A stretch of DNA of 64,000 nt, taken from Albidovulum denitrificans. GTDB taxonomy: Bacteria > Pseudomonadota > Alphaproteobacteria > Rhodobacterales > Rhodobacteraceae. The translations under genes and the position numbers were made by a program. Location of the stretch: assembly GCF_002973535.1 (NCBI RefSeq), contig NZ_PVEP01000010.1, positions 62,001 through 126,000 on the forward strand, read 5' to 3'. The notes below the pieces were generated by a model. That model was given only the letters and a program-made list of their open reading frames with translations, had not been told where the DNA came from and did no database searches. The stretch's first letter is position 1, and every line of letters starts with the position of its first letter. This document shows positions 1-64,000 of this stretch, piece after piece.

Positions 1-87
1 CAGGTCTCGCTGATCCTGCTGGTGATCCTTGCGGCCGTGGTGATCAGCGAATGGGTCTCGGCCAAGGTGCGGGGGGCGATCATCTGA
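1..87 (+). CDS. C-terminal end of an ABC transporter permease (possibly PhnE-like), truncated by window
   Basis: Frame 1 is open from the first base and reads 28 residues to a TGA at 85-87. The tail is one hydrophobic helix (LILLVILAAVVI) followed by a short positively charged end, as at the C-terminus of binding-protein-dependent permeases; phosphonate permeases of the PhnE type end in this way. Its stop overlaps the start of the next gene (TGATG), so the two are translationally coupled. Only the tail is visible, so the family is a guess. Confidence 0.4.
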   Translation, partial: QVSLILLVILAAVVISEWVSAKVRGAII

Positions 88-986
88 TGGTGATGACGGC
101 GGATGCGGCCCTTGCCGCCTATGAGGCGGCGCGCCACCGTTTGCCTGCTGCAGGCGCCCCCGGCGCCGCCCGGCACGCGCGCGACCTGTCGGAGATTGCC
201 GAAGGGTTCGACGTCTTCCTTCTTGACGCCTTCGGGGTGCTGAATATCGGTGAGGCGCCGATCCCCGGCACCCCCGAACGCATCGCCGACCTGCGCGCGG
301 CGGGCAAGCGGCTGCTGGTCGTGTCGAACGCCGCCGGTGTGCCGCATGACCGGCTGATGGAGAAATACGCCCGCCTTGGCTATGACTTCACGGCGGAAGA
401 GGTCGTGACCTCTCGCGGCGCGCTTCTGGCCGCGCTGGCGGCCCATCCGGCGCGGCGCTGGGGCCTGATGGCCAGCCGCGCGGCGGGGCTGGGGGAGCTT
501 GCGGGCTTTGACGTCACCTGGCTGGGGGAGGACCGGGCCGACTATGACGCGGCCGAGGGGTTCCTGATGATCGGATCGGCGGAGTGGACGGAGGCGCGTC
601 AGGCGCTGCTGGAGGCCTCGCTGCGTGCCGATCCGCGCCCGGTCTGGGTCGGCAATCCCGATATCGTCGCCCCGCGCGAAAGCGGCTTTTCGACGGAGCC
701 CGGACATTTCGCCCACCGCCTTGCCGATGCGACCGGGGTCGAGCCCGCGTTTTTCGGCAAGCCCTTCGCCAATATCTATGACCTTGCCTTTTCCCGCCTT
801 GGCCCCTTCGATCCGGCCCGCGCGCTGATGGTCGGGGACAGCCTGCACACCGACATTCTTGGCGCGCGGGTGGCCGGTATCCGGTCCGCGCTGATCGCGG
901 GTTACGGCTTTTTCGCCGGGGCGGATGTGGACGGGCCGATCCGCCAGACCGGCCTTGCGCCGGACTTCATCCTCGACCGTCCGTAG
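87..986 (+). CDS. HAD-superfamily (subfamily IIA-type) hydrolase
   Basis: About 299 residues. HAD motifs are visible in order: motif I LLDAFGVL with the nucleophile-position Asp near residue 47, motif II VVSNAAG, the lysine motif FFGKPFANIY, and motif IV MVGDSLHTDILGA near residue 250. This matches the class IIA phosphatases related to NagD and phosphoglycolate phosphatases, which hydrolyse small phosphoesters in the cytoplasm using Mg2+. The ATG at 87 is chosen because it overlaps the upstream stop; an ATG at 93 is an alternative. Coupling to a transporter gene suggests a phosphorylated or phosphonate-related substrate, but the substrate is not known. The C-terminus overlaps the 3' end of the opposing amidohydrolase gene by 20 nt. 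Confidence 0.8.
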   Translation: MVMTADAALAAYEAARHRLPAAGAPGAARHARDLSEIAEGFDVFLLDAFGVLNIGEAPIPGTPERIADLRAAGKRLLVVSNAAGVPHDRLMEKYARLGYDFTAEEVVTSRGALLAALAAHPARRWGLMASRAAGLGELAGFDVTWLGEDRADYDAAEGFLMIGSAEWTEARQALLEASLRADPRPVWVGNPDIVAPRESGFSTEPGHFAHRLADATGVEPAFFGKPFANIYDLAFSRLGPFDPARALMVGDSLHTDILGARVAGIRSALIAGYGFFAGADVDGPIRQTGLAPDFILDRP

Positions 987-2226
987 GGGCGCCCGCCGCG
1001 CGGCCCTTGTCCTGCGCCAGCCTCCGTATCGCCCCGGCCAGCACCCTGACCGCGACCTCCATATCCGCGTCAGAAGCGAACTCGTCGGGCCGGTGGCTGA
1101 TCCCGCCCCGGCAGCGCACGAAAAGCATCGCGATGGGGCAGAGGTCCGCCATGGCCGAGGCGTCATGCGTGGCGCCCGACGGGATCGTCAGGGGCGCATG
1201 GCCGCTGTCCCGGATGGCCGTTTCCAGCGCGCCGGTCAGGCCGGGGTCGCAGGCCGCCGCCGGTTGCACATAGGTGCGGGTCGCCGTGAGGCCGCAGCCC
1301 GCCGCGCGGCAGATCGTGGCGGCGCGGGCCAGCGCGTCGCCCTCGAACACCTCACGCAGGGCGTCTTCCGGCGCGCGGACCTCAAGCGTGAAACGCACCT
1401 CGGACGGGATCGCGTTCACCGCGCCGGGGCGGAGAGAGAGGGTGCCGACCGTGGCGCGCAACTCGCCCTGACCTTCTGCCGCTTCGCTGATCGCCGCGAT
1501 GACGCGCGCCGCGGCGACCAGCGCGTCACGCCGCCCCGCCATCGGCACGGTTCCGGCATGGCCCGTCTCGCCGCGGATCGTGACCTCATGGCGCGCGATG
1601 CCGCAGATCGCGCTGACCGCCGCGACAGGCAGATCGTGCCGTTCCAGCACCGGCCCCTGTTCGATATGCGCCTCAAGATAGCCCGCCACGCTTGCGGGGT
1701 CGCGGCCGAGCGCCCCGATCCCCGCCGGCTCGACGCCAAAGGCCGTCATGGCGTCCCGCATCCGCTGGCCGGTCCCGTCGCGCATTTCAAGCGCCACCGG
1801 GTCCAGCGTCCCGGCCAGCGCCCTTGGCCCGATCAGCGCGGTGGGAAAGCGCACGCCTTCCTCATCGGCGAAGGCCAGAACCTCGATCGCGAAGGGAAAC
1901 CCTGCGAGGTCATCGCGCAGCGCTTTCGCCGCAAGGCAGCCAAGCGCCACGCCCATGATCCCGTCGAAGGCGCCGCCCGACGGCACGCTGTCCTGATGCG
2001 AGCCGATCATCAGGACGGGCTTGCCGCCGGGGTTCGGGGAGCGGCCGCAAAGCGTACCTGCCGCGTCCAGCGTGACCTGAAGCCCCGCATCCTCCATCCA
2101 TTCCGTGATCTGGCCAAGGGCGGCGCGATGTTCCCCGGTCCAGGGCAGCCGGGTGACGCCTTCACAGGTCGTCGATGCCGTGGCAATCCGGGCCAGACGG
2201 GCGGCGGGTGTGTCCTGGTGGATCAT
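967..2226 (-). CDS. M20-family amidohydrolase (allantoate amidohydrolase / N-carbamoyl-L-amino acid hydrolase type)
   Basis: About 419 residues with the Zn-peptidase M20 pattern: SHQDSVPSGGAFDG (metal-ligand His77 and Asp88), FADEEGVRF (general-base and ligand Glu pair), EAHIEQGPVLE, and the C-terminal ISHRPDEFA. This subgroup splits carbamoyl or ureido groups from N-carbamoyl amino acids or allantoate. The start at 2226 is chosen because AAGG lies about 9 nt upstream; an in-frame ATG at 2262 would extend through the operator at 2238-2253 and is less likely. It is divergent from the GntR regulator gene and probably part of its regulon. With the downstream peptide-type ABC transporter it suggests uptake and hydrolysis of an N-substituted amino acid or ureide; the exact substrate is unknown. 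Confidence 0.82.
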   Translation of the reverse strand: MIHQDTPAARLARIATASTTCEGVTRLPWTGEHRAALGQITEWMEDAGLQVTLDAAGTLCGRSPNPGGKPVLMIGSHQDSVPSGGAFDGIMGVALGCLAAKALRDDLAGFPFAIEVLAFADEEGVRFPTALIGPRALAGTLDPVALEMRDGTGQRMRDAMTAFGVEPAGIGALGRDPASVAGYLEAHIEQGPVLERHDLPVAAVSAICGIARHEVTIRGETGHAGTVPMAGRRDALVAAARVIAAISEAAEGQGELRATVGTLSLRPGAVNAIPSEVRFTLEVRAPEDALREVFEGDALARAATICRAAGCGLTATRTYVQPAAACDPGLTGALETAIRDSGHAPLTIPSGATHDASAMADLCPIAMLFVRCRGGISHRPDEFASDADMEVAVRVLAGAIRRLAQDKGRAAGAPTDGRG

Positions 2227-2237
2227 CTGAACCTTGT

Positions 2238-2253
2238 ATTTATCATTATAAAT
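2238..2253. promoter_or_regulatory. Candidate GntR operator, site A (ATTTATCATTATAAAT)
   Basis: This AT-rich near-palindrome lies in an otherwise GC-rich context, in the gap between the divergent amidohydrolase and GntR genes. The same ATTTATCAT core recurs twice at 3784-3827 in the other divergent promoter of this locus. It sits about 12 nt upstream of the amidohydrolase start. It is the expected position for an autoregulatory FCD/GntR operator; the assignment to this regulator is inference. Confidence 0.65.
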
Positions 2254-2305
2254 GGGTTCCATGGCACGGCCCGCGTGCCGGGCCAGGAAAAGCGAGACGG
2301 ACGAG

Positions 2306-3073
2306 ATGGCCGATCCCACAGTCGAAAGACGCGCGCCCCGGCCGCGCCGGTCGCGCCCGGTCCGGGTGGCCGAGGCGATCAAGGACTGGGTGGTGGAGCA
2401 GGGGCTTCACCCCGGCGACCGGCTGCCCGGCGAGGCGATGCTGATCGAACGTTTCGGCATGTCCAAAGGCACGATCCGCGAGGCGATGCGGCTTTTGCAG
2501 GCGCAAGGCCTGATCGAGACGAAGACCGGCCCCGGCGGGGGAAGCTTTGTCGGTGAGGTTACGCGCGAACGGGCGAACGCGCTGCTGGCCAACTACTTCT
2601 ATTTTCGCGACGTGACGATCGACGACATCTATCAGGTGAGGATCGCGCTTGAGCCGGAACTGGCCGCCGGGCTGGCGGGGCGGCTGAGCGGGGCGCAACT
2701 GGCCGAGCTGGAAGCGATCATGACCGAATACGCCGAACCCGCCGCCAGCGCGGAAGAGGAACGCCGCCAGCATGTCGCCTCGCTTCGCTTTCACGCGCGG
2801 CTGTCGGATTTCGGGCAGAACAAGCTTCTGGGTTATTTCATCAGCTTCATGGCGCAGATCCTGACCGACCTGACAGTCTACAAGCGTTTGTACACCGCGC
2901 CGAACCATGACCTGTGGCAAAAGGGGCGGCGTCATCAGGCCGACCTGATTGCGGCGCTCAAGCGCGGCGATGCCGGGGCGGCGCGCGATACCATGCGCAG
3001 CCACATGCTGATGGCCCGCAAGCTGATGGAGGACCAGGAGGCGGAGGTGATGAAGCGTTTCATCGCCGAATAG
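2306..3073 (+). CDS. GntR-family transcriptional regulator, FadR/FCD subfamily
   Basis: About 255 residues. A winged helix-turn-helix spans roughly residues 12-75 (AIKDWVVEQGLHPGDRLPGE, then MSKGTIREAMRLLQAQGLIE). An all-helical FCD ligand-binding domain follows, roughly 95-240 (YQVRIALEPELAAGLA; the metal-ligand-type His in LRFHARLSDF). The ATG at 2306 follows a GACGGACGAG stretch; an upstream ATG at 2252 overlaps the operator and is less likely. FCD regulators usually repress a catabolic or uptake locus until an organic acid or amino-acid-like inducer binds. The repeated operator in both promoter regions of this locus fits that role. Its end overlaps the opposing DUF1028 gene by 14 nt. Confidence 0.9.
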   Translation: MADPTVERRAPRPRRSRPVRVAEAIKDWVVEQGLHPGDRLPGEAMLIERFGMSKGTIREAMRLLQAQGLIETKTGPGGGSFVGEVTRERANALLANYFYFRDVTIDDIYQVRIALEPELAAGLAGRLSGAQLAELEAIMTEYAEPAASAEEERRQHVASLRFHARLSDFGQNKLLGYFISFMAQILTDLTVYKRLYTAPNHDLWQKGRRHQADLIAALKRGDAGAARDTMRSHMLMARKLMEDQEAEVMKRFIAE

Positions 3074-3755
3074 GCGCGCTGTCGTCGGCCGCGTAGGGCA
3101 GGGCGCGGGTCGGGTCGTCCAGCACCGGCACATGGCGCGCCCAGTCGGCATATTCGCCGGTCGTGGCGCGCCGGTGCAGATCGGCCAGCGCTGCCAGCGG
3201 CGCTTCGGAATGATCCACCCGCAGGGTCAGGGGGGGGGAGGCGCGATTGACGACCAAAAGGGCCGCCGACAACAGGCCCCGGCTGTCGCCACCCGCCGAA
3301 GAGGCGGCCGAAAGCGCCGCAAGCAGGCGGTTGTCCAATGCCCCTTCCGCCGTCAGAAAGCCGTCGAGGCAGGCGTCAAGAACCGCCTCGGAGGCCAGCA
3401 GGTTTCCGGCGACGACGACATGGGTCGCCTGCCGCGCGCCCGCCACGGCGATGCTCTGCGCGCCGGTGAAATGGCCGGTGCCGCCCCGGGGGTCGAGCGC
3501 GGAAAGCTGGCGTTCCCCCCGGCCGGGGTCCTGGCCGACGATCTCCGCGACCGCCTCGGCCGCGCCCTGACCCTGTCGCATCAGGGCCAGAACGTCACCG
3601 CCCCACATCGTGCTGGGCAGCGACCCTTGCGAGGCGGACAACCCCGATTCGGGGTCCCCGCGCAACACCCAGCCCCCGACGCACAGGCTTCCCGTGGTGG
3701 CCGCGCCGCCATAAGTGCCGGTTTTTGCATCGAAAGCGAGGATCGAGATCGTCAT
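3060..3755 (-). CDS. DUF1028 family protein (Ntn-hydrolase-like fold)
   Basis: 231 residues. The start MTISILAFDAKTGTYGGAA, the glycine-rich SLCVGGWVLRG and GLSASQGS segments, and the size match the DUF1028 family, whose members are predicted to have an N-terminal-nucleophile hydrolase fold. The cellular reaction is not established. The gene is divergent from the binding-protein gene and shares with it a promoter region holding two operator-like sites, so it is likely co-regulated with the transporter. A run of eight or more G at about 3231-3239 (C-run in the coding strand) keeps the frame. The function is likely hydrolytic processing of the imported compound, which is inference. Confidence 0.8.
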   Translation of the reverse strand: MTISILAFDAKTGTYGGAATTGSLCVGGWVLRGDPESGLSASQGSLPSTMWGGDVLALMRQGQGAAEAVAEIVGQDPGRGERQLSALDPRGGTGHFTGAQSIAVAGARQATHVVVAGNLLASEAVLDACLDGFLTAEGALDNRLLAALSAASSAGGDSRGLLSAALLVVNRASPPLTLRVDHSEAPLAALADLHRRATTGEYADWARHVPVLDDPTRALPYAADDSAPIRR

Positions 3756-3783
3756 CCGGGTCTCCGTTGGTCTGCGGGCTTGA

Positions 3784-3799
3784 ATTTATCATGAAAATT
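3784..3799. promoter_or_regulatory. Candidate GntR operator, site C (imperfect)
   Basis: ATTTATCATGAAAATT shares the complete left half of the perfect palindrome 28 bp downstream. It lies 29-44 nt upstream of the DUF1028 start. The spacing and shared core suggest a second binding site serving the minus-strand promoter. Confidence 0.5.
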
Positions 3800-3811
3800 T
3801 GGCCTGATGCA

Positions 3812-3827
3812 ATTTATCATGATAAAT
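3812..3827. promoter_or_regulatory. Candidate GntR operator, site B (perfect 16-bp palindrome)
   Basis: ATTTATCATGATAAAT is a perfect 8+8 palindrome, 49 nt upstream of the binding-protein start codon, in the divergent region with DUF1028. It has the same core as the site upstream of the gntR gene at 2238-2253. This is the strongest of the three copies and likely controls the transporter operon. Confidence 0.7.
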
Positions 3828-3875
3828 AGCCGCAGGCGCAAGGGGCGCCTCCGGCACAACAGGAGAGGTAACCCA

Positions 3876-5453
3876 ATGTCGCTTGCCCATGTCACGCGCC
3901 GCGGACTGATGACCGCCGGGGCCGCGCTCGCCTTCGCCTTCGGATCGGTCACCGGGGCCTTCGCGCAAACCCCGCCGGGCGTTCTGATCGTCGGCCAGAT
4001 CGCGGAACCCAAGGCGCTGGACCCGGCGGCGGTGACGGCGGTCAACGATTTCCGCATCCTGATGAACGTCTATGACGGGCTGGTGCGCTACAAGCAGGGC
4101 ACGCTTGAGGTCGAACCGGCGCTGGCGACCGACTGGACGATCAGCGAGGACGGGACCGAATACACCTTCAAGCTGCGCGAGGGGGTGAAGTTCCACGACG
4201 GGACTGATTTCAACGCCGATGCCGTGGTCTTCAACTTTGAGCGGATGCTGAAGGACGATCACCCCTTCCATAACACGGGACCCTTCCCGCTCGCCTTCTT
4301 CTTCTCGGCCGTGGACAAGGTCGAGGCGCTGGACCCGATGACGGTGAAATTCACGCTGAACGCGCCCTATGCGCCGTTCCTGTCGAACCTGGCCTATCCC
4401 ACCGGCCTGATCGTCTCGCCCGCCGCGGTCGAGACATTCGGGACCGATTTCGGGCGCAACCCCTCTGGCACCGGCCCGTTCAAGTTCGCCGAATGGCGGT
4501 CGAATGAGGCGGTGGTGGTCGAGGCGAACCCCGATTACTGGGGCGGCGCGCCCGCGCTGAACGCCGTCGTGTTCCGGCCCATCACCGATGCCAACACCCG
4601 CACGGCGGAGATGCTTGCAGGCGGCATCGACCTGATGGTCGAGGTGCCGCCGGTCGCGCTGTCGGAATTCCAGGGCGACGCCTACAGGATCTACGAACAG
4701 GCGGGGCCGCATCTGTGGTTCCTGATCCTGAACGCCAAGGAAGGCCCCTTTGCCGACAAGCGGGTGCGTCAGGCTGCGAATTACGCGATCAACAAGGAGG
4801 CGATCGTCAACGACGTGCTGGAAGGCACCGCCGATGTCGCCGCTGGCCCGACCCCGCCGGCCTTCGCCTGGGCCTATGACGATACACTTTCGCCCTATCC
4901 CTACGACCCGGACAAGGCGCGCGCGCTTCTCAAGGAGGCGGGCGCCGAGGGGGCAAAGCTGACCTTCTATGTGACCGAGGGCGGGTCCGGCATGCTTGAC
5001 CCCATCGCGATGGGGACCGCCATTCAGGCGGACCTTCAGGCCGTGGGCCTTGAGGTGAAGATCGAGACCTATGAGTGGAACACCTTCCTTGGTCAGGTCA
5101 ATCCGGGGCTTGAGGGCAAGGCCGACATGGCCGAGATGGCGTGGATGACGAACGACCCCGACACGCTGCCCTTCCTTGCGCTGCGCACCGATGCCTGGCC
5201 GGACAAGGGCGGGTTCAATTCCGGCTATTACTCGAACCCGAAGGTCGATGAACTGCTGGAAGCCGCGCGTGTCGCCACCGATCAGGCCGAGCGCGCGACG
5301 CTTTACAAGCAGATGCAGGAGATCGTTCACGACGATGCGCCCTGGGTCTTTGTCGCGAACTGGAAGCAGAACGCGGTGACCAGCGCGCAGGTGGAGAACT
5401 TCCGGCTTGAGCCGTCGTTCTTCCTGCTCCTGAAGGACGTCGCGAAGAACTGA
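3876..5453 (+). CDS. Peptide/opine-type ABC transporter substrate-binding protein (SBP_bac_5)
   Basis: About 525 residues. The ATG at 3876 follows a strong AGGAGAGG site. The N-terminus (TRRGLMTAGAALAFAFG, then AFAQ) is a signal peptide with a twin-arginine-like RRGLM, so the protein is periplasmic. Family 5 features are clear: LREGVKFHDGTDFNADAVVF, the GTGPFKF loop, and NPDYWGG. This family binds di- and oligopeptides, opines, nickel chelates or related compounds. It is followed by two permease and two ATPase modules in the usual Dpp order. The ligand cannot be read from sequence; the adjacent amidohydrolase suggests a carbamoyl or N-acyl amino acid derivative. Confidence 0.9.
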   Translation: MSLAHVTRRGLMTAGAALAFAFGSVTGAFAQTPPGVLIVGQIAEPKALDPAAVTAVNDFRILMNVYDGLVRYKQGTLEVEPALATDWTISEDGTEYTFKLREGVKFHDGTDFNADAVVFNFERMLKDDHPFHNTGPFPLAFFFSAVDKVEALDPMTVKFTLNAPYAPFLSNLAYPTGLIVSPAAVETFGTDFGRNPSGTGPFKFAEWRSNEAVVVEANPDYWGGAPALNAVVFRPITDANTRTAEMLAGGIDLMVEVPPVALSEFQGDAYRIYEQAGPHLWFLILNAKEGPFADKRVRQAANYAINKEAIVNDVLEGTADVAAGPTPPAFAWAYDDTLSPYPYDPDKARALLKEAGAEGAKLTFYVTEGGSGMLDPIAMGTAIQADLQAVGLEVKIETYEWNTFLGQVNPGLEGKADMAEMAWMTNDPDTLPFLALRTDAWPDKGGFNSGYYSNPKVDELLEAARVATDQAERATLYKQMQEIVHDDAPWVFVANWKQNAVTSAQVENFRLEPSFFLLLKDVAKN

Positions 5454-5519
5454 TCCATCGGGGGCGCGGCGCCGGGTGGTACGCGCGCGCCCCGTCGATC
5501 CACTGGCGGGGGCCATGGC

Positions 5520-6467
5520 ATGACGGGTTACATCCTCAAACGGCTGCTGTCCGCGATCCCGGTCCTGCTCGGGATCACCGTCATCGTCTTTCTCATCATG
5601 GCGCTGATCCCCGGCGATCCGGCCACCGCGATCCTCGGCAGCTATGCGACGCCGGAGAATGTCGCCAGACTGAACCGTGACCTTGGCCTCGACAAGCCCC
5701 TGGTGTCGCAATATTTCATCTGGCTTTCCAACATGTTGCACGGCGATTTTGGCACCAGCTTCGCGCTGAACCGGCCGGTCATCGACGAAGTGCTGGAACG
5801 CTTCAACGCGACCCTTGTCCTGGCTGGCACAGCCTTTGTCCTTTGCGCGATCTTCGGCGTCATGGCGGGGGTGATCTCGGCGGCGAACCAGTATGGATGG
5901 GCCGACAAGACGATCACCTTCGCCGTGCTTCTGGGCATTTCGATCCCGTCCTTCTTCCTCGGGATGATGATGATCCTCTTCTTCGCGGTGAACCTGCGAT
6001 GGTTTCCGGTCTCAGGCATGTGGCCGATCTATGGGGATCGCACGATCTGGGTTCTGCTGCACCACCTTGCCATGCCCGCCATCGCCCTTGCCGTCGTCGC
6101 GACCGGCGTCGTGGCGCGGCTGTCGCGCTCAGCGATGCTTGAGGTCTTGCGGCAGGATTTCATCCGCACCGCGCGGGCCAAGGGCGTGGACGAACGCGGC
6201 GTGATCTGGCGCCATGCACTGAAGGCCGCCATGGTCTCGATCATCCCGGTCCTCGGCATTCAGGCCGGGTTCGTCCTGTCGGGCGCGGTCTATATCGAGA
6301 TCGTGTTCCAGTGGCCCGGCGTGGGCCGGATGCTGGTCGATGCGATCCTGAAGCGTGACATCCTGCTGGTGCAGGGCGGGGTGGTCTTTGTCGCCGCCTG
6401 CTATGTCATCTTCAACATCGCGGTTGACGTTGCGCAAAGCCTTCTGGACCCGAGGATCAAGACGTGA
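5520..6467 (+). CDS. ABC transporter permease, DppB-like
   Basis: 315 residues with the classical DppB pattern: a short cytoplasmic N-terminus (YILKRLLSAIPVLLGITVIV), a large first periplasmic loop, and the EAA-type loop RTARAKGVDERGVIWRHALK that contacts the ATPase. About six membrane helices. It is 66 nt downstream of the binding-protein gene and overlaps the next permease start by 4 nt (GTGA), so it is in one operon. Confidence 0.92.
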   Translation: MTGYILKRLLSAIPVLLGITVIVFLIMALIPGDPATAILGSYATPENVARLNRDLGLDKPLVSQYFIWLSNMLHGDFGTSFALNRPVIDEVLERFNATLVLAGTAFVLCAIFGVMAGVISAANQYGWADKTITFAVLLGISIPSFFLGMMMILFFAVNLRWFPVSGMWPIYGDRTIWVLLHHLAMPAIALAVVATGVVARLSRSAMLEVLRQDFIRTARAKGVDERGVIWRHALKAAMVSIIPVLGIQAGFVLSGAVYIEIVFQWPGVGRMLVDAILKRDILLVQGGVVFVAACYVIFNIAVDVAQSLLDPRIKT

Positions 6468-8347
6468 CCGGGTTCTTTCAGCTTCTCGCGCGCAACCGTC
6501 TGGCGCTGGCGGGCGGGGTCGTCCTGTCGCTGGTGATCCTGCTGGCGCTGGTCACACCGCTTCTGCCGCTGGCCGATCCCGACGTGACCGACACCGCCAA
6601 CCGCTTCAAGCTGCCCTTTTCCGAAGGCGCGCTTCTGGGGACGGATCACCTTGGCCGGGACCTCTTGTCGCGGTTGCTTTGGGGGACGCGGCTGTCGCTG
6701 GCGGTCGGTTTCGCGGCGGCCATCGTCGCGGCGACCATCGGCTCTGCCATCGGGATCGTCGCGGGCTTTTACGGCGGGCGGACCGACAACCTGATCATGC
6801 GCGGCGTCGATATGCTGATGGCCTTTCCCTACATCCTGCTGGCACTCGCGATTGTCGCCGCGCTGGGGCCGGGGCTTTTCAACGCGCTGATCGCGGTGGC
6901 GGCCGTCAACGTGCCGTTCTTCGCCCGCAACATCCGGGGCATCACGGTTGGCATCGCGCACAAGGAATTCGTCGATGCCGCGCGGCTGGCGGGGTTGTCG
7001 AACACGCGGATCATAGTGTCCGAGGTCCTGCCGAACGTGATCCCGGTCATCGTGATCGCCATGTCCACGACCATCGGCTGGATGATCCTGGAAACGGCGG
7101 GGCTGTCCTTCCTTGGCCTTGGCTCGCAGCCGCCGCAGGCGGATCTCGGGTCCATGCTGGGTGAGGCGCGATCGGCCCTTATCACCAACCCGCATACCTC
7201 CATCGTGCCGGGGCTGATGATCCTTGTCATCGTGATGTCGATCAACCTGCTTGGCGACGGGGTGCGCGATGCGCTTGACCCGCGGCTGAAGTCCGGCGCC
7301 CTGTCCCGCCCGATGGCGGCGACGCGGGTGGATCGCAAAGGGCCGCTGCCTGCGCCGACCGGCGCGGGGCTGCTTGAGGTGCAGGGGCTTCAGACCCAGT
7401 TTCACATCAAGGACCGCGTCTATCGTGCGGTCGGCGGCGTGGACCTGCATGTCGCCAAGGGCGAATGCCTTGGCATCATCGGCGAAAGCGGATCGGGCAA
7501 GTCGGTGACGGCGCTGTCGGTCATGGGGCTTGTCGCCTCGCCCCCCGGCGTCATCACGGGTGGTGCCGCGCATTATGAGGGAGAGGACCTGATCGGCGCG
7601 CCCTATCGCCGCCTGCGCGGGATGCGCGGCCGCAACGTCGCCTATATCTTCCAGGACCCGCTGGCGACGCTGCACCCGCTTTACCGCGTCGGCGACCAGC
7701 TGATCGAGGCGATCCGTGCGCACCGCCCCATCGGGCGCGAGGAGGGGCGCAGGAAGGCCGTCGAGCTTCTGACCGCCGTCCGCATTCCGAACCCCGAAAA
7801 GCGCATCGCCAACTACCCGCATGAGATGTCGGGCGGGATGCGGCAGCGGGTGGGGATCGCCATGGCGCTGGCGAACGATCCCGACATCATCATCGCGGAC
7901 GAGCCGACGACGGCGCTCGACGTGACCGTTCAGGCGCAGGTCCTGACCATTCTCGACGATCTCCGCCGCTCGCGCGGGCTGGCGATCATCTTCATCACCC
8001 ATGACTTCGGCGTGGTGGCGCAGCTTTGCGACAGGGTGGCGGTGATGTATGCGGGCCGGATCGTGGAAGAGGGGCGGACGGCCGACATCCTTGGTGCGCC
8101 GCGCCACCCCTATACCGCGCGCCTGATGGCCTGCGTGCCTGAGGTCGGCGGCGGCAAGCGGCGGCTTGAGGCGATCGCGGGCCTGCCGCCGGTGGTCGAT
8201 CGCCTGCCCGAGGGGTGCGCCTTTGCCGAACGGTGCCTGAAGGCGCAGGAGGCGTGTCGCCGGGACGAAATCCCGCTTGTGCGCGACGGGGCCAGCGCCG
8301 TCCGCTGCCTATATCCGAACGATCCGTCACGGGAGGCAGCGGAATGA
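6464..8347 (+). CDS. Fused ABC permease (DppC-like) and ATP-binding protein (DppD-like)
   Basis: 627 residues made of two normally separate subunits. Residues about 1-285 are a DppC-type permease ([23 protein letters not shown] loop with [20 protein letters not shown]). After a proline-rich linker, residues about 300-627 are an ATPase: Walker A GESGSGKS near 340, signature MSGGMRQR near 455, Walker [12 protein letters not shown] near 474, and the oligopeptide-type C-terminal cysteine segment [15 protein letters not shown] near 584. The start is GTG at 6464, overlapping the previous stop. Permease-ATPase fusions of this kind are known in Dpp-like systems. The frame is continuous with no sign of a lost stop. 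Confidence 0.9.
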
Positions 8348-9303
8348 CCGAGGCTTTGAAACTGACCGATCTGGCAAAGTCCTTTCCCGTCGGCCGTGGT
8401 TTTCTGGGCGGCGCCAGGGGGGCGGTGAAAGCGGTCCATCCGATCACGCTGAGCGTGCGCAAGGGGGAGACGCTGGGCATCGTCGGCGAATCCGGTTGCG
8501 GGAAATCGACGTTGGCACGGATGCTGGTCGGGCTGCTGAAACCGACCTCGGGGACGATCGAGATCGAGGGAGAGGCATTTGCCACCGCCGATCCGGCCGC
8601 CTTTGGGCGCCGGATTCAGTATGTATTTCAGGACCCGATCTCCTCCCTCAACCCGCGCAAGACGATCCGGCAGATCATGGAGGCGCCGCTGAAGCGGCTT
8701 CACAACATGCCGGCAGAGGCGCGCAAGGAACGGATCGCGGAGATCTTCGACAGCGTCAATCTGCGGGAGGAGTTCCTTGACCGCTACCCGCATGAATTCT
8801 CGGGCGGGCAGGCGCAGCGGATCGGCATCGCGCGTGCGCTGGCGGCCAGCGCGCGCATCCTGATCCTGGATGAACCCGTCTCGGCGCTTGACGTGTCGGT
8901 TCAGGCGCAGGTTCTGAACCTTCTGGCGGACCTGCGGGCCGCGTTCGACCTGACCTATCTGTTCATCAGCCATGACCTTGCCGTGGTCGAGGCGGTCAGC
9001 GACCGGATCGCGGTTCTCTATTTCGGCTCGGTCGTGGAACTTGGCCCGGCGGAGGAGGTCTTCGCGACGCCGCGCCATCCCTATACCCGGCTTCTGGCCG
9101 ATAGTGCGCCGGTCGTCGGCCGCCCCCTTGCCGCCCCCGAGGCCGCCGGAACCGACCTTCCCGATCCGCTGAACCCGCCGCCCGGCTGCGCCTTCGCCGG
9201 GCGCTGCCCCCATGCGACGGACCGCTGCCGGTCCGAGGTGCCGCGTCTGGAACCGATCGGCGATCACGCCAGGGTTGCCTGTTTCCACCCGCTTCCGGCG
9301 TGA
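8344..9303 (+). CDS. ABC transporter ATP-binding protein, DppF-like
   Basis: About 319 residues starting with the ATG at 8344 inside an ATGA overlap. Walker A GESGCGKST, Q-loop FQDPISSLNPRKT, signature FSGGQAQR, Walker B LILDEPVSALD and switch His ISHDLAVVE are all intact. The C-terminal GCAFAGRCPHATDRC is the oligopeptide-transporter extension that can bind a cluster or metal. It pairs with the ATPase half of the preceding fusion to power uptake. Last gene of the transport operon. Confidence 0.93.
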   Translation: MTEALKLTDLAKSFPVGRGFLGGARGAVKAVHPITLSVRKGETLGIVGESGCGKSTLARMLVGLLKPTSGTIEIEGEAFATADPAAFGRRIQYVFQDPISSLNPRKTIRQIMEAPLKRLHNMPAEARKERIAEIFDSVNLREEFLDRYPHEFSGGQAQRIGIARALAASARILILDEPVSALDVSVQAQVLNLLADLRAAFDLTYLFISHDLAVVEAVSDRIAVLYFGSVVELGPAEEVFATPRHPYTRLLADSAPVVGRPLAAPEAAGTDLPDPLNPPPGCAFAGRCPHATDRCRSEVPRLEPIGDHARVACFHPLPA

Positions 9304-9341
9304 CGGTCGGGGCGGCTTGCCGCGACTATTTCCCCGACGAC

Positions 9342-9368
9342 AAACAATTCCAAATGACCTAATTGTTT
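9342..9368. promoter_or_regulatory. Inverted repeat AAACAATT-N11-AATTGTTT, candidate operator
   Basis: Perfect 8-bp arms at 9342-9349 and 9361-9368, 19 bp centre to centre (about two helical turns), in the only gap before the seven-gene operon. TTTCCCCG occurs on each side (9329-9336 and 9366-9373). The AT-rich dyad in GC-rich DNA and its place about 70 nt before the start codon suggest a regulator site. The regulator is unknown. Confidence 0.5.
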
Positions 9369-9380
9369 CCCCGAAGCGCC

Positions 9381-9422
9381 ATGGTAATGCCAGAAAAGGC
9401 AATAGGCTGGCGCGGTTACCAT
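9381..9422 (+). promoter_or_regulatory. Two-part stem-loop in the leader of the HMG-CoA reductase homologue gene
   Basis: ATGGTAA (9381-9387) pairs with TTACCAT (9416-9422), and inside it GCCAG (9389-9393) pairs with CTGGC (9407-9411), leaving a loop of 13 nt. It ends 13 nt before the ATG at 9436, where no good Shine-Dalgarno sequence is seen. It could be an RNA structure controlling translation or a DNA site; this is inference. Confidence 0.4.
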
Positions 9423-9435
9423 TGATGGCGGTTTG

Positions 9436-10695
9436 ATGATCGTTCCTTTTCACGTCTCCGAGATGCTTCGCCGGGTGCGGCGCAAGATTGCCCAAAGCGG
9501 TGAGATGCCGCGCATGGCGCCCCGCCCCGACGACAGCCGCACCTTCCGCATCGCGCCTCGCGTGACGCCCGAGACGGTCGCGCGCCTGCACCGCGATCTG
9601 GGGCTGGATGACACCGCGCGCGCGGCGCTGTTCGGTCCCGGCACGCAAGAGGACCTGCCGCGCTATGCCCGCAATATCGAGAACATGATCGGCACCGTCG
9701 CGCTGCCGGTGGGCATGATCGGGCCGCTTCGGGTCAACGGGGTGAACGCCCAAGGCGACTACCCGGTGCCGATGGCGACGAGCGAGGCGGCGCTGGTCGC
9801 CTCTTACGGGCGCGGCGCGCGGGCGGCGAACCGGGCGGGCGGGGTCAGCACCGCGGTGCTTTACGAAGGGGTGCTGCGCAGCCCCGCCTTCGTCTTCGCG
9901 ACGCTGCTTGACGCCGGGCGTTTCGTCGAATGGGTCGTGGCGCATGTCGAGACGCTGAAGGTGGCGGCAGAGGCGACGACACGGCACGGCAAGCTTGTCT
10001 CGCTGGAACCCGTGATCGACAACAACATCGCCTTCCTGCTTTGCCGATATTCGACCGGCGATGCCTCGGGTCAGAACATGGTCACCATCGCGACGGATGC
10101 GCTTTGCCGCCATATCGCCGCGGAATGTCCGATCCGGCCAACGGCCTGGTATGTCGAGGGCAATTTTTCCGGCGACAAGAAGGCTTCGGGCCTTGGCATG
10201 ATCACCGGGCGGGGCCGCAAGGTCAGCGCCTCGGTCCTGCTGCCGGGTGAGGTGGTGACCCGTCTGCTTGGCACCAGCATCGACGCGATGCTGGACTATG
10301 CGCGGGTCGCCAATCTCGGTTCGCTCCTCTCCGGCCAGCTGGGCGCGCAGGCGCATTACGCCAATGGCCTTGCCGCGATCTATATCGCGACCGGGCAGGA
10401 CGCGGCTTGCGTGGCCGAAAGTGCCGTCGGCTTCACCCGGATGGAACGGCGCGAGGCGGGGCTTTTCTGTTCGGTGACCATGCCATCAATCCTTGTCGGC
10501 ACGGTGGGCGGCGGTACCGGCCTGCCGACGCAATCGGCCTGTCTGGAGTTGATGGGTCTCAAGGGCGAAGGCCACGGCCCCGCGCTGGCCGAGGTCACGG
10601 CGGCCGCCTGTCTTTGCGGTGAGATTTCCATTGTCGCGGCGATGGCCTCGGGCGCCTTTTCCGGCGCGCATGAGAAGTTGGCGCGCCTCAGATGA
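9436..10695 (+). CDS. HMG-CoA reductase homologue (class I-like)
   Basis: 419 residues. Class I HMG-CoA reductase signatures are clear: ENMIGTVALPVGMIGPL (82-98), MATSEAALVAS with Glu117, GDASGQNM (208-215), DKK at 247-249, AIYIATGQD with Asp322, VGTVGGGTGLPTQSACLE, and His412 near the C-terminus. The four catalytic positions of the family (Glu, Lys, Asp, His) are therefore present. The family reduces HMG-CoA to mevalonate with two NAD(P)H in the cytosol. No other mevalonate-pathway gene lies in the operon and this bacterial group normally uses the MEP pathway, so the natural substrate may be another acyl-CoA. The start is ATG 9436; a TTG lies just before it. First gene of a seven-gene operon; overlaps the next gene by 4 nt. 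Confidence 0.85.
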   Translation: MIVPFHVSEMLRRVRRKIAQSGEMPRMAPRPDDSRTFRIAPRVTPETVARLHRDLGLDDTARAALFGPGTQEDLPRYARNIENMIGTVALPVGMIGPLRVNGVNAQGDYPVPMATSEAALVASYGRGARAANRAGGVSTAVLYEGVLRSPAFVFATLLDAGRFVEWVVAHVETLKVAAEATTRHGKLVSLEPVIDNNIAFLLCRYSTGDASGQNMVTIATDALCRHIAAECPIRPTAWYVEGNFSGDKKASGLGMITGRGRKVSASVLLPGEVVTRLLGTSIDAMLDYARVANLGSLLSGQLGAQAHYANGLAAIYIATGQDAACVAESAVGFTRMERREAGLFCSVTMPSILVGTVGGGTGLPTQSACLELMGLKGEGHGPALAEVTAAACLCGEISIVAAMASGAFSGAHEKLARLR

Positions 10696-11606
10696 CCCCG
10701 TTTCAGCGTTTTTGGACCTATCAGCGGGAACGTTTCCCGCTTTTCAAGACGGTGCCGCTGCTGGCGGTCTTTTCGGCGGCCAGCATCAATATCTCTGCCC
10801 TCCTGGCCGGTCGCGCCTTGCCGGGGGCGGGGGCCTATGCCGCAGGTTTCGTCGCGGTGCTGATCCTCTTCTTCCAGATGCGCGCGGCGGATGAATGGAA
10901 GGACCGGGAGATCGACCGCCTCTACCGCCCCGAACGGGCGATCCCGCGCGGTCTGGTGCGGCTTTCGACCGTTCTTCTGATCGCGCTGGCGCTGGTGCCG
11001 GTGGCGCTGGGCGCCGCGCTGACGGTCGGCGCGGGGGCGGCGTGGCTTTTGCTGCTGGTCTGGGTCTGGCTTTCCGCGATGACGCTGGAATTCGGCGTGC
11101 CGCGCTGGCTGGTGGCGCATCCGTTGATCTATCTGGTCAGCCACATGGCGATCATGCCGCTGATCGACCTTTTCCTGACCGGGATCGAGTGGAGCGGCCG
11201 GGGCGGGCCTGCGCCCGCGCTCTGGCTGTTCCTCGCGCTGTCCTTCGTCAATGGCTGCGTGCTTGAGATCGGGCGCAAGACCTGGGCGCCCGAGGCGGAG
11301 CGGGACGGGGTGGAGAGCTATTCGAAGCTTTGGGGTCCGGTGCGCAGCGCGCGGGTCTGGATCGGGCTTGTCGCCGTCTCGGCCGCCTTGCTGGCGGGCG
11401 TCGGCTGGGCCGCCGGGCATTTCTGGCCGCTGGCCGCGCTGGCGGCGGCGGGGTTCGGCGCGGCGGTGTGGGTCGCGCTGCGCTTCATGCAACGCCCGGA
11501 CCCGGCCGGGCAGGCGCGGATCGACGCGGCGGCGGGGCTTTGGGTGTTGCTTTGTTATGCAGGCGCGGGCTTCGTGCCACTTCTCTTGCGGGGGGCCATG
11601 CCATGA
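10692..11606 (+). CDS. UbiA-superfamily membrane prenyltransferase
   Basis: 304 residues, about 8-9 membrane helices. The first Asp-rich loop is QMRAADEWKDREIDRLYRPE, a variant of the UbiA NxxxDxxxD motif in which Asp residues remain but the leading Asn is not obvious. The second loop is LEIGRKTWAPEAERDGVESY, matching the second polar motif of UbiA relatives. The superfamily moves prenyl groups from diphosphates onto aromatic, glyceryl-phosphate or other acceptors in the membrane with Mg2+. Acceptor and donor are unknown. It overlaps the genes on both sides (ATGA), and sits beside a reductase and a phosphotransferase. Confidence 0.78.
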   Translation: MTPFQRFWTYQRERFPLFKTVPLLAVFSAASINISALLAGRALPGAGAYAAGFVAVLILFFQMRAADEWKDREIDRLYRPERAIPRGLVRLSTVLLIALALVPVALGAALTVGAGAAWLLLLVWVWLSAMTLEFGVPRWLVAHPLIYLVSHMAIMPLIDLFLTGIEWSGRGGPAPALWLFLALSFVNGCVLEIGRKTWAPEAERDGVESYSKLWGPVRSARVWIGLVAVSAALLAGVGWAAGHFWPLAALAAAGFGAAVWVALRFMQRPDPAGQARIDAAAGLWVLLCYAGAGFVPLLLRGAMP

Positions 11607-14050
11607 GCGGGCTTTTGGGGCCGGATAGGGCGCGCGATCCCAATGACGTCGGCGGCAAGGCCGCCGCGCTGTCGCGCCTTGTCGCGGCGGGCTTCGACGT
11701 GCCGCCCTTCGTGGTTCTGGCCGATGCCGCCTTTCGGGCGAATGGCACCACGCTGCGCGCCGATGCGGCGCGGGCGCTGGCGGACGCGCTGGAACCGCTC
11801 GGTCCCGGCCCCTATGCCGTTCGTTCCTCCGCGCGCGGCGAGGATGGGGCAGAGGCCAGCCATGCGGGGCAGTTCGCCACCGTGCTGAACGTCCCGGCGG
11901 ATGGCGTCGCAGCCGCCGCCGCCAAGGTGCGCGCTTCGGGTCGTGCCGCCCATGTCGCGCGCTACCGGGCAGAGCGCGGGGTGGAGGCGGCGGGCCTTCC
12001 CGCCGTCGTCGTGCAGGCCATGGTGCCTGCCCGCGCCGCCGGGGTGGCCTTTTCCGCCGATCCGGTCTCTGGCGCGCGCGATACCGCCGTGATCTCTGCC
12101 GTCGCGGGGCTGGGCGAGGCGCTGGTCAGCGGCGAGGTGGATGGCGAAAGCTGGTCCGTCGCCGGTGATGGCCAGATCGCCACCGGCCCTGCGGTGCCTG
12201 AGGTCCTGACCGGTCCCGAGGCCACCGCCATCGCCGCCCTTGCCCGGCAGGCAGAGGCGGCCTTTGGCGCGCCGCAGGACATCGAATGGGCCTTTGACGG
12301 TGACCGGCTGCGGCTTCTTCAGGCGCGTCCGATCACCACCGCCCTGCGCCCCGCGCCCCGGCCCGACGGCGCGCTGACCGTTCTGGACAATTCCAACATC
12401 GTCGAAAGCTATCCCGGCCTCGTCTCCCCCCTGACCTACAGTTTTGCCGCCTATAGCTATGACCGCGTCTACCGCGCCTTCGTCGCCCTTCTGGGGCTGA
12501 GCGAAGCGCGCATCGCCGCGAATGGAGAGGTCTTCGCCAACCTCCTCGCCCGCGTCGACGGGCGGGTCTATTACAACCTTGGCAACTGGTACCGCGCGCT
12601 GGCGCTGCTGCCGGCCTTCTCGCTGAACAGCGACTACATGGAAACCATGATGGGCGTGGAGGAACCGCTGCCCGCGGAGCTGACCGGGGCGCTGGCCCCG
12701 CCGCCCGCGCGGGGCTTTCGCCGCGTGGTGGAATACCTGCGGCTGGCGCGGATCGGTGGCGGTCTGGTGGTTGAGGCCGCGCGTCTGGGCCGGACCAGGC
12801 GTCGCTTCCTCGCGCGGCTGGAAACCGCATTGAGGGCCGGGCCGGACCCGGCGACGGCGAACCCGACCGACCTTGCCGCGATCTACCGGCGGATCGAGGG
12901 GACGTTACTGGACCGCTGGGACGCGCCGCTTGTCAACGATTTCCTCTGCATGGTGGGTTTCGGCGCCTCGCGCGCGCTTTTGGGGAAATGGGCCGGTGAG
13001 GCCGGGTTGATGTTCCACAACGACGTGATGATCGGGCAGGGCGGGATCGTCTCCGCCGAACCCGCCCGCAGGATTGCCGCGATGGGCAGGATGGCGCGGG
13101 GCGACGCGGCGATGCTGGACGCGCTGGGCAAGGGGCGCGCGGCGCTGGCCGACCACCCCGCGCTTGACCGGGCGGTGTCGGACTATCTCGCCGACTTTGG
13201 CGACCGCTGCACCGAGGAGTTGAAGCTGGAAAGCCTGCCGCTGTCGGAAGAGCCGGGCCCGCTTCTGGCCGCGATTGCCAGTGCCGCGCACCGTCCCGAA
13301 GGCGGCGCGGCGGAACGGCCCGAACCCGACTGGGCCGCGCTGATGCCGGACAGCCCGTTCAAGCGAACCGTCGCGCGGCTTTTGACCGGATGGGCCGCCG
13401 CGCGGGTGCGGGACCGGGAAAACCTGCGGTTCGAACGCACCCGCATCTTCGCCCATGCCCGCCGCGTCTTTCTGGCGATGGGGCGCGAATTCCACGCGCG
13501 CGGCATGATCGGCGATCCGCGCGACGTGCTGTTCCTGACCGTGGCCGAGGTTCTGGGCGCCATCGAGGGCGCGGGCCTGTCGCGCGACCTTTCTGCCCTG
13601 ATCGCGCTGCGCAAGGCGGGGGCAGAGGCCGACGCCGCCCGCCCGGCGCCGCCCGAACGCATCCTCCTGCGCGGTGCCGTCGCCGCCCACCGGCCCCCGG
13701 CCGAGGTCGCCGCGCCCGCCGGAACCGGCGAGGACCGCCAGGGGACCGGCTGTTCCAAGGGCCGCGTGACGGCGCGCGCGCGTGTCGTCCGTGACCCGCG
13801 GCGCGAAACGTTGCTGCCGGGCGAAATCCTCGTCGCAGCCAATACCGATCCGGGCTGGATCGCGCTTTTCGCCGGGGCGGCGGCGATTGTCGTCGAACGC
13901 GGCTCTCTCCTCTCCCATTCCGCCATCGTCTCGCGCGAGATGGGTATTCCCTGTGTCGTCGGCATCCGCGACGCGACGCGCTGGATCGAGACCGGGGATC
14001 TGATCGAGGTCGACGGCGCCTCGGGGCAGGTGAGGAAGTGTCATGACTGA
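11603..14050 (+). CDS. Phosphohistidine-swivel dikinase (PEP synthase / rifampin phosphotransferase-like)
   Basis: 815 residues. Residues about 1-245 are the pyruvate-phosphate-dikinase ATP-binding domain (NDVGGKAAALSRLVAAGF; YAVRSSARGEDGAEASHAGQ; IEWAFDGDRLRLLQARPI). A long central domain about 250-700 has no family motif I recognise. The C-terminal swivel domain (about 715-815) carries SLLSHSAIVSREMGIPCVVG with the phosphoryl-carrier His772. There is no PEP/pyruvate-binding barrel after it. ATP domain, central substrate domain and terminal His domain is the order of rifampin phosphotransferase, which moves the ATP beta-phosphate to an alcohol. A small-molecule phosphorylation step is therefore the best guess. 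The start at 11603 overlaps the previous stop (ATGA). Confidence 0.8.
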   Translation: MSGLLGPDRARDPNDVGGKAAALSRLVAAGFDVPPFVVLADAAFRANGTTLRADAARALADALEPLGPGPYAVRSSARGEDGAEASHAGQFATVLNVPADGVAAAAAKVRASGRAAHVARYRAERGVEAAGLPAVVVQAMVPARAAGVAFSADPVSGARDTAVISAVAGLGEALVSGEVDGESWSVAGDGQIATGPAVPEVLTGPEATAIAALARQAEAAFGAPQDIEWAFDGDRLRLLQARPITTALRPAPRPDGALTVLDNSNIVESYPGLVSPLTYSFAAYSYDRVYRAFVALLGLSEARIAANGEVFANLLARVDGRVYYNLGNWYRALALLPAFSLNSDYMETMMGVEEPLPAELTGALAPPPARGFRRVVEYLRLARIGGGLVVEAARLGRTRRRFLARLETALRAGPDPATANPTDLAAIYRRIEGTLLDRWDAPLVNDFLCMVGFGASRALLGKWAGEAGLMFHNDVMIGQGGIVSAEPARRIAAMGRMARGDAAMLDALGKGRAALADHPALDRAVSDYLADFGDRCTEELKLESLPLSEEPGPLLAAIASAAHRPEGGAAERPEPDWAALMPDSPFKRTVARLLTGWAAARVRDRENLRFERTRIFAHARRVFLAMGREFHARGMIGDPRDVLFLTVAEVLGAIEGAGLSRDLSALIALRKAGAEADAARPAPPERILLRGAVAAHRPPAEVAAPAGTGEDRQGTGCSKGRVTARARVVRDPRRETLLPGEILVAANTDPGWIALFAGAAAIVVERGSLLSHSAIVSREMGIPCVVGIRDATRWIETGDLIEVDGASGQVRKCHD

Positions 14051-15134
14051 CCTGGCGATCACCGACCGCGCCGCCTTCGACCGCATCCGCTATGCCCAGG
14101 CGTGGGAGGATGCCGATGTCCTGACCGGCGCCATGGGCGCGCGGTCCGGCGGCGATCTGGTGTCGATCTGTGCCTCCGGCGACAACGCGCTGGCGCTGCT
14201 TTTGTGCGATCCGGCGCGGGTTCATGCGGTCGACATCTCGCCCGCGCAGATCGAATGCCTGAACCTGCGCCTTGGCGCCTATGCGGCGCTTTCGCATGGG
14301 GAGTTCCTGATCCTGATGGGCGCGCGCCCCGGCCCCGGCCGCGCGGCGCTGCTGGAAAAGGCGCTGCGCGACAGCCCGGCCCCGACGCAGCGCTTCTGGA
14401 GCGCGCTTCGGCCCGAGGTCGAAGCCCATGGCGCGGGCGGTGTCGGCAAGTTCGAACATTACTTCCGCATCTTCGCGCGCCGCCTTATGCCGCTGGTCCA
14501 CAGCCGCGCCACGGTCGAAGCGATTTTCGAACCCCGCGATCCGGTGGCGCGGGCGAAGTTCTTCGACACGCGGTTCAACACCTGGCGCTGGCGGATGCTG
14601 GTGAAGCTTTTCTTCTCGCGCGCGGCGATGGGGCGGCTGGGGCGGGACCGGGCGTTTTTCGATCATGTCGAGGGCAGCGTGGCGGACCATGTCTTCTCGC
14701 GCCTGCGCCATGCAGGGGTGGCGACCGATCCGTCGCAGAACCCCTACCTGCACTGGATCATGACCACCCGCCACGGCGCCGCCCTGCCGCTGCCCTGGCG
14801 GGAAGAGGCGTTTGCGACGATCCGTGACCGGCTTGACCGGATCGCGCCGCATCTGGGGCCGATCGAGACGCTGCCGGTCACCGGGGCGGCGGGGTTCTAC
14901 CTGTCGGACATCTTCGAATACATGTCGCCCGATCTGGCGGCCTCGGTCTATGGCACCGTTCTTGACATGGCGCGCCCCGGCGCGCGGCTGGTCTACTGGA
15001 ACATGATGGCGCCGCGCCGGGTACCGCCCGCCCATGCTTCCCGCGTCCGCACGCTGCGCGAGGAGGAGGCGCGGCTGAAGGCGCGGGACATGGCCTTTTT
15101 CTATTCCGATTTCGTGGTCGAAGAGGTGCTATGA
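14043..15134 (+). CDS. DUF3419 / BtaA-like S-adenosylmethionine-dependent 3-amino-3-carboxypropyltransferase
   Basis: 363 residues. Hallmarks of DUF3419 are present: YAQAWEDADVL (18-28), SICASGDNALALLL, AVDISPAQIECLNLRLGAY (Rossmann SAM site), and FYLSDIFEYMS. BtaA of this family transfers the 3-amino-3-carboxypropyl group of SAM to diacylglycerol to make the homoserine head of betaine lipids. No btaB-like N-methyltransferase is next to it, so the product would not be the usual betaine lipid unless methylation is encoded elsewhere. The operon context suggests a different alcohol acceptor. It overlaps the previous gene by 8 nt and the next by 4 nt. Confidence 0.8.
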   Translation: MTDLAITDRAAFDRIRYAQAWEDADVLTGAMGARSGGDLVSICASGDNALALLLCDPARVHAVDISPAQIECLNLRLGAYAALSHGEFLILMGARPGPGRAALLEKALRDSPAPTQRFWSALRPEVEAHGAGGVGKFEHYFRIFARRLMPLVHSRATVEAIFEPRDPVARAKFFDTRFNTWRWRMLVKLFFSRAAMGRLGRDRAFFDHVEGSVADHVFSRLRHAGVATDPSQNPYLHWIMTTRHGAALPLPWREEAFATIRDRLDRIAPHLGPIETLPVTGAAGFYLSDIFEYMSPDLAASVYGTVLDMARPGARLVYWNMMAPRRVPPAHASRVRTLREEEARLKARDMAFFYSDFVVEEVL

Positions 15135-16459
15135 ACACCTTCGTCCAGATCGCGGCGGTCCTTGCGCTGATCCTTGGCCTGCTTGGCACCATGGCCGGGC
15201 TGTCGCATCTGGCGAAGGCGCGGAGCTGGCACCCGGAGGTCGCGCGCAAGATCGTGCATGTCGCGGCCTCGGGCATCGCCATTCCGTTACCCTGGCTGTT
15301 CCCGGACACTTGGCCGGTCTGGCTGCTTCTGGCCCTGGCGCTGGCGGCGATGCTGGCGATGCGCACGCCGCTTCTGGCCGGGCCGGGCCGCGCGCTGCAT
15401 TCGGTCGCGCGCAAGTCCTGGGGCGATGTGCTGCTGGTCGTCTCGGTCGGCCTTGTCCTGTTGCTTTATCGGGGGGAGGCGGTGCTTTACGTCCTGCCGC
15501 TTCTGGTGCTGGCGCTTGGCGACGCGGCGGCGGCCCTGACCGGCAGCGCCTATGGCCGCAATTTCTACCGCACCGAGGATGGCAGCAAGAGCATCGAGGG
15601 CAGCACGATGTTCTTCCTTGTCGTGCTGATCCTGTCGATGGTCTGCCTGCTGCTGCTGACCGAGATGGCGCGGGGGACGCTGATCCTCGTCTCCCTCGGC
15701 GTCGCGGTCTTTGCCACCGTGATCGAGGCCGATAGCTGGCGCGGGTTCGACAATCTTTTCCTGCCGATGGGGGTGTTCCTGTTCCTCTGGCGGCTGACCG
15801 AGGCGCCGGGCGGCGACAGCCTTGCGCGGATGGCGCTGCCACTGGCGGCGATGGCGCTGGCCTACGGGGTCGGGCGCGCGGCGGGGATGAACCGCCAGGT
15901 CGCGCGCATCCATGCGGTCGCGATGTTCCTGATCCTGTCGGCGACGGATCTGTGGAACGCGGTGCTGCCCGCGCTGGTGCTGCTTGTCCACGGGACCTTC
16001 GCGTCGCGGCGGCCGGGTGCGGGGCTGGCGGCTGAGACGCTGGACATGGTCGCCGGTCTGGCGGTGCTGAGCTTCGGTTTCCTCGCGCTTGACCCTGCGG
16101 TGGGGCAAAGCGCGATCAACTTCTACGGGCTTGCCTGCGCCGCCGTCGCGGTGGCGCAGTTCGGGCGCGGGTTGTCGGGCCTTGGGCGCGGGTGGGCGGC
16201 GGTGGCGGCGCTGGTCTTCGCGGCGGCGGTCTGGGCGCTCTGGCTCTGGCTGATCGGGTTCAACAGTCCGGGCGCGCATTGGCACGGGCCGATCGGCGCG
16301 CCGGGTGCGGCGGTCCTTGCCCTGGCCGCGCTGGCCCCGACCCTTTCGCCCACGGCCTTCACCTGCGCCGCCGGGCGCCGCATCGCGCTTCTGGGCGCGG
16401 TTCCGGCGCTTTTGCTGTTCGGCGCCTGCCTGCTTCTTACCACCTCGGGGACGACATGA
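15131..16459 (+). CDS. Phytol/dolichol kinase-like integral membrane protein with extra C-terminal membrane half
   Basis: 442 residues, largely hydrophobic (about 12-14 helices). The N-terminal half (1-220) resembles the CTP-dependent phytol/dolichol kinase and CDP-diglyceride synthase superfamily: EVARKIVHVAASGIAI near the N-terminus, LALGDAAAALTGSAYGRNFY, then GSKSIEGSTMFF. The C-terminal half (about 220-442) is a further set of helices that I cannot assign, ending in a Cys-containing TAFTCAAGRR stretch. The superfamily phosphorylates polyprenols or activates phosphatidate with CTP at the membrane. Placement beside UbiA and BtaA-like enzymes suggests a prenyl-alcohol or lipid substrate. It overlaps both neighbours. 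Confidence 0.7.
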   Translation: MNTFVQIAAVLALILGLLGTMAGLSHLAKARSWHPEVARKIVHVAASGIAIPLPWLFPDTWPVWLLLALALAAMLAMRTPLLAGPGRALHSVARKSWGDVLLVVSVGLVLLLYRGEAVLYVLPLLVLALGDAAAALTGSAYGRNFYRTEDGSKSIEGSTMFFLVVLILSMVCLLLLTEMARGTLILVSLGVAVFATVIEADSWRGFDNLFLPMGVFLFLWRLTEAPGGDSLARMALPLAAMALAYGVGRAAGMNRQVARIHAVAMFLILSATDLWNAVLPALVLLVHGTFASRRPGAGLAAETLDMVAGLAVLSFGFLALDPAVGQSAINFYGLACAAVAVAQFGRGLSGLGRGWAAVAALVFAAAVWALWLWLIGFNSPGAHWHGPIGAPGAAVLALAALAPTLSPTAFTCAAGRRIALLGAVPALLLFGACLLLTTSGTT

Positions 16460-17301
16460 CGAAAGAGACCTATCAGATCGAGGGCGCCCGCGCGGCGGTC
16501 TATGCCGCAACCGCCCCGTGGGAGGGCGCCCCGACCGCCGCCATCGGCGATTTTCGCTGCGATGATGCAGAGGCCGGGGCAGCCCTTCTGCGCCAGATCT
16601 GCGCCGAGCTTGCCGGGCGGGGCGTGACCCGTGTTCTTGGTCCGATGAACGGCGATACCTGGCACAGCTATCGCCTTGTGATCGAAAGCGACGGCACGCC
16701 CCCCTTCCTGATGGAGCCGCAAAGCCGCCCCGCCGATCTCGCGGCCTTCGAGGCCGCCGGGTTCACCCGCATCGCGCGCTATTTCTCGGCCCGCGCGGCC
16801 CTGCGCGATGCCATCGGCCCCGCGCCCGACCCGCTGGAGGGGATCGAGATCGGCAACTGGGACGGTACCGCGCCCGAGGCGCATTTCGCCGAGGTCCATG
16901 CGCTCTCTACCCGCGCCTTTGCCGGGAACCTTTTCTACCGGCCCATCGACCTTGACGCCTTCCTTGGCCTTTACACGCCCTTCGTGCCGCTTCTGAAGCC
17001 CGGGCTGATCTTCACCGCGCGGGACCGCGTTGGCGCACTTGTCGGCTATCTTTTCGGCATCCCGAATTACGGCTCTGGCCCCGACCCCGACACGGTGATC
17101 CTGAAGACCTATGCCAGCCTTCATCCGGGTCTTGGCCACCATCTGGCCCATGCGTTCCATACCCGTGCGCAGGAGCTGGGGTTCGACAAGGTGATCCATG
17201 CGCTGATCCATGACGACAACCGCTCTGCCGACCGCAGCCGCCGCCACGGGGGGGAGATTTTCCGCCGCTACGCACTGATGGGGCGGCGGCTGGATGGCTG
17301 A
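16456..17301 (+). CDS. GNAT-family N-acyltransferase
   Basis: 281 residues starting at the ATG of an ATGA overlap. The first half includes IGDFRCDDAEAGAALL and VLGPMNGDTWHSYR, then FLMEPQSRP. The C-terminal half has the acetyl-CoA fold, with ARDRVGALVGYLFGIPNY as the central beta-strands and TYASLHPGLGHHLAHAFHTR as the pyrophosphate-loop helix. GNAT enzymes transfer an acyl group from acyl-CoA to an amine. An amine-bearing aminocarboxypropyl product of the upstream BtaA-like enzyme is a reasonable acceptor; this is inference. It overlaps the ligase gene by 8 nt. Confidence 0.72.
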   Translation: MTKETYQIEGARAAVYAATAPWEGAPTAAIGDFRCDDAEAGAALLRQICAELAGRGVTRVLGPMNGDTWHSYRLVIESDGTPPFLMEPQSRPADLAAFEAAGFTRIARYFSARAALRDAIGPAPDPLEGIEIGNWDGTAPEAHFAEVHALSTRAFAGNLFYRPIDLDAFLGLYTPFVPLLKPGLIFTARDRVGALVGYLFGIPNYGSGPDPDTVILKTYASLHPGLGHHLAHAFHTRAQELGFDKVIHALIHDDNRSADRSRRHGGEIFRRYALMGRRLDG

Positions 17302-18715
17302 CCTCGCCCGCCATTTCGCCGAGGCCGCGCGGCGCGAGGGGGAGAGGGTCGCGCTGGTCACCCCGCAGGGGGCCGAGAGCTTTGCCGGGATCGACCGCCG
17401 CGCCGCCGCCTTCGCCGCCCGCTGCGCGGCGCGGGGGCTGGGCAAGGGCGACCGGGTGCTGATTGCGATGCCGGTCGGCGTCGATCTTTACGTCGCGCTG
17501 GCGGCCTGCTGGCGGCTGGGCGCGGTCGCGGTCTTTCCCGAACCGGCGATGGGGATCGCGGGGCTGCGCCATGCGGTCGCGCTGAGCCGGCCGAAATGCC
17601 TTTTCGCCTCGGGCCGCTACCGGTTCCTGCGCCTGCTCCCGGCGCTTTGGCGCTGCCCGGTCCTGTCGCCGTCCCCTGCCGACCGGGGCGGCCCCGCGCC
17701 GGTGCCGCTGGCGGATCGGGATCTGGCGCTGATCTCCTTCACCTCCGGCTCGACCGGCGCGCCGAAGGCGATCCCGCGCAGCCATGGCTTCCTGATGGCG
17801 CAATACGATGCGGTGCGGCGGCTTCTGGCATCAGAGCGGGAGGAGGTGGACCTGGTCGCCTTCCCGGTCTTCTGCCTCGTCAACCTGGCCGAGGGGCGGA
17901 CCAGCGTCCTGCCGAATTGGAAGATTTCGCGCCCCGATGGCGTGTTGCCGGACAAGCTTGCGGCCTGGATCGCGCGGTCCGGAGCGACGCGGGCGCTGTT
18001 GCCGCCGGGCCTGTGCGAGGTGTTGGCCCGCGCCGACATGCCGCGCGCCCTGCACACCGTCTTTACCGGCGGCGGCCCGGTGAAACCCGCGCTGGTCGGG
18101 CGGTTGCAGGCCCGCCGTCCGGGGCTGCGCATCGTGTCGGTCTATGGCTCGACCGAGGCGGAACCGATTGCCGATCTCGACTGGGCCGAGGTCGGCGACG
18201 GGGACCGTTCCGCGATGGCGGGGGGCGCGGGTCTGTTGGCGGGGGTGCCGGTCGAAGGCACCGCGCTGAAGATCGTTGAGGGGGAGATCTGGGTTGCCGG
18301 GGCGCATGTGAACGCCCATTACCTCGACCCGGCGATGGAGGCCGGGACCAAGGTGCGTGAGGGCGCGACGGTCTGGCACCGGACGGGCGATGCCGGGCGG
18401 CTGGACGACAGCGGCCGGCTTTGGCTGCTGGGCCGGACCGGGGCGGTGGTGGAGGGGGCCGGGGGGCCGATCTATCCCTTCGCCGTGGAGCTTGCCGCCG
18501 AAAGCTGGCCCGGCGTCGCGCGGGCCGCGCTGGCCGGGGCGGGCGGTGCCCCGGTTCTGGTGATCGAAGGCGCGGCGGATGTGGCGGATTGCACCCACCG
18601 CGCGCGCGCTTTGGGCATTGCGCGGGTGGTCAAGGTTGCCGCCATCCCGCTGGACAGACGACACCGATCAAAGGTCGATTACACCGCGCTGCAACGGCTT
18701 TTGCCGCAAGGATAG
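17294..18715 (+). CDS. AMP-forming acyl ligase / acyl-CoA synthetase-like
   Basis: 473 residues. Adenylation motifs: A3 ISFTSGSTGAPKAIPRSH (about 152-169), A5 SVYGSTEAEPIA, A7 HRTGDAGRLDDSGRLW, and a terminal PLDRRHRSKVDY with the likely catalytic lysine. The protein is short, with a reduced C-terminal lid, as in OleC-like and other fatty-acid ligase relatives. It would activate a carboxylate with ATP to an acyl-AMP, then thioester or, in OleC relatives, a beta-lactone. Substrate unknown. Last gene of the seven-gene operon; its stop is 4 bp from the convergent end of the nir cluster. Confidence 0.82.
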   Translation: MADLARHFAEAARREGERVALVTPQGAESFAGIDRRAAAFAARCAARGLGKGDRVLIAMPVGVDLYVALAACWRLGAVAVFPEPAMGIAGLRHAVALSRPKCLFASGRYRFLRLLPALWRCPVLSPSPADRGGPAPVPLADRDLALISFTSGSTGAPKAIPRSHGFLMAQYDAVRRLLASEREEVDLVAFPVFCLVNLAEGRTSVLPNWKISRPDGVLPDKLAAWIARSGATRALLPPGLCEVLARADMPRALHTVFTGGGPVKPALVGRLQARRPGLRIVSVYGSTEAEPIADLDWAEVGDGDRSAMAGGAGLLAGVPVEGTALKIVEGEIWVAGAHVNAHYLDPAMEAGTKVREGATVWHRTGDAGRLDDSGRLWLLGRTGAVVEGAGGPIYPFAVELAAESWPGVARAALAGAGGAPVLVIEGAADVADCTHRARALGIARVVKVAAIPLDRRHRSKVDYTALQRLLPQG

Positions 18716-18719
18716 CGGT

Positions 18720-18980
18720 TCAGCGATCTTCCGCCTCACGGATCATGCCCCGCACCCAGCGCGCGGCGAGCCATGTGGCGGGCAGCGACAAGGGCAGCGC
18801 GCCGATCAGCGCCGCGACGGGCGGGATGTTCCCCGCCCATCCGGCCGAATGGAAGATCAGCCCCAGAAGGAACAGGTTGATCGCCACCGCCCCGGCCACG
18901 AAGGGCCAGAGGATCGCGCCCAGCTTCCACAGGTTTTCAGTGGCTGGTGCCGTCTTCGAAGGTGATCTTGTTCCAGACAT
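18720..18980 (-). CDS. Small two-helix membrane protein at the end of the nir operon
   Basis: About 86 residues from the ATG at 18980, which overlaps the end of nirN by 44 nt. Two hydrophobic segments (WPFVAGAVAINLFLLGLIF and IPPVAALIGALPLSLPATWL) and a basic C-terminal WVRGMIREAEDR. No ATG, GTG or TTG lies nearer to the nirN stop, so the start rests on lack of alternatives. No family was recognised. Location as the last gene of the nitrite reductase operon suggests a role in cytochrome cd1 or heme d1 maturation, which is inference. Confidence 0.6.
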   Translation of the reverse strand: MSGTRSPSKTAPATENLWKLGAILWPFVAGAVAINLFLLGLIFHSAGWAGNIPPVAALIGALPLSLPATWLAARWVRGMIREAEDR

Positions 18981-20481
18981 TGTATTTCCCCGAGGGCTTG
19001 ACCATCGGCAAGCGCCGGACTTCCTCCAGCGTCGCCGCGTCAAAGACGATCACCGCGCCGTCCTGTTCCCAGATTGACACCAGCGCATAGCGCCCGTCCT
19101 TGGTGAATTCCGTATGCGCGACCGTCTTGCCGGGTTCGGGCGTCAGCACCTTCACCACCTCAAGCGTCTCTTTGTCGATGATATGCATCTGGCCCTTGTT
19201 CGGCCCGGTAAAGACATCGGCCCAGATATAGGGCGTCCCGTCATGGGAACGCAGGAAAAAGCCGGGGCCGGAGGTTTTTATGATCTTCACAAGGCTCCAG
19301 TCGGCCATGTCGATGACGCTGATCTGGCCCTCGTTCAGATGCGGCACTGCCATCAGGCGATGACCGCCCCGCATCCAGCTTATGCCGGACCCCAGATGCG
19401 GCATGCCGGGCAGCGGCAGGCTCGCGATCTCACGCCCCACGTCGAGGTTGACGACGACGCCGGTTTCCCCCGCGCGGTTGGCGCCGATCAGGTTGTGATA
19501 GCCGGGATCGAAGAAGAAATCGTCAAGGGGCGCGGACACGTCGATCCGACGGCGTGCGAAAAGACCCTGCTCGGCTTCCAGCGATTCCTCCATCCCCGCC
19601 TCGTGGCTGTGGACGAAGCCGTCGTGATAGGGACCGGCATTCGGGTCGGTCGCGACCTCCCATATCTCCGGCACGTCCTTCAGCGCGAGGATGAAGGAGT
19701 TGCGGTCGGGCGCCTGATAGACGGCGGAGACGCGGCTGGGCGTCCCCTTGCGGCCCTTCACCTCCATCACCCTGGCGACGGACAGGTCATCCGTCGACAA
19801 GATCGTCAGCGTTTCCGGCAGGTAGCTGGCAACGGCCAGCCATTTGCCATCCGCGCTCATCGCGATGTTGCGGCTGTTCAATCCGGCGCGGATGCGGCCC
19901 ACCTCATGCAGGGACCAGATGTCGTATTTCTGCACCCAGCCATCGCGCGACATGACAAAGACATAGCGCCCGTCGGGCGAGAATTTCGGCCCGCCATGGA
20001 CGGCGAAGGGGGTTTCGAACCTGTCCAGCACCGCGAAGGTGTCGCCGTCGAGGACGGAGATATGGCTGTCGCCGGTTTCCACCACCAGCGTGATGTTCAT
20101 CGGGTCGGCGGTGAAGACTGGGGCCGTCGCGGCGACATAGTCCGGGTTCATCGCCCGGCTGGCGGCGATCTCTTCCGCGGTCCAGACCGGCGGCGTGGCC
20201 AGCGGGGCGGAGACATAGGCGGCGACCGCCGCGATTTCGTCTGGCGAGAGCGTCGCCTTGAAGGACGGCATCTGCGTCATGGCGCGGCCATCGGTGATGA
20301 CGGCCTCCAGCCGGTCGCCCTTCAACCGGCCAAGGCTTTCGGGGATCAGCGCCGGGCCGGTGCCGCCGAACCGCGTCTCGGCGTGGCAAGAGGCGCATTG
20401 ATCGGCGTAGATCATCGCCCCGTCCGGCGCGGCAAGGGCAGTGGTGGCGAGCAGGCTAAAGGAAACGATGAGCCGGATCAT
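18937..20481 (-). CDS. nirN: NirN, heme d1 biogenesis cytochrome c-type dihydro-heme d1 dehydrogenase
   Basis: 514 residues. A signal peptide ([17 protein letters not shown]) is followed by a c-type heme site CASCH (29-33) and an eight-bladed d1-type propeller with repeated SPDGRYVF-like blades and the end [10 protein letters not shown]. NirN is a periplasmic relative of NirS that oxidises dihydro-heme d1 to heme d1 at the end of cofactor synthesis. The ATG at 20481 is preferred for the signal peptide; one at 20493 is possible. It overlaps nirJ by 26 nt. Confidence 0.93.
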
Positions 20482-21664
20482 GGCTTTTCCCACGGAAGGG
20501 CGTGACGGTCAGGCGCGCGGCCTCATCCACGCCGATTTCGGCATTGGTCATGTAGCAGGCCGGGTCCTCGGCCCAGGGATCGCCGGTCACCTGAAGCGCG
20601 CGGATGCGGGTATTGCCGCCGCAGACCGCCTTGAAGGCGCAGGCACCGCAGCGGCCTTTCAGCGGCCGGGGACGGGTGCGCAGCGTGGCCAACATCGGGT
20701 CGCCGCCGGTCCAGAGCGTGCTGAACGGCGTCTCCTTGACCGATCCGACGGTGTAGTCGGACCAGTAGGTGTCGGGATGGACCTTGCCCTGCGGGTCGAT
20801 ATTGCCGACGCCAAGGCCCGAGGAATTGCCGCCCCAGGCCTCAAGATGCGCGCGGACATGGGCGGCCTTTTCCGGCCCGAACTTGCGGTTGACCCATTCC
20901 AGGAAATAGACCGCGTCGGCGTCGTTGTTGCCGGTCACGACCTCAAGCGGCTGGCCGTTCTTCACCGCGTCCCAGGCCCGCGCGATCAACAGGTCCATGG
21001 CCGACCGGGTCAGGGCGTGCTGGGTATCCTCGCCCCGGTTCTTGTCGCCGCGTCCGGCATAGACCAGGTGGCTGAGATAGAACTTGTCCACGCCCTCATC
21101 CCGGCAGAGGTCGAGCATTCCGGGCAGGTAGCCGGCGTTCGCCTCGGTGATGGTGAAGCGCAGGCCGACCTTGACGCCCTTCGCCTTGCAGGCGCGGACG
21201 CCCTCCAGCGCCTCGACAAACGCGCCCTCGACGCCGCGGAACCAGTCGTTCTTGGCGCCCAGCCCGTCCAGCGAGATGCCGACATAGTCGAAACCGATAT
21301 CGGCGATGCGGTCGATGTTCTTCGCGATGCGGGTGCCGTTGGTGGACAGCGACAGGTGGCGGAAGTTCAATTCCTTCGCCCGTTCCGCCAGTTCGAAGAA
21401 ATCGAACCGGCTGAGCGGCTCCCCCCCGGACAGGATCAGCGCCGGGATGCCAAACGCCTTGAGGTCGTCAAGGACGCCCATCGCCTGTTCATGCGTCAAC
21501 TCGCCGGGAAACGGCACATCGGCCGAGGTCGTGTAGCAATGGCGGCAGCGCAGGTTGCAGCGCCGGGTGAGGTTCCAGATCACCACCGGTTTGACCGGAC
21601 CCGAACGGCGGCGCACCGGCGTGGGGGTGACAAGCTCGTGCATGTATTGCGTCAGGCGGAACAT
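20456..21664 (-). CDS. nirJ: NirJ, radical SAM enzyme of heme d1 synthesis
   Basis: 402 residues. The radical SAM site [14 protein letters not shown] gives Cys36, Cys40 and Cys43 for the 4Fe-4S cluster; [10 protein letters not shown] is the SAM-binding GGE motif. The C-terminal [12 protein letters not shown] with later CYM is the SPASM-like auxiliary cluster region. NirJ removes propionate side chains from 12,18-didecarboxysiroheme in the cytoplasm. It lies directly after nirH. Confidence 0.95.
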
Positions 21665-21665
21665 C

Positions 21666-22151
21666 TCAGCCCTTTCCGGTTAGCCGCATCCCGGTCTTTT
21701 TCAGGATGCGGGTGGAATACAGAATGTCATGGCCCCGACAGGCCGGGCCGAGAAGGGCCGCGACCTTGGTGCGCTTTTCCTCGACCTCGTCGCGCGTCGT
21801 GCCATGGAGCATGGCGAAGAGGTTATAGGGCCAGTCCGGCAGTGCGCGCGGGCGGCGGTAGCAATGGCTGACGAAATCGAGCGCGCCTATCTGCGGGCCA
21901 AGGTCGTCCACGATGGCGTCGTCCACGTCCCAGACGCTCATCCCGTTGGCGGTCATGCCAAGGGCGTAGTGGTTGGGGGCAAGGGCCACGCGGCGGATCA
22001 CGCCCGACGCCTGCATCGCGCCGACACGGTCCAGCACCTCGCCCTCGGTCAGGCCAAGCCAGCCCGCGACCTCGGCATAGGGCGCCGACACCAGCGGCAG
22101 CCCGCAGGAGGTTGCGGCGATGATGCGGCGATCTGTGGCGTCGATGCTCAT
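21666..22151 (-). CDS. nirH: NirH, siroheme decarboxylase subunit (Lrp/AsnC-like)
   Basis: 161 residues with an N-terminal Lrp-type helix-turn-helix ([20 protein letters not shown]...[14 protein letters not shown]) and an AsnC-like C-terminal domain ([24 protein letters not shown]). NirD, L, G and H proteins act together as siroheme decarboxylase, giving 12,18-didecarboxysiroheme. Its start overlaps nirG by 4 nt. The NirH versus NirL naming rests on gene order. Confidence 0.88.
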
Positions 22152-22621
22152 GCTTTGACCCGGAAGCCGATGAAGAATTCGTTCTCCTTGGGAAAGCGCA
22201 GGACGGTCAGCCCCGTCGCCCCCTCGATACGCTTCGCGGCCTTGGCGATCCCTTCGGGCTTTTCACAAGCCAGGACGAACCACATGTTCAGCCGGTGCGC
22301 GCGTTCATAATTATGCGCCACCTCCGGCAGCGCATTGACCAAAGTCACGACCGCATCGAAGCGGTCGGCGGGAACCTCCATCGCGCAGAGGCAGAAGGCG
22401 CCGCCCATCGCCTCGGCGTCGTAGAAGGGGCCAAAGCGGGTGATGGCGCCGATCTCGCGCAGCCGGGCGACACGCTCGATCAACTCGCTTTCGGGCAGCG
22501 CCAACTGGCGGGCGGCCTCGGCAAAGGGGCGCGCGGTCACCGGCAACCCGTCCTGCAAGGCGTTCAGGACGGCGCGGTCGGTCGCGTCAAGCGCATCGGG
22601 GGGAAGGGCCGCGCGTCTCAT
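22148..22621 (-). CDS. nirG: NirG, siroheme decarboxylase subunit (Lrp/AsnC-like)
   Basis: 157 residues from the ATG at 22621, which overlaps the nirDL stop (ATGA). HTH segment DATDRAVLNALQDGLPVTAR and the AsnC-like body with FGPFYDAEAMGGAF, AHNYERAHRLNMWFVLA and FPKENEFFIGFR. These match the NirG/NirD half of siroheme decarboxylase, with the histidine-containing HNYER segment of the active site. Coupled to nirDL and nirH. Confidence 0.88.
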   Translation of the reverse strand: MRRAALPPDALDATDRAVLNALQDGLPVTARPFAEAARQLALPESELIERVARLREIGAITRFGPFYDAEAMGGAFCLCAMEVPADRFDAVVTLVNALPEVAHNYERAHRLNMWFVLACEKPEGIAKAAKRIEGATGLTVLRFPKENEFFIGFRVKA

Positions 22622-23583
22622 GCCGCGGCCGAGATCAGCGCGCCCGTCTGCTTGAAGCAGCGGGTGGAGAAGAGCGGCTTCGCGGTGGTCCCCGCCAGTT
22701 CCGGCAGCGCGCGGGCGCGGTCGAGGACGGCCAGCGCCTCGGCCCGGCTGCGGCCGTGGATCATGGAATAAAGCGCATAGGGCCAGACGCCCGGCACGGT
22801 TTCGCGCTGGTAGCACAGCGTCACGCCCGGCAGGGCGGACAGCGCGGTTCCGGCGGCGGGGATGCGGTCGGGGGCGATGTCCCAGACCACCATCGCATTC
22901 GCCGTCCAGCCCAGCGGGCGGTGGCGCACGATGACGCCAAGGCGGGTGATGACACGGGCCTGAAGCAGCGTGGCGATGCGGGCCAGCGCGTCCGTCTCGG
23001 CCAGTCCCAGCGCGGCGAAGGGGCGCGGGGTCAGCGGCAGCCCGCGCGACAGGCGGGCCAGCAGGGCGCGGTCATCTTCGGTCAGATCAAGCGCGCGGGC
23101 GCCCCTGTCCGGCGCCATCGGGCGGCGCGTTCCGTCAAGGCGGAACCCGAGGTCGATGTTGAACGCCCGCACAAGGCGCAGGTCGAGAACGCGCAGGCCG
23201 GTGCGGTTGCCGATCCGCGCAAGGCTTTCGTCAAGCGCCACCGGATCGGGGGCGGTGGCGACGAACCAGATGTTCCAGCGATCCTCGCGCAGGTAGGAAT
23301 GGTTGACGCCCGCTTCGTCATTGACGATGGCCGCGACCTCTTCGATCCGGCCCTCCGGCACCGCCAGCGCGGCGAGGGTGGAGGCCCCGGCGGTGTTCGG
23401 CCGCACCGTCGCGCCCACGCGCGCCACCGCGCCATCGGCGCTCAGCCGGGCGAGGCGGTCGATCACCTCGGCTTCGGGGATGCCAAGGGTGGCCGCCATG
23501 GCCTGAAACGGACGTTCCACCAGCGGCAGGTCGCGCTGAAATTCGTCCAGCAGACGGGCGTCGATGGGATCGCGGCCCTCCAT
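22618..23583 (-). CDS. nirDL: NirDL, fused siroheme decarboxylase subunits
   Basis: 321 residues containing two Lrp/AsnC-like units: about 1-155 (NirD-like; NHSYLREDRWNIWFVATA) and about 165-321 (NirL-like; ETVPGVWPYALYSMIHG, FSTRCFKQTG). Each unit has its own HTH. The fusion is common in alphaproteobacteria. Together with NirG and NirH it decarboxylates siroheme. ATG at 23583 lies 3 nt after the nirF stop; a GTG at 23589 that overlaps the stop is an alternative start. Confidence 0.9.
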   Translation of the reverse strand: MEGRDPIDARLLDEFQRDLPLVERPFQAMAATLGIPEAEVIDRLARLSADGAVARVGATVRPNTAGASTLAALAVPEGRIEEVAAIVNDEAGVNHSYLREDRWNIWFVATAPDPVALDESLARIGNRTGLRVLDLRLVRAFNIDLGFRLDGTRRPMAPDRGARALDLTEDDRALLARLSRGLPLTPRPFAALGLAETDALARIATLLQARVITRLGVIVRHRPLGWTANAMVVWDIAPDRIPAAGTALSALPGVTLCYQRETVPGVWPYALYSMIHGRSRAEALAVLDRARALPELAGTTAKPLFSTRCFKQTGALISAAA

Positions 23584-23585
23584 GA

Positions 23586-24734
23586 TCACAGCCCCGGCTG
23601 GTGCGCGCGGGCGGTGAAGAAGATCCCGCTTGGCGCTTCGGCGGCGAATTCCCCCACCTTTTCGCGGGTGCGGGTGTCGTAGATCAGCACCTTGTTGTCG
23701 TCGCGCGAACTGATCCAGACCTCGGCCCCGCGCGGGGCGAATTCCATGTGCAGGATCGCCTTGCCGGGGGTCAGGGTCGCCACAACCTCATGGGTGCGGG
23801 AATCGACGACCTGCACGGTGTCATTGAGTGGCGTGGCGAAGTTGACCCAGACGAAGGGCGAGGCAGGCTGCGCGATGACGAAGACCGGCTGGCCGTGGAC
23901 CGGGGTCGTGGCGACCTCTTCCAGTGTGTCGCGGTTCACCCAGAGAAGTTCATGCCGACCGACGGCGGGCAGGGCGTATTGCCCCTCGGTGAAGGCCCAG
24001 CCCTGAAGGTGCGGCATCTTGTAGACGGGCATATCCTCACCCGTCTTGCCGTAATCGGTCAGGAACTTGCGCGGTTCGGGCTTGTCGGACCAGAGGTCAT
24101 AGGCGGTCACGCCCTTTTCGCCGAAAAGCCCGACAAGATAGGTATGCGCGTCGTCGGTGATGACCGCGTCGAAGGGGTTCTTCCCGGCCTTGCCAAGTGC
24201 TGCGATCTTCGGTTCTGGCCCGGAGAAATCGCCAAGGTAAACCTCGCCCGTGTCCCAGACGGTCCAGGCGAAGCGGCGGCCCGGCACGTCGACAAGGCCG
24301 ATGGTCTTGCCGTCCGCCGGAATGTCGGCGATCAGCGCGAGCTTGTCGGCGTCAAAGACCTTCACCCCGCCGGGTTCGTAGTTGGACACGGCGACAAGCT
24401 TGCCATCGTCCGAAATCGCCCCGCCTATGGAGTTGCCCGCCTGCACCGTCCGCGCGACGATCTCTTGCGTGACCATGTCCACCTTGGTCAGCCCGCCGTC
24501 GCGGCCGAAGACATAGGCGAAGCGTTCGTCGGGGCTGTAGGTCATGCTGGCATGGGACAGATCGCCCAGCCCCTCGATCCGGCCGATGGCGGCGCGGTCG
24601 GATCGGTCGATGACCAGAAGGCTGCCGGTCGCGCGTTCGATGACAAGGCCCAGATCGCCGGTGGCAAGGGGCGTCTCCGGCGCGGCAAGAAGCGGGGTGG
24701 CAAGAAAGGCAAGAAGGACGAATGCGCGTTTCAT
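23586..24734 (-). CDS. nirF: NirF, heme d1 biosynthesis protein
   Basis: 382 residues. A signal peptide (MKRAFVLLAFLATPLLA) is followed by a d1-type propeller without a c-heme site: RATGSLLVIDRSD, YSPDERFAYVFGRDGGLTK, LQGWAFTEGQYALP, and FAPRGAEVWIS. NirF is a periplasmic protein needed for a late step of heme d1 synthesis and interacts with NirN and NirS. Start at 24734, 17 nt after nirC. Confidence 0.93.
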   Translation of the reverse strand: MKRAFVLLAFLATPLLAAPETPLATGDLGLVIERATGSLLVIDRSDRAAIGRIEGLGDLSHASMTYSPDERFAYVFGRDGGLTKVDMVTQEIVARTVQAGNSIGGAISDDGKLVAVSNYEPGGVKVFDADKLALIADIPADGKTIGLVDVPGRRFAWTVWDTGEVYLGDFSGPEPKIAALGKAGKNPFDAVITDDAHTYLVGLFGEKGVTAYDLWSDKPEPRKFLTDYGKTGEDMPVYKMPHLQGWAFTEGQYALPAVGRHELLWVNRDTLEEVATTPVHGQPVFVIAQPASPFVWVNFATPLNDTVQVVDSRTHEVVATLTPGKAILHMEFAPRGAEVWISSRDDNKVLIYDTRTREKVGEFAAEAPSGIFFTARAHQPGL

Positions 24735-24751
24735 GGGGTCGGTCCCTGTGT

Positions 24752-25048
24752 TCAGTCCTGTTTCAGGTAGCGGGCGATCCACATCGCCTCTTCCTCGGTC
24801 AGTAGCGGCCGCCAGGGCGGCATCGCGGTTTCCGGCACGCCGTCGAGGATGATGGAGGCCAGCGCCTCCGGCTCGGCATGGGCCAGCGCCTGGGCGGTCA
24901 GCGGGCTGCCAAGGCCGCCTTTGCGCGTCAGCCCGTGACACGATCCACAATCCTGCGTGACCATATGCTGCAATTCCGCCGCGCGCTTCGGCGCCACCTC
25001 GGCCGAGGCGGGCAGCGCGAGCGCGAGAAGGATCGCGAGGCTACGCAT
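24752..25048 (-). CDS. nirC: NirC, periplasmic c-type cytochrome
   Basis: 98 residues: signal peptide (MRSLAILLALALPASA) and one heme c site CGSCH at 34-38, with MPPWRPLLTEEEAMWIARYL providing the axial Met and C-terminal helix. Small NirC cytochromes give electrons to NirS or act in d1 maturation. The ATG at 25048 overlaps the nirE end by 8 nt. Confidence 0.9.
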   Translation of the reverse strand: MRSLAILLALALPASAEVAPKRAAELQHMVTQDCGSCHGLTRKGGLGSPLTAQALAHAEPEALASIILDGVPETAMPPWRPLLTEEEAMWIARYLKQD

Positions 25049-25844
25049 AGGCCGCCATCCCGGCGCCGTCGCACAGGGCGGCATCTTCGGCCATGATGGC
25101 GGGATACATGCCCGCGACATGGCCGATCACGAACAGGACCGGCGCCTCGGGCTGCACGGCGGCGACATCGGCGCCGATCCGGCCCAGCGTGGACAGAAGC
25201 CGCGTCTCGCGCGGGGTGGTCGCGGCGGAAATGGCAAGGACGGGAAGCGTCGCGGACATGCCGTGGCGGATCAGTTGCAGCGCGATCTCGGCGATATTCG
25301 CGACGCCCATGTAGACCACGAGCGTCGTGTCCTCGCTGGCCAGCGAGGCCCAGTCGAGGTCAAGCGCGGCATCCTTGGCGCGGTGGCCGGTGACATAGCG
25401 CACGCCGGTGGCAAGGCCGCGATGGGTCAGCGGCACGCCGGTCGAGGCAGCCGCACCCTGGGCCGAGGTGATGCCCGGCACATAGGTCACGGGCAGACCG
25501 GCGGCGCGGAGCGCCTCTGCCTCTTCGCTGCCGCGTCCGAAGATCAGGGGATCGCCGCCCTTCAGCCGCGCGACATTCAACCCCTCACGCCCGAGGTCGA
25601 TCAGAAGGGCGTTGATCGCCTCCTGCGGAATCTTGTGGAATTTCGGTAGCTTGCCAACGTCGATCCGGCGGGTGGAGGCCGGGACCAGGGCCATGATCTC
25701 GGGGCTGACCAGGCGGTCATGCACGACGACATCGGCCGTTTGCAGCGCGCGCAGCGCCTTGACGGTCAGAAGGTCGGGATCGCCCGGACCTGCGCCGATA
25801 AGATGGATATGGCCCCTGACACGCGCCTCGTACTGGTCTTTCAT
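25041..25844 (-). CDS. nirE: NirE, uroporphyrinogen-III C-methyltransferase
   Basis: 267 residues with SUMT motifs: HLIGAGPGDPDLLTVKALRAL, VVHDRLVSPEI, VARLKGGDPLIFGRGSEE, VPGITSAQGAAASTGVPLTHR. It methylates uroporphyrinogen III twice with SAM to precorrin-2, the first committed step towards siroheme and heme d1. In the nir cluster it is the dedicated NirE. It is separated from nirS by an 81-nt gap with a strong hairpin. Confidence 0.95.
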   Translation of the reverse strand: MKDQYEARVRGHIHLIGAGPGDPDLLTVKALRALQTADVVVHDRLVSPEIMALVPASTRRIDVGKLPKFHKIPQEAINALLIDLGREGLNVARLKGGDPLIFGRGSEEAEALRAAGLPVTYVPGITSAQGAAASTGVPLTHRGLATGVRYVTGHRAKDAALDLDWASLASEDTTLVVYMGVANIAEIALQLIRHGMSATLPVLAISAATTPRETRLLSTLGRIGADVAAVQPEAPVLFVIGHVAGMYPAIMAEDAALCDGAGMAAYA

Positions 25845-25881
25845 GGCTTACCCGTTCGGCTGGCTGTTCGTGGGAAAGGGT

Positions 25882-25912
25882 CGGCGGGGGGCATGTGGGA
25901 CACCCCCCGCCG
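25882..25912 (-). promoter_or_regulatory. Strong GC hairpin between nirS and nirE
   Basis: CGGCGGGGGG (25882-25891) pairs perfectly with CCCCCCGCCG (25903-25912) around an 11-nt loop, in the only sizeable gap inside the nir operon. No T-run follows on the minus strand, so it is not a classical terminator. It could stabilise the nirS mRNA or attenuate read-through so that the abundant enzyme exceeds the cofactor enzymes. Confidence 0.6.
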
Positions 25913-25925
25913 GGTCGTGGCGACG

Positions 25926-29824
<3,899 letters not shown>

Positions 29825-29826
29825 CC

Positions 29827-31026
29827 ATGATCAAGCGTCTCTTTGCCGAAGGCTTCCGCATCTTCTTTCTGTCCGCCTGCCTTTTCGCGCTGGTCGCGAT
29901 GGGGGTGTGGGAGGGGTATCTGGCCGTCGAGGCGGGCGGCGGTATCCCGGCACTGGCCGCCGCGCAGACGCCCTATATCTGGCACGCGCATGAGATGATC
30001 TTTGGCTATGGCAGCGCGGCGCTGGGCGGGTTCCTTCTGACGGCGGTGCCGAACTGGACCGGCGGCAAGGCCGCGCCTGAGCGGTTCATCGGGCTGGCCT
30101 TCCTGTGCTGGCTCGCCGGGCGGCTGGCGATGTGGGATTCGTCCCAGATCCCGCCGCTTTGGGTCGCGGTCGCCGATCTGTCCTTCCTGCCGGTGCTTGC
30201 GGCAAAGATCGCCGCGCAACTGATCGTCCGGCCGAAGCCGCAGCAACTGATCTTCCTTCTTGCGCTGGCGCTGTTCTGGAGCGCGAACCTGTTCTGCCAC
30301 CTCGAATGGCTGGGCATCCTGTCCGACGGGGTCGGGCCGGGGCTGCGCGCGGGGCTGATGACGCTGATCGCGATGATCGTGATCCTTGGCGGCCGCGTGA
30401 CGCCCGGTTTCACCCGCAACGCCATGGTGGCGACGGGGCGCGAGGATCGGCTGCCGCAAAACCCCAAGGGGCTGGCGGTGCTGTCCATCGCGCCCGCGCT
30501 GGCGCTGCCGTTTGCGTTGCTGGCGGGGCTGCCCTCCGGGGTGGTGGCGTTTCTCGCCATCGTCGCGGGCGGGGCGGCGCTGGCGCGGCTGGTCCTGTGG
30601 CGCGGCGGCTGGACGGTGCGGCGGCCGATCCTGTGGACGCTGCATCTGTCCTACGGGCTGACGGGCGCGGGGTTGATCGCCTTTGGCTGTTCGGCGCTGA
30701 ACGTCGGGTCCGAGCTGGCGGCGCTGCACCTTCTGGGGATCGGCGCCGTGGGGGGCATGACGCTGTCGGTGCTGTCGCGGGCGACCTTGGGCCATACCGG
30801 GCGGCCGCTGGTCGCGCCGGGGCCGGTCGCCATCGCCTATATGCTGATCCCGCTGGCGGCGCTGTCGCGTTATCTCGGCAGCGCGATGCCTGACATGCAT
30901 GACGCCGCGACCCTCTTGGCCGGGGCGCTGTGGCTGGCGGCCTTCCTCCTCGCCTCTCTCTCGCTGATGCCCGCCTGGTTGCTGCCACGGCCGCCACGGC
31001 CCCCTGTCGGAAAGCCGCCGAAATGA
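29827..31026 (+). CDS. nnrS: NnrS family multi-helix heme/copper membrane protein
   Basis: 399 residues and about 12 membrane helices. Family markers are TPYIWHAHEMIFGYG, FLLTAVPNWTG, FCHLEWLG, LGGRVTPGFTRNAM and AALHLLGIGAVGGM. NnrS proteins carry heme and are linked to NO metabolism and relief of nitrosative stress. ATG 29827; a GTG at 29821 overlaps the nirI stop and is an alternative. It sits between nirI and nirX. Confidence 0.9.
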   Translation: MIKRLFAEGFRIFFLSACLFALVAMGVWEGYLAVEAGGGIPALAAAQTPYIWHAHEMIFGYGSAALGGFLLTAVPNWTGGKAAPERFIGLAFLCWLAGRLAMWDSSQIPPLWVAVADLSFLPVLAAKIAAQLIVRPKPQQLIFLLALALFWSANLFCHLEWLGILSDGVGPGLRAGLMTLIAMIVILGGRVTPGFTRNAMVATGREDRLPQNPKGLAVLSIAPALALPFALLAGLPSGVVAFLAIVAGGAALARLVLWRGGWTVRRPILWTLHLSYGLTGAGLIAFGCSALNVGSELAALHLLGIGAVGGMTLSVLSRATLGHTGRPLVAPGPVAIAYMLIPLAALSRYLGSAMPDMHDAATLLAGALWLAAFLLASLSLMPAWLLPRPPRPPVGKPPK

Positions 31027-31892
31027 ACCGCCGCCGTTTCCTGACCCTGACCGCCTGCGCGCTGGCCACACCCGCCGGGGCGGCGAGCGTTGCCGACTGG
31101 CAAGGCACCGGCTTTGGCGCGGCCTTGTCGCTGCGCCTGATCGGGGGCGATGCCCACCGCGCCCGCCGCACCTTCCGTAGGGTCGAGGCCGAGGTGGCGC
31201 GGATCGAGGCGCTGTTCTCGCTGCATCGCGAGTCCGCCCTGACCCGGTTGAACCGCGACGGGCGGCTGGGTTGGCCCTCGCCCGATTTCCGTGATGTGAT
31301 GGCGCTCTGCGGGCGCGCCCATGCCGCGACCGGGGGCGCGTTCGACCCGACGGTGCAGCCGCTCTGGCTGGCTGCCGCCGAGGGGCGCGATCCGGCCGCG
31401 CTGGGCGATGTCGTCGGCTGGGATCGCGTGCGGGTCACGGAAGAGGAGATTCGCCTGTCGCCCGGCCAGGCGCTGACCTTCAACGGTGTCGCGCAGGGCT
31501 GGGCCGCCGACCGGATCGCGGCGCTGCTGCGGGGTGAGGGCTACGGTGACGCCCTGATCGACATGGGAGAGGTTCAGGCGCTGGGTCATCGGCAGGACGG
31601 GCGCGACTGGAGCGCCGCCATCGCCGCCGCGGATGGCGCGCGGCTGGGTGAGGTGTCGCTGTCCAACCGGGCGCTGGCCACTTCCTCCCCCAGCGGGACG
31701 CTGATCGGCGCGGGCCGGGCGCATATCCTTGGCCCCGCCGGGCAGGTGCCGCGCTGGTCCACCGTATCGGTCAGCGCGCCCGAGGCGGCCGTTGCCGATG
31801 CGCTGTCCACCGCCTTTTGCCTGATGGACCGCCCCGCCATCGACGCCGCCCTGACGGCCTTTCCCGGCGCTAGGGTGGAAATTCTCGTCTGA
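31023..31892 (+). CDS. nirX: NirX, ApbE-type FAD:protein FMN transferase
   Basis: 289 residues. The N-terminus MNRRRFLTLTACALATPAGA looks like a Tat-type export signal. ApbE features follow: HRESALTRLNRDG, GGAFDPTVQPLW, LTFNGVAQGWAAD, IDMGEVQALG, and the metal-site region near ALSTAFCLMD. ApbE proteins attach FMN to a Thr of NosR/NirI-type proteins in the periplasm; NirI two genes upstream holds such a site. ATGA overlap with nnrS. Confidence 0.9.
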   Translation: MNRRRFLTLTACALATPAGAASVADWQGTGFGAALSLRLIGGDAHRARRTFRRVEAEVARIEALFSLHRESALTRLNRDGRLGWPSPDFRDVMALCGRAHAATGGAFDPTVQPLWLAAAEGRDPAALGDVVGWDRVRVTEEEIRLSPGQALTFNGVAQGWAADRIAALLRGEGYGDALIDMGEVQALGHRQDGRDWSAAIAAADGARLGEVSLSNRALATSSPSGTLIGAGRAHILGPAGQVPRWSTVSVSAPEAAVADALSTAFCLMDRPAIDAALTAFPGARVEILV

Positions 31893-31914
31893 GTGACACA
31901 CCGGACCTTCCGGT

Positions 31915-31928
31915 TGACTTTTGTTAAG
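31915..31928. promoter_or_regulatory. NNR/FNR-type box upstream of norC
   Basis: TTGACTTTTGTTAA, differing from the nirS box by one base in the spacer. Its centre is 70 nt from the norC start, giving a leader of about 29 nt for a -41.5 site, the same geometry as nirS. It supports joint control of nitrite and NO reduction. Confidence 0.82.
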
Positions 31929-31991
31929 GCCCGACTCCCCCGGAAGGATCACACCGGCGTTACCTGAAACCGCTCCGGGAAGGATTCCGCC

Positions 31992-32444
31992 ATGCGCGAA
32001 GTCATGACCAAGAGCATGGCCCGCAACATTTTCTACGGCGGGTCGCTGTTCTTCATCATCATCTTCGTGGGCCTCACGGTTCACTCGCACATCTATATCA
32101 CCAACACCTCCACCGATCAGGCCGGGCTGACCGACAGCGTCGCTGCCGGCAAGCACATCTGGGAAGAAAAAGCCTGTATCAACTGCCACACGATTCTGGG
32201 CGAGGGCGCCTATTTCGCCCCGGAACTGGCCAATGTCATGACCCGCTGGGGCGTCCAGGACGATCCCGAGGCGGCCTATGAGGCGCTGAAAGGCTGGATG
32301 GATGCGATGCCCACGGGCATCGAGGGCCGCCGCCAGATGCCGCAGTTCAACCTGAGCGATCAGGAATACCGCGAGCTTGCCGACTTCCTGCTGTGGACCA
32401 ACAAGATCCGCGCGCAGGACTGGCCGCCGAACGACGCGGGCTGA
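31992..32444 (+). CDS. norC: NorC, nitric oxide reductase cytochrome c subunit
   Basis: 150 residues: one N-terminal membrane anchor (about 13-32), heme c site CINCH at 62-66, and the axial-Met region RRQMPQFNLS. NorC receives electrons in the periplasm and passes them to NorB. The ATG at 31992 follows GGGAAGG. norB starts 12 nt after its stop. Confidence 0.97.
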   Translation: MREVMTKSMARNIFYGGSLFFIIIFVGLTVHSHIYITNTSTDQAGLTDSVAAGKHIWEEKACINCHTILGEGAYFAPELANVMTRWGVQDDPEAAYEALKGWMDAMPTGIEGRRQMPQFNLSDQEYRELADFLLWTNKIRAQDWPPNDAG

Positions 32445-32456
32445 GGAGACAGAACC

Positions 32457-33854
32457 ATGAAATACCAATCGCAAAAGATCGCGCTGGCCTACTTCCTCGT
32501 GGCCATGGCGCTGTTCGCCGTCCAGGTCACGATGGGGCTTGTCCTCGGCTGGATCTATGTCGACGGCAACTTCCTGACGGAAGTGCTGCCCTTCAACGTG
32601 GCGCGGATGCTGCACACCAACAGCCTGATCGTCTGGCTTCTGCTGGGCTTCTTCGGCGCCGCCTACTACCTCATCCCCGAGGAAACGGAGCGGGAAATCC
32701 ACTCCTCCAAGCTTGCCTATCTGCAACTGGCGATCTTTGTCCTTGGCACGGCGGGGGTGGTCGTCACCTATTTCTTCAACCTCTTCGAAGGCAACTTCCT
32801 TCTGGGGCGCGAAGGGCGCGAGTTTCTTGAACAACCGCGCTGGGTGAAGGCGGGGATCGTCGTCGCGGCGCTGATCTTCCTTTACAACGTGTCGATGACC
32901 GTGCTGGCGGGCAAGAAGACCGCGATCACGAACATCCTGCTGCTGGGTCTCTGGGGCCTTGCGCTGCTGTTCCTCTTCGCCTTCGTCAACCCGTCGAACC
33001 TCGCGCTTGACAAGATGTACTGGTGGTATGTCGTCCACCTGTGGGTCGAAGGCACGTGGGAGCTTGTCATGGCCTCCATCCTCGCCTTCCTGATGCTGAA
33101 GCTGACGGGCGTGGACCGTGAGGTGGTGGAGAAATGGCTTTACGTCATCGCCGCGCTGGCGCTGTTCTCCGGCATCCTCGGCACCGGCCACCACTACTAC
33201 TGGATCGGGACGCCGGGCTACTGGCAGTGGATCGGGTCGATCTTCTCCTCGCTGGAAGTGGTGCCGTTCTTCGCCATGATGTCCTTCGCCTTCGTCATGG
33301 TCTGGAAGGGCCGCCGCGACCACCCGAACAAGGCGGCGCTGCTGTGGTCGCTTGGCTGCGCGACGCTGGCTTTCTTCGGCGCCGGTGTCTGGGGCTTCCT
33401 GCACACGCTGCACGGGGTGAACTACTACAGCCACGGCACGCAGATCACCGCCGCCCACGGCCACCTGGCCTTCTACGGCGCCTATGTCTGCCTCAACCTT
33501 GCGATCATCAGCTACGCGATGCCACATCTGAAAGGGCGCGATCCCTATAACCAGGTGCTTAACATGGCGTCCTTCTGGCTGATGTCGGGCGGCGTGGTCT
33601 TCATGACCTTCACGCTGACCTTCGCGGGGACCGTGCAGACCCACCTTCAGCGGGTGAATGGCGAAGCCTTCATGGACGTGCAGGACCAGCTTTGGGTCTT
33701 CTACGCCATGCGCTTCGGCTCTGGCGTTGCGGTCGTGCTTGGCGCGCTTCTCTTCATCTACGCCATCCTCGTCCCCCGGCGTGAGGTCGTGACCCCCGGC
33801 CCGCTTGAAAAGGGCCGGCTGGATCATGACGCCGATCACGTCGCGGCGGAGTGA
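32457..33854 (+). CDS. norB: NorB, nitric oxide reductase catalytic subunit
   Basis: 465 residues with 12 membrane helices of the heme-copper oxidase superfamily. Conserved His residues are seen in MLHTNS, VVHLWVEGTWE, GTGHHYYW and HGHLAFYGAY; the Glu residues in WVEGTWELV are those specific to cNOR. It reduces two NO to N2O at a heme b3-FeB centre. Overlaps norQ. Confidence 0.98.
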   Translation: MKYQSQKIALAYFLVAMALFAVQVTMGLVLGWIYVDGNFLTEVLPFNVARMLHTNSLIVWLLLGFFGAAYYLIPEETEREIHSSKLAYLQLAIFVLGTAGVVVTYFFNLFEGNFLLGREGREFLEQPRWVKAGIVVAALIFLYNVSMTVLAGKKTAITNILLLGLWGLALLFLFAFVNPSNLALDKMYWWYVVHLWVEGTWELVMASILAFLMLKLTGVDREVVEKWLYVIAALALFSGILGTGHHYYWIGTPGYWQWIGSIFSSLEVVPFFAMMSFAFVMVWKGRRDHPNKAALLWSLGCATLAFFGAGVWGFLHTLHGVNYYSHGTQITAAHGHLAFYGAYVCLNLAIISYAMPHLKGRDPYNQVLNMASFWLMSGGVVFMTFTLTFAGTVQTHLQRVNGEAFMDVQDQLWVFYAMRFGSGVAVVLGALLFIYAILVPRREVVTPGPLEKGRLDHDADHVAAE

Positions 33855-34666
33855 TGGAGATGGACGGAACCCTCAACCTGAAGGGGGCGGCTGACGCCCC
33901 CTTCTACCTGCCGCAGGGCGACGAATGCGATGTCTTCCTTGCCGCCGCGGCGCGTGAACTGCCGATCCTGCTGAAAGGCCCGACCGGCTGCGGCAAGACC
34001 CGTTTCGTCGCCGCGATGGCGCATCGGCTGGGCCGCCCGCTTTACACCGTCGCCTGCCATGACGACCTTTCCGCCGCCGACCTGATCGGGCGCTACCTGC
34101 TGAAGGGTGGCGAGACGGTCTGGGTCGATGGTCCGCTGACCCGCGCGGTGCGCGAGGGCGCGATCTGCTACCTCGATGAGGTGGTCGAGGCGCGCAAGGA
34201 CGTGACCGTGGTCCTGCATCCGCTAACCGACGACCGGCGCATCCTGCCCATCGACCGCACGGGAGAGGAGTTGGAGGCAGCGCCCGGCTTCCTTCTGGTC
34301 GCCTCGTACAACCCCGGCTACCAGAACATCCTCAAGACGCTGAAACCCTCGACCCGGCAGCGCTTCGTCGGCCTCGAATTCACCTTCCCGAAGCCCGAGC
34401 ATGAGGTCCCCGTGGTCGCCCGCGAATCCGGGCTGGCCGAGGACCGCGTCAAACCGCTCGTGCGTCTCGCGAACAAGCTGCGCGCGATGAAGGGGCAGGA
34501 TCTTGAGGAAGGGGTTTCCACCCGCCTCGTCGTCTATGCCGCCACGCTGATCGCGAACGGCATGAATGTCGACCGCGCCATCCGCGCGGCGATGATCGAA
34601 CCCCTGACGGATGATGAGGATGTGAAGAACGGGCTCCGCGATCTCGTGACCGCCGTTTTCGGGTGA
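33854..34666 (+). CDS. norQ: NorQ, MoxR-type AAA ATPase
   Basis: 270 residues. Walker A GPTGCGKT, the sensor region LIGRYLLKGGETVWVDGPLT, Walker B ICYLDEVVEAR and LLVASYNPGYQN are typical of the NorQ/CbbQ group. With NorD it is required to insert the FeB iron into NorB. The ATG at 33854 overlaps the norB stop by one base; GTG at 33851 is possible. Confidence 0.95.
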   Translation: MEMDGTLNLKGAADAPFYLPQGDECDVFLAAAARELPILLKGPTGCGKTRFVAAMAHRLGRPLYTVACHDDLSAADLIGRYLLKGGETVWVDGPLTRAVREGAICYLDEVVEARKDVTVVLHPLTDDRRILPIDRTGEELEAAPGFLLVASYNPGYQNILKTLKPSTRQRFVGLEFTFPKPEHEVPVVARESGLAEDRVKPLVRLANKLRAMKGQDLEEGVSTRLVVYAATLIANGMNVDRAIRAAMIEPLTDDEDVKNGLRDLVTAVFG

Positions 34667-34674
34667 GGCCGGCA

Positions 34675-36603
34675 ATGTCACGGATCGACTTCGAGCCATG
34701 GGAACCCGAGGAAACCGTCGGGAAACTGTGGCACGCCTTTGCCAGCCGTCTGGACGGGCATCCCGTCCACGACGGAGCCCGCGTTCACCTTTCGCAGGTG
34801 AGCGGACGGCTGGCAGTTCTTTTCCGGGGCCTCGGCGGCGATCCGGCGGTCGAGGTCAAGCCGGTGGCGGAGGAAATCAGCCACCATCGGTTGTCGCTTT
34901 TGCGCCGTCTGGGGACATGGCGTGAGACCGCGCCACGGGCAAGCTTTGACGGGGCGAGCCTGCGGCTGCCCGAAAGTCTTGCGATCTTTCCTGCGGTCGA
35001 GGCGAACGCGGCGCTTTACCTCTGGCTGGCGGTGATGGCCTCTGCCGCGGACCAAGTCGCCCCGCCCGCGCAGGACGATCCGCTTCTGGCCGACCTCGCG
35101 GCGATCGAGGTTGCGGCGGCCATGACGAAGGCCGCGCTGGAGGAGGCGCCGGGCTTTGCCCGCCTGCACCGCGATCTGGCCGAAGCCACGCTCATGTTTC
35201 GCCGCTCCGGCGCGCTGCCCCCGGTCGAGGCGGCGGTGGAGGCGCGCGTCAGGCGGGCGCTGGGCGATCTGGCGCCTTTGCCGGATACGCCCTTGCCCGC
35301 AAAGGCGCCGCGCGGCTACCGCCCCTTCCGCCCGGTGCCGATCTGGCCCGATCTGCGCGCGCTCTCCCGGTCGGAAACGACGGCGGTCGAGAACCGCGAC
35401 ACCGAGGGCGCGCCCGAGGAATCCTCCGAGGAAAAGACCGCCCGCCGCGCGCGGCGCCGCAAGGCCGATCAGGCGGACCGCAACGACAGCTTCATCCTGC
35501 ACAAGTTCGAGGCGATCCTGTCGATGACCGAATTCCTCAACCTCAACCGCCGGGTCGAGGACGATGACGAGGACACCGCCCGCAAGGCCGCCGACGATCA
35601 GGAGGAGATCGGGCTGGCGCAGGTCTCGAAGGCGCCCGCGACGCGGCTGAAGCTGCACCTTGACCTCGCGCCCGAGGATGTGGACCGCGAGGCGCTTTCG
35701 GGCCAGTCGCTTTACCCCGAATGGGACGTGCGCACCGGCGTCTACCTGCCCGCCCATGCCCGCGTCCTGCACTCCCGCGCCGAGGAAAGCCGGGACGTGC
35801 CGTCCTTCCGCGCCGATCCGCAGGCCAGCGCCCGCATTCGCGCCGTCCGCCGCCAGTTCGAGGCGCTAAGGCCCAGTCTGATCTCCACCCCCGGCCACCC
35901 CGACGGGGATGAGCTTGATACCGAACGCGCCGTGCGCGCGCAGGTCGATCTGCGGGCTTGTGGCGAGGGGACAGACCGCGTCTGGCGCCAGACAAGGCCG
36001 GAGCGGCGCGACCTGGCGGTGTCGATCCTGCTGGACGTCTCGCGGTCCACCGAAAGCGCCATACCCGGCCACGGCCATGACGGCCGCGCCGTGATCGACA
36101 TCGAACGCGAGGCGCTGGCGGCGCTGGCCTGGGGTCTTGACGCCTGCGGCGACGATTTCGCGATCAACGCCTTTTCCTCGCTGAAGCGGAACCGGGTTTT
36201 TGTGCAGACCGTCAAGGACTTTACCGAGCCGATGGCCGAGGCGACGGAACAGCGTATCGCCGCGCTGAAACCGGGTCACTACACGCGCCTTGGCGCCGCG
36301 ATCCGCCATGTCTCTGCCGGGCTGGCGGCGCAGTCGCGCAAGCGTCGGTTGCTTCTTGTCATCACCGATGGCAAGCCCAACGACCTTGACCATTACGAAG
36401 GCCGCCACGGGATCGAGGACAGCCGCATGGCGGTGATGGAGGCACGCCGCGCGGGGCATTCCGTCTTTGGCATCACCGTGGATCGCGATGGCAAATCCTG
36501 GTTCCCGCGCCTGTTCGGGCAGGGCGCCTTCGCGCTGATCCCGCACCCGGAGAAACTGACCCAGGCGTTGCCGCAGATTTATCGGCAACTGGTGATCGGA
36601 TGA
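34675..36603 (+). CDS. norD: NorD, von Willebrand A-domain NOR activation protein
   Basis: 642 residues. The C-terminal third has a vWA domain with the MIDAS-type LDVSRSTES and LVITDGKPNDLDHY. The middle is acidic and charged (VEDDDEDTARKAADDQEE). It partners with NorQ in a MoxR-vWA chaperone pair needed for active NO reductase. The ATG at 34675 is 8 nt after the norQ stop. Confidence 0.94.
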   Translation: MSRIDFEPWEPEETVGKLWHAFASRLDGHPVHDGARVHLSQVSGRLAVLFRGLGGDPAVEVKPVAEEISHHRLSLLRRLGTWRETAPRASFDGASLRLPESLAIFPAVEANAALYLWLAVMASAADQVAPPAQDDPLLADLAAIEVAAAMTKAALEEAPGFARLHRDLAEATLMFRRSGALPPVEAAVEARVRRALGDLAPLPDTPLPAKAPRGYRPFRPVPIWPDLRALSRSETTAVENRDTEGAPEESSEEKTARRARRRKADQADRNDSFILHKFEAILSMTEFLNLNRRVEDDDEDTARKAADDQEEIGLAQVSKAPATRLKLHLDLAPEDVDREALSGQSLYPEWDVRTGVYLPAHARVLHSRAEESRDVPSFRADPQASARIRAVRRQFEALRPSLISTPGHPDGDELDTERAVRAQVDLRACGEGTDRVWRQTRPERRDLAVSILLDVSRSTESAIPGHGHDGRAVIDIEREALAALAWGLDACGDDFAINAFSSLKRNRVFVQTVKDFTEPMAEATEQRIAALKPGHYTRLGAAIRHVSAGLAAQSRKRRLLLVITDGKPNDLDHYEGRHGIEDSRMAVMEARRAGHSVFGITVDRDGKSWFPRLFGQGAFALIPHPEKLTQALPQIYRQLVIG

Positions 36604-37160
36604 CGGATCAGGCCACAGACCGCCCCTCGGCCCTCGATCAGCTTCCGGGGGAGTTGATGATGTGGGTCCTGATCGTGTCCGAGCTTCTGGTCTTCGGCGC
36701 CGGGCTGGCGGCCTTTCTGGCCGTTCGCATCACCGACCCCGCAGGCTTTGCCGAGGCGCAGGGCCATCTGCACCGCGCCGGGGCAGGGGTGAACACCATC
36801 GTCCTTGTCACCTCCGGCTGGCTTGCCGCGCTGGCCGTTCAGGCGGCCGAGGCCGGGCGGCCGGGACGGCTGCGCGCGCTGGTGGCGGGGGCCATCGCGC
36901 TGGGGGCGGTGTTCCTTGTGCTGAAGGGCGCGGAATATGCCGATCTGGCCCATGCCGGGATCACGTTCGAAACCCACGCCTTCTTCACCTTCTCCTACCT
37001 GCTGACCGGCTTTCACGCGGCCCATGTGATGGCCGGGATGATCCTTCTGGCCGTGGTCGCCGTCCCGGCCAGCCCCCGCGCGGTCGAAACCGGGGCGGCC
37101 TTCTGGCATATGGTCGATCTGGTCTGGGTACTGCTTTTCCCGGTGGTCTACCTGCTATGA
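36600..37160 (+). CDS. norE: NorE, cytochrome oxidase subunit III-like protein
   Basis: 186 residues with five membrane helices and the subunit III pattern (PGELMMWVLIVSELLVFG; HAFFTFSYLLTGFHAAHV; FWHMVDLVWVLLFPVVYLL). NorE supports full NO reductase activity. ATGA overlaps with norD and norF. Confidence 0.92.
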   Translation: MTDQATDRPSALDQLPGELMMWVLIVSELLVFGAGLAAFLAVRITDPAGFAEAQGHLHRAGAGVNTIVLVTSGWLAALAVQAAEAGRPGRLRALVAGAIALGAVFLVLKGAEYADLAHAGITFETHAFFTFSYLLTGFHAAHVMAGMILLAVVAVPASPRAVETGAAFWHMVDLVWVLLFPVVYLL

Positions 37161-37399
37161 CGGTCACGCGGGCATGGCTGGCGCTTCTTTTGCTCTCGGC
37201 GGCCTCGACCGGGCTTGCGGCATCCGGGGCGCATGGCGCGGTCTTCGTGGTCCTGGTGTTGTCGCTGGCCGGGGCCAAGGCGCATGTGATCCTGTCGCGC
37301 TATCTGGGCCTGTCGGCCGCGCCGCCCATTCGCGCGGGGTTCGACCTTGCGCTTGGCGTGGTGCTGGTCCTTTTCGCTGTCCTGGCGATCGCCGCCTGA
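37157..37399 (+). CDS. norF: NorF, small two- or three-helix membrane protein
   Basis: 80 residues, ATGA overlap with norE. Hydrophobic segments AWLALLLLSAASTGLA, GAVFVVLVLSLAGAKAHVIL and FDLALGVVLVLFAVLAI. The middle helix with KAHVIL resembles subunit IV-type proteins, and the position after norE identifies it as NorF. Last gene of the nor operon. Confidence 0.88.
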   Translation: MTVTRAWLALLLLSAASTGLAASGAHGAVFVVLVLSLAGAKAHVILSRYLGLSAAPPIRAGFDLALGVVLVLFAVLAIAA

Positions 37400-37409
37400 C
37401 GGCGCGCGG

Positions 37410-38111
37410 TCAGGAGCGGGACCAGGCCAGCGCCGGGTCTTCCTCGACATAGTCGCGCAGCGCCTCGATGTCGTCGATGCGGGCGACGTTCTGGCGGATG
37501 CTGACGCCATGCCCCTTCAGCCGCGCAAAGGCCCGGCTGAGGCTTTCGGGCTTCATCCCCAGCCTGCCCGCGATCAGCACCTTGTCATAGGGCAGCGTCA
37601 CCTCGCAGCGGCCCGACGGGCAGTTCGACAGCTCAAGCAGGAACTCCGCCACCCGCTGCGCGCCGGTCTGGGCCTTCAACTGCTCGATCTGCGCGACCAG
37701 CTGGTGCAGATGGGTGAAGGTCGCCGACAGCATCGACATGGCGATTTCCGGGCTTTCGCGGATCATCCGCAGGAAGGCGTCGGCCTCGATGCGGATCAGC
37801 GTGCAGTCGGTCACCGCCTCGGCCGAGACCGGGTAGGTGTCATGGCGAAAGGCGACCGCCTCGCCGAAGCTCGACCCCTTGGTGAAGGTGCCGACGACCG
37901 CCTCTGTGCCGTTCGGCGCGATGCGGTAAAGCTTTACCCAGCCATCCGCGACGATATAGATCGCCGCCGCCCGTTCGCCCTGAAGAAAGATGCTGGCGCC
38001 GCGGTCAAAGCTGCGGACATGGGCGGTCGACAGAAGATGGTCGCGGATTTCGGGCGGGGCCGAGGCCAGCAGGATCGACCGCTGGGCGATCATCTTGAAT
38101 TCGGGCTTCAT
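37410..38111 (-). CDS. Crp/Fnr-family regulator, NNR/Dnr-like
   Basis: 233 residues: cyclic-nucleotide-type beta-roll (residues about 15-130, FLQGERAAAIYIVADGWVKL), a long dimerisation helix, and a C-terminal HTH (KVLIAGRLGMKPESLSRAF). The ES-SR pattern of the recognition helix suits the TTGAC half-site seen before nirS and norC. There is no N-terminal Fnr cysteine cluster, so it is more like the NO-sensing Nnr/Dnr group than Fnr. Start 38111 follows GGAGAGCC. Gene convergent with norF. Confidence 0.88.
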   Translation of the reverse strand: MKPEFKMIAQRSILLASAPPEIRDHLLSTAHVRSFDRGASIFLQGERAAAIYIVADGWVKLYRIAPNGTEAVVGTFTKGSSFGEAVAFRHDTYPVSAEAVTDCTLIRIEADAFLRMIRESPEIAMSMLSATFTHLHQLVAQIEQLKAQTGAQRVAEFLLELSNCPSGRCEVTLPYDKVLIAGRLGMKPESLSRAFARLKGHGVSIRQNVARIDDIEALRDYVEEDPALAWSRS

Positions 38112-38427
38112 GGAGGCTCTCCTCGGCGAAGGTCTGCGGGCGGTGTGACGGGCCGTCGATGTCCGGGGTGGGCGACCGATGCTGCGGTCGCGATGGGCTT
38201 TCGAGTCACTACCCCGGATCGCTGGCGGTGTCACCCGCACTTCGCCGCCGGGGCGGGGATGGATCGCCATTTCGTCATGCCATCCACGGCGGAAATCTGG
38301 GTTGCATGGCGGCATGGCAAATCCTGACTATAAAAGTCGGATTGACATATCCGACTGATTCGCTCAGGTTAACCGCGAGCCGCCAGCCACGCCGACCGGG
38401 ACGAGTCGCCGAAGCCAGGGGGAAGCG
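38112..38427. other. Intergenic region between the Crp/Fnr gene and the iron-associated operon
   Basis: 316 bases that hold the promoter region of both divergent genes. The one clear feature is the dyad at 38335-38356. No NNR-type box and no other open frame with coding character was seen in the rest. Confidence 0.6.
38335..38356. promoter_or_regulatory. Perfect dyad AGTCGGAT-N6-ATCCGACT over a candidate -35 box
   Basis: Arms 38335-38342 and 38349-38356 are perfectly complementary. The plus strand has TTGACA at 38342-38347, inside the dyad, a consensus -35 hexamer for the operon starting at 38428. A repressor bound here would block transcription. Operon content (HemP, imelysins) points to an iron-responsive regulator such as an IscR/RirA-type Rrf2 protein, which is inference. 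Confidence 0.6.
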
Positions 38428-38607
38428 ATGGGACTGTCCCTGATGGAAATGCGACATGAACGGACCGCCGCCGACGAACGGTCACGGCGCGACGCCTCTC
38501 TCGGGCCGGATCACCTTTGGGGGCTGCTGGCGGCGGAGCCGGGGCGGCAGAGCGGTGCCGAATGGTTGCTCGACTGGATCGAGACGCGTCGCGAGGACCG
38601 GGCATGA
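38428..38607 (+). CDS. 59-residue uncharacterised protein upstream of hemP
   Basis: The ATG at 38428 follows GGGGGAAGCG, and the gene ends in an ATGA overlap with hemP, which supports a real translated gene. The protein is highly charged (MEMRHERTAADERSRRD) with a hydrophobic middle (LWGLLAA) and a C-terminal GAEWLLDWIETRREDRA. There is no signal peptide or known motif. It may be an accessory of HemP; no family was recognised. Confidence 0.65.
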   Translation: MGLSLMEMRHERTAADERSRRDASLGPDHLWGLLAAEPGRQSGAEWLLDWIETRREDRA

Positions 38608-38771
38608 CGCGGACGGGCGGGGCAGAGAGTACCGCCGAGCGCTGGACCCGCCCGCCCACCCATGTGGCGGAGGATCTGACGGATGGCGGCAAACAGGCCT
38701 GGATCGAGCATTCCGGGCAGATCTACGTTTTGCGCATCACCCGCGCCGGCAAGCTGATCCTGACGAAATAG
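38604..38771 (+). CDS. hemP: HemP family protein
   Basis: 55 residues from the ATG at 38604. The C-terminal half, WIEHSGQIYVLRITRAGKLI followed by LTK, matches the HemP signature (GQ-Y-LR-TR--KLILTK). HemP proteins are small iron-regulated factors encoded with heme uptake genes, where some activate expression of the heme receptor. Here no heme transporter follows; instead an imelysin locus does. Confidence 0.85.
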   Translation: MTRTGGAESTAERWTRPPTHVAEDLTDGGKQAWIEHSGQIYVLRITRAGKLILTK

Positions 38772-38781
38772 GGCGCGCGTG

Positions 38782-39255
38782 ATGAGCATACATACTGAGA
38801 TTCGCGGCGCCGCGCCGGTGGGCCATGTCGCCGAGCTTGGGCCGCTTGAGGCGGCCGCCGTCTGCTATCTGCGCCTGTGGTGCGACAGCCCCGGCGCGCA
38901 GGAGCAGGTCCGCCGTGATTTTGCCGGAACGCTTGGTCCCGTCGCAGGGCATCAGGCGGCGGGCGCGCTTGAGGATCTTTGCGGTCTTTGCGCCCGCCAC
39001 GGCCGCCGCGCCCTGATGCGCCATCAGCCGTCCTGCACCTGCCTTGGCTCCGATGAGGCCTGCCTTGCCAATCTCATCGCCCTCGCGACCGAGGGAGAGC
39101 GGGAGGACGCGCTGCTGATCGCGACACTGATCGTGCGCGCCGACGTCGCCGCGCATCTGATGGCGGCGGCGCAGACCTTCGGCCTCGCCATCAAGCGGAT
39201 GGCGCTGAGGCTTGACCATCGGGGGACGGTCCGGCCGCCCCGGAACCTTCACTAG
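38782..39255 (+). CDS. Cysteine-rich conserved hypothetical protein of the imelysin locus
   Basis: 157 residues. Cys-rich middle: DLCGLCARHGRRALMRHQPS, then CTCLGSDEACLANLI. There is no signal peptide, so it is likely cytoplasmic. The rest is helical (AALRLWCDSP-like N-terminus; ATLIVRADVAAHLMAAAQTF). The cysteines could bind iron or an Fe-S cluster. ATG 38782; a GTG lies just before it. 17 nt upstream of the imelysin gene. Function unknown. Confidence 0.75.
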   Translation: MSIHTEIRGAAPVGHVAELGPLEAAAVCYLRLWCDSPGAQEQVRRDFAGTLGPVAGHQAAGALEDLCGLCARHGRRALMRHQPSCTCLGSDEACLANLIALATEGEREDALLIATLIVRADVAAHLMAAAQTFGLAIKRMALRLDHRGTVRPPRNLH

Positions 39256-39272
39256 AACAGGACAGTGACCCG

Positions 39273-40553
39273 ATGAATATCCCCCTGAAAAGACTGACAT
39301 TCGGTATCAGCCTGACCGCGCTCGCCTCCGGTCTCGGACTTTCCGCCCAGGCGCAGAGCGCCGCCGAGGTGCTGACCACCTATGCCGATATCGCCGAGGC
39401 CGGGTATCAGGACAGCCTGACCGCCGCGCGGAGGCTGGACGGGGCCATCGACGCGCTGATCGCCGCGCCTTCGGCCGCGACCTTGCAGGCGGCCCGCGCC
39501 GCCTGGATCGCCGCCCGTGTGCCTTACCAGCAGACAGAGGTCTTCCGTTTTGGCAACGCCATCGTGGATGACTGGGAAGGGCGCGTGAATGCCTGGCCGC
39601 TGGACGAAGGGCTGATCGACTATGTCGACGGCGCCTATGGCGGGCCGACTGACGAAAACCGGCTGGCCGCGCTGAACGTCATCGCCCACCCCGCCTTCAC
39701 CCTGTCGGGCAAGCCGGTCGATGCCGCGAAAATCACGCCGAAGCTGCTTCAGGACACGCTGCATGAGGCCGACGGGATCGAGGCGAATGTCGCTACCGGC
39801 TATCATGCGATCGAATTCCTGCTGTGGGGGCAGGACCTGAACGGACATGCCCCCGGCGCGGGCGACCGGCCGTGGACGGACTACGCGCAAGACGATGCCT
39901 GCACCCACGGCAATTGCGACCGGCGGGCGGAGTATCTGGCTGCGGCGAGCGATCTTCTGATCTCCGATCTTGAATGGATGGCGGCGCAATGGGCAGAGGG
40001 GGCAGAGGCGCGAACGGCGCTGATGGCCGATGAGCAGGCGGGCCTGAGCGCGATCCTGACCGGGATGGGCTCTCTCTCCTACGGCGAGCAGGCGGGGGAG
40101 AGGATGCGCCTTGGCCTGATGCTCAACGATCCCGAGGAGGAGCATGACTGCTTTTCGGACAACACCCATAACAGCCACTATTACGACGGGCTTGGCGTGC
40201 AGAATGTCTACCTGGGCGATTATGTGCGGATCGACGGGTCGCTGATCTCCGGTCCGTCGCTGTCCGATCTGGTCGCGGCGGAAAACCCCGACCTTGATGG
40301 CGAGATGCAAAGCCGTCTGTCGGGGACGATGATGGCGCTGGGCCGGATCAAGACGGCGGCCGAGGCGGGTTCCGCCTATGACGGGATGCTGGAACGCGGC
40401 AATGCGGCGGGTGAGGCGCTGGTCATGGGCGGGGTCAACGCGCTGATCGCGCAGACCCGGTCGATCGAGCGGGTCGTTGCCGCGCTGGGGGCCGAGGGCA
40501 TTGCCATCGAAGGCTCCGACAGCCTCGACAACCCCTCGGCCGTCTTTCAGTGA
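39273..40553 (+). CDS. Imelysin family iron-regulated protein (IrpA-like)
   Basis: 426 residues. Signal peptide ending SAQAQS, helical imelysin domain with the GxHxxE motif GYHAIE (176-181) followed by FLLWGQDLNGHAPG, and HNSHYYDGLGVQN in the second half. The family is periplasmic or outer-membrane associated and thought to take part in iron uptake; a metal-binding role for the motif is proposed. GTGA overlap with the di-heme gene. Confidence 0.9.
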   Translation: MNIPLKRLTFGISLTALASGLGLSAQAQSAAEVLTTYADIAEAGYQDSLTAARRLDGAIDALIAAPSAATLQAARAAWIAARVPYQQTEVFRFGNAIVDDWEGRVNAWPLDEGLIDYVDGAYGGPTDENRLAALNVIAHPAFTLSGKPVDAAKITPKLLQDTLHEADGIEANVATGYHAIEFLLWGQDLNGHAPGAGDRPWTDYAQDDACTHGNCDRRAEYLAAASDLLISDLEWMAAQWAEGAEARTALMADEQAGLSAILTGMGSLSYGEQAGERMRLGLMLNDPEEEHDCFSDNTHNSHYYDGLGVQNVYLGDYVRIDGSLISGPSLSDLVAAENPDLDGEMQSRLSGTMMALGRIKTAAEAGSAYDGMLERGNAAGEALVMGGVNALIAQTRSIERVVAALGAEGIAIEGSDSLDNPSAVFQ

Positions 40554-42262
40554 CGCCTGTCGCCGGGCTGTTTGGGGGCTTTCGGATGCGCTTCTTGCCG
40601 ATGATGGGGGCGTTGCTGGCGTCCCCGTCCGCCTGTCGGCCCGGTATGAGGCCACCGTCAGGCGCGGGGGTGCCAACCGCGCCGTCCCGGCCATGGAGGG
40701 CGCGGCCAACCCCCCTTCTGGTGGCCGCCCTTGTGGCCGCGATCCCCCCGCTTGTGGCCGGGGCCGAAACCGCGCCCCCCTGGGCGGGGCTGGAGGATGT
40801 GCATCTCGACATCATCCCCCGGACGGCGGAGGAGAGGGCGCGGGTTGGCGCCGTCACCGCGCCGCCAAAGGATTTCGCGGCCCCGTGGCCCTATGAGGAA
40901 AACCCCGGCGGCGCCCAGACGGTGCGGGCGCGCGGGACGGCGGACGCCTTTTCGCAGCCCGCCGCCAACCTCACCTTCCGGCAGGAGCTGGATTTCAAGG
41001 TCGGCAACGGGATGTTTCGCCGGGTCTGGGTCTCTGCCCCCGCCTCGACGATCGCTTCGGACGGGCTTGGCCCGCTTTACAACGCGCGTTCCTGCCAGCG
41101 CTGTCACCTGAAGGACGGACGCGGTCATCCGCCGGAGGGGCCGGAGGATGACGCCGTGTCGATGTTCCTGCGGATCTCCATCCCTGCGCCGATACCGGAT
41201 GAGGGTGATCTGGCCGCGATGGAGCACTACATCGCTGGCACCCACGCCACCGCGCCGGACCCGGTCTATGGCACGCAGTTGCAGGATTTCAGCCTGCCGG
41301 GCCATGCCGCCGAATACCGGCTGGACCTGCGCCACGAGGAGATCGAGGTGCCGCTGTCGGGCGGAGAAATGGCGGTGCTGCGCCGCCCGGCCTATGCCGC
41401 CGCCGATCCCGGCTACGGCCCCCTGCACCCCGATGCGATGCTCTCGCCCCGCGTTGCGCCGCAGATGATCGGCATGGGCCTGCTTGAGGCGATCCCGGCG
41501 GCGGACATCCTGGCCTGGGCCGACCCCGAGGATGGCGATGGCGACGGCATCTCCGGCATCCCGCAGATTGTCTGGTCGGATGTCCACGACCGGCCGATGC
41601 TGGGCCGTTTTGGCCACAAGGCGGGCAATCCCACGGTGCTGGAGCAGACGGCGAGCGCCTTTGCGGGCGATATCGGTATTTCCAACCCGGTCTATCCGGC
41701 CGGCTCGGGTGACTGCACGGATCGCCAGATCGCCTGCATCGCCGCGCTGGATGGCGGGGATGCCGAGCAGGGCGGGGTTGAGATCGACGCGGTCGGCCTT
41801 GACCTGGTGGCCTTCTACAGCCGGACGCTCGCCGTGCCTGCCCGGCGCGATGTGGCGGACCGGCAGGTGCTGCGCGGGCGGGAGGTGTTCTTTGCGACCG
41901 GCTGCACGTCATGCCACCGTCCGACCTATGTCACCCACCGGCTGGCGGGTGATGACCCGGCCAGCTTCCAGCTGATCTGGCCCTATACCGACCTGCTGTT
42001 GCACGACATGGGCGAGGGGTTGGCCGACAACCGGCCCGAGGGGCGCGCGGACGGGCGCGAATGGCGCACCGCGCCGCTCTGGGGCGTTGGCCTGACCGAA
42101 ACCGTTTCCGGCCACAGCTATTTCCTGCATGACGGCCGGGCGCGGTCGCTCTTGGAAGCGGTCCTTTGGCATGGCGGTGAGGCACAGGCCGCCCGCGACG
42201 CGGTGGTGGAAATGGCGCCCGAGGATCGCGCCGCCCTGATCCGATATCTGGAGAGCCTATGA
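40550..42262 (+). CDS. Di-heme cytochrome c oxidoreductase (DHOR/DUF1111 family)
   Basis: 570 residues if started at the GTG overlapping the imelysin stop. Two heme c sites, CQRCH near 182 and CTSCH near 452, plus family segments FRQELDFKVGNGMFRRVWV, GPLYNARSCQRCHLKDGRG and GRFGHKAGNPTV. The signal peptide is LLVAALVAAIPPLVAGA at about residues 56-72, so the first 50 residues may not be translated; an ATG at 40646 is a shorter alternative. In imelysin loci this periplasmic protein probably performs a redox step on iron or a thiol. Confidence 0.85.
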   Translation: MTPVAGLFGGFRMRFLPMMGALLASPSACRPGMRPPSGAGVPTAPSRPWRARPTPLLVAALVAAIPPLVAGAETAPPWAGLEDVHLDIIPRTAEERARVGAVTAPPKDFAAPWPYEENPGGAQTVRARGTADAFSQPAANLTFRQELDFKVGNGMFRRVWVSAPASTIASDGLGPLYNARSCQRCHLKDGRGHPPEGPEDDAVSMFLRISIPAPIPDEGDLAAMEHYIAGTHATAPDPVYGTQLQDFSLPGHAAEYRLDLRHEEIEVPLSGGEMAVLRRPAYAAADPGYGPLHPDAMLSPRVAPQMIGMGLLEAIPAADILAWADPEDGDGDGISGIPQIVWSDVHDRPMLGRFGHKAGNPTVLEQTASAFAGDIGISNPVYPAGSGDCTDRQIACIAALDGGDAEQGGVEIDAVGLDLVAFYSRTLAVPARRDVADRQVLRGREVFFATGCTSCHRPTYVTHRLAGDDPASFQLIWPYTDLLLHDMGEGLADNRPEGRADGREWRTAPLWGVGLTETVSGHSYFLHDGRARSLLEAVLWHGGEAQAARDAVVEMAPEDRAALIRYLESL

Positions 42263-43245
42263 GACGCCTTGCCGTGATCCTGCTTGCCCTCGGCCTTGCC
42301 GGACCTGCCCGCGCGGATGTCGACGCCGCGCTCGACCGCCATATCCTGCCCGCCTTCGCGGGTTTTGCCGGGGCGGCGGAGCGGCTGGCCGACGCCGCCG
42401 TCGCCGATTGCCGCCCGCGGGCCGTAGCACCCGCCTATCAGGCGGCCTTCGACGCCTGGATGGCGGTTGCGGACCTGCATATCGGCCCGTCGGAAACCGG
42501 CGGGCTGTCCATCGCCTTCTGGCCGGATGCGCGTGGTTTCACCGGGCGGGTGTTGTCGCAGTTGATTGCCGATGAGGACCCCGTGGCCTTCGATCCGCTG
42601 GGCTATGCGGAGATGTCGATCGCGGCGCGCGGGGTTCTCGCGCTTGAGATGATGGTCTTCGATCCGGCCTATTCGCACTATGACAAGGGCAGCTATGCCT
42701 GTGCGCTGGTCCGGGCCATCGCGCTTGACCTGTCGCGGCAGGCGGTGGCGCTTGAGGTGGCGTGGCGCGACGGTTTTGCGGCTACCCTGCGCAGTGCCGG
42801 AGGGGCCGGGAATGCCACCTACCTGACCGGGGACGAGGCGCTGCGCGCGCTTTATACCCAGCTTTTGTCGGGGCTTGAGTTCACGGCCGATCAACGCCTG
42901 GGCCGACCGATGGGCAGCTTCGAGCAGCCCCGCCCGGCACGGGCCGAGGCATGGCGGTCGGGCCGGTCGCTGCGCAACGTGCTGTTGTCGGTCGATGCGG
43001 CGCAGGCGCTTGCCCATACGCTGTCGGGCGGTGCGTTGCCGCAGACCGACGCGGCGGCCGCGAGGGTTCACGCGATGGCCGGGCGCGTCGGCGATCCCGG
43101 CTTGCAGGGCGTGAGCGAGCCGCAGGGGCGGCTTCATGTCGAGCTGCTGCAACAGGCCGTGCGCGCCATGCGCGCCGCCATCGAGGCAGAGATCGGTGTG
43201 CCGCTTGGCATCGCACCCGGTTTCAATTCGCAGGACGGGGATTAG
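42259..43245 (+). CDS. Second imelysin family protein, motif histidine replaced
   Basis: 328 residues with a signal peptide (MRRLAVILLALGLAGPARA). The helical imelysin fold is suggested by FDAWMAVADLHIGPSE and LGYAEMSIAARG. The GxHxxE position reads GVLALE (125-130), so the His is Leu127. ATGA overlap with the preceding gene. It is likely a partner of the first imelysin with a changed binding site. Confidence 0.85.
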   Translation: MRRLAVILLALGLAGPARADVDAALDRHILPAFAGFAGAAERLADAAVADCRPRAVAPAYQAAFDAWMAVADLHIGPSETGGLSIAFWPDARGFTGRVLSQLIADEDPVAFDPLGYAEMSIAARGVLALEMMVFDPAYSHYDKGSYACALVRAIALDLSRQAVALEVAWRDGFAATLRSAGGAGNATYLTGDEALRALYTQLLSGLEFTADQRLGRPMGSFEQPRPARAEAWRSGRSLRNVLLSVDAAQALAHTLSGGALPQTDAAAARVHAMAGRVGDPGLQGVSEPQGRLHVELLQQAVRAMRAAIEAEIGVPLGIAPGFNSQDGD

Positions 43246-43249
43246 GGCG

Positions 43250-44320
43250 ATGACGACACGTCGCAGGTTCCTTGCCACGCTGCTTGCGGCCGGCGCCACC
43301 CCCCGGCTCGGCTGGGCGGCGGTCGGCAACCCCGCCTTCCTCGCCGCCGCCCGCGCGCCGGATGGCGGCTTCGCGCTTTACGGCCTCGACCAGACGGGTG
43401 GGGTCACCTTCCGCGTTCCGCTTCCGGCGCGGGGCCATGCCGGGGCGGGCCATCCTGCCCGCGCCGAGGCGGTGGCCTTCGCCCGCCGACCGGGGCAATT
43501 CGCACTGGTCCTCGACTGCGCGACGGGGCGCGTGCAGCACCACCTCGCCCCGCCCGAGGGGCGGCAGTTCAACGGCCACGGCGTTTTCGTGAATGGCGGT
43601 ACGCTTCTGATGACCAGCGAGCAGCGCGCCGGGGACAGCCGGGGCCTGATCGGCCTTTGGGACGTCGCGGCGGGGTATCGGCGGATCGGGGACTGGGACA
43701 GCGGCGGCATCGGCCCGCATGACCTGCGCCTGATGCCGGATGGCGCGACCCTGGTGATCGCGAATGGCGGCATCGCGACCGATCCGTTCGACCGGACGAA
43801 GCTGAACATCCCCACGATGCGGCCGAACCTGACCTATCTGGATCTGGATGGTACGATCATGGAACAGGTCGAACTGGACGCCGGGCTTTGGAAGAACTCG
43901 ATCCGCCATCTCGCGATCCGGGCCGATGGCCTTGTCGGTTTCGCGATGCAGTGGGAGGGGGAGGAGGGCGCCGCCCCGCCGCTTCTGGGACTGCATCGCC
44001 GGGGTGAAGCGCCGGTGCTGGCCGAAGCGCCGCTGGGTGATGAACTGGCGATGAAGGGCTATGCGGGCAGCATCGCCTTCAGCGGCGACGGGGCGGAGGT
44101 TGCAATTACCTCGCCGCGCGGCGGGAGGTTGCATCGGTTCGCCGAGGATGGCGCCTTCCTTGGCGCGGTCTCACGCGCCGATGTCTGCGGCCTTGCCGCG
44201 CGCGGCGGGGGCTTTCTGGCCAGCGACGGTCTGGGCGGGCTGATCGCGGTGACGGCCCAGGGCGCGCGGCCTCTGGGCCATGTCGATTGCGCCTGGGACA
44301 ACCACATCGTCACGCTGTAG
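43250..44320 (+). CDS. DUF1513 family periplasmic beta-propeller protein
   Basis: 356 residues. Tat-type signal TTRRRFLATLLAAGAT. Propeller-like repeats: GHGVFVNGGTLLMTSEQ, GIGPHDLRLMPDGATLVIAN, GYAGSIAFSGDGAEVAITSP, and the end CAWDNHIV. DUF1513 proteins regularly accompany imelysins and di-heme proteins; the function is not established. Start ATG 43250, 4 nt after the imelysin stop. Last gene of this operon; convergent with the next gene 14 nt away. Confidence 0.85.
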   Translation: MTTRRRFLATLLAAGATPRLGWAAVGNPAFLAAARAPDGGFALYGLDQTGGVTFRVPLPARGHAGAGHPARAEAVAFARRPGQFALVLDCATGRVQHHLAPPEGRQFNGHGVFVNGGTLLMTSEQRAGDSRGLIGLWDVAAGYRRIGDWDSGGIGPHDLRLMPDGATLVIANGGIATDPFDRTKLNIPTMRPNLTYLDLDGTIMEQVELDAGLWKNSIRHLAIRADGLVGFAMQWEGEEGAAPPLLGLHRRGEAPVLAEAPLGDELAMKGYAGSIAFSGDGAEVAITSPRGGRLHRFAEDGAFLGAVSRADVCGLAARGGGFLASDGLGGLIAVTAQGARPLGHVDCAWDNHIVTL

Positions 44321-44334
44321 TCGCGTGCGGGCCG

Positions 44335-46032
44335 CTACGGTGTCGCCGTTTCCGGGGCGAGGTTCATGGGAGAGCCCATCGCCGCAAGGAAGGCGACGAC
44401 CGCGTCGATCTCCTCCGGGTCGCGGATGCCGGGGTCGGGCATCGTCGTGCCGGGCGCGACCGAGGCGGGATTGCTGAGGAAAGCCGCCAGGCTTTCCTTC
44501 GTCCAGGCGCCGTCTTCCGCGCGCAGGGTCGGCGAGTAGTTCGGGAACGGCCGTTTGCCGCGCGGCGCGCCGACGATGGCGGCAAGGCTGGGGGCAAAGT
44601 CGTTCACGTCGGGGTCGAGCGAGTGGCAGGTCAGGCAGGTGTCCATATTCGCCTTCAGCCGGTCGCGGGTATGGGCGGGCAGCGTGTCCTGTTCCAGATA
44701 GGCGGTGAGAAAGGCGGTCGCGGCGCCGTTCGGGTTTTCCGTCAGGAAGATGAGTTCGTTATTGTCGGTGAACAGCACCAGCCGGTCGGCATCCAGTTGC
44801 CGCGCCGCGCGGATGCGGGTGCCGATGGGGATGCGTTCGGCGAACATCACCCGATTGTCGACAATACGGAAACGATAAAGGGATTCATCCTTTAATGTTC
44901 CCATCAGGATATCGCCGTCCCAGGCGGAATTGAAGCCCTCGATCAGGTCGAGGCTGGAAATCGCGACCGAGGGGACAAAGGCATAGACGGGCGGTTCATG
45001 GACGTCGTGGCGGCCAAAGGACAGCGTATTGGGGATCGGCAACTGGTTGTAGAGTGTGCCGAGGCTTTCAGAGGGCCAGCCGTAATCCTTCCCCTCGCGG
45101 ATCAGGTTCAGTTCATCCCCGCCGCGCAGCCCGTGTTCGACCGCCCAAAGCTGCCCCTTGCCGTCGAAGGCCATGCCCTGCATGTTGCGCAGCCCGCGCG
45201 CGATCTGGCGGTGGGCGCCGCTGGCCAGGTCGATCTCGATCACCTTGCCATAGTCATAGGCGGGGTCCGGCGCGATGGGCGGGCCGTCGGCGAAGATGCC
45301 GTCAAAGTGGAAATCACCGCTGCCAAGGACCAGCTTGTCCTTGCCGTCATAGGCCATGCGCCCGCCGCCGATCTGGATCTCGATCGCGCTGCCGGTCTTT
45401 TTCAGGGGCAGGCAGGGTTCGGTCACGAAGAGCGTCGTCCAGTCGTCGGCGCGGGCCGAGAAGGTGGCCAGTTCCGCTGCGGTGGACGGGATGTCCAGCA
45501 TGGCGACGACGGTGTGGAAACAGGCGCGGTCGGCCTCATACTTCACGAAGGACAGGGCCAGCCGTTCCTGCCCGTCATAGTCGAAGGCGAGAATGTCGAA
45601 GTAGCGATAGGCCCAGTATTCAAAGTGATAGTCCTTGTAGGCCGGATCGTCGGCCAGCGCGCGATAGGCGTCGAAGGCGTAATCCGGCACGGCGATGTCG
45701 AGCGGCTGCACCGATTGCGCCGATCCGGCCATGAAGAGCTTGCCGTCGAGGGTCGCGGCCACGGCGGTGCTGTCGACCACCGTCACCCCGCCGCCGCGCC
45801 CGTAGCGGGTGATGGGAAGGGGGATTGTCTCACGCTTGAAATGGATGAAGATGCTGTCGACGTCGGGGTTCGCGACGACGGTGGCGGGTTTCGGCGGGCG
45901 CAGGCTGGCCACCGCCCTGCGGATAACCTTGGACGGCGCGGCGACGAACTCTGCCGTCATCCCGGCCATGAACCCGAACCCGAGGAGGCCCAGAACAAGG
46001 GCCACCCACGCCCAGCGACGTGTGCTACGCAT
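44335..46032 (-). CDS. PQQ-type sugar dehydrogenase-like protein fused to cytochrome c
   Basis: About 565 residues. An N-terminal anchor or signal (WAWVALVLGLLGFGFMAGM) is followed by a six-bladed soluble-glucose-dehydrogenase-like domain (MQGMAFDGKGQLWAVEHGLR, GGDELNLIREGKDYGWP, FGRHDVHEPPVYAFVPSVAI), then from about 460 a cytochrome c domain with CLTCH and MPDPGIRDPEEIDAVVAFL. The dehydrogenase would pass electrons to its own heme. Substrate unknown. ATG 46032; a TTG at 46038 is possible. Confidence 0.83.
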   Translation of the reverse strand: MRSTRRWAWVALVLGLLGFGFMAGMTAEFVAAPSKVIRRAVASLRPPKPATVVANPDVDSIFIHFKRETIPLPITRYGRGGGVTVVDSTAVAATLDGKLFMAGSAQSVQPLDIAVPDYAFDAYRALADDPAYKDYHFEYWAYRYFDILAFDYDGQERLALSFVKYEADRACFHTVVAMLDIPSTAAELATFSARADDWTTLFVTEPCLPLKKTGSAIEIQIGGGRMAYDGKDKLVLGSGDFHFDGIFADGPPIAPDPAYDYGKVIEIDLASGAHRQIARGLRNMQGMAFDGKGQLWAVEHGLRGGDELNLIREGKDYGWPSESLGTLYNQLPIPNTLSFGRHDVHEPPVYAFVPSVAISSLDLIEGFNSAWDGDILMGTLKDESLYRFRIVDNRVMFAERIPIGTRIRAARQLDADRLVLFTDNNELIFLTENPNGAATAFLTAYLEQDTLPAHTRDRLKANMDTCLTCHSLDPDVNDFAPSLAAIVGAPRGKRPFPNYSPTLRAEDGAWTKESLAAFLSNPASVAPGTTMPDPGIRDPEEIDAVVAFLAAMGSPMNLAPETATP

Positions 46033-46173
46033 ACCCAATCCCCAACCCGTCGCGCCTATGGCGCGCTGCGGTGAACGGTAGGAAGGGGACAGGGGGTTGT
46101 CAAAATATCGCCGAAGAACAGCCCGTTACGTTTCCCGGCCCGATACCTTGACGGGCCGGGGCGGCGGACTGTT

Positions 46174-47847
46174 TCAGTTCGCGCCATCCAGAAGGCGGCG
46201 CGCGATGACCTGCGCCTGAATCTCTGCCGCGCCTTCGAAGATGTTCAGGATGCGCGCATCGCAGAGGATACGGCTGATCTGGTATTCCAGCGCAAAGCCG
46301 TTGCCGCCGTGGATCTGAAGCGCGTTATCCGCCGCCGCCCAGGCGACACGGGCGCCCAGAAGCTTCGCCATCCCGGCCTCAAGGTCGCAGCGCTTGTCGT
46401 GGTCCTTCTGCCAGGCGGAATGATAGGTCAGTTGCCGGGCCACCATGACCTCGACCGCCATCATGGCCAGCTTGCCCGCGACGCGCGGGAACTCGATCAA
46501 GCTCTTGCCGAACTGCTTGCGGTCCTCGGCATATTTCATGCCGACCTCAAGTGCTGATTGCGCGACGCCGATGGCGCGGGCGGCGGTCTGGATGCGGGCG
46601 CTTTCGAAGGTCTGCATCAGCTGCTTGAAGCCCTGACCCTCGACCCCGCCCAGAAGGTTTTCGCCCTTCACCTTGAAGCCGTCGAAGCCAAGCTCGTATT
46701 CCTTCATGCCGCGGTAGCCCAGCACCTCGATCTCACCGCCGGACATGCCGGGGGTGGGGAAGGGGGCCTCATCCGTGCCGGGCGTCTTTTCGGCAAGGAA
46801 CATCGACAGGCCACGGTAGTCGGTGGTGTTCGGATCGGTGCGCGCCAGAAGCGTCATCACATGGGTGCGCGCGGCGTGGGTGATCCAGGTCTTGTTGCCG
46901 GTCACCTCCCAGTCGTCACCGACCTTCACCGCGCGGGTGCGCAAGGAGCCGAGGTCGGATCCGGTGTTGGGCTCGGTGAAGACGGCCGTTGGCAGGATTT
47001 CCCCGCTCGCCAGTTTCGGCAGCCAGTGGGCCTTCTGTTCAGGCGTGCCGCCGCAGAGGATCAGTTCGGCCGCAATCTCGGACCGCGTGCCGAGGGAGCC
47101 GACACCGATATAGCCGCGAGAGAGTTCTTCCGATACGACGACCATCGACGCCTTCGACAGGCCCAGCCCGCCGAAATCCTCCGGGATCGTCAGGCCGAAA
47201 ACGCCAAGCCCGGCGAGTTCCTCGATGATCTCCATCGGGATCAGTTCATCCTTCAGGTGCCAGTCATGCGCGTTCGGCACGACACGTTCCTCGGCATAGC
47301 GGCGGAACTGGTCGCGGATCATCTCCAGGTCTTCATCAAGGCCGCTCGTCCCGAAGGTCGCCCGGCCGTGATTGTCGCGCATGAGCGTCACCAGCCGCGC
47401 CCGCGCCGCCGGGCTGTTGCCCCCGGCGATCAGTGTCGCCGCCGCGCCCTCGGGCGTCCAGCTTGCGTCCAGATCGGCAAGGCGCGCGGCTTCCCCCTGG
47501 CTCATCGGGATGCCGCCCGCGATCTGCGCGAGGTATTCGCCAAAGCCGATCTGAAGGATCAGCGCCTCCATCTCGCCGAACTTGCCCTCACCCTCGATCC
47601 GCCCGGCCCAGCCGCGCATCTGGCGCAGCGCCTCGACATAGGTGGCCAGCCACGAAAGCGCATGGGCAGCGAACTGATGCTGTTCCAGCGCGGCGCCCGA
47701 GACCTTGCCCTTCGCATCGACCTTTGCGCGCAGCTTCGACGTCGCGTCGGCCAGCACGGTTTCGACCTCAGGCAGCGCGGCTGCGGTCAGGTCGAGAAGG
47801 TCGGACATCAGTGCGGAATTCGGCATGTCGGCCCCGTCGTGCGGCAT
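46174..47847 (-). CDS. mcd: Methylsuccinyl-CoA dehydrogenase (acyl-CoA dehydrogenase family)
   Basis: 557 residues, longer than common acyl-CoA dehydrogenases because of an N-terminal helical extension (LTAAALPEVETVLADATSKL) of about 150 residues, as in Mcd of the ethylmalonyl-CoA pathway. The core has FGLTIPEDFGGLGLSKASMV, TGSDLGSLRTRAVKVGDDW, and ALQIHGGNGFALEYQISRIL. Mcd oxidises (2S)-methylsuccinyl-CoA to mesaconyl-CoA, passing electrons to ETF; etfBA lies at 58674-60361. Start 47847 follows AGGGAGC. Confidence 0.85.
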   Translation of the reverse strand: MPHDGADMPNSALMSDLLDLTAAALPEVETVLADATSKLRAKVDAKGKVSGAALEQHQFAAHALSWLATYVEALRQMRGWAGRIEGEGKFGEMEALILQIGFGEYLAQIAGGIPMSQGEAARLADLDASWTPEGAAATLIAGGNSPAARARLVTLMRDNHGRATFGTSGLDEDLEMIRDQFRRYAEERVVPNAHDWHLKDELIPMEIIEELAGLGVFGLTIPEDFGGLGLSKASMVVVSEELSRGYIGVGSLGTRSEIAAELILCGGTPEQKAHWLPKLASGEILPTAVFTEPNTGSDLGSLRTRAVKVGDDWEVTGNKTWITHAARTHVMTLLARTDPNTTDYRGLSMFLAEKTPGTDEAPFPTPGMSGGEIEVLGYRGMKEYELGFDGFKVKGENLLGGVEGQGFKQLMQTFESARIQTAARAIGVAQSALEVGMKYAEDRKQFGKSLIEFPRVAGKLAMMAVEVMVARQLTYHSAWQKDHDKRCDLEAGMAKLLGARVAWAAADNALQIHGGNGFALEYQISRILCDARILNIFEGAAEIQAQVIARRLLDGAN

Positions 47848-48010
47848 GAGTCGGCTCCCTTTCTGCGGTCGCATCGTGATAGGGGCTTTGCAGGTGCAGC
47901 GCAATATTAATTCGCCATTGGGGTTGCGGCTGAACGAAAGTGTCGCGCGCGTTTTCGGGGTGTGCCGCGCGCGGGGACGCGGTAAGGAAGGCGCACAGGC
48001 AGGGCAGGCG

Positions 48011-48775
48011 ATGTTCGGGACCGATCCCATCCTTCTTCTGACGGCATGCGCCATCACGCTTTTTGCGGGGACCGTGAAGGGCGCGGTGGGCTTTGCGATG
48101 CCGATGATCATGATCTCCGGCCTTGCCTCGATCCTGCCCGCCGATCAGGCGCTGGCCGCGCTGATCGTGCCGACGCTGGTCACCAACCTCGCCCAGTCCT
48201 TTCGGCAGGGGGGGCGGGTCTTCTGGACCACGGTCGCGGAATACCGGCGGCTTCTGGTGTCGCTTTGCATCGTCATCGTGATCTCGGCGCAGTTCGTGCC
48301 GTATTTCCCGCAGGCGGCGCTGCTTCTGACGCTGGGCCTGCCCATCGTCGCCTTCGCGCTGAGCCAGCTTGCCGGGCGGCAATTGCGCTTTCCCGCCGAA
48401 AGCCGGGGCAAGGCCGAGGTGATCGCGGGCGTCGTTGGCGGCTTTTTCGGCGGTATCTCGGGCGTCTGGGGACCGCCGACCATCGCGCTTTTGCTGTCTC
48501 TGGACGCCGACAAGCGCGAAAGCCTGCGGGTGCAGGGGGTAGTCTATCTGATCGGCGCCGCGATCCTGACGGTTGCGCATCTGGCCTCGGGCGTGCTGAA
48601 CGCGCAGACGCTGCCCCTGTCGGTGCTTCTCTGCATTCCGGGGATGATCGGCCTCTGGATCGGGTTTTCGATCCACGACCGGCTGGATCAGGTGCGGTTC
48701 CGGCGCTGGACGCTGATCGTTCTGGTGTTTTCCGGGCTGAACCTGATCCGCCGCGCGGCGATGGCCTGGCTTTGA
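48011..48775 (+). CDS. TauE/SafE-type membrane transporter
   Basis: 254 residues, about 7-8 helices. Family features: FAGTVKGAVGFAMPMIMISG and VGGFFGGISGVWGPPTIALL, the two inverted-repeat signature regions. These proteins export sulfite, sulfoacetate or other organic anions. Substrate unknown. ATG 48011 divergent from mcd. Confidence 0.85.
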   Translation: MFGTDPILLLTACAITLFAGTVKGAVGFAMPMIMISGLASILPADQALAALIVPTLVTNLAQSFRQGGRVFWTTVAEYRRLLVSLCIVIVISAQFVPYFPQAALLLTLGLPIVAFALSQLAGRQLRFPAESRGKAEVIAGVVGGFFGGISGVWGPPTIALLLSLDADKRESLRVQGVVYLIGAAILTVAHLASGVLNAQTLPLSVLLCIPGMIGLWIGFSIHDRLDQVRFRRWTLIVLVFSGLNLIRRAAMAWL

Positions 48776-48849
48776 TCCGGGTGGATTGACCTTGCGCCCG
48801 GTCGCCCCGGATGCCTATGGTTCGGGCCAGAGGCAGATGAGGAACGGGC

Positions 48850-49725
48850 ATGTCTATCAAAACGGTCGGGATCGTCGGCGCGGGTCAGATGGGCAACGGG
48901 ATCGCCCATGTCTTTGCGCTGGCCGGGTATGACGTTGTGATGAGCGACATCAGCCAGGAGGCGCTCGACAAGGCCGTGGCTCTGATCGACAAGAACCTTG
49001 AGCGTCAGGTCAGCCGCGAGAAGATCTCTGCCGCCGAGAAGGCCGCCGCGCTGGGCCGGATCACGACCACGCTGAAGCTTTCGGACGTGGCGCAGACCGA
49101 TCTGGTGATCGAGGCCGCGACCGAACGCGAGACGGTCAAGCAGGCGATCTTCGAGGATCTGCTGCCGCATCTGAAGCCGGATACGATCCTGACCTCGAAC
49201 ACCTCCTCCATCTCCATCACCCGGCTCGCCTCGCGCACCGACCGGCCGGAAAAGTTCATGGGCTTCCACTTCATGAACCCGGTGCCGGTGATGCAGCTTG
49301 TCGAGCTGATCCGCGGCATCGCCACGGATGAACCGACCTACAAGGCGCTGGTCGAGGTGGTCGAGAAGATCGGCAAGACGGCGGCGAGTGCCGAGGATTT
49401 CCCGGCCTTCATCGTCAACCGCATCCTGATGCCGATGATCAATGAGGCGGTCTATACGCTTTACGAAGGCGTGGGCAACGTGAAGTCCATCGACGAGTCG
49501 CTGAAGCTGGGCGCCAATCACCCGATGGGGCCGCTGGAACTGGCCGATTTCATCGGGCTGGATACCTGCCTTGCGATCATGAACGTGCTGCATGAGGGGT
49601 TGGCCGACACCAAGTACCGCCCCTGTCCGCTGCTGACGAAATATGTCGAGGCCGGGTGGCTGGGTCGCAAGACCCAGCGCGGGTTCTACGATTATCGCGG
49701 CGAAACTCCGGTTCCGACACGCTGA
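48850..49725 (+). CDS. 3-hydroxybutyryl-CoA dehydrogenase
   Basis: 291 residues. NAD-binding VGIVGAGQMGNGIAHVFALA, TSNTSSISITRLA, and the catalytic His in MGFHFMNPVPVMQLVELIRG. The C-terminal domain includes HPMGPLELADFIGLDTCL. It interconverts acetoacetyl-CoA and 3-hydroxybutyryl-CoA. Position near mcd suits acetyl-CoA assimilation or butyrate metabolism. A hairpin overlaps the stop codon. Confidence 0.93.
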   Translation: MSIKTVGIVGAGQMGNGIAHVFALAGYDVVMSDISQEALDKAVALIDKNLERQVSREKISAAEKAAALGRITTTLKLSDVAQTDLVIEAATERETVKQAIFEDLLPHLKPDTILTSNTSSISITRLASRTDRPEKFMGFHFMNPVPVMQLVELIRGIATDEPTYKALVEVVEKIGKTAASAEDFPAFIVNRILMPMINEAVYTLYEGVGNVKSIDESLKLGANHPMGPLELADFIGLDTCLAIMNVLHEGLADTKYRPCPLLTKYVEAGWLGRKTQRGFYDYRGETPVPTR

Positions 49726-49744
49726 CCAGAGGCGTACTCTGGTC
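49724..49744 (+). terminator. Hairpin over the end of the hydroxybutyryl-CoA dehydrogenase gene
   Basis: GACCAGAG and CTCTGGTC (8-bp perfect arms, 5-nt loop) begin at the stop codon. No T-run follows, so it may be a weak or factor-dependent terminator between convergent genes. Confidence 0.4.
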
Positions 49745-49789
49745 GCGGAAGGCCTGGGCAACCCCTGCGTTTGTGGGCGTTGAGCGGGA

Positions 49790-50509
49790 TCACCGCGCTA
49801 TCTGGCGATAGGGGCAAATATCGTCGTCGAACGGCACATGGCGTTGCCGGAACACCGTTCCGTCGACAGGCTCCGGCCTGCTGATCCGATCCATTCGGAA
49901 ATGTCGAAAACCCTCGCGCGCGGGGTCCCATGCCACGAGATACCAGAGCGGCGGCAGGATCAGCAGGGCCTGTGGCTCGACGTTGCGGCTTGTTTGGTGC
50001 CCCTTGGCATCGCGATACTGAAATGTCAGGCGCCGTCGTTGAAGAAAAGCCGCTTCAAACGCAGGCAACAGGGCCGGGTCCATCTTTCCCATGTCCGAAA
50101 GATCCTGCAGTGGCGACAGTTGTCCGATGTGCAGGCAGTCCAGAAGCTTGCGCAGGTCCCTTACCTTGTCGGATGTGAGAGCCTTCTGGATCTTCGACAA
50201 CCCGGCATCCGCGAGGTCGGAAAAAGGCAGGTTCCCGGCCGCGCGCATCGCCGCGACGCTGATGATGAGCGCGAAGACCTCGACCACCGAAAGCCGCGCC
50301 GTTGTCTGCGATGCCTGCGGGGCAAGCCAAACACCGCCACCGCGACCGGGCTCCGAGTGAATGACATATCCCTGTTCGCGCAGTGTCGCTATGTCGCGCA
50401 GTATTGTCCGCCGCGAGGCGTCGACCTCGTGGGCAAGCGCATCTATCGTAGACGATCCCCTGCGGCGCAGGCTGCGCAGGATGGCGTCCTGCCGACTCTG
50501 AACTCTCAT
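49790..50509 (-). CDS. HTH/WYL-domain transcriptional regulator
   Basis: 239 residues. N-terminal DeoR-type HTH (RQDAILRSLRRRGSSTIDAL, ASRRTILRDIATL) and a C-terminal WYL-like domain (FQYRDAKGHQTSRNVEPQAL, PPLWYLVAWDPAREGFRHFR). Family members bind a ligand through the WYL domain and regulate a nearby gene. The divergent RidA-like gene and the imperfect palindrome between them are the obvious target. Confidence 0.88.
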   Translation of the reverse strand: MRVQSRQDAILRSLRRRGSSTIDALAHEVDASRRTILRDIATLREQGYVIHSEPGRGGGVWLAPQASQTTARLSVVEVFALIISVAAMRAAGNLPFSDLADAGLSKIQKALTSDKVRDLRKLLDCLHIGQLSPLQDLSDMGKMDPALLPAFEAAFLQRRRLTFQYRDAKGHQTSRNVEPQALLILPPLWYLVAWDPAREGFRHFRMDRISRPEPVDGTVFRQRHVPFDDDICPYRQIAR

Positions 50510-50528
50510 GCCGGAACGATAGCATCTA

Positions 50529-50549
50529 TGGTGTCAAGAAATGGCACCA
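50529..50549. promoter_or_regulatory. Imperfect palindrome between WYL regulator and RidA genes
   Basis: TGGTGTCA (50529-50536) and TGGCACCA (50542-50549) form arms with one mismatch around a 5-nt centre, 20 nt upstream of the regulator start. Candidate autoregulatory and target operator. Confidence 0.5.
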
Positions 50550-50596
50550 ATTCAGGTTACGTGCAGCGGGCAACAGTCGAAAAGGAGAATGAGACG

Positions 50597-50992
50597 ATGC
50601 AACGCACAGCCGTGAACCCATGGGACTGGTCTCTGAAACTGGGTTACAATCAGGCGGAGGTTATCGAGGGCGCCGCGCGCCAGTTGATATGCGCCGGTCA
50701 AACCGCCGTTGACGCTGAGGGCAACCCGCGACATCTCGGCGATATGCGTGGCCAAATTGCTTTGGCGCTCGACAATCTCGAAGCTGTTCTGACCAATGCC
50801 GACATGGGGCTTCGCAATGTCGTCAGGCTTGGGCTCTACACCACGGACGTTGACGAAGCGCTGAAGAACTTCGATCTGTTCGGCATGCGCTTCGGGCCGA
50901 TCCGGTGCGCCCCGCCTATGACCTTGCTTGGGGTGAGCTGCCTTGCGATCCCCGGACTGCTCTTCGAAATCGAGGCGACCGCGATGGGGTAA
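50597..50992 (+). CDS. RidA/YjgF/YER057c/UK114 family protein
   Basis: 131 residues from the ATG at 50597, after AAAGGAGAATG. It has LICAGQTAVDAEGNPRHLG and DMRGQIALALDNLEAVL of the chorismate-mutase-like fold, and ends FEIEATAM. The typical C-terminal Arg of active RidA imine deaminases (in R-x-x-V-E) is not seen; the region reads IRCAPPMTLLGVSCLA, so it may be another subgroup. Probably controlled by the divergent WYL regulator. Confidence 0.82.
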   Translation: MQRTAVNPWDWSLKLGYNQAEVIEGAARQLICAGQTAVDAEGNPRHLGDMRGQIALALDNLEAVLTNADMGLRNVVRLGLYTTDVDEALKNFDLFGMRFGPIRCAPPMTLLGVSCLAIPGLLFEIEATAMG

Positions 50993-51041
50993 GCCGATAG
51001 CGCCGTCCCCGGCGCCCGAGGGCGCGACCCTGAAATCGGCT
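50992..51041. terminator. Possible bidirectional hairpin between convergent genes
   Basis: AGCCGAT (50992-50998) and ATCGGCT (51035-51041) frame an inner GCGCC/GGCGC stem with a 4-nt loop at about 51012-51025. It lies between the stops of the RidA and acyltransferase genes. No T-tract, so evidence is only the pairing. Confidence 0.35.
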
Positions 51042-51900
51042 ACTTCCCGAGCGCCAGCGTCGTTTCGCGAAGCCAGGCGAGAAGGCCGCGGGTGTCGCCG
51101 CCCTTGGCGCGGATCGTTTCGGCCGGGATCGGGTCGCCGATGACCGGCGATTGCGGGCGGTTCAGGGCGCGGTAGATCTCGTGCAGCAAAAGGCCCTGCC
51201 GGAAGGTGGCAGAGATCTTGTCGGCGATGTGGTAAAGCCGCGTATTGGTGCCGGGGAAGAAGATCGGCAGCACCGTGGCGCCCGACCGGGTCACCATCTT
51301 CGCGGTGAAGGGGTTCCATTCCGGTTCGATCGCGGGGTCGAAATAGCCCTTGCTGGTCGCGACCTTGCCCGCCGGGAACAGGATGATGACGCCGCCCTCC
51401 TTCAGATGCTCCATGCAGATGTTGCGCATCTGAAGGCTTTGCTCGCGGGCGTTTTCCTCATGCGGGAAGGGGACCGGCAGCATGTGGTGTTCGATCTGCG
51501 GAATCCCGGTGAGGAGCGAGCGGGTGAGGATCTTGTAGTCGGTCCGCACGCGGCCGATCAGCTCGCCCATCACCAACCCGTCGACAAGGCCGTGCGGGTG
51601 GTTCGCCACCACGACAAGCGGGCCGGTGGCGGGGATGCGGGCGATCTGGTCCTCGGGCGTCGTGACGGCGATCCCCATCGTCTCAAGCACCTTGGTGAAG
51701 AAGATCTGGCCCTCGGGGACGCCGGTCTTTTCGAACTGCCGGATCAGCTTGAGAAGGGTATACTTGCCCGTCAGCCACTCGATCACGCGGATCGTGCCGG
51801 CCTTGGCCGGATTGCGGAAGGTGCCGGCATAGGACAGGTTGCGCATACGATAGGGCTGATAGTCAGGCCCCTCGTCAGTGCGCTGTCGGTCATGCTGCAA
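51040..51900 (-). CDS. Lysophospholipid acyltransferase family protein (PlsC-like)
   Basis: 286 residues. NHPHGLVDGLVMGEL is the H-x4-D acyltransferase motif; GGVIILFPAGKVATSKGYFD holds the FP-G motif, and TRSGATVLPIFFPG the proline motif. It would move an acyl chain to a lysolipid or related acceptor at the inner membrane. Substrate specificity unknown; ornithine-lipid-type acyltransferases are related. Confidence 0.85.
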   Translation of the reverse strand: MQHDRQRTDEGPDYQPYRMRNLSYAGTFRNPAKAGTIRVIEWLTGKYTLLKLIRQFEKTGVPEGQIFFTKVLETMGIAVTTPEDQIARIPATGPLVVVANHPHGLVDGLVMGELIGRVRTDYKILTRSLLTGIPQIEHHMLPVPFPHEENAREQSLQMRNICMEHLKEGGVIILFPAGKVATSKGYFDPAIEPEWNPFTAKMVTRSGATVLPIFFPGTNTRLYHIADKISATFRQGLLLHEIYRALNRPQSPVIGDPIPAETIRAKGGDTRGLLAWLRETTLALGK

Positions 51901-51932
51901 AATGGGACGGCCCCCTTCGGTCTAGAACCGGG

Positions 51933-52217
51933 TCAGTACTCCTCGCCGAAGCGATTGGCAACCAGCGCCTCAAGCGCGTCGGCAAGTTTCGCCGCGTCAT
52001 TGCCCGAGGTGCGGACGTCGATGGTTGTCCCCTTGGACGCGGCGAGCATCAGAAGGCCCATGATGGAATCGCCCGACACGTCCATGCCGTCGCGGCTGAC
52101 CTCGGCGCTGGCGTCATGCGCCTCGACCACCTCGACGAATTTGGCCGAGGCGCGGGCGTGAAGCCCCTTCTCGTTCACGATCCTGAAGGTGCGGGTGATG
52201 GCGGTCATCTCGTTCAT
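51933..52217 (-). CDS. ptsH: HPr family phosphocarrier protein
   Basis: 94 residues. EKGLHARASAKFV carries the phosphorylated His20, and VSGDSIMGLLML has Ser51 at the HprK target site. Part of the regulatory PTS of alphaproteobacteria, with no sugar permease in the cluster. Its start overlaps the EIIA stop by 4 nt. Confidence 0.93.
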   Translation of the reverse strand: MNEMTAITRTFRIVNEKGLHARASAKFVEVVEAHDASAEVSRDGMDVSGDSIMGLLMLAASKGTTIDVRTSGNDAAKLADALEALVANRFGEEY

Positions 52218-52615
52218 TGGGCGGCGTGTCCGGTGCCGATATAGCTGTTGATATACTTGCGCGCGGCGTCAAGCGCGTTGTCCGACGCCTCACCCACGCT
52301 CAGGTGGCGCGACTTGGCGAGTTTGATGAGCATCGGCAGGTTGGCGCCGTAAAGGATGCGCCGGTCCGAGGTGGAGCAGGCGCAAAGGCTGAGGTTCGAA
52401 GGGGAGCCGCCGAACATGTCGGTCACTACCACCACGCCTTCGCCTGTATCCACGGCATCGGCGGCGGCGCAGATCTCATGCTGCTTGGCGGCGCGGTCGT
52501 GATCTTCCTCGATGGCGATGGCGCGAATGCCTTCCTGACGGCCGACGACATGCTCGACCGCGGACAGGTATTCCCGCGCCAGACCACCATGTGCGACGAT
52601 CACGATCCCGATCAC
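52214..52615 (-). CDS. PTS EIIA component, mannose type
   Basis: 133 residues. [11 protein letters not shown] gives the phosphorylated His9; [13 protein letters not shown] is the family's second signature. There are no EIIB, C or D genes nearby, so it probably acts in signalling, taking phosphate from HPr. It overlaps rapZ and ptsH. Confidence 0.93.
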
Positions 52616-53523
52616 GCCTTGTCACCCTGTGCCATATCGGCGGCCCCTGCCGCCTTCCGTTCCAATTCCCGGTGCCTCTTAGACACCTGCCAACCAGCCT
52701 CCGCAAGGTATATGGCGATCTTTTCCGCCACGGCAACGGAGCGGTGTTGCCCGCCGGTGCAGCCGAAACCGATCGCGAGGTGGCTTTTGCCTTCGACCAC
52801 ATGGGCCGGAAGGACGAATAGCAGAAGATCGCGCACCTGGTTCAGAAACGGTGCGTAGCGCGGATCACTTTCCAGATAGCGGGCGACGCGGTCCGACCGT
52901 CCATCCAGCGGGCGCAGTTCCGCGTTCCAGTGTGGATTGGTCAGGAAGCGGCAATCGAACATCATGTCGAGTCCGCGCGGAACCCCGCGCTTGTAGGAAA
53001 ACGAATGGACCGAGACCGCCAGATGTGGCGTGCCGGAGGCGCCGAACCAGCGCCCGATCTCGGCCTTCAGGTCATGGGGCGACAGTTCGGATGTGTCGAT
53101 CAGCGCCTCGGCCCGCGCCCGGATCGGGGCCAGGAGGTCGATCTCGGCTGCAATGCCAAGGGCGGGGCTGTCATCGGGGGCAAGCGGGTGGCGGCGGCGG
53201 GTTTCGTTGTAGCGCCGGACAAGGACTTCGGGCCGGCAATCGAGATAGAGGACCTCGGGCGCTATTTCGGGCAGGCGGGTCAGCCGGTCGATCAGTTCGA
53301 TCAGCCCTGCGGCGGAGAAATCGCGGTTGCGCACGTCGATGCCAAGCGCGACGGGGCGCGACAGGGGCGGGCCGTCCAGCAGGCGGGGGATCAGGCTGAA
53401 GGGCAGGTTGTCGATGATCTCATAGCCCAGATCTTCAAGCGCGTGCAGCACGGTGGAGCGCCCGGCGCCCGAAGGGCCGGTCACCAGAAGAACGCGCTGT
53501 CCGCCTTGCCCCGTGTCAGTCAT
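52612..53523 (-). CDS. rapZ: RapZ/YvcJ family nucleotide-binding protein
   Basis: 303 residues. Walker [10 protein letters not shown] (16-24), then [45 protein letters not shown]-like text (here [20 protein letters not shown]), and the C-terminal [13 protein letters not shown]. In enterics RapZ is an RNA adaptor for glmZ control; in alphaproteobacteria it is encoded with HprK and the PTS. Overlaps both neighbours. Confidence 0.93.
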
Positions 53524-53954
53524 TCAGCGCGCCCCCCTTTCAGGTATTGCAGGATCGCGGCGGGGAAATGCGGGCCGGTGACGCCGTGCAGGACGGGCAG
53601 ATCGACGCCGAGAAGCGTGGTGCTGCGCCGGGGGGGCAGACGCTCCCCCTCGATCTCGTCCAGATCGACGGCCATGACGACGCGCGCGGCGCTGACCGTC
53701 CTGGCCCGCAGGATGCCCACCCCGCGCGCCTCGATCCGGCCGCGGATGGAGGTGGGGGCGGCGGCGATCAGGACGCCTTCACGCGCGGCCAGGGCGGTGC
53801 GGTCGTCGCTGACCAGATCGCAGCCAAGCGCCATGAGGTGCAGGGCCAGGCCGGATTTCCCGGTGCCGGATGCGCCAAGGATCAGCACGCCGCGCCCGCG
53901 AAACGCCACGCAGCCCGCATGGATTATGCGGGGGCGCGGCACCGTCATGGTCAC
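53520..53954 (-). CDS. hprK: HPr kinase, short alphaproteobacterial form
   Basis: 144 residues, about half the Firmicutes enzyme, lacking its N-terminal domain. Walker A GASGTGKS (27-34), then LVSDDRTAL and [20 protein letters not shown]. It phosphorylates HPr on the regulatory serine and couples the PTS state to ChvG/ChvI. Overlaps chvG and rapZ by 4 nt each. Confidence 0.92.
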
Positions 53955-55684
53955 AGCGGCAGACCGACGACGAAGCGCGCGCCGAGCGGGGCGGAGGTCA
54001 GGTCGGCCTCAAGCGGGCGGATGTTTTCAGCCCAGATCACACCGCCATGCGCCTCGACGATCTGCTTGGAGATTGCAAGGCCAAGGCCCGAGTGTTCGCC
54101 GAACTGGCCTTCGGGGCGTTCGGAATAGAAGCGCTTGAAGATCTTCTGAAGCGCCTGGTCGGGGATGCCCGGCCCGGTATCCTCGACCACGACCAGCACG
54201 CGGTTTTCCCGCTTGCGCAGCCAGACCCGGACCGCGTCGCCGTCCTGGCAGAAGGAAATGGCGTTGGTGATGAGGTTGACGAAGACCTGCGCCAGCCGTC
54301 CTTCAAGGCCGGTGATGACGATCGGTTCCGCCGGAAGGTCGGAAATGAAATCGACCCCTTTCGATTTCGCATCCTCGCCCAGATAGGCGGTCAGGTTGCC
54401 CAGCATCTTGACGAGGTTGAAGCTTTCTTCCTCTTCCTTCACCAGCTCGCTGTCGAGCCGCGAGGCGTTGGAAATGTCGCTGACCAGACGGTCGAGGCGG
54501 CGGACGTCATGGTCGATGACATCAAGCAGCTTGTCGCGCTGTTCTTCCTTCTTGACCATCCGAAGCGAGCCGACGGCGGAACGCAGCGAGGCAAGCGGGT
54601 TCTTGATCTCATGCGCGACATCGGCGGCGAACTGTTCGTTGGCCTCGATCCGCTCGTAAAGGGCCGAAACCATGCCGCGCATGGCGCCGGACAGGCGCCC
54701 GATCTCATCCGGGCGGGCGGTCAGGTCGGGGATGCGGACCCGGTTCGGGGACATCTTGCGGGCGTTCTTGTCGCGCCCGAGTTCCGCCGCGGCGGCAAGG
54801 TCCGAAAGCGGGTTGGCGATGGTGGAGGCCAAGACCAGAGACAGGCCGATGGAAACGATGATCGCGATCACGAACATCTGCAACACCTGCTCACGCTCTA
54901 CCCGGACAAGCTGGTCGATCTCTCCGGCGACCGAGGTCACGGCGGCGACGCCGACGACGGTGGTCCCCTGCCGGATCGGCGTCGCGACGGTAAAGATCGC
55001 CTCGCCCGTGGAATCGTGTCCGGTCCTGACCTGGGTCTGCCCGGCCAGCGCGCCGGCAACGAGGTCGCGCGCCATATCCTCGGTCGCGTGGAACGGATCG
55101 ACGGTGCTTTCGGGGGCCAGAAGGCTTGCGATGCTTTCCCAGACCTTGGCAAGCATGTCGGTGATGAGGGTGGAGCGGCGGTCGCGTTGCAGGCCCAGAA
55201 CCGTCTCCGGCTTCGGCCGGTCCATGCCGATGCTTGAGACGACAAGGCTTTCGGTCGGGTCGAAGATGAACAGTTCCGCCCCTTCGGGCAGTTCGATCCC
55301 CATCGCGGTGCGGATCGGGTCGATCCCGTCCGAGGTGGCAAGGTTCACCGGCCCCTCGGCGGGCAGCTGCGCCTCGAACACGTTGGCGATCAGCTGCGCC
55401 TCGGCCACAAGGCCGCTTTCGCGTTGCAAAACAAGGCTGTCGCGGAACGGGTTGAGGTAGAGCACGCCCGCGACAAGGACGATCATCGCCAGAAGGTTGA
55501 AGGTGATGATCTTGCGGGCCAGCGGCGAGCGGTTGAGAGAGATGAACCCCCGCTTTTCGCGCCCGGCCCGCAGTTCGGAATCGACAACGCCTTCGGCGGC
55601 CGTCCAGTCCTCACCGAGGACGACGTCCGCACGCCGGTTTCGCGATTTCTTGCCGCGCAAGTCGATTCCAGAGACCAAGGTCAT
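53951..55684 (-). CDS. chvG: ChvG-type sensor histidine kinase
   Basis: 577 residues: two membrane helices ([14 protein letters not shown] and [19 protein letters not shown]) flanking a periplasmic sensor domain, HAMP segment, His358 in [16 protein letters not shown], and the ATPase boxes ([32 protein letters not shown]). ChvG/ExoS senses acid or envelope state and controls ChvI. Overlaps chvI (ATGA). Confidence 0.93.
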
Positions 55685-56382
55685 TCTTCGTTATAACGAT
55701 ACCCGATACCATACAGCGTTTCGATTGCGGAGAAGTCGTCGTCAACCGTCCGCATCTTCTTGCGCAGACGTTTGATGTGGCTGTCAATGGTGCGGTCGTC
55801 AACATAGACCTGATCGTCATAGGCCACATCCATCAGCTGATCGCGGCTTTTCACGAAGCCGGGCCGCTGGGCCAGCGCCTGAAGCAGCAGGAATTCGGTG
55901 ACGGTCAGCGCCACGTCCTTGCCCTTCCAGGTGACCGAGTGGCGCAGCGGGTCCATGGTCAGCGACCCGCGCGTCATGATCTTGGTTTCCTCGGTCGTCG
56001 CGACCTCGCCGGTGGCGATGGCCTCCTGACGACGCAGGAGAGAGCGGATGCGTTCGACCAGAAGCCGTTGCGAAAAGGGCTTTTTCACATAGTCGTCGGC
56101 GCCCATGCGCAGGCCCAGAACCTCGTCGATCTCATCGTCCTTGGAGGTCAGGAAGATGACCGGCATCGAGGTTTTCTGGCGCAGGCGCTGAAGCAGTTCC
56201 ATGCCGTCCATGCGCGGCATCTTGATGTCCAGCACCGCCATGTCGGGCAGTTTCTTGTTGAAGGCGTCCAGCGCGGCCTGGCCGTCATTATAGGTCTCGA
56301 CGTCGTATCCCTCGGCCTCAAGCGTCATGGAAACGGACGTAAGAATGTTCCTGTCGTCATCGACAAGCGCGATCTTTGCCAT
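55681..56382 (-). CDS. chvI: ChvI-type response regulator
   Basis: 233 residues. Receiver domain with Asp52 in [32 protein letters not shown] and Lys in [11 protein letters not shown], then an OmpR-type winged helix ([37 protein letters not shown]). First gene of the chvI-chvG-hprK-rapZ-EIIA-ptsH operon and divergent from pckA. Confidence 0.95.
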
Positions 56383-56747
56383 TTGATTTTCCCTATTCTG
56401 CTCTCATTGTTCAATTTTTCGGTGCATTGTCCATTCATCGCGCACTCTGCGCAACGGATAAGTCAAAATCATGGCGTTCTGTCGAATCACTGCGGCGGAA
56501 AAACCCCAAAATATGACAATTCCGCCTTACTTGAGGGCATCGTTGCTGAAATCCGCCAGTCCGGCGGGTGTGGTTGCGCTAAACGGGGCTTGATGGCGCT
56601 AACGAAAAAATCCGTTCTATTCCAATCGACTAGCCGCGTGATATAGGGGGCCTATCTTCCCGTATCGGGGGAAGTCTGCGGCCACCGGTGTGGACGCATG
56701 TGCATCAACGCCAAGACAGACCGGCTGCCGGCATCAGGAGCGAGCAT
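56383..56747. other. Intergenic promoter region between chvI and pckA
   Basis: 365 bases, relatively AT-rich, carrying the divergent promoters. The clear element is the tandem GCGCTAA repeat at 56571-56605. No open frame with coding character or RNA gene was recognised. Confidence 0.6.
56571..56605 (+). promoter_or_regulatory. Tandem GCGCTAA sites upstream of pckA (LacI-type operator candidates)
   Basis: TGGTTGCGCTAAACG (56571-56585) and TGATGGCGCTAACGA (56591-56605) share GCGCTAA 20 bp apart. The second resembles the TGTTANCGNTAACA operator of CceR, the LacI-family carbon regulator of Rhodobacter that acts on gluconeogenic genes. Assignment is inference. Confidence 0.45.
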
Positions 56748-58346
<1,599 letters not shown>

Positions 58347-58375
58347 GGCGGGGCGCACCGAAACGGAACGGAACG

Positions 58376-58401
58376 GGCCGTCCTTCGGGGCGGCCTTTTT
58401 C
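58376..58401 (+). terminator. Rho-independent terminator of pckA
   Basis: GGCCGTCC and GGGCGGCC pair (one G-U) around a TTCG tetraloop, followed by TTTTTC. It begins 29 nt after the pckA stop. Confidence 0.85.
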
Positions 58402-58618
58402 TTGGGCGTAGGGCAGGGGGCGCGCAGCGGCGGGCCACGGTCCGGCGATCCGGCGTTCCTGCATCACGCTTTATGCCAGCCAAGCCAGTCCGACATGGAT
58501 GTCGCGCGGGACATCAGCCAATCGCCGGGCCTGGGGGTGGCCCGGCGATGCGCGGCGGCGCAAGCGCCGCTGTCTCGCGCGGGGTGCAGGTGTCGAAAAG
58601 CAGAAACTGCCCCATACG

Positions 58619-58645
58619 AAAAGGCCCGCCAGAGCGGCGGGCCTT
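58619..58645 (-). terminator. Rho-independent terminator of etfA
   Basis: AAGGCCCGCC (58621-58630) and GGCGGGCCTT (58636-58645) are perfect arms with a 5-nt loop. Read on the minus strand the stem ends in a TTTT run, 28 nt after the etfA stop. Confidence 0.85.
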
Positions 58646-58673
58646 CCCTCGTTCAATCGACCTGTCGGGGTGA

Positions 58674-59600
58674 TCAAAGCTTGTCGGTCAGTTCCGGGAC
58701 GACGGTGAAGAGGTCACCCACCAGGCCGTAATCGGCGACCTGGAAGATCGGCGCCTCTTCGTCCTTGTTGATGGCGACGATGACCTTGCTGTCCTTCATG
58801 CCCGCAAGGTGCTGGATCGCGCCCGAGATGCCGACCGCGACGTAAAGGTCCGGCGCCACGACCTTGCCGGTCTGGCCGACCTGCCAGTCGTTCGGGGCGA
58901 AGCCCGAGTCGACCGCCGCGCGCGACGCGCCCACCGCCGCGCCGAGCTTGTCGGCGAGCTTCTCGATCAGCGCGAAGTTCTCCTCGCTGCCGACGCCACG
59001 GCCGCCCGAGACCACGATCTTGGCCGAGGTCAGTTCCGGCCGGTCCGAGGCCGCGACCTTGTCCTCGACCCATTCCGACAGGCCGGGATTCGCCGCCGCC
59101 GACACCGTTTCGACCGGCGCGGAGCCACCGGCGCCCGCAGGCTCGAAGGTCGAGGTGCGGATCGACACGACCTTGACCGTGTCGCCCGATTTCACCGTCT
59201 GGATCGCGTTGCCGGCATAGATCGGGCGTTCGAACGTGTCGGCATCGACGACGCCCGAGACGTCCGAGATCACCATCACGTCGAGAAGCGCCGCCACGCG
59301 CGGCAGCACGTTCTTGGCGTCCGTCGTGGCCGGCGCGACGATATGGCTGTAATCGCCCGCGAGCGAGACGATCAGCGCCGCCGTCGGTTCGGCCAGGCGG
59401 TGCCCCAGCGAGGCATCCTCGGCCACCAGAACCTTCTTCACGCCGTCAAGCTTCGCCGCTTCCGCCGCAGCCTCCGCGGCCTTGGCCCCGGCGCACAGCA
59501 CCGTCACCTCGCCCAGCATCTTCGCCGCCGTCAGCGCCTTGGCCGTCGCATCGACCGAAAGCTGACCGTCGGTCACTTCTCCAAGCAGAAGAACAGCCAT
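58674..59600 (-). CDS. etfA: Electron transfer flavoprotein alpha subunit
   Basis: 308 residues. C-terminal FAD-binding pattern [14 protein letters not shown] and [20 protein letters not shown], followed by [16 protein letters not shown]. It takes electrons from acyl-CoA dehydrogenases and passes them to ETF-ubiquinone oxidoreductase. Its start overlaps the etfB stop by one base. Confidence 0.97.
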
Positions 59601-60361
59601 CAGATCACCCCCGCTTCGTCTTTGAGTTTCGCGATCAGCTCATCGACAGAGCCGACCTTGATCCCGGCCTTGCGGCCCTCGGGCTCGGCCGTCTTCACCA
59701 CCGTCAGCCGCGGCGTGACATCGACGCCGTAATCGGCGGCGGTCTTTTCCTCCAGCGGCTTCTTCTTCGCCTTCATGATGTTGGGAAGCGAGGCATAGCG
59801 CGGCTCGTTCAGGCGCAGGTCCACCGTCACGATGGCGGGCATCTTCACCTTGATCGTCTGCAAGCCGCCATCGACCTCGCGCGTCACCGTGGCGCTGTCG
59901 CCGTCGATGGAAAGCTCGGAAATGAACGTCGCCTGCGACCAGCCCAGAAGCGCGGCCAGCATCTGGCCCGTCGCGTTCATGTCATTGTCGATCGCCTGCT
60001 TGCCGCAGAGGACCAGCCCCGGCTGCTCCGCATCGACAACGGCCTTCAGCAGCTTCGCCACCGCCAGCGGCTCGATATCCGTATGCACGTCCGAGGCCGC
60101 CTCGATCAGGATCGCCCGGTCGGCGCCCATGGCCAGAGCGGTCCGCAAGGTCTCCTGCGCCTGCTTCACGCCGATCGAGACCACCACGATCTCCTCGACC
60201 GCGCCCTTCTCCTTCAAACGGATCGCCTCTTCCACGGCAATCTCGTCGAACGGGTTCATCGACATCTTCACGTTGGCAAGATCGACACCGCTCCCGTCCG
60301 CCTTCACGCGAACCTTCACGTTGTAGTCGATCACTCGTTTGACAGGCACAAGGACCTTCAT
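59600..60361 (-). CDS. etfB: Electron transfer flavoprotein beta subunit
   Basis: 253 residues from the ATG at 60361. [59 protein letters not shown] and the beta-signature region [19 protein letters not shown]. Holds AMP in the heterodimer with EtfA. Needed for Mcd at 46174-47847. Confidence 0.97.
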
Positions 60362-60531
60362 CGGTGGCATATCTCCCTTGAACAATGGCCGCCCCTTACG
60401 GAACGGCAAGACGAGCTCTCGCCCGCCGTGTTAACGGCTTCGCTTCGCAGGTGACAGCGAAAAATCGACATTGGAACGTCGCTGGACGCCACGTTTTTGA
60501 CTGTTAGCGACAGACAGGAACGCAAAATTTC

Positions 60532-61104
60532 CTAGCGGTTCGCGCCCGGCACCCAGAGGACATCGCCCTGCCCGTCGTCATTGGCGGCGCGGGCGGCGAC
60601 AAAGCACCAGTCGGACAGGCGGTTGAGGTAGCGGATCGCGGTGGCGTTGACCTCATCCACCGTCGCCAGTTCCACCGCCAGACGTTCGGCGCGGCGCGCC
60701 ACGGTCCGGCATTGGTGCAGATGCGCGGCAAGGGCGCTGCCGCCGGGCAGGACGAAGCTGCGCAAGGGCGCAAGGCCCGCGTTCATCGCGTCGATTTCCC
60801 CCTCAAGCCGTTCGACCTGCGCCGGGACCATGCGCAGCACCGGGTGGCCCGCCTCATCGTCGCGCGACATGTCGGGGCGGCAGAGATCGGCGCCAAGGTC
60901 GAACAGATCGTTCTGAATCCGCGCCAGCGCCAGATCGGTCTCGCCCGCCGCATGCAGCCGCGCAAGGCCGATGACGGCGTTGGTTTCGTCCACCGTCCCA
61001 TAGGCCTGAACCCGCAGGCTGTGCTTGGCGACCCGTGCGCCATTGCCAAGCGCGGTTTCGCCGCCGTCGCCGGTTTTCGTGTAGATCTTGTTCAGGACGA
61101 CCAT
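60532..61104 (-). CDS. PduO-type cob(I)alamin adenosyltransferase
   Basis: 190 residues. NKIYTKTGDGGETALGNG is the ATP-binding signature; YGTVDETNAVIGLAR, RPDMSRDDEAGHPVLRM and LPGGSALAAHLHQCRTVARR form the active-site helices. It makes adenosylcobalamin, used by the mutases of the ethylmalonyl-CoA and propionate routes. It is 2 nt from the upstream small gene's stop, so co-transcribed. Confidence 0.94.
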   Translation of the reverse strand: MVVLNKIYTKTGDGGETALGNGARVAKHSLRVQAYGTVDETNAVIGLARLHAAGETDLALARIQNDLFDLGADLCRPDMSRDDEAGHPVLRMVPAQVERLEGEIDAMNAGLAPLRSFVLPGGSALAAHLHQCRTVARRAERLAVELATVDEVNATAIRYLNRLSDWCFVAARAANDDGQGDVLWVPGANR

Positions 61105-61106
61105 GG

Positions 61107-61313
61107 TCAGCCTCCACGCCGGAAGAAGACAAAGAGCAGGATCAGCGCGACCGCGATGGCCTGGGCGATGATGCGGTAGCGCATGAGGCGGTTGGAGTGC
61201 TTGCGGTTGAACTCCCCCCCCTTGGCAAAGCCGCCGACCCCGATCATCAGGATGACCAGCACCGTCAGGCAGGCGATGGCGACGATTATGAATAGCGGGT
61301 CCCTTGTCATCAT
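61107..61313 (-). CDS. HIG1-like twin-transmembrane protein
   Basis: 68 residues with two helices (FIIVAIACLTVLVILMIGV and IIAQAIAVALILLFVFF) joined by a loop GGEFNRKHSNRLMRYR, which is the HIG1-type signature. HIG1 relatives associate with terminal oxidases. GGGAGAG lies before the double ATG at 61313/61310. It is coupled to the adenosyltransferase gene. Confidence 0.82.
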   Translation of the reverse strand: MMTRDPLFIIVAIACLTVLVILMIGVGGFAKGGEFNRKHSNRLMRYRIIAQAIAVALILLFVFFRRGG

Positions 61314-61384
61314 GGCTCTCCCGGTTCGCGCGTGGCGCCCTGTCTAGCCTGCCCGGCGCGCCAAGGCCAGCGCGGCCTGATGCG

Positions 61385-62212
61385 CTATCCGCGACGGATC
61401 AGCGCGTCGAGCGCGCTTGTCGGCAGGATGCGGCGGGCGATGTTCATCAGATAGGTCGGCGTGGTGACGAAGTAGCGTGGCGCGGGGCGGTCGGCCTCAA
61501 GCGCGCGGATCAGCTTGGCCGTGACCGCCGAGGCGGGCAGTTCGAAGCGGTCCGGCCCGCGTTTTTCGTAAAGCCGCTTGAGGAGGGTGGATTCGTATTG
61601 CGCCCGGCGCGGGCTCTCCTGCCAGTTCACCCAGCGTTCGAAATGCGGGATGGAATTGACGCGGATCTTCGAGGTGATCGGCCCCGGCTCGATCAGGATG
61701 ACCTTTATGGCCGTATCGGCCATTTCCAGCCTGAGAACGTCGGTCAGGCCTTCCAGCGCGAATTTGGTCGCCACATAGGCGCCGCGCCAGTGCAGCGGGA
61801 CAAGGCCGAGGACGGAGGAGCAGTTGACGATCCGCCCATGGCCCTGCGCCCGCATGACCGGGATCACCAGCCGGGTCAGTTCGTGGTAGCCAAAGAGGTT
61901 GGTTTCGAAAATCTCGCGCAGGGCATCGGTCGGCAGGTCCTCCACCGCGCCGGGGCAGCCGAAGGCGCCGTTGTTGAACAGAGCGTCCAGCGTGCCGCCG
62001 GTGCGCGACAGCGCCTCATCCAGCGCGGTGCGGATGCTGGCGGCATCGGTATAGTCAAGGGCGAAGCTTTCCAGGCCCTCGTCGCGCAGGCGGGCGCAGT
62101 CGGCCTCGGCCCGGCAGGTGGCAAAGACACGCCAGCCCGCGCGGGCAAGCCCGTGGGCGGCGTCATGGCCGATGCCGGAGGAACAGCCGGTGATGAGGAT
62201 GGAGCGCGTCAT
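61385..62212 (-). CDS. Short-chain dehydrogenase/reductase
   Basis: 275 residues. Nucleotide-binding TGCSSGIG (8-15), NNGAFGCPG, catalytic Ser in VNCSSVLGLVPLHWRGAYVA and the YVATK Tyr-Lys pair; VILIEPGPITSKI follows. The substrate is unknown. An Arg (CRAE) after the second strand hints at NADP use. Confidence 0.88.
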   Translation of the reverse strand: MTRSILITGCSSGIGHDAAHGLARAGWRVFATCRAEADCARLRDEGLESFALDYTDAASIRTALDEALSRTGGTLDALFNNGAFGCPGAVEDLPTDALREIFETNLFGYHELTRLVIPVMRAQGHGRIVNCSSVLGLVPLHWRGAYVATKFALEGLTDVLRLEMADTAIKVILIEPGPITSKIRVNSIPHFERWVNWQESPRRAQYESTLLKRLYEKRGPDRFELPASAVTAKLIRALEADRPAPRYFVTTPTYLMNIARRILPTSALDALIRRG

Positions 62213-62313
62213 GCCGTCCGTTTGCCGTATCCGCGCCGCGCGGGCAAGGCGGTTGCGGGCGGTTGGGGGGCTGTTGCGCGCAGGTGGGGTGGGCTGAGGT
62301 GGCCTGAGCGAGC

Positions 62314-62375
62314 GTCCCGGACCTGATCCGGGACCTCCGCCCCCGACCGCCGAGGTCCCGGATCAAGTCCGGGAC
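62314..62375. repeat. Palindromic repeat module 1 (GTCCCGGA-N5-TCCGGGAC twice)
   Basis: Dyads at 62314-62334 and 62355-62375, each with 8-bp perfect arms, linked by CTCCGCCCCCGACCGCCGAG. This type of interspersed GTCCCGGA palindrome is common between genes in alphaproteobacterial genomes. Confidence 0.8.
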
Positions 62376-62624
62376 GGGGCAGGATCGGGCCTCGCCGTCC
62401 GCGCTTTGTCGCCCCGGAGGCTCCATTATCCCCTATCGCCCGGAACAAGGCGCGCGATCGCGTGCCGCCGGGCAGCGCCCGACCGCCCCGGAGGGCGGGC
62501 GCTTTCGTGACGTTGCGGGGGCCACAAGCGTTTGGCGGGGCCGCGCGATAAACTGCCGGACAGAGCCGCTCCTGCGCCCACCCGCGGTCGTCCGCCGCCT
62601 GGCGCGTAGGGAAGGGGAGACCGC

Positions 62625-62682
62625 GTCCCGGACCCGATCCGGGACCTCCGCCCCTGACCGCCGGGGTCCGGGGCGGGGTGGA
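62625..62682. repeat. Palindromic repeat module 2 (second dyad degenerate)
   Basis: A dyad at 62625-62645 with the same arms, the same linker with two changes (CTCCGCCCCTGACCGCCGGG), then a degenerate second unit (GTCCGGGGC). It lies in the same orientation as module 1, 311 bp downstream. Confidence 0.75.
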
Positions 62683-62708
62683 ACCCTTCGGCCGCCTGCT
62701 CCGCGGTA

Positions 62709-62933
62709 CTAACCGCCGAAGCGGTCGACGACGCGCATCACGGCGTCGGGGATGTTCTGCGCGGTGAAGCCCATCGGGTTCATCGCCGCCCCGGCAAGGA
62801 TCATCGCGCAGCCGAGGCCGCCCATGATCACCGCGCCGCCGATCGATTGGTCGGCCGCGAAGGTGGACAGCAGGCGGATCAGGCCGATCGCCACGCAAGC
62901 CAGGCCGAAGACGATGAGCAGATCGCTGGTCAC
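62709..62933 (-). CDS. Small membrane protein with GTG start
   Basis: 74 residues. The GTG at 62933 is chosen because GGAGG lies 6-7 nt before it; the longer open frame upstream lacks such a site. Two hydrophobic segments: LLIVFGLACVAIGLIRLL and IGGAVIMGGLGCAMILAGAA. C-terminal amphipathic NIPDAVMRVVDRFGG. No function was recognised. Divergent from secE. Confidence 0.72.
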   Translation of the reverse strand: MTSDLLIVFGLACVAIGLIRLLSTFAADQSIGGAVIMGGLGCAMILAGAAMNPMGFTAQNIPDAVMRVVDRFGG

Positions 62934-63133
62934 GCGGTCCTCCGTGCTTTGGGATGCAGGATCGCAGTCTAGGGCCGGGCCGGGGTTTCGATCAAGACGG
63001 CCAAAGACGATGCGCAAAGGCAACGCCACGCGCGATGTCCCGCCGATCGCGGGGCGGCGGGCTTGAATTCGCCACAAAGGCCGCGTATCTCGCGCCGCAT
63101 CGCAGATCACAATCCGAAAGCGGGTACGTTCCT

Positions 63134-63316
63134 ATGGCCAATCCCTTGCAATTCCTTCAGCAGGTCCGTTCCGAGACGGCGAAGGTGGTCTGGCCGACCC
63201 GGCGCGAAGTGCTGCTGACGACCGTGATGGTCTTCATCATGGCGGCGCTGACCTCGGTCTTCTTCTTCCTCGTCGATCTGGTGATCCGCAGCGGCCTTCA
63301 GGCGGTTCTGGGCTGA
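63134..63316 (+). CDS. secE: SecE, preprotein translocase subunit
   Basis: 60 residues with one C-terminal membrane helix. LQFLQQVRSETAKVVWPTRR is the conserved amphipathic helix with the VVWPTR signature. Subunit of SecYEG. nusG follows after 186 nt, the usual arrangement. Confidence 0.95.
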   Translation: MANPLQFLQQVRSETAKVVWPTRREVLLTTVMVFIMAALTSVFFFLVDLVIRSGLQAVLG

Positions 63317-63502
63317 TCCGCCGGGCGGGCGATCAGCCTTGAAATCGCGGGGAAAGCTTTGTATGCGGGGCGAAATTTCCCGACACCGGCGCGCAACGAT
63401 TCGGTATGCGCGCTGTTTTTTGTTCGGGTGAGCGTGGGGAAACCCACTGAATTTACGGAATAAAACGGCGGTCCGCCGCCGGACGAGCGAGGTCGAAGGC
63501 AG

Positions 63503-64000
63503 ATGGCGAAGCGGTGGTATTCGGTGAGCGTTCTTTCGAACTTCGAGAAGAAGGTCGCCGAGCAGATCAGGGCTGCCGTGGTCGAGAAGGGCCTTGAGGA
63601 AGAGATCGACGAGGTTCTGGTCCCGACCGAGGAAGTGCTGGAAATCCGGCGCGGCAAGAAGGTCACCTCTGAACGTCGCTTCATGCCGGGTTATGTGCTG
63701 GTGCGGATGGACATGACCGACCGGGGCTATCACCTCATCACCTCGATCAACCGGGTGACCGGGTTCCTCGGCCCGCAGGGCAAGCCGATGCCGATGCGGG
63801 ACGATGAGGTCAACCAGATCCTTAACCGCGTCGAAGAAGGGGAGGCCGCGCCGCGCAGCCTTATCAGCTTCGAGGTGGGCGAGCAGGTGAAGGTGACCGA
63901 CGGGCCGTTCGACGGCTTCTCGGGCATGGTCGAGGAAGTCGATGAACATGCAAGCCGCCTGAAGGTGACGGTGTCGATCTTCGGCCGGCCGACGCCGGTC
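63503..64000 (+). CDS. nusG: NusG, transcription antitermination factor (truncated by window end)
   Basis: 166 codons are present from the ATG at 63503 and the frame remains open at the last base. MAKRWYSVSVLSNFEKKVAE, RFMPGYVLVRMDMTD and VTGFLGPQGKPMPM are the NGN domain; VGEQVKVTDGPFDGFSGMVE is the start of the KOW domain. Only the last residues are missing. Confidence 0.96.
   Translation, partial: MAKRWYSVSVLSNFEKKVAEQIRAAVVEKGLEEEIDEVLVPTEEVLEIRRGKKVTSERRFMPGYVLVRMDMTDRGYHLITSINRVTGFLGPQGKPMPMRDDEVNQILNRVEEGEAAPRSLISFEVGEQVKVTDGPFDGFSGMVEEVDEHASRLKVTVSIFGRPTPV

Follow-up and report, generated by a model that had tools for sequence, protein, structure and literature searches.

A conserved seven-gene operon that may direct the synthesis of an isoprenoid-type aminolipid

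In a 64,000-nucleotide stretch of the Albidovulum denitrificans genome (the window), seven genes are packed end to end, raising the question of what they jointly make. They are designated H (HMG-CoA reductase, HMGR), U (UbiA), D (dikinase), B (BtaA-like), P (kinase), G (GNAT) and L (ligase), lie on the + strand at 9436-18715, and overlap successively by 4, 4, 8, 4, 4 and 8 nt. The ORF coordinates thus confirm, to the base, the 4-8 nt overlaps among all seven genes described in an earlier note, and Pfam likewise confirms five of its family assignments, with matches to HMG-CoA_red, UbiA, PPDK_N plus the PEP-utilizers mobile domain, DUF3419 and AMP-binding.

Organization and conservation of the operon

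Based on the gene overlaps, the seven genes are most simply read as a single transcript, and the median gene junctions across operon copies are also overlaps, of 1-11 nt. The operon is preceded by a 132-nt gap (9304..9435, + strand) that follows an ABC-transporter ATPase gene on the same strand and presumably carries the promoter. The single promoter region described in the note gains no support from this sequence: no sigma-70-like site was found upstream of the operon and no motif is conserved across 48 upstream regions. The search for sigma-70-like promoters and terminators also found no terminator, and a scan of the window against Rfam, with the gathering threshold as cut-off, gave no family.

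The operon was found at 84 loci in alphaproteobacteria, gammaproteobacteria and Verrucomicrobiota. The order H-U-D-B-P-G-L is unchanged at 73 of these, the others being cut by contig ends, broken in frame or extended by an additional weak ligase match, and gene order is identical in every copy free of contig-end cuts and frame breaks. In rearranged Verrucomicrobiota arrangements (HBPGLUD, BPGLUD and UDBPGL) the set stays together; B-P-G-L is contiguous in nearly all arrangements, and L and G are nearly always present and adjacent. The earlier note had proposed co-occurrence across genomes as a check, and the seven genes proved to be syntenic in two phyla. Its seven-gene label describes the conserved set well, but six Verrucomicrobiota genomes have the cluster without any HMGR, at least five of these retaining B, P, G and L, and a P450 and sulfotransferase pair is often added, repeatedly adjoining the operon in both phyla. 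This pair is not present in the window, and the window's genome has no sulfotransferase. In one carrier, genes recognised by eye as sulfolipid-type adjoin the operon.

The distance matrices of the seven proteins are correlated pairwise at 0.87-0.96, with a permutation maximum of only 0.29 for H versus U. The distribution is patchy: none of 21 sampled genomes of the window's own genus has the operon, which is found in roseobacters from the sea, soil bacteria related to rhizobia, Bartonella of the bee gut and records assigned to the Akkermansia group. Roseovarius nubinhibens ISM and Loktanella salsilacus are among the carriers that can be cultured. Cross-phylum synteny and co-inheritance rule out chance or an annotation artefact, and there is strong support for the participation of all seven genes in one pathway. 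In alignments of 78-82 sequences per protein, the key catalytic positions show little or no variation, and all seven active sites look intact.

A reductase with an altered HMG-recognition site

H (9436-10695, + strand; 419 aa; Pfam HMG-CoA_red, E 1.5e-108) is a class I HMGR homologue that shares with the mevalonate-pathway enzymes the fold and all of the catalytic residues. E82, K248, D322 and H412, corresponding to human E559, K691, D767 and H866, are kept in all sequences covering the position. H scores 319 bits, however, against an NCBIfam equivalog cut-off of 442 bits, and the operon enzymes are phylogenetically separate from canonical HMGR and have no accompanying HMG-CoA synthase. In HMGR, K735 forms a salt bridge with the terminal carboxylate of HMG in a polar site to which S684 also belongs (PMC9500038). 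In all 81 operon sequences S684 is replaced by Glu (E241 in the window) and K735 by Ala or Ser (A292 in the window), and both positions are changed in divergent operons too.

HMG-CoA synthase (PF01154) is absent from 12 of 12 carriers, with positive controls included. The window's genome encodes one GHMP kinase, presumably IspE, and so has no mevalonate kinase set; a complete mevalonate pathway is thus ruled out. Because both recognition positions are changed and HMG-CoA synthase is absent, the substrate of H is probably not HMG-CoA, and the suggestion that it converts some other CoA ester to an alcohol has gained support. The loss of K735 counts against the argument from the pocket to the extent that it also occurs in other bacterial class I HMGRs and so is not unique to the operon. 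The orphan HMGR of Vibrio and Photobacterium nests within the clade of the operon HMGRs and likewise lacks K735, but is encoded by a stand-alone gene and has Asp (in one case Glu) at the S684 position.

The six enzymes encoded with the reductase

U (10692-11606, + strand; 304 aa; Pfam UbiA, E 3.4e-13) is a UbiA-superfamily membrane prenyltransferase. The first Asp-rich motif, NDxxDxxxD, is present as D67, E68, D71 and D75, invariant in 82 of 82 sequences, with N changed to D and D to E. The second, DxxxD, is absent, its place taken by invariant E192, R195, K196 and E203 (E192xxRKx(6)E203). With this second metal motif non-canonical, the donor used by U may not be an allylic diphosphate.

D (11603-14050, + strand; 815 aa) is a swivelling-domain dikinase (PPDK_N, 2e-41; PEP-utilizers mobile domain, 7.4e-25) with an N-terminal ATP-binding domain, a middle domain and a C-terminal mobile domain that contains the catalytic H772. 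The ATP-binding domain and the C-terminal mobile domain with its catalytic His are common to rifampicin phosphotransferase, PigC-RedH and PEP synthase, but D falls far under all of the NCBIfam cut-offs. The protein ends after the mobile domain and, by Pfam, is missing the PEP/pyruvate-binding barrel of PEP synthase, a domain architecture that rules out identity with that enzyme.

B (14043-15134, + strand; 363 aa; Pfam E 4.8e-48) is a DUF3419 protein, a predicted BtaA-like AdoMet 3-amino-3-carboxypropyltransferase, and the only member of that family in the window's genome. It shares the DUF3419 fold with BtaA, together with the AdoMet and Y.Q.WED motifs, but is only ~26% identical to the canonical BtaA of a same-genus genome. 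The gene context also differs: there, a methyltransferase-like ORF that resembles btaB directly follows btaA, whereas no methyltransferase, and hence no BtaB partner, is encoded among the seven conserved genes. Canonical betaine-lipid synthesis is ruled out.

P (15131-16459, + strand; 442 aa) resembles the membrane CTP kinases that phosphorylate phytol and dolichol. The N-terminal kinase domain (RK..H, D131xxA..G138xxxG142, K153SxEG) contains the RKxxH clamp and CTP-binding motif, DxxAxxxGxxxGx8KKTxEG, that define prenol and dolichol CTP kinases (PMC5853391, PMC10849223), with a spacer of 9 residues, not 8. R39, K40, H43, D131, G138, K153, E156 and G157 are present in 79 of 79 sequences and G142 in 77. 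The clamp, the CTP motif and the membrane topology are common to phytol kinase VTE5 and dolichol kinase, whereas the additional spacer residue, an extra C-terminal half of ~200 residues with transmembrane helices, and a sub-threshold Pfam score set P apart. P itself has no Pfam match, divergent homologues match CTP_transf_1, and a Foldseek search with the model (pLDDT 91) returned no PDB match at E <= 0.001.

G (16456-17301, + strand; 281 aa) also has no Pfam match itself. Acetyltransf_1 is recognized in 15 of 42 homologues and the AlphaFold model (pLDDT 95) has Foldseek matches to tandem GNATs, so that model and homologues agree in identifying a GNAT fold, here that of a tandem-GNAT N-acyltransferase. 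For B, P and G, sequence searches of the PDB yielded no informative match. L (17294-18715, + strand; 473 aa; Pfam AMP-binding, E 1.1e-41) is an acyl-AMP-forming ligase in which the ATP-binding motifs and catalytic K460 are kept. The PRK09274/OleC-like group is nearest and provides the best-scoring model, but L scores 273 bits against a cut-off of 478 bits, and no OleA, OleB or OleD partner is encoded in the operon.

A possible pathway and what it may mean

We tentatively favour, at somewhat short of an even chance, the explanation that the operon specifies a dedicated pathway for an undescribed, membrane-made isoprenoid-type aminolipid and has spread between bacteria as a unit. We infer the substrates, the order of steps and the product as follows. 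L would convert a carboxylic acid to a CoA ester, which H, an HMGR fold re-tuned for a substrate without the distal carboxylate of HMG, would reduce to an alcohol at the cost of 2 NADPH. This alcohol would be phosphorylated by P with CTP, and D would add a further phosphate, via its swinging phospho-histidine, generating a diphosphate-type leaving group. U would then transfer the alkyl or prenyl group to a membrane acceptor, B would use AdoMet to install a 3-amino-3-carboxypropyl group, and the free amine of that group, left unmethylated because BtaB is absent, would be acylated by G. Where present, the P450 and sulfotransferase might decorate the product later. The carriers that lack H fit a role for H as a supply step, replaceable by another source of the alcohol.

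The same logic of alcohol kinase, second phosphorylation and UbiA-type transferase is seen in the plant tocopherol/phytol salvage relay (VTE5, VTE6 and VTE2), but here the second kinase role would fall to a swivelling dikinase, and the plant relay has no counterparts of the ligase, HMGR-like, BtaA-like and GNAT enzymes. Phosphorylation of an alkyl phosphate by a dikinase has no precedent known to us, and D could act on a hydroxyl instead, as does rifampicin phosphotransferase, or ligate, as does PigC. Alternatively, L could supply acyl groups for use by G, which is usually encoded next to it. Of the earlier proposals, the conserved set and, within the open-access literature, the lack of a described match have held up; the targets of phosphorylation, prenylation, aminocarboxypropylation and acylation are those predicted from family membership.

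The contiguity of B-P-G-L in nearly all arrangements would also suit a head-group pathway, in which B aminocarboxypropylates a hydroxyl of a lipid and G acylates the resulting amine. L would then turn the remaining carboxyl into a CoA ester for reduction by H, and the alcohol so formed would be an N-acyl-homoserinol ether lipid on an anchor made or phosphorylated by P, D and U. A single chemical chain then accommodates B, G, L and H, and the invariant E241 could hold an amine or amide, a role that is a guess. In the six HMGR-less Verrucomicrobiota, at least five with B, P, G and L, the activated carboxyl would be left unreduced, and we consider this pathway unlikely. More doubtful still is that H, with its complete catalytic residues, is a true HMGR acting on HMG-CoA from leucine breakdown, with L forming mevalonyl-CoA and G, nearly always its neighbour, transferring the mevalonyl group to an amine. 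SidI and SidF catalyse such mevalonyl activation and transfer in fungal siderophore synthesis, but the changes at both S684 and K735 in 81 of 81 sequences, the absence of HMG-CoA synthase from 12 of 12 carriers, and the retention of L and G in some operons without H all argue against it. A phosphorus-free, betaine-lipid-like replacement lipid, produced under phosphate starvation and built around BtaA-like chemistry, would account for the family of B and for the sulfolipid-type genes seen by eye beside one operon, but is improbable given the lack of BtaB, the 26% identity to canonical BtaA, two phosphate-transferring enzymes (P and D) misplaced in a phosphate-sparing pathway, and the absence of a conserved motif in a general search of the upstream regions.

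The earlier note recognised no described pathway with this set, and our search, which covered the open-access literature, found no published pathway or cluster with these families. The Lipocone paper covers other UbiA and HMGR neighbourhoods, not that of this operon (PMC12419801). Conservation of the set in two phyla, together even after rearrangement, points to strong selection for an apparently unnamed product. Given the range of its carriers, which include roseobacters, rhizobia-related bacteria, bee-gut Bartonella and members of the Akkermansia group, the compound may be of consequence in marine communities and in those associated with hosts.

We give almost an even chance to the wider proposal that a self-contained operon, spread horizontally, produces a new class of bacterial lipid or signalling molecule. 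The HMGR fold would in that case have become a non-HMG acyl-CoA-to-alcohol reductase, and a non-canonical alkyl diphosphate would be both made and used by the CTP kinase, the swivelling dikinase and the UbiA enzyme. If so, the orphan HMGR of Vibrio would derive from the operon pathway and not from the mevalonate pathway, a testable answer to why bacteria with mevalonate-independent isoprenoid synthesis, Vibrio included, keep an HMGR. HMG-CoA reductase is the target of statins, and in H this enzyme appears to have been put to a different use.

Gene families and active sites of the operon

The seven genes assigned by the earlier note to one operon (9436-18715, + strand) are present at exactly the positions given there, with ORF overlaps of 4, 4, 8, 4, 4 and 8 nt. 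Domain searches upheld the HMG-CoA reductase homologue (H), UbiA (U), BtaA-like DUF3419 (B) and AMP-binding acyl ligase (L) families, and matched PPDK_N and the mobile domain in the dikinase (D). With the PEP-binding barrel missing, D was rejected as a PEP synthase. P and G themselves have no Pfam match in the domain search. The GNAT identity of G is confirmed by Acetyltransf_1 matches in 15 of 42 homologues and by its structure model (pLDDT 95), which resembles tandem GNATs most closely. P has an invariant RKxxH clamp, as described for prenol kinases (PMC10849223), a CTP motif, and divergent homologues with weak CTP_transf_1 matches, consistent with the proposed phytol-kinase-like function. 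The spacer in P is, however, one residue longer than in the motif of CTP-using enzymes, DxxAxxxGxxxGx8KKTxEG (PMC5853391) and, as the P model matches no solved structure, P is assigned by motif rather than by fold. Elsewhere, a 221-aa stand-alone protein corresponding only to the N-terminal kinase half of P is encoded by an alphaproteobacterium with a small genome of 1.4 Mb (L191:8642-9307) and, in a Verrucomicrobiota genome, a P homologue adjoins a class IV aminotransferase with no other operon gene (L182:8191-10429).

In 78-82 sequences per protein, there is little or no variation at the key positions. These are His772 and the ATP-site residues in D, the AdoMet motif in B, the first Asp motif in U, the CTP motifs in P, and Lys460 together with the ATP motifs in L. 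In place of the usual second UbiA motif, DxxxD, U has an invariant E192..R195 K196..E203. The window's genome encodes no DUF3419 protein other than B, and B is 26% identical to the canonical BtaA of a same-genus genome, which adjoins a methyltransferase-like ORF. The operon has no BtaB, so that any amine produced by B would remain available to G.

Conservation, spread and rearrangement

Four further genera in the family have all seven genes in an identical order. A dikinase-alignment scan of 84,980 species genomes identified 80 loci, giving 84 with the four family loci, at least three of which are from strains already in the scan. The conserved co-occurrence that the earlier note suggested checking was borne out, with the exact order H-U-D-B-P-G-L in 73 of the 84 loci; the remaining eleven are truncated at the end of a contig, keep the order but with frame-broken copies, or have an extra weak ligase match. 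Scan carriers include Rhodobacterales, Bosea, Chelativorans, Rhizobium, Bartonella apihabitans and Sphingomonadales, gammaproteobacterial Granulosicoccaceae, and Verrucomicrobiota such as Haloferula, Luteolibacter and an Akkermansia record. The operon may be more widely distributed than this, since the patterns used in the scan were adjusted to Rhodobacteraceae. Gene junctions overlap almost everywhere (medians -4, -1, -11, -4, -4 and -8 nt, with start codons picked automatically by script). Across 74 loci, pairwise distances of the seven proteins have correlations of 0.87-0.96, partly due to shared descent, with a maximum of 0.29 for H versus U with shuffled labels. All 21 genomes sampled from the window's own genus lack a D orthologue, and full-length P occurs solely in the window's genome in a 387-genome class sample. 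The distribution is therefore patchy, and the operon has probably spread horizontally.

A sample of 289 Verrucomicrobiota-group genomes contains more carriers, with the canonical HUDBPGL but also HBPGLUD, BPGLUD and UDBPGL orders. The persistence of the whole set through rearrangement strongly supports a single pathway. In six carrier genomes of this group, whose completeness is not stated, a search at E <= 1e-20 gives no HMGR match at all; in one of them, the carrying contig is nearly the entire genome. HMGR is thus usual but not obligatory.

In many Rhodobacterales, a sulfotransferase and a P450 (51-76% identity) flank the operon, most often divergent from H; homologues flank two Verrucomicrobiota loci, and more distant P450s several other copies. 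Neither gene is near the window's operon, and the sulfotransferase is absent from its genome. In one carrier, sqdB-like and sqdD-like sulfolipid-type ORFs and a sugar epimerase, recognized by eye only, lie upstream of the operon (L022:1920-4876). In the window, an inverted repeat, ATGGTAA...TTACCAT, just upstream of the operon start (9379-9424) is, by eye, not conserved in other carriers. Directly downstream, on the opposite strand, are nir-like genes resembling those for cytochrome cd1 nitrite reductase and heme d1 maturation (18720-22816). An ARAGORN tRNA-Sec call opposite a radical-SAM ORF (20627-20719) is probably a false positive, as Rfam reports nothing there.

Substrate of the reductase

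H retains the equivalents of the four human catalytic residues E559, K691, D767 and H866. In all 81 H sequences, however, the Ser684 position is Glu and the Lys735 position is Ala or Ser, and divergent operons have both positions changed likewise. HMG is bound through a salt bridge from its terminal carboxylate to Lys735, with Ser684 contributing to the polar contacts (PMC9500038). HMG-CoA synthase was found in none of 12 carriers, with control genomes positive, and the window's genome encodes a single GHMP kinase, which is presumably IspE. Given these features, we lean towards H not using HMG-CoA and instead reducing a different acyl-CoA. Caution is warranted, as the loss of Lys735 is not unique to this operon and is shared by other bacterial class I homologues.

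In a maximum-likelihood tree, the stand-alone HMGR of Vibrio, from genomes identified by 98.8% protein identity to Vibrio sp. THAF190c, falls inside the operon HMGR clade (enclosing branch support 100/98), with weaker support (84/66) for its exact sister group. The stand-alone Vibrio/Photobacterium HMGRs (L133-L138), nested in that clade, lack Lys735 and adjoin no other operon gene; an 83-kb Vibrio fluvialis plasmid carries one of these copies. A second clade of gamma- and alphaproteobacterial class I homologues (L139-L148, ~390-515 aa) also lacks Lys735 and operon neighbours.

A proposed pathway

In plants, phytol kinase, phytyl-phosphate kinase and a UbiA transferase form a relay. By analogy, and from the enzyme families, L, H, P, D and U might act as a relay in that order, with B and G building an amino-acid part, although this full order of steps is tentative. 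H as a supply step would fit the loss of HMGR, rather than another gene, in some carriers. All seven proteins are members of known families and, in line with the earlier note, no described pathway combining these families was found in the open literature. Novelty is provisional, as the search covered open literature only. The operon very probably encodes one dedicated biosynthetic pathway, and the best-supported reading is that it leads to an as yet unnamed isoprenoid-type aminolipid.
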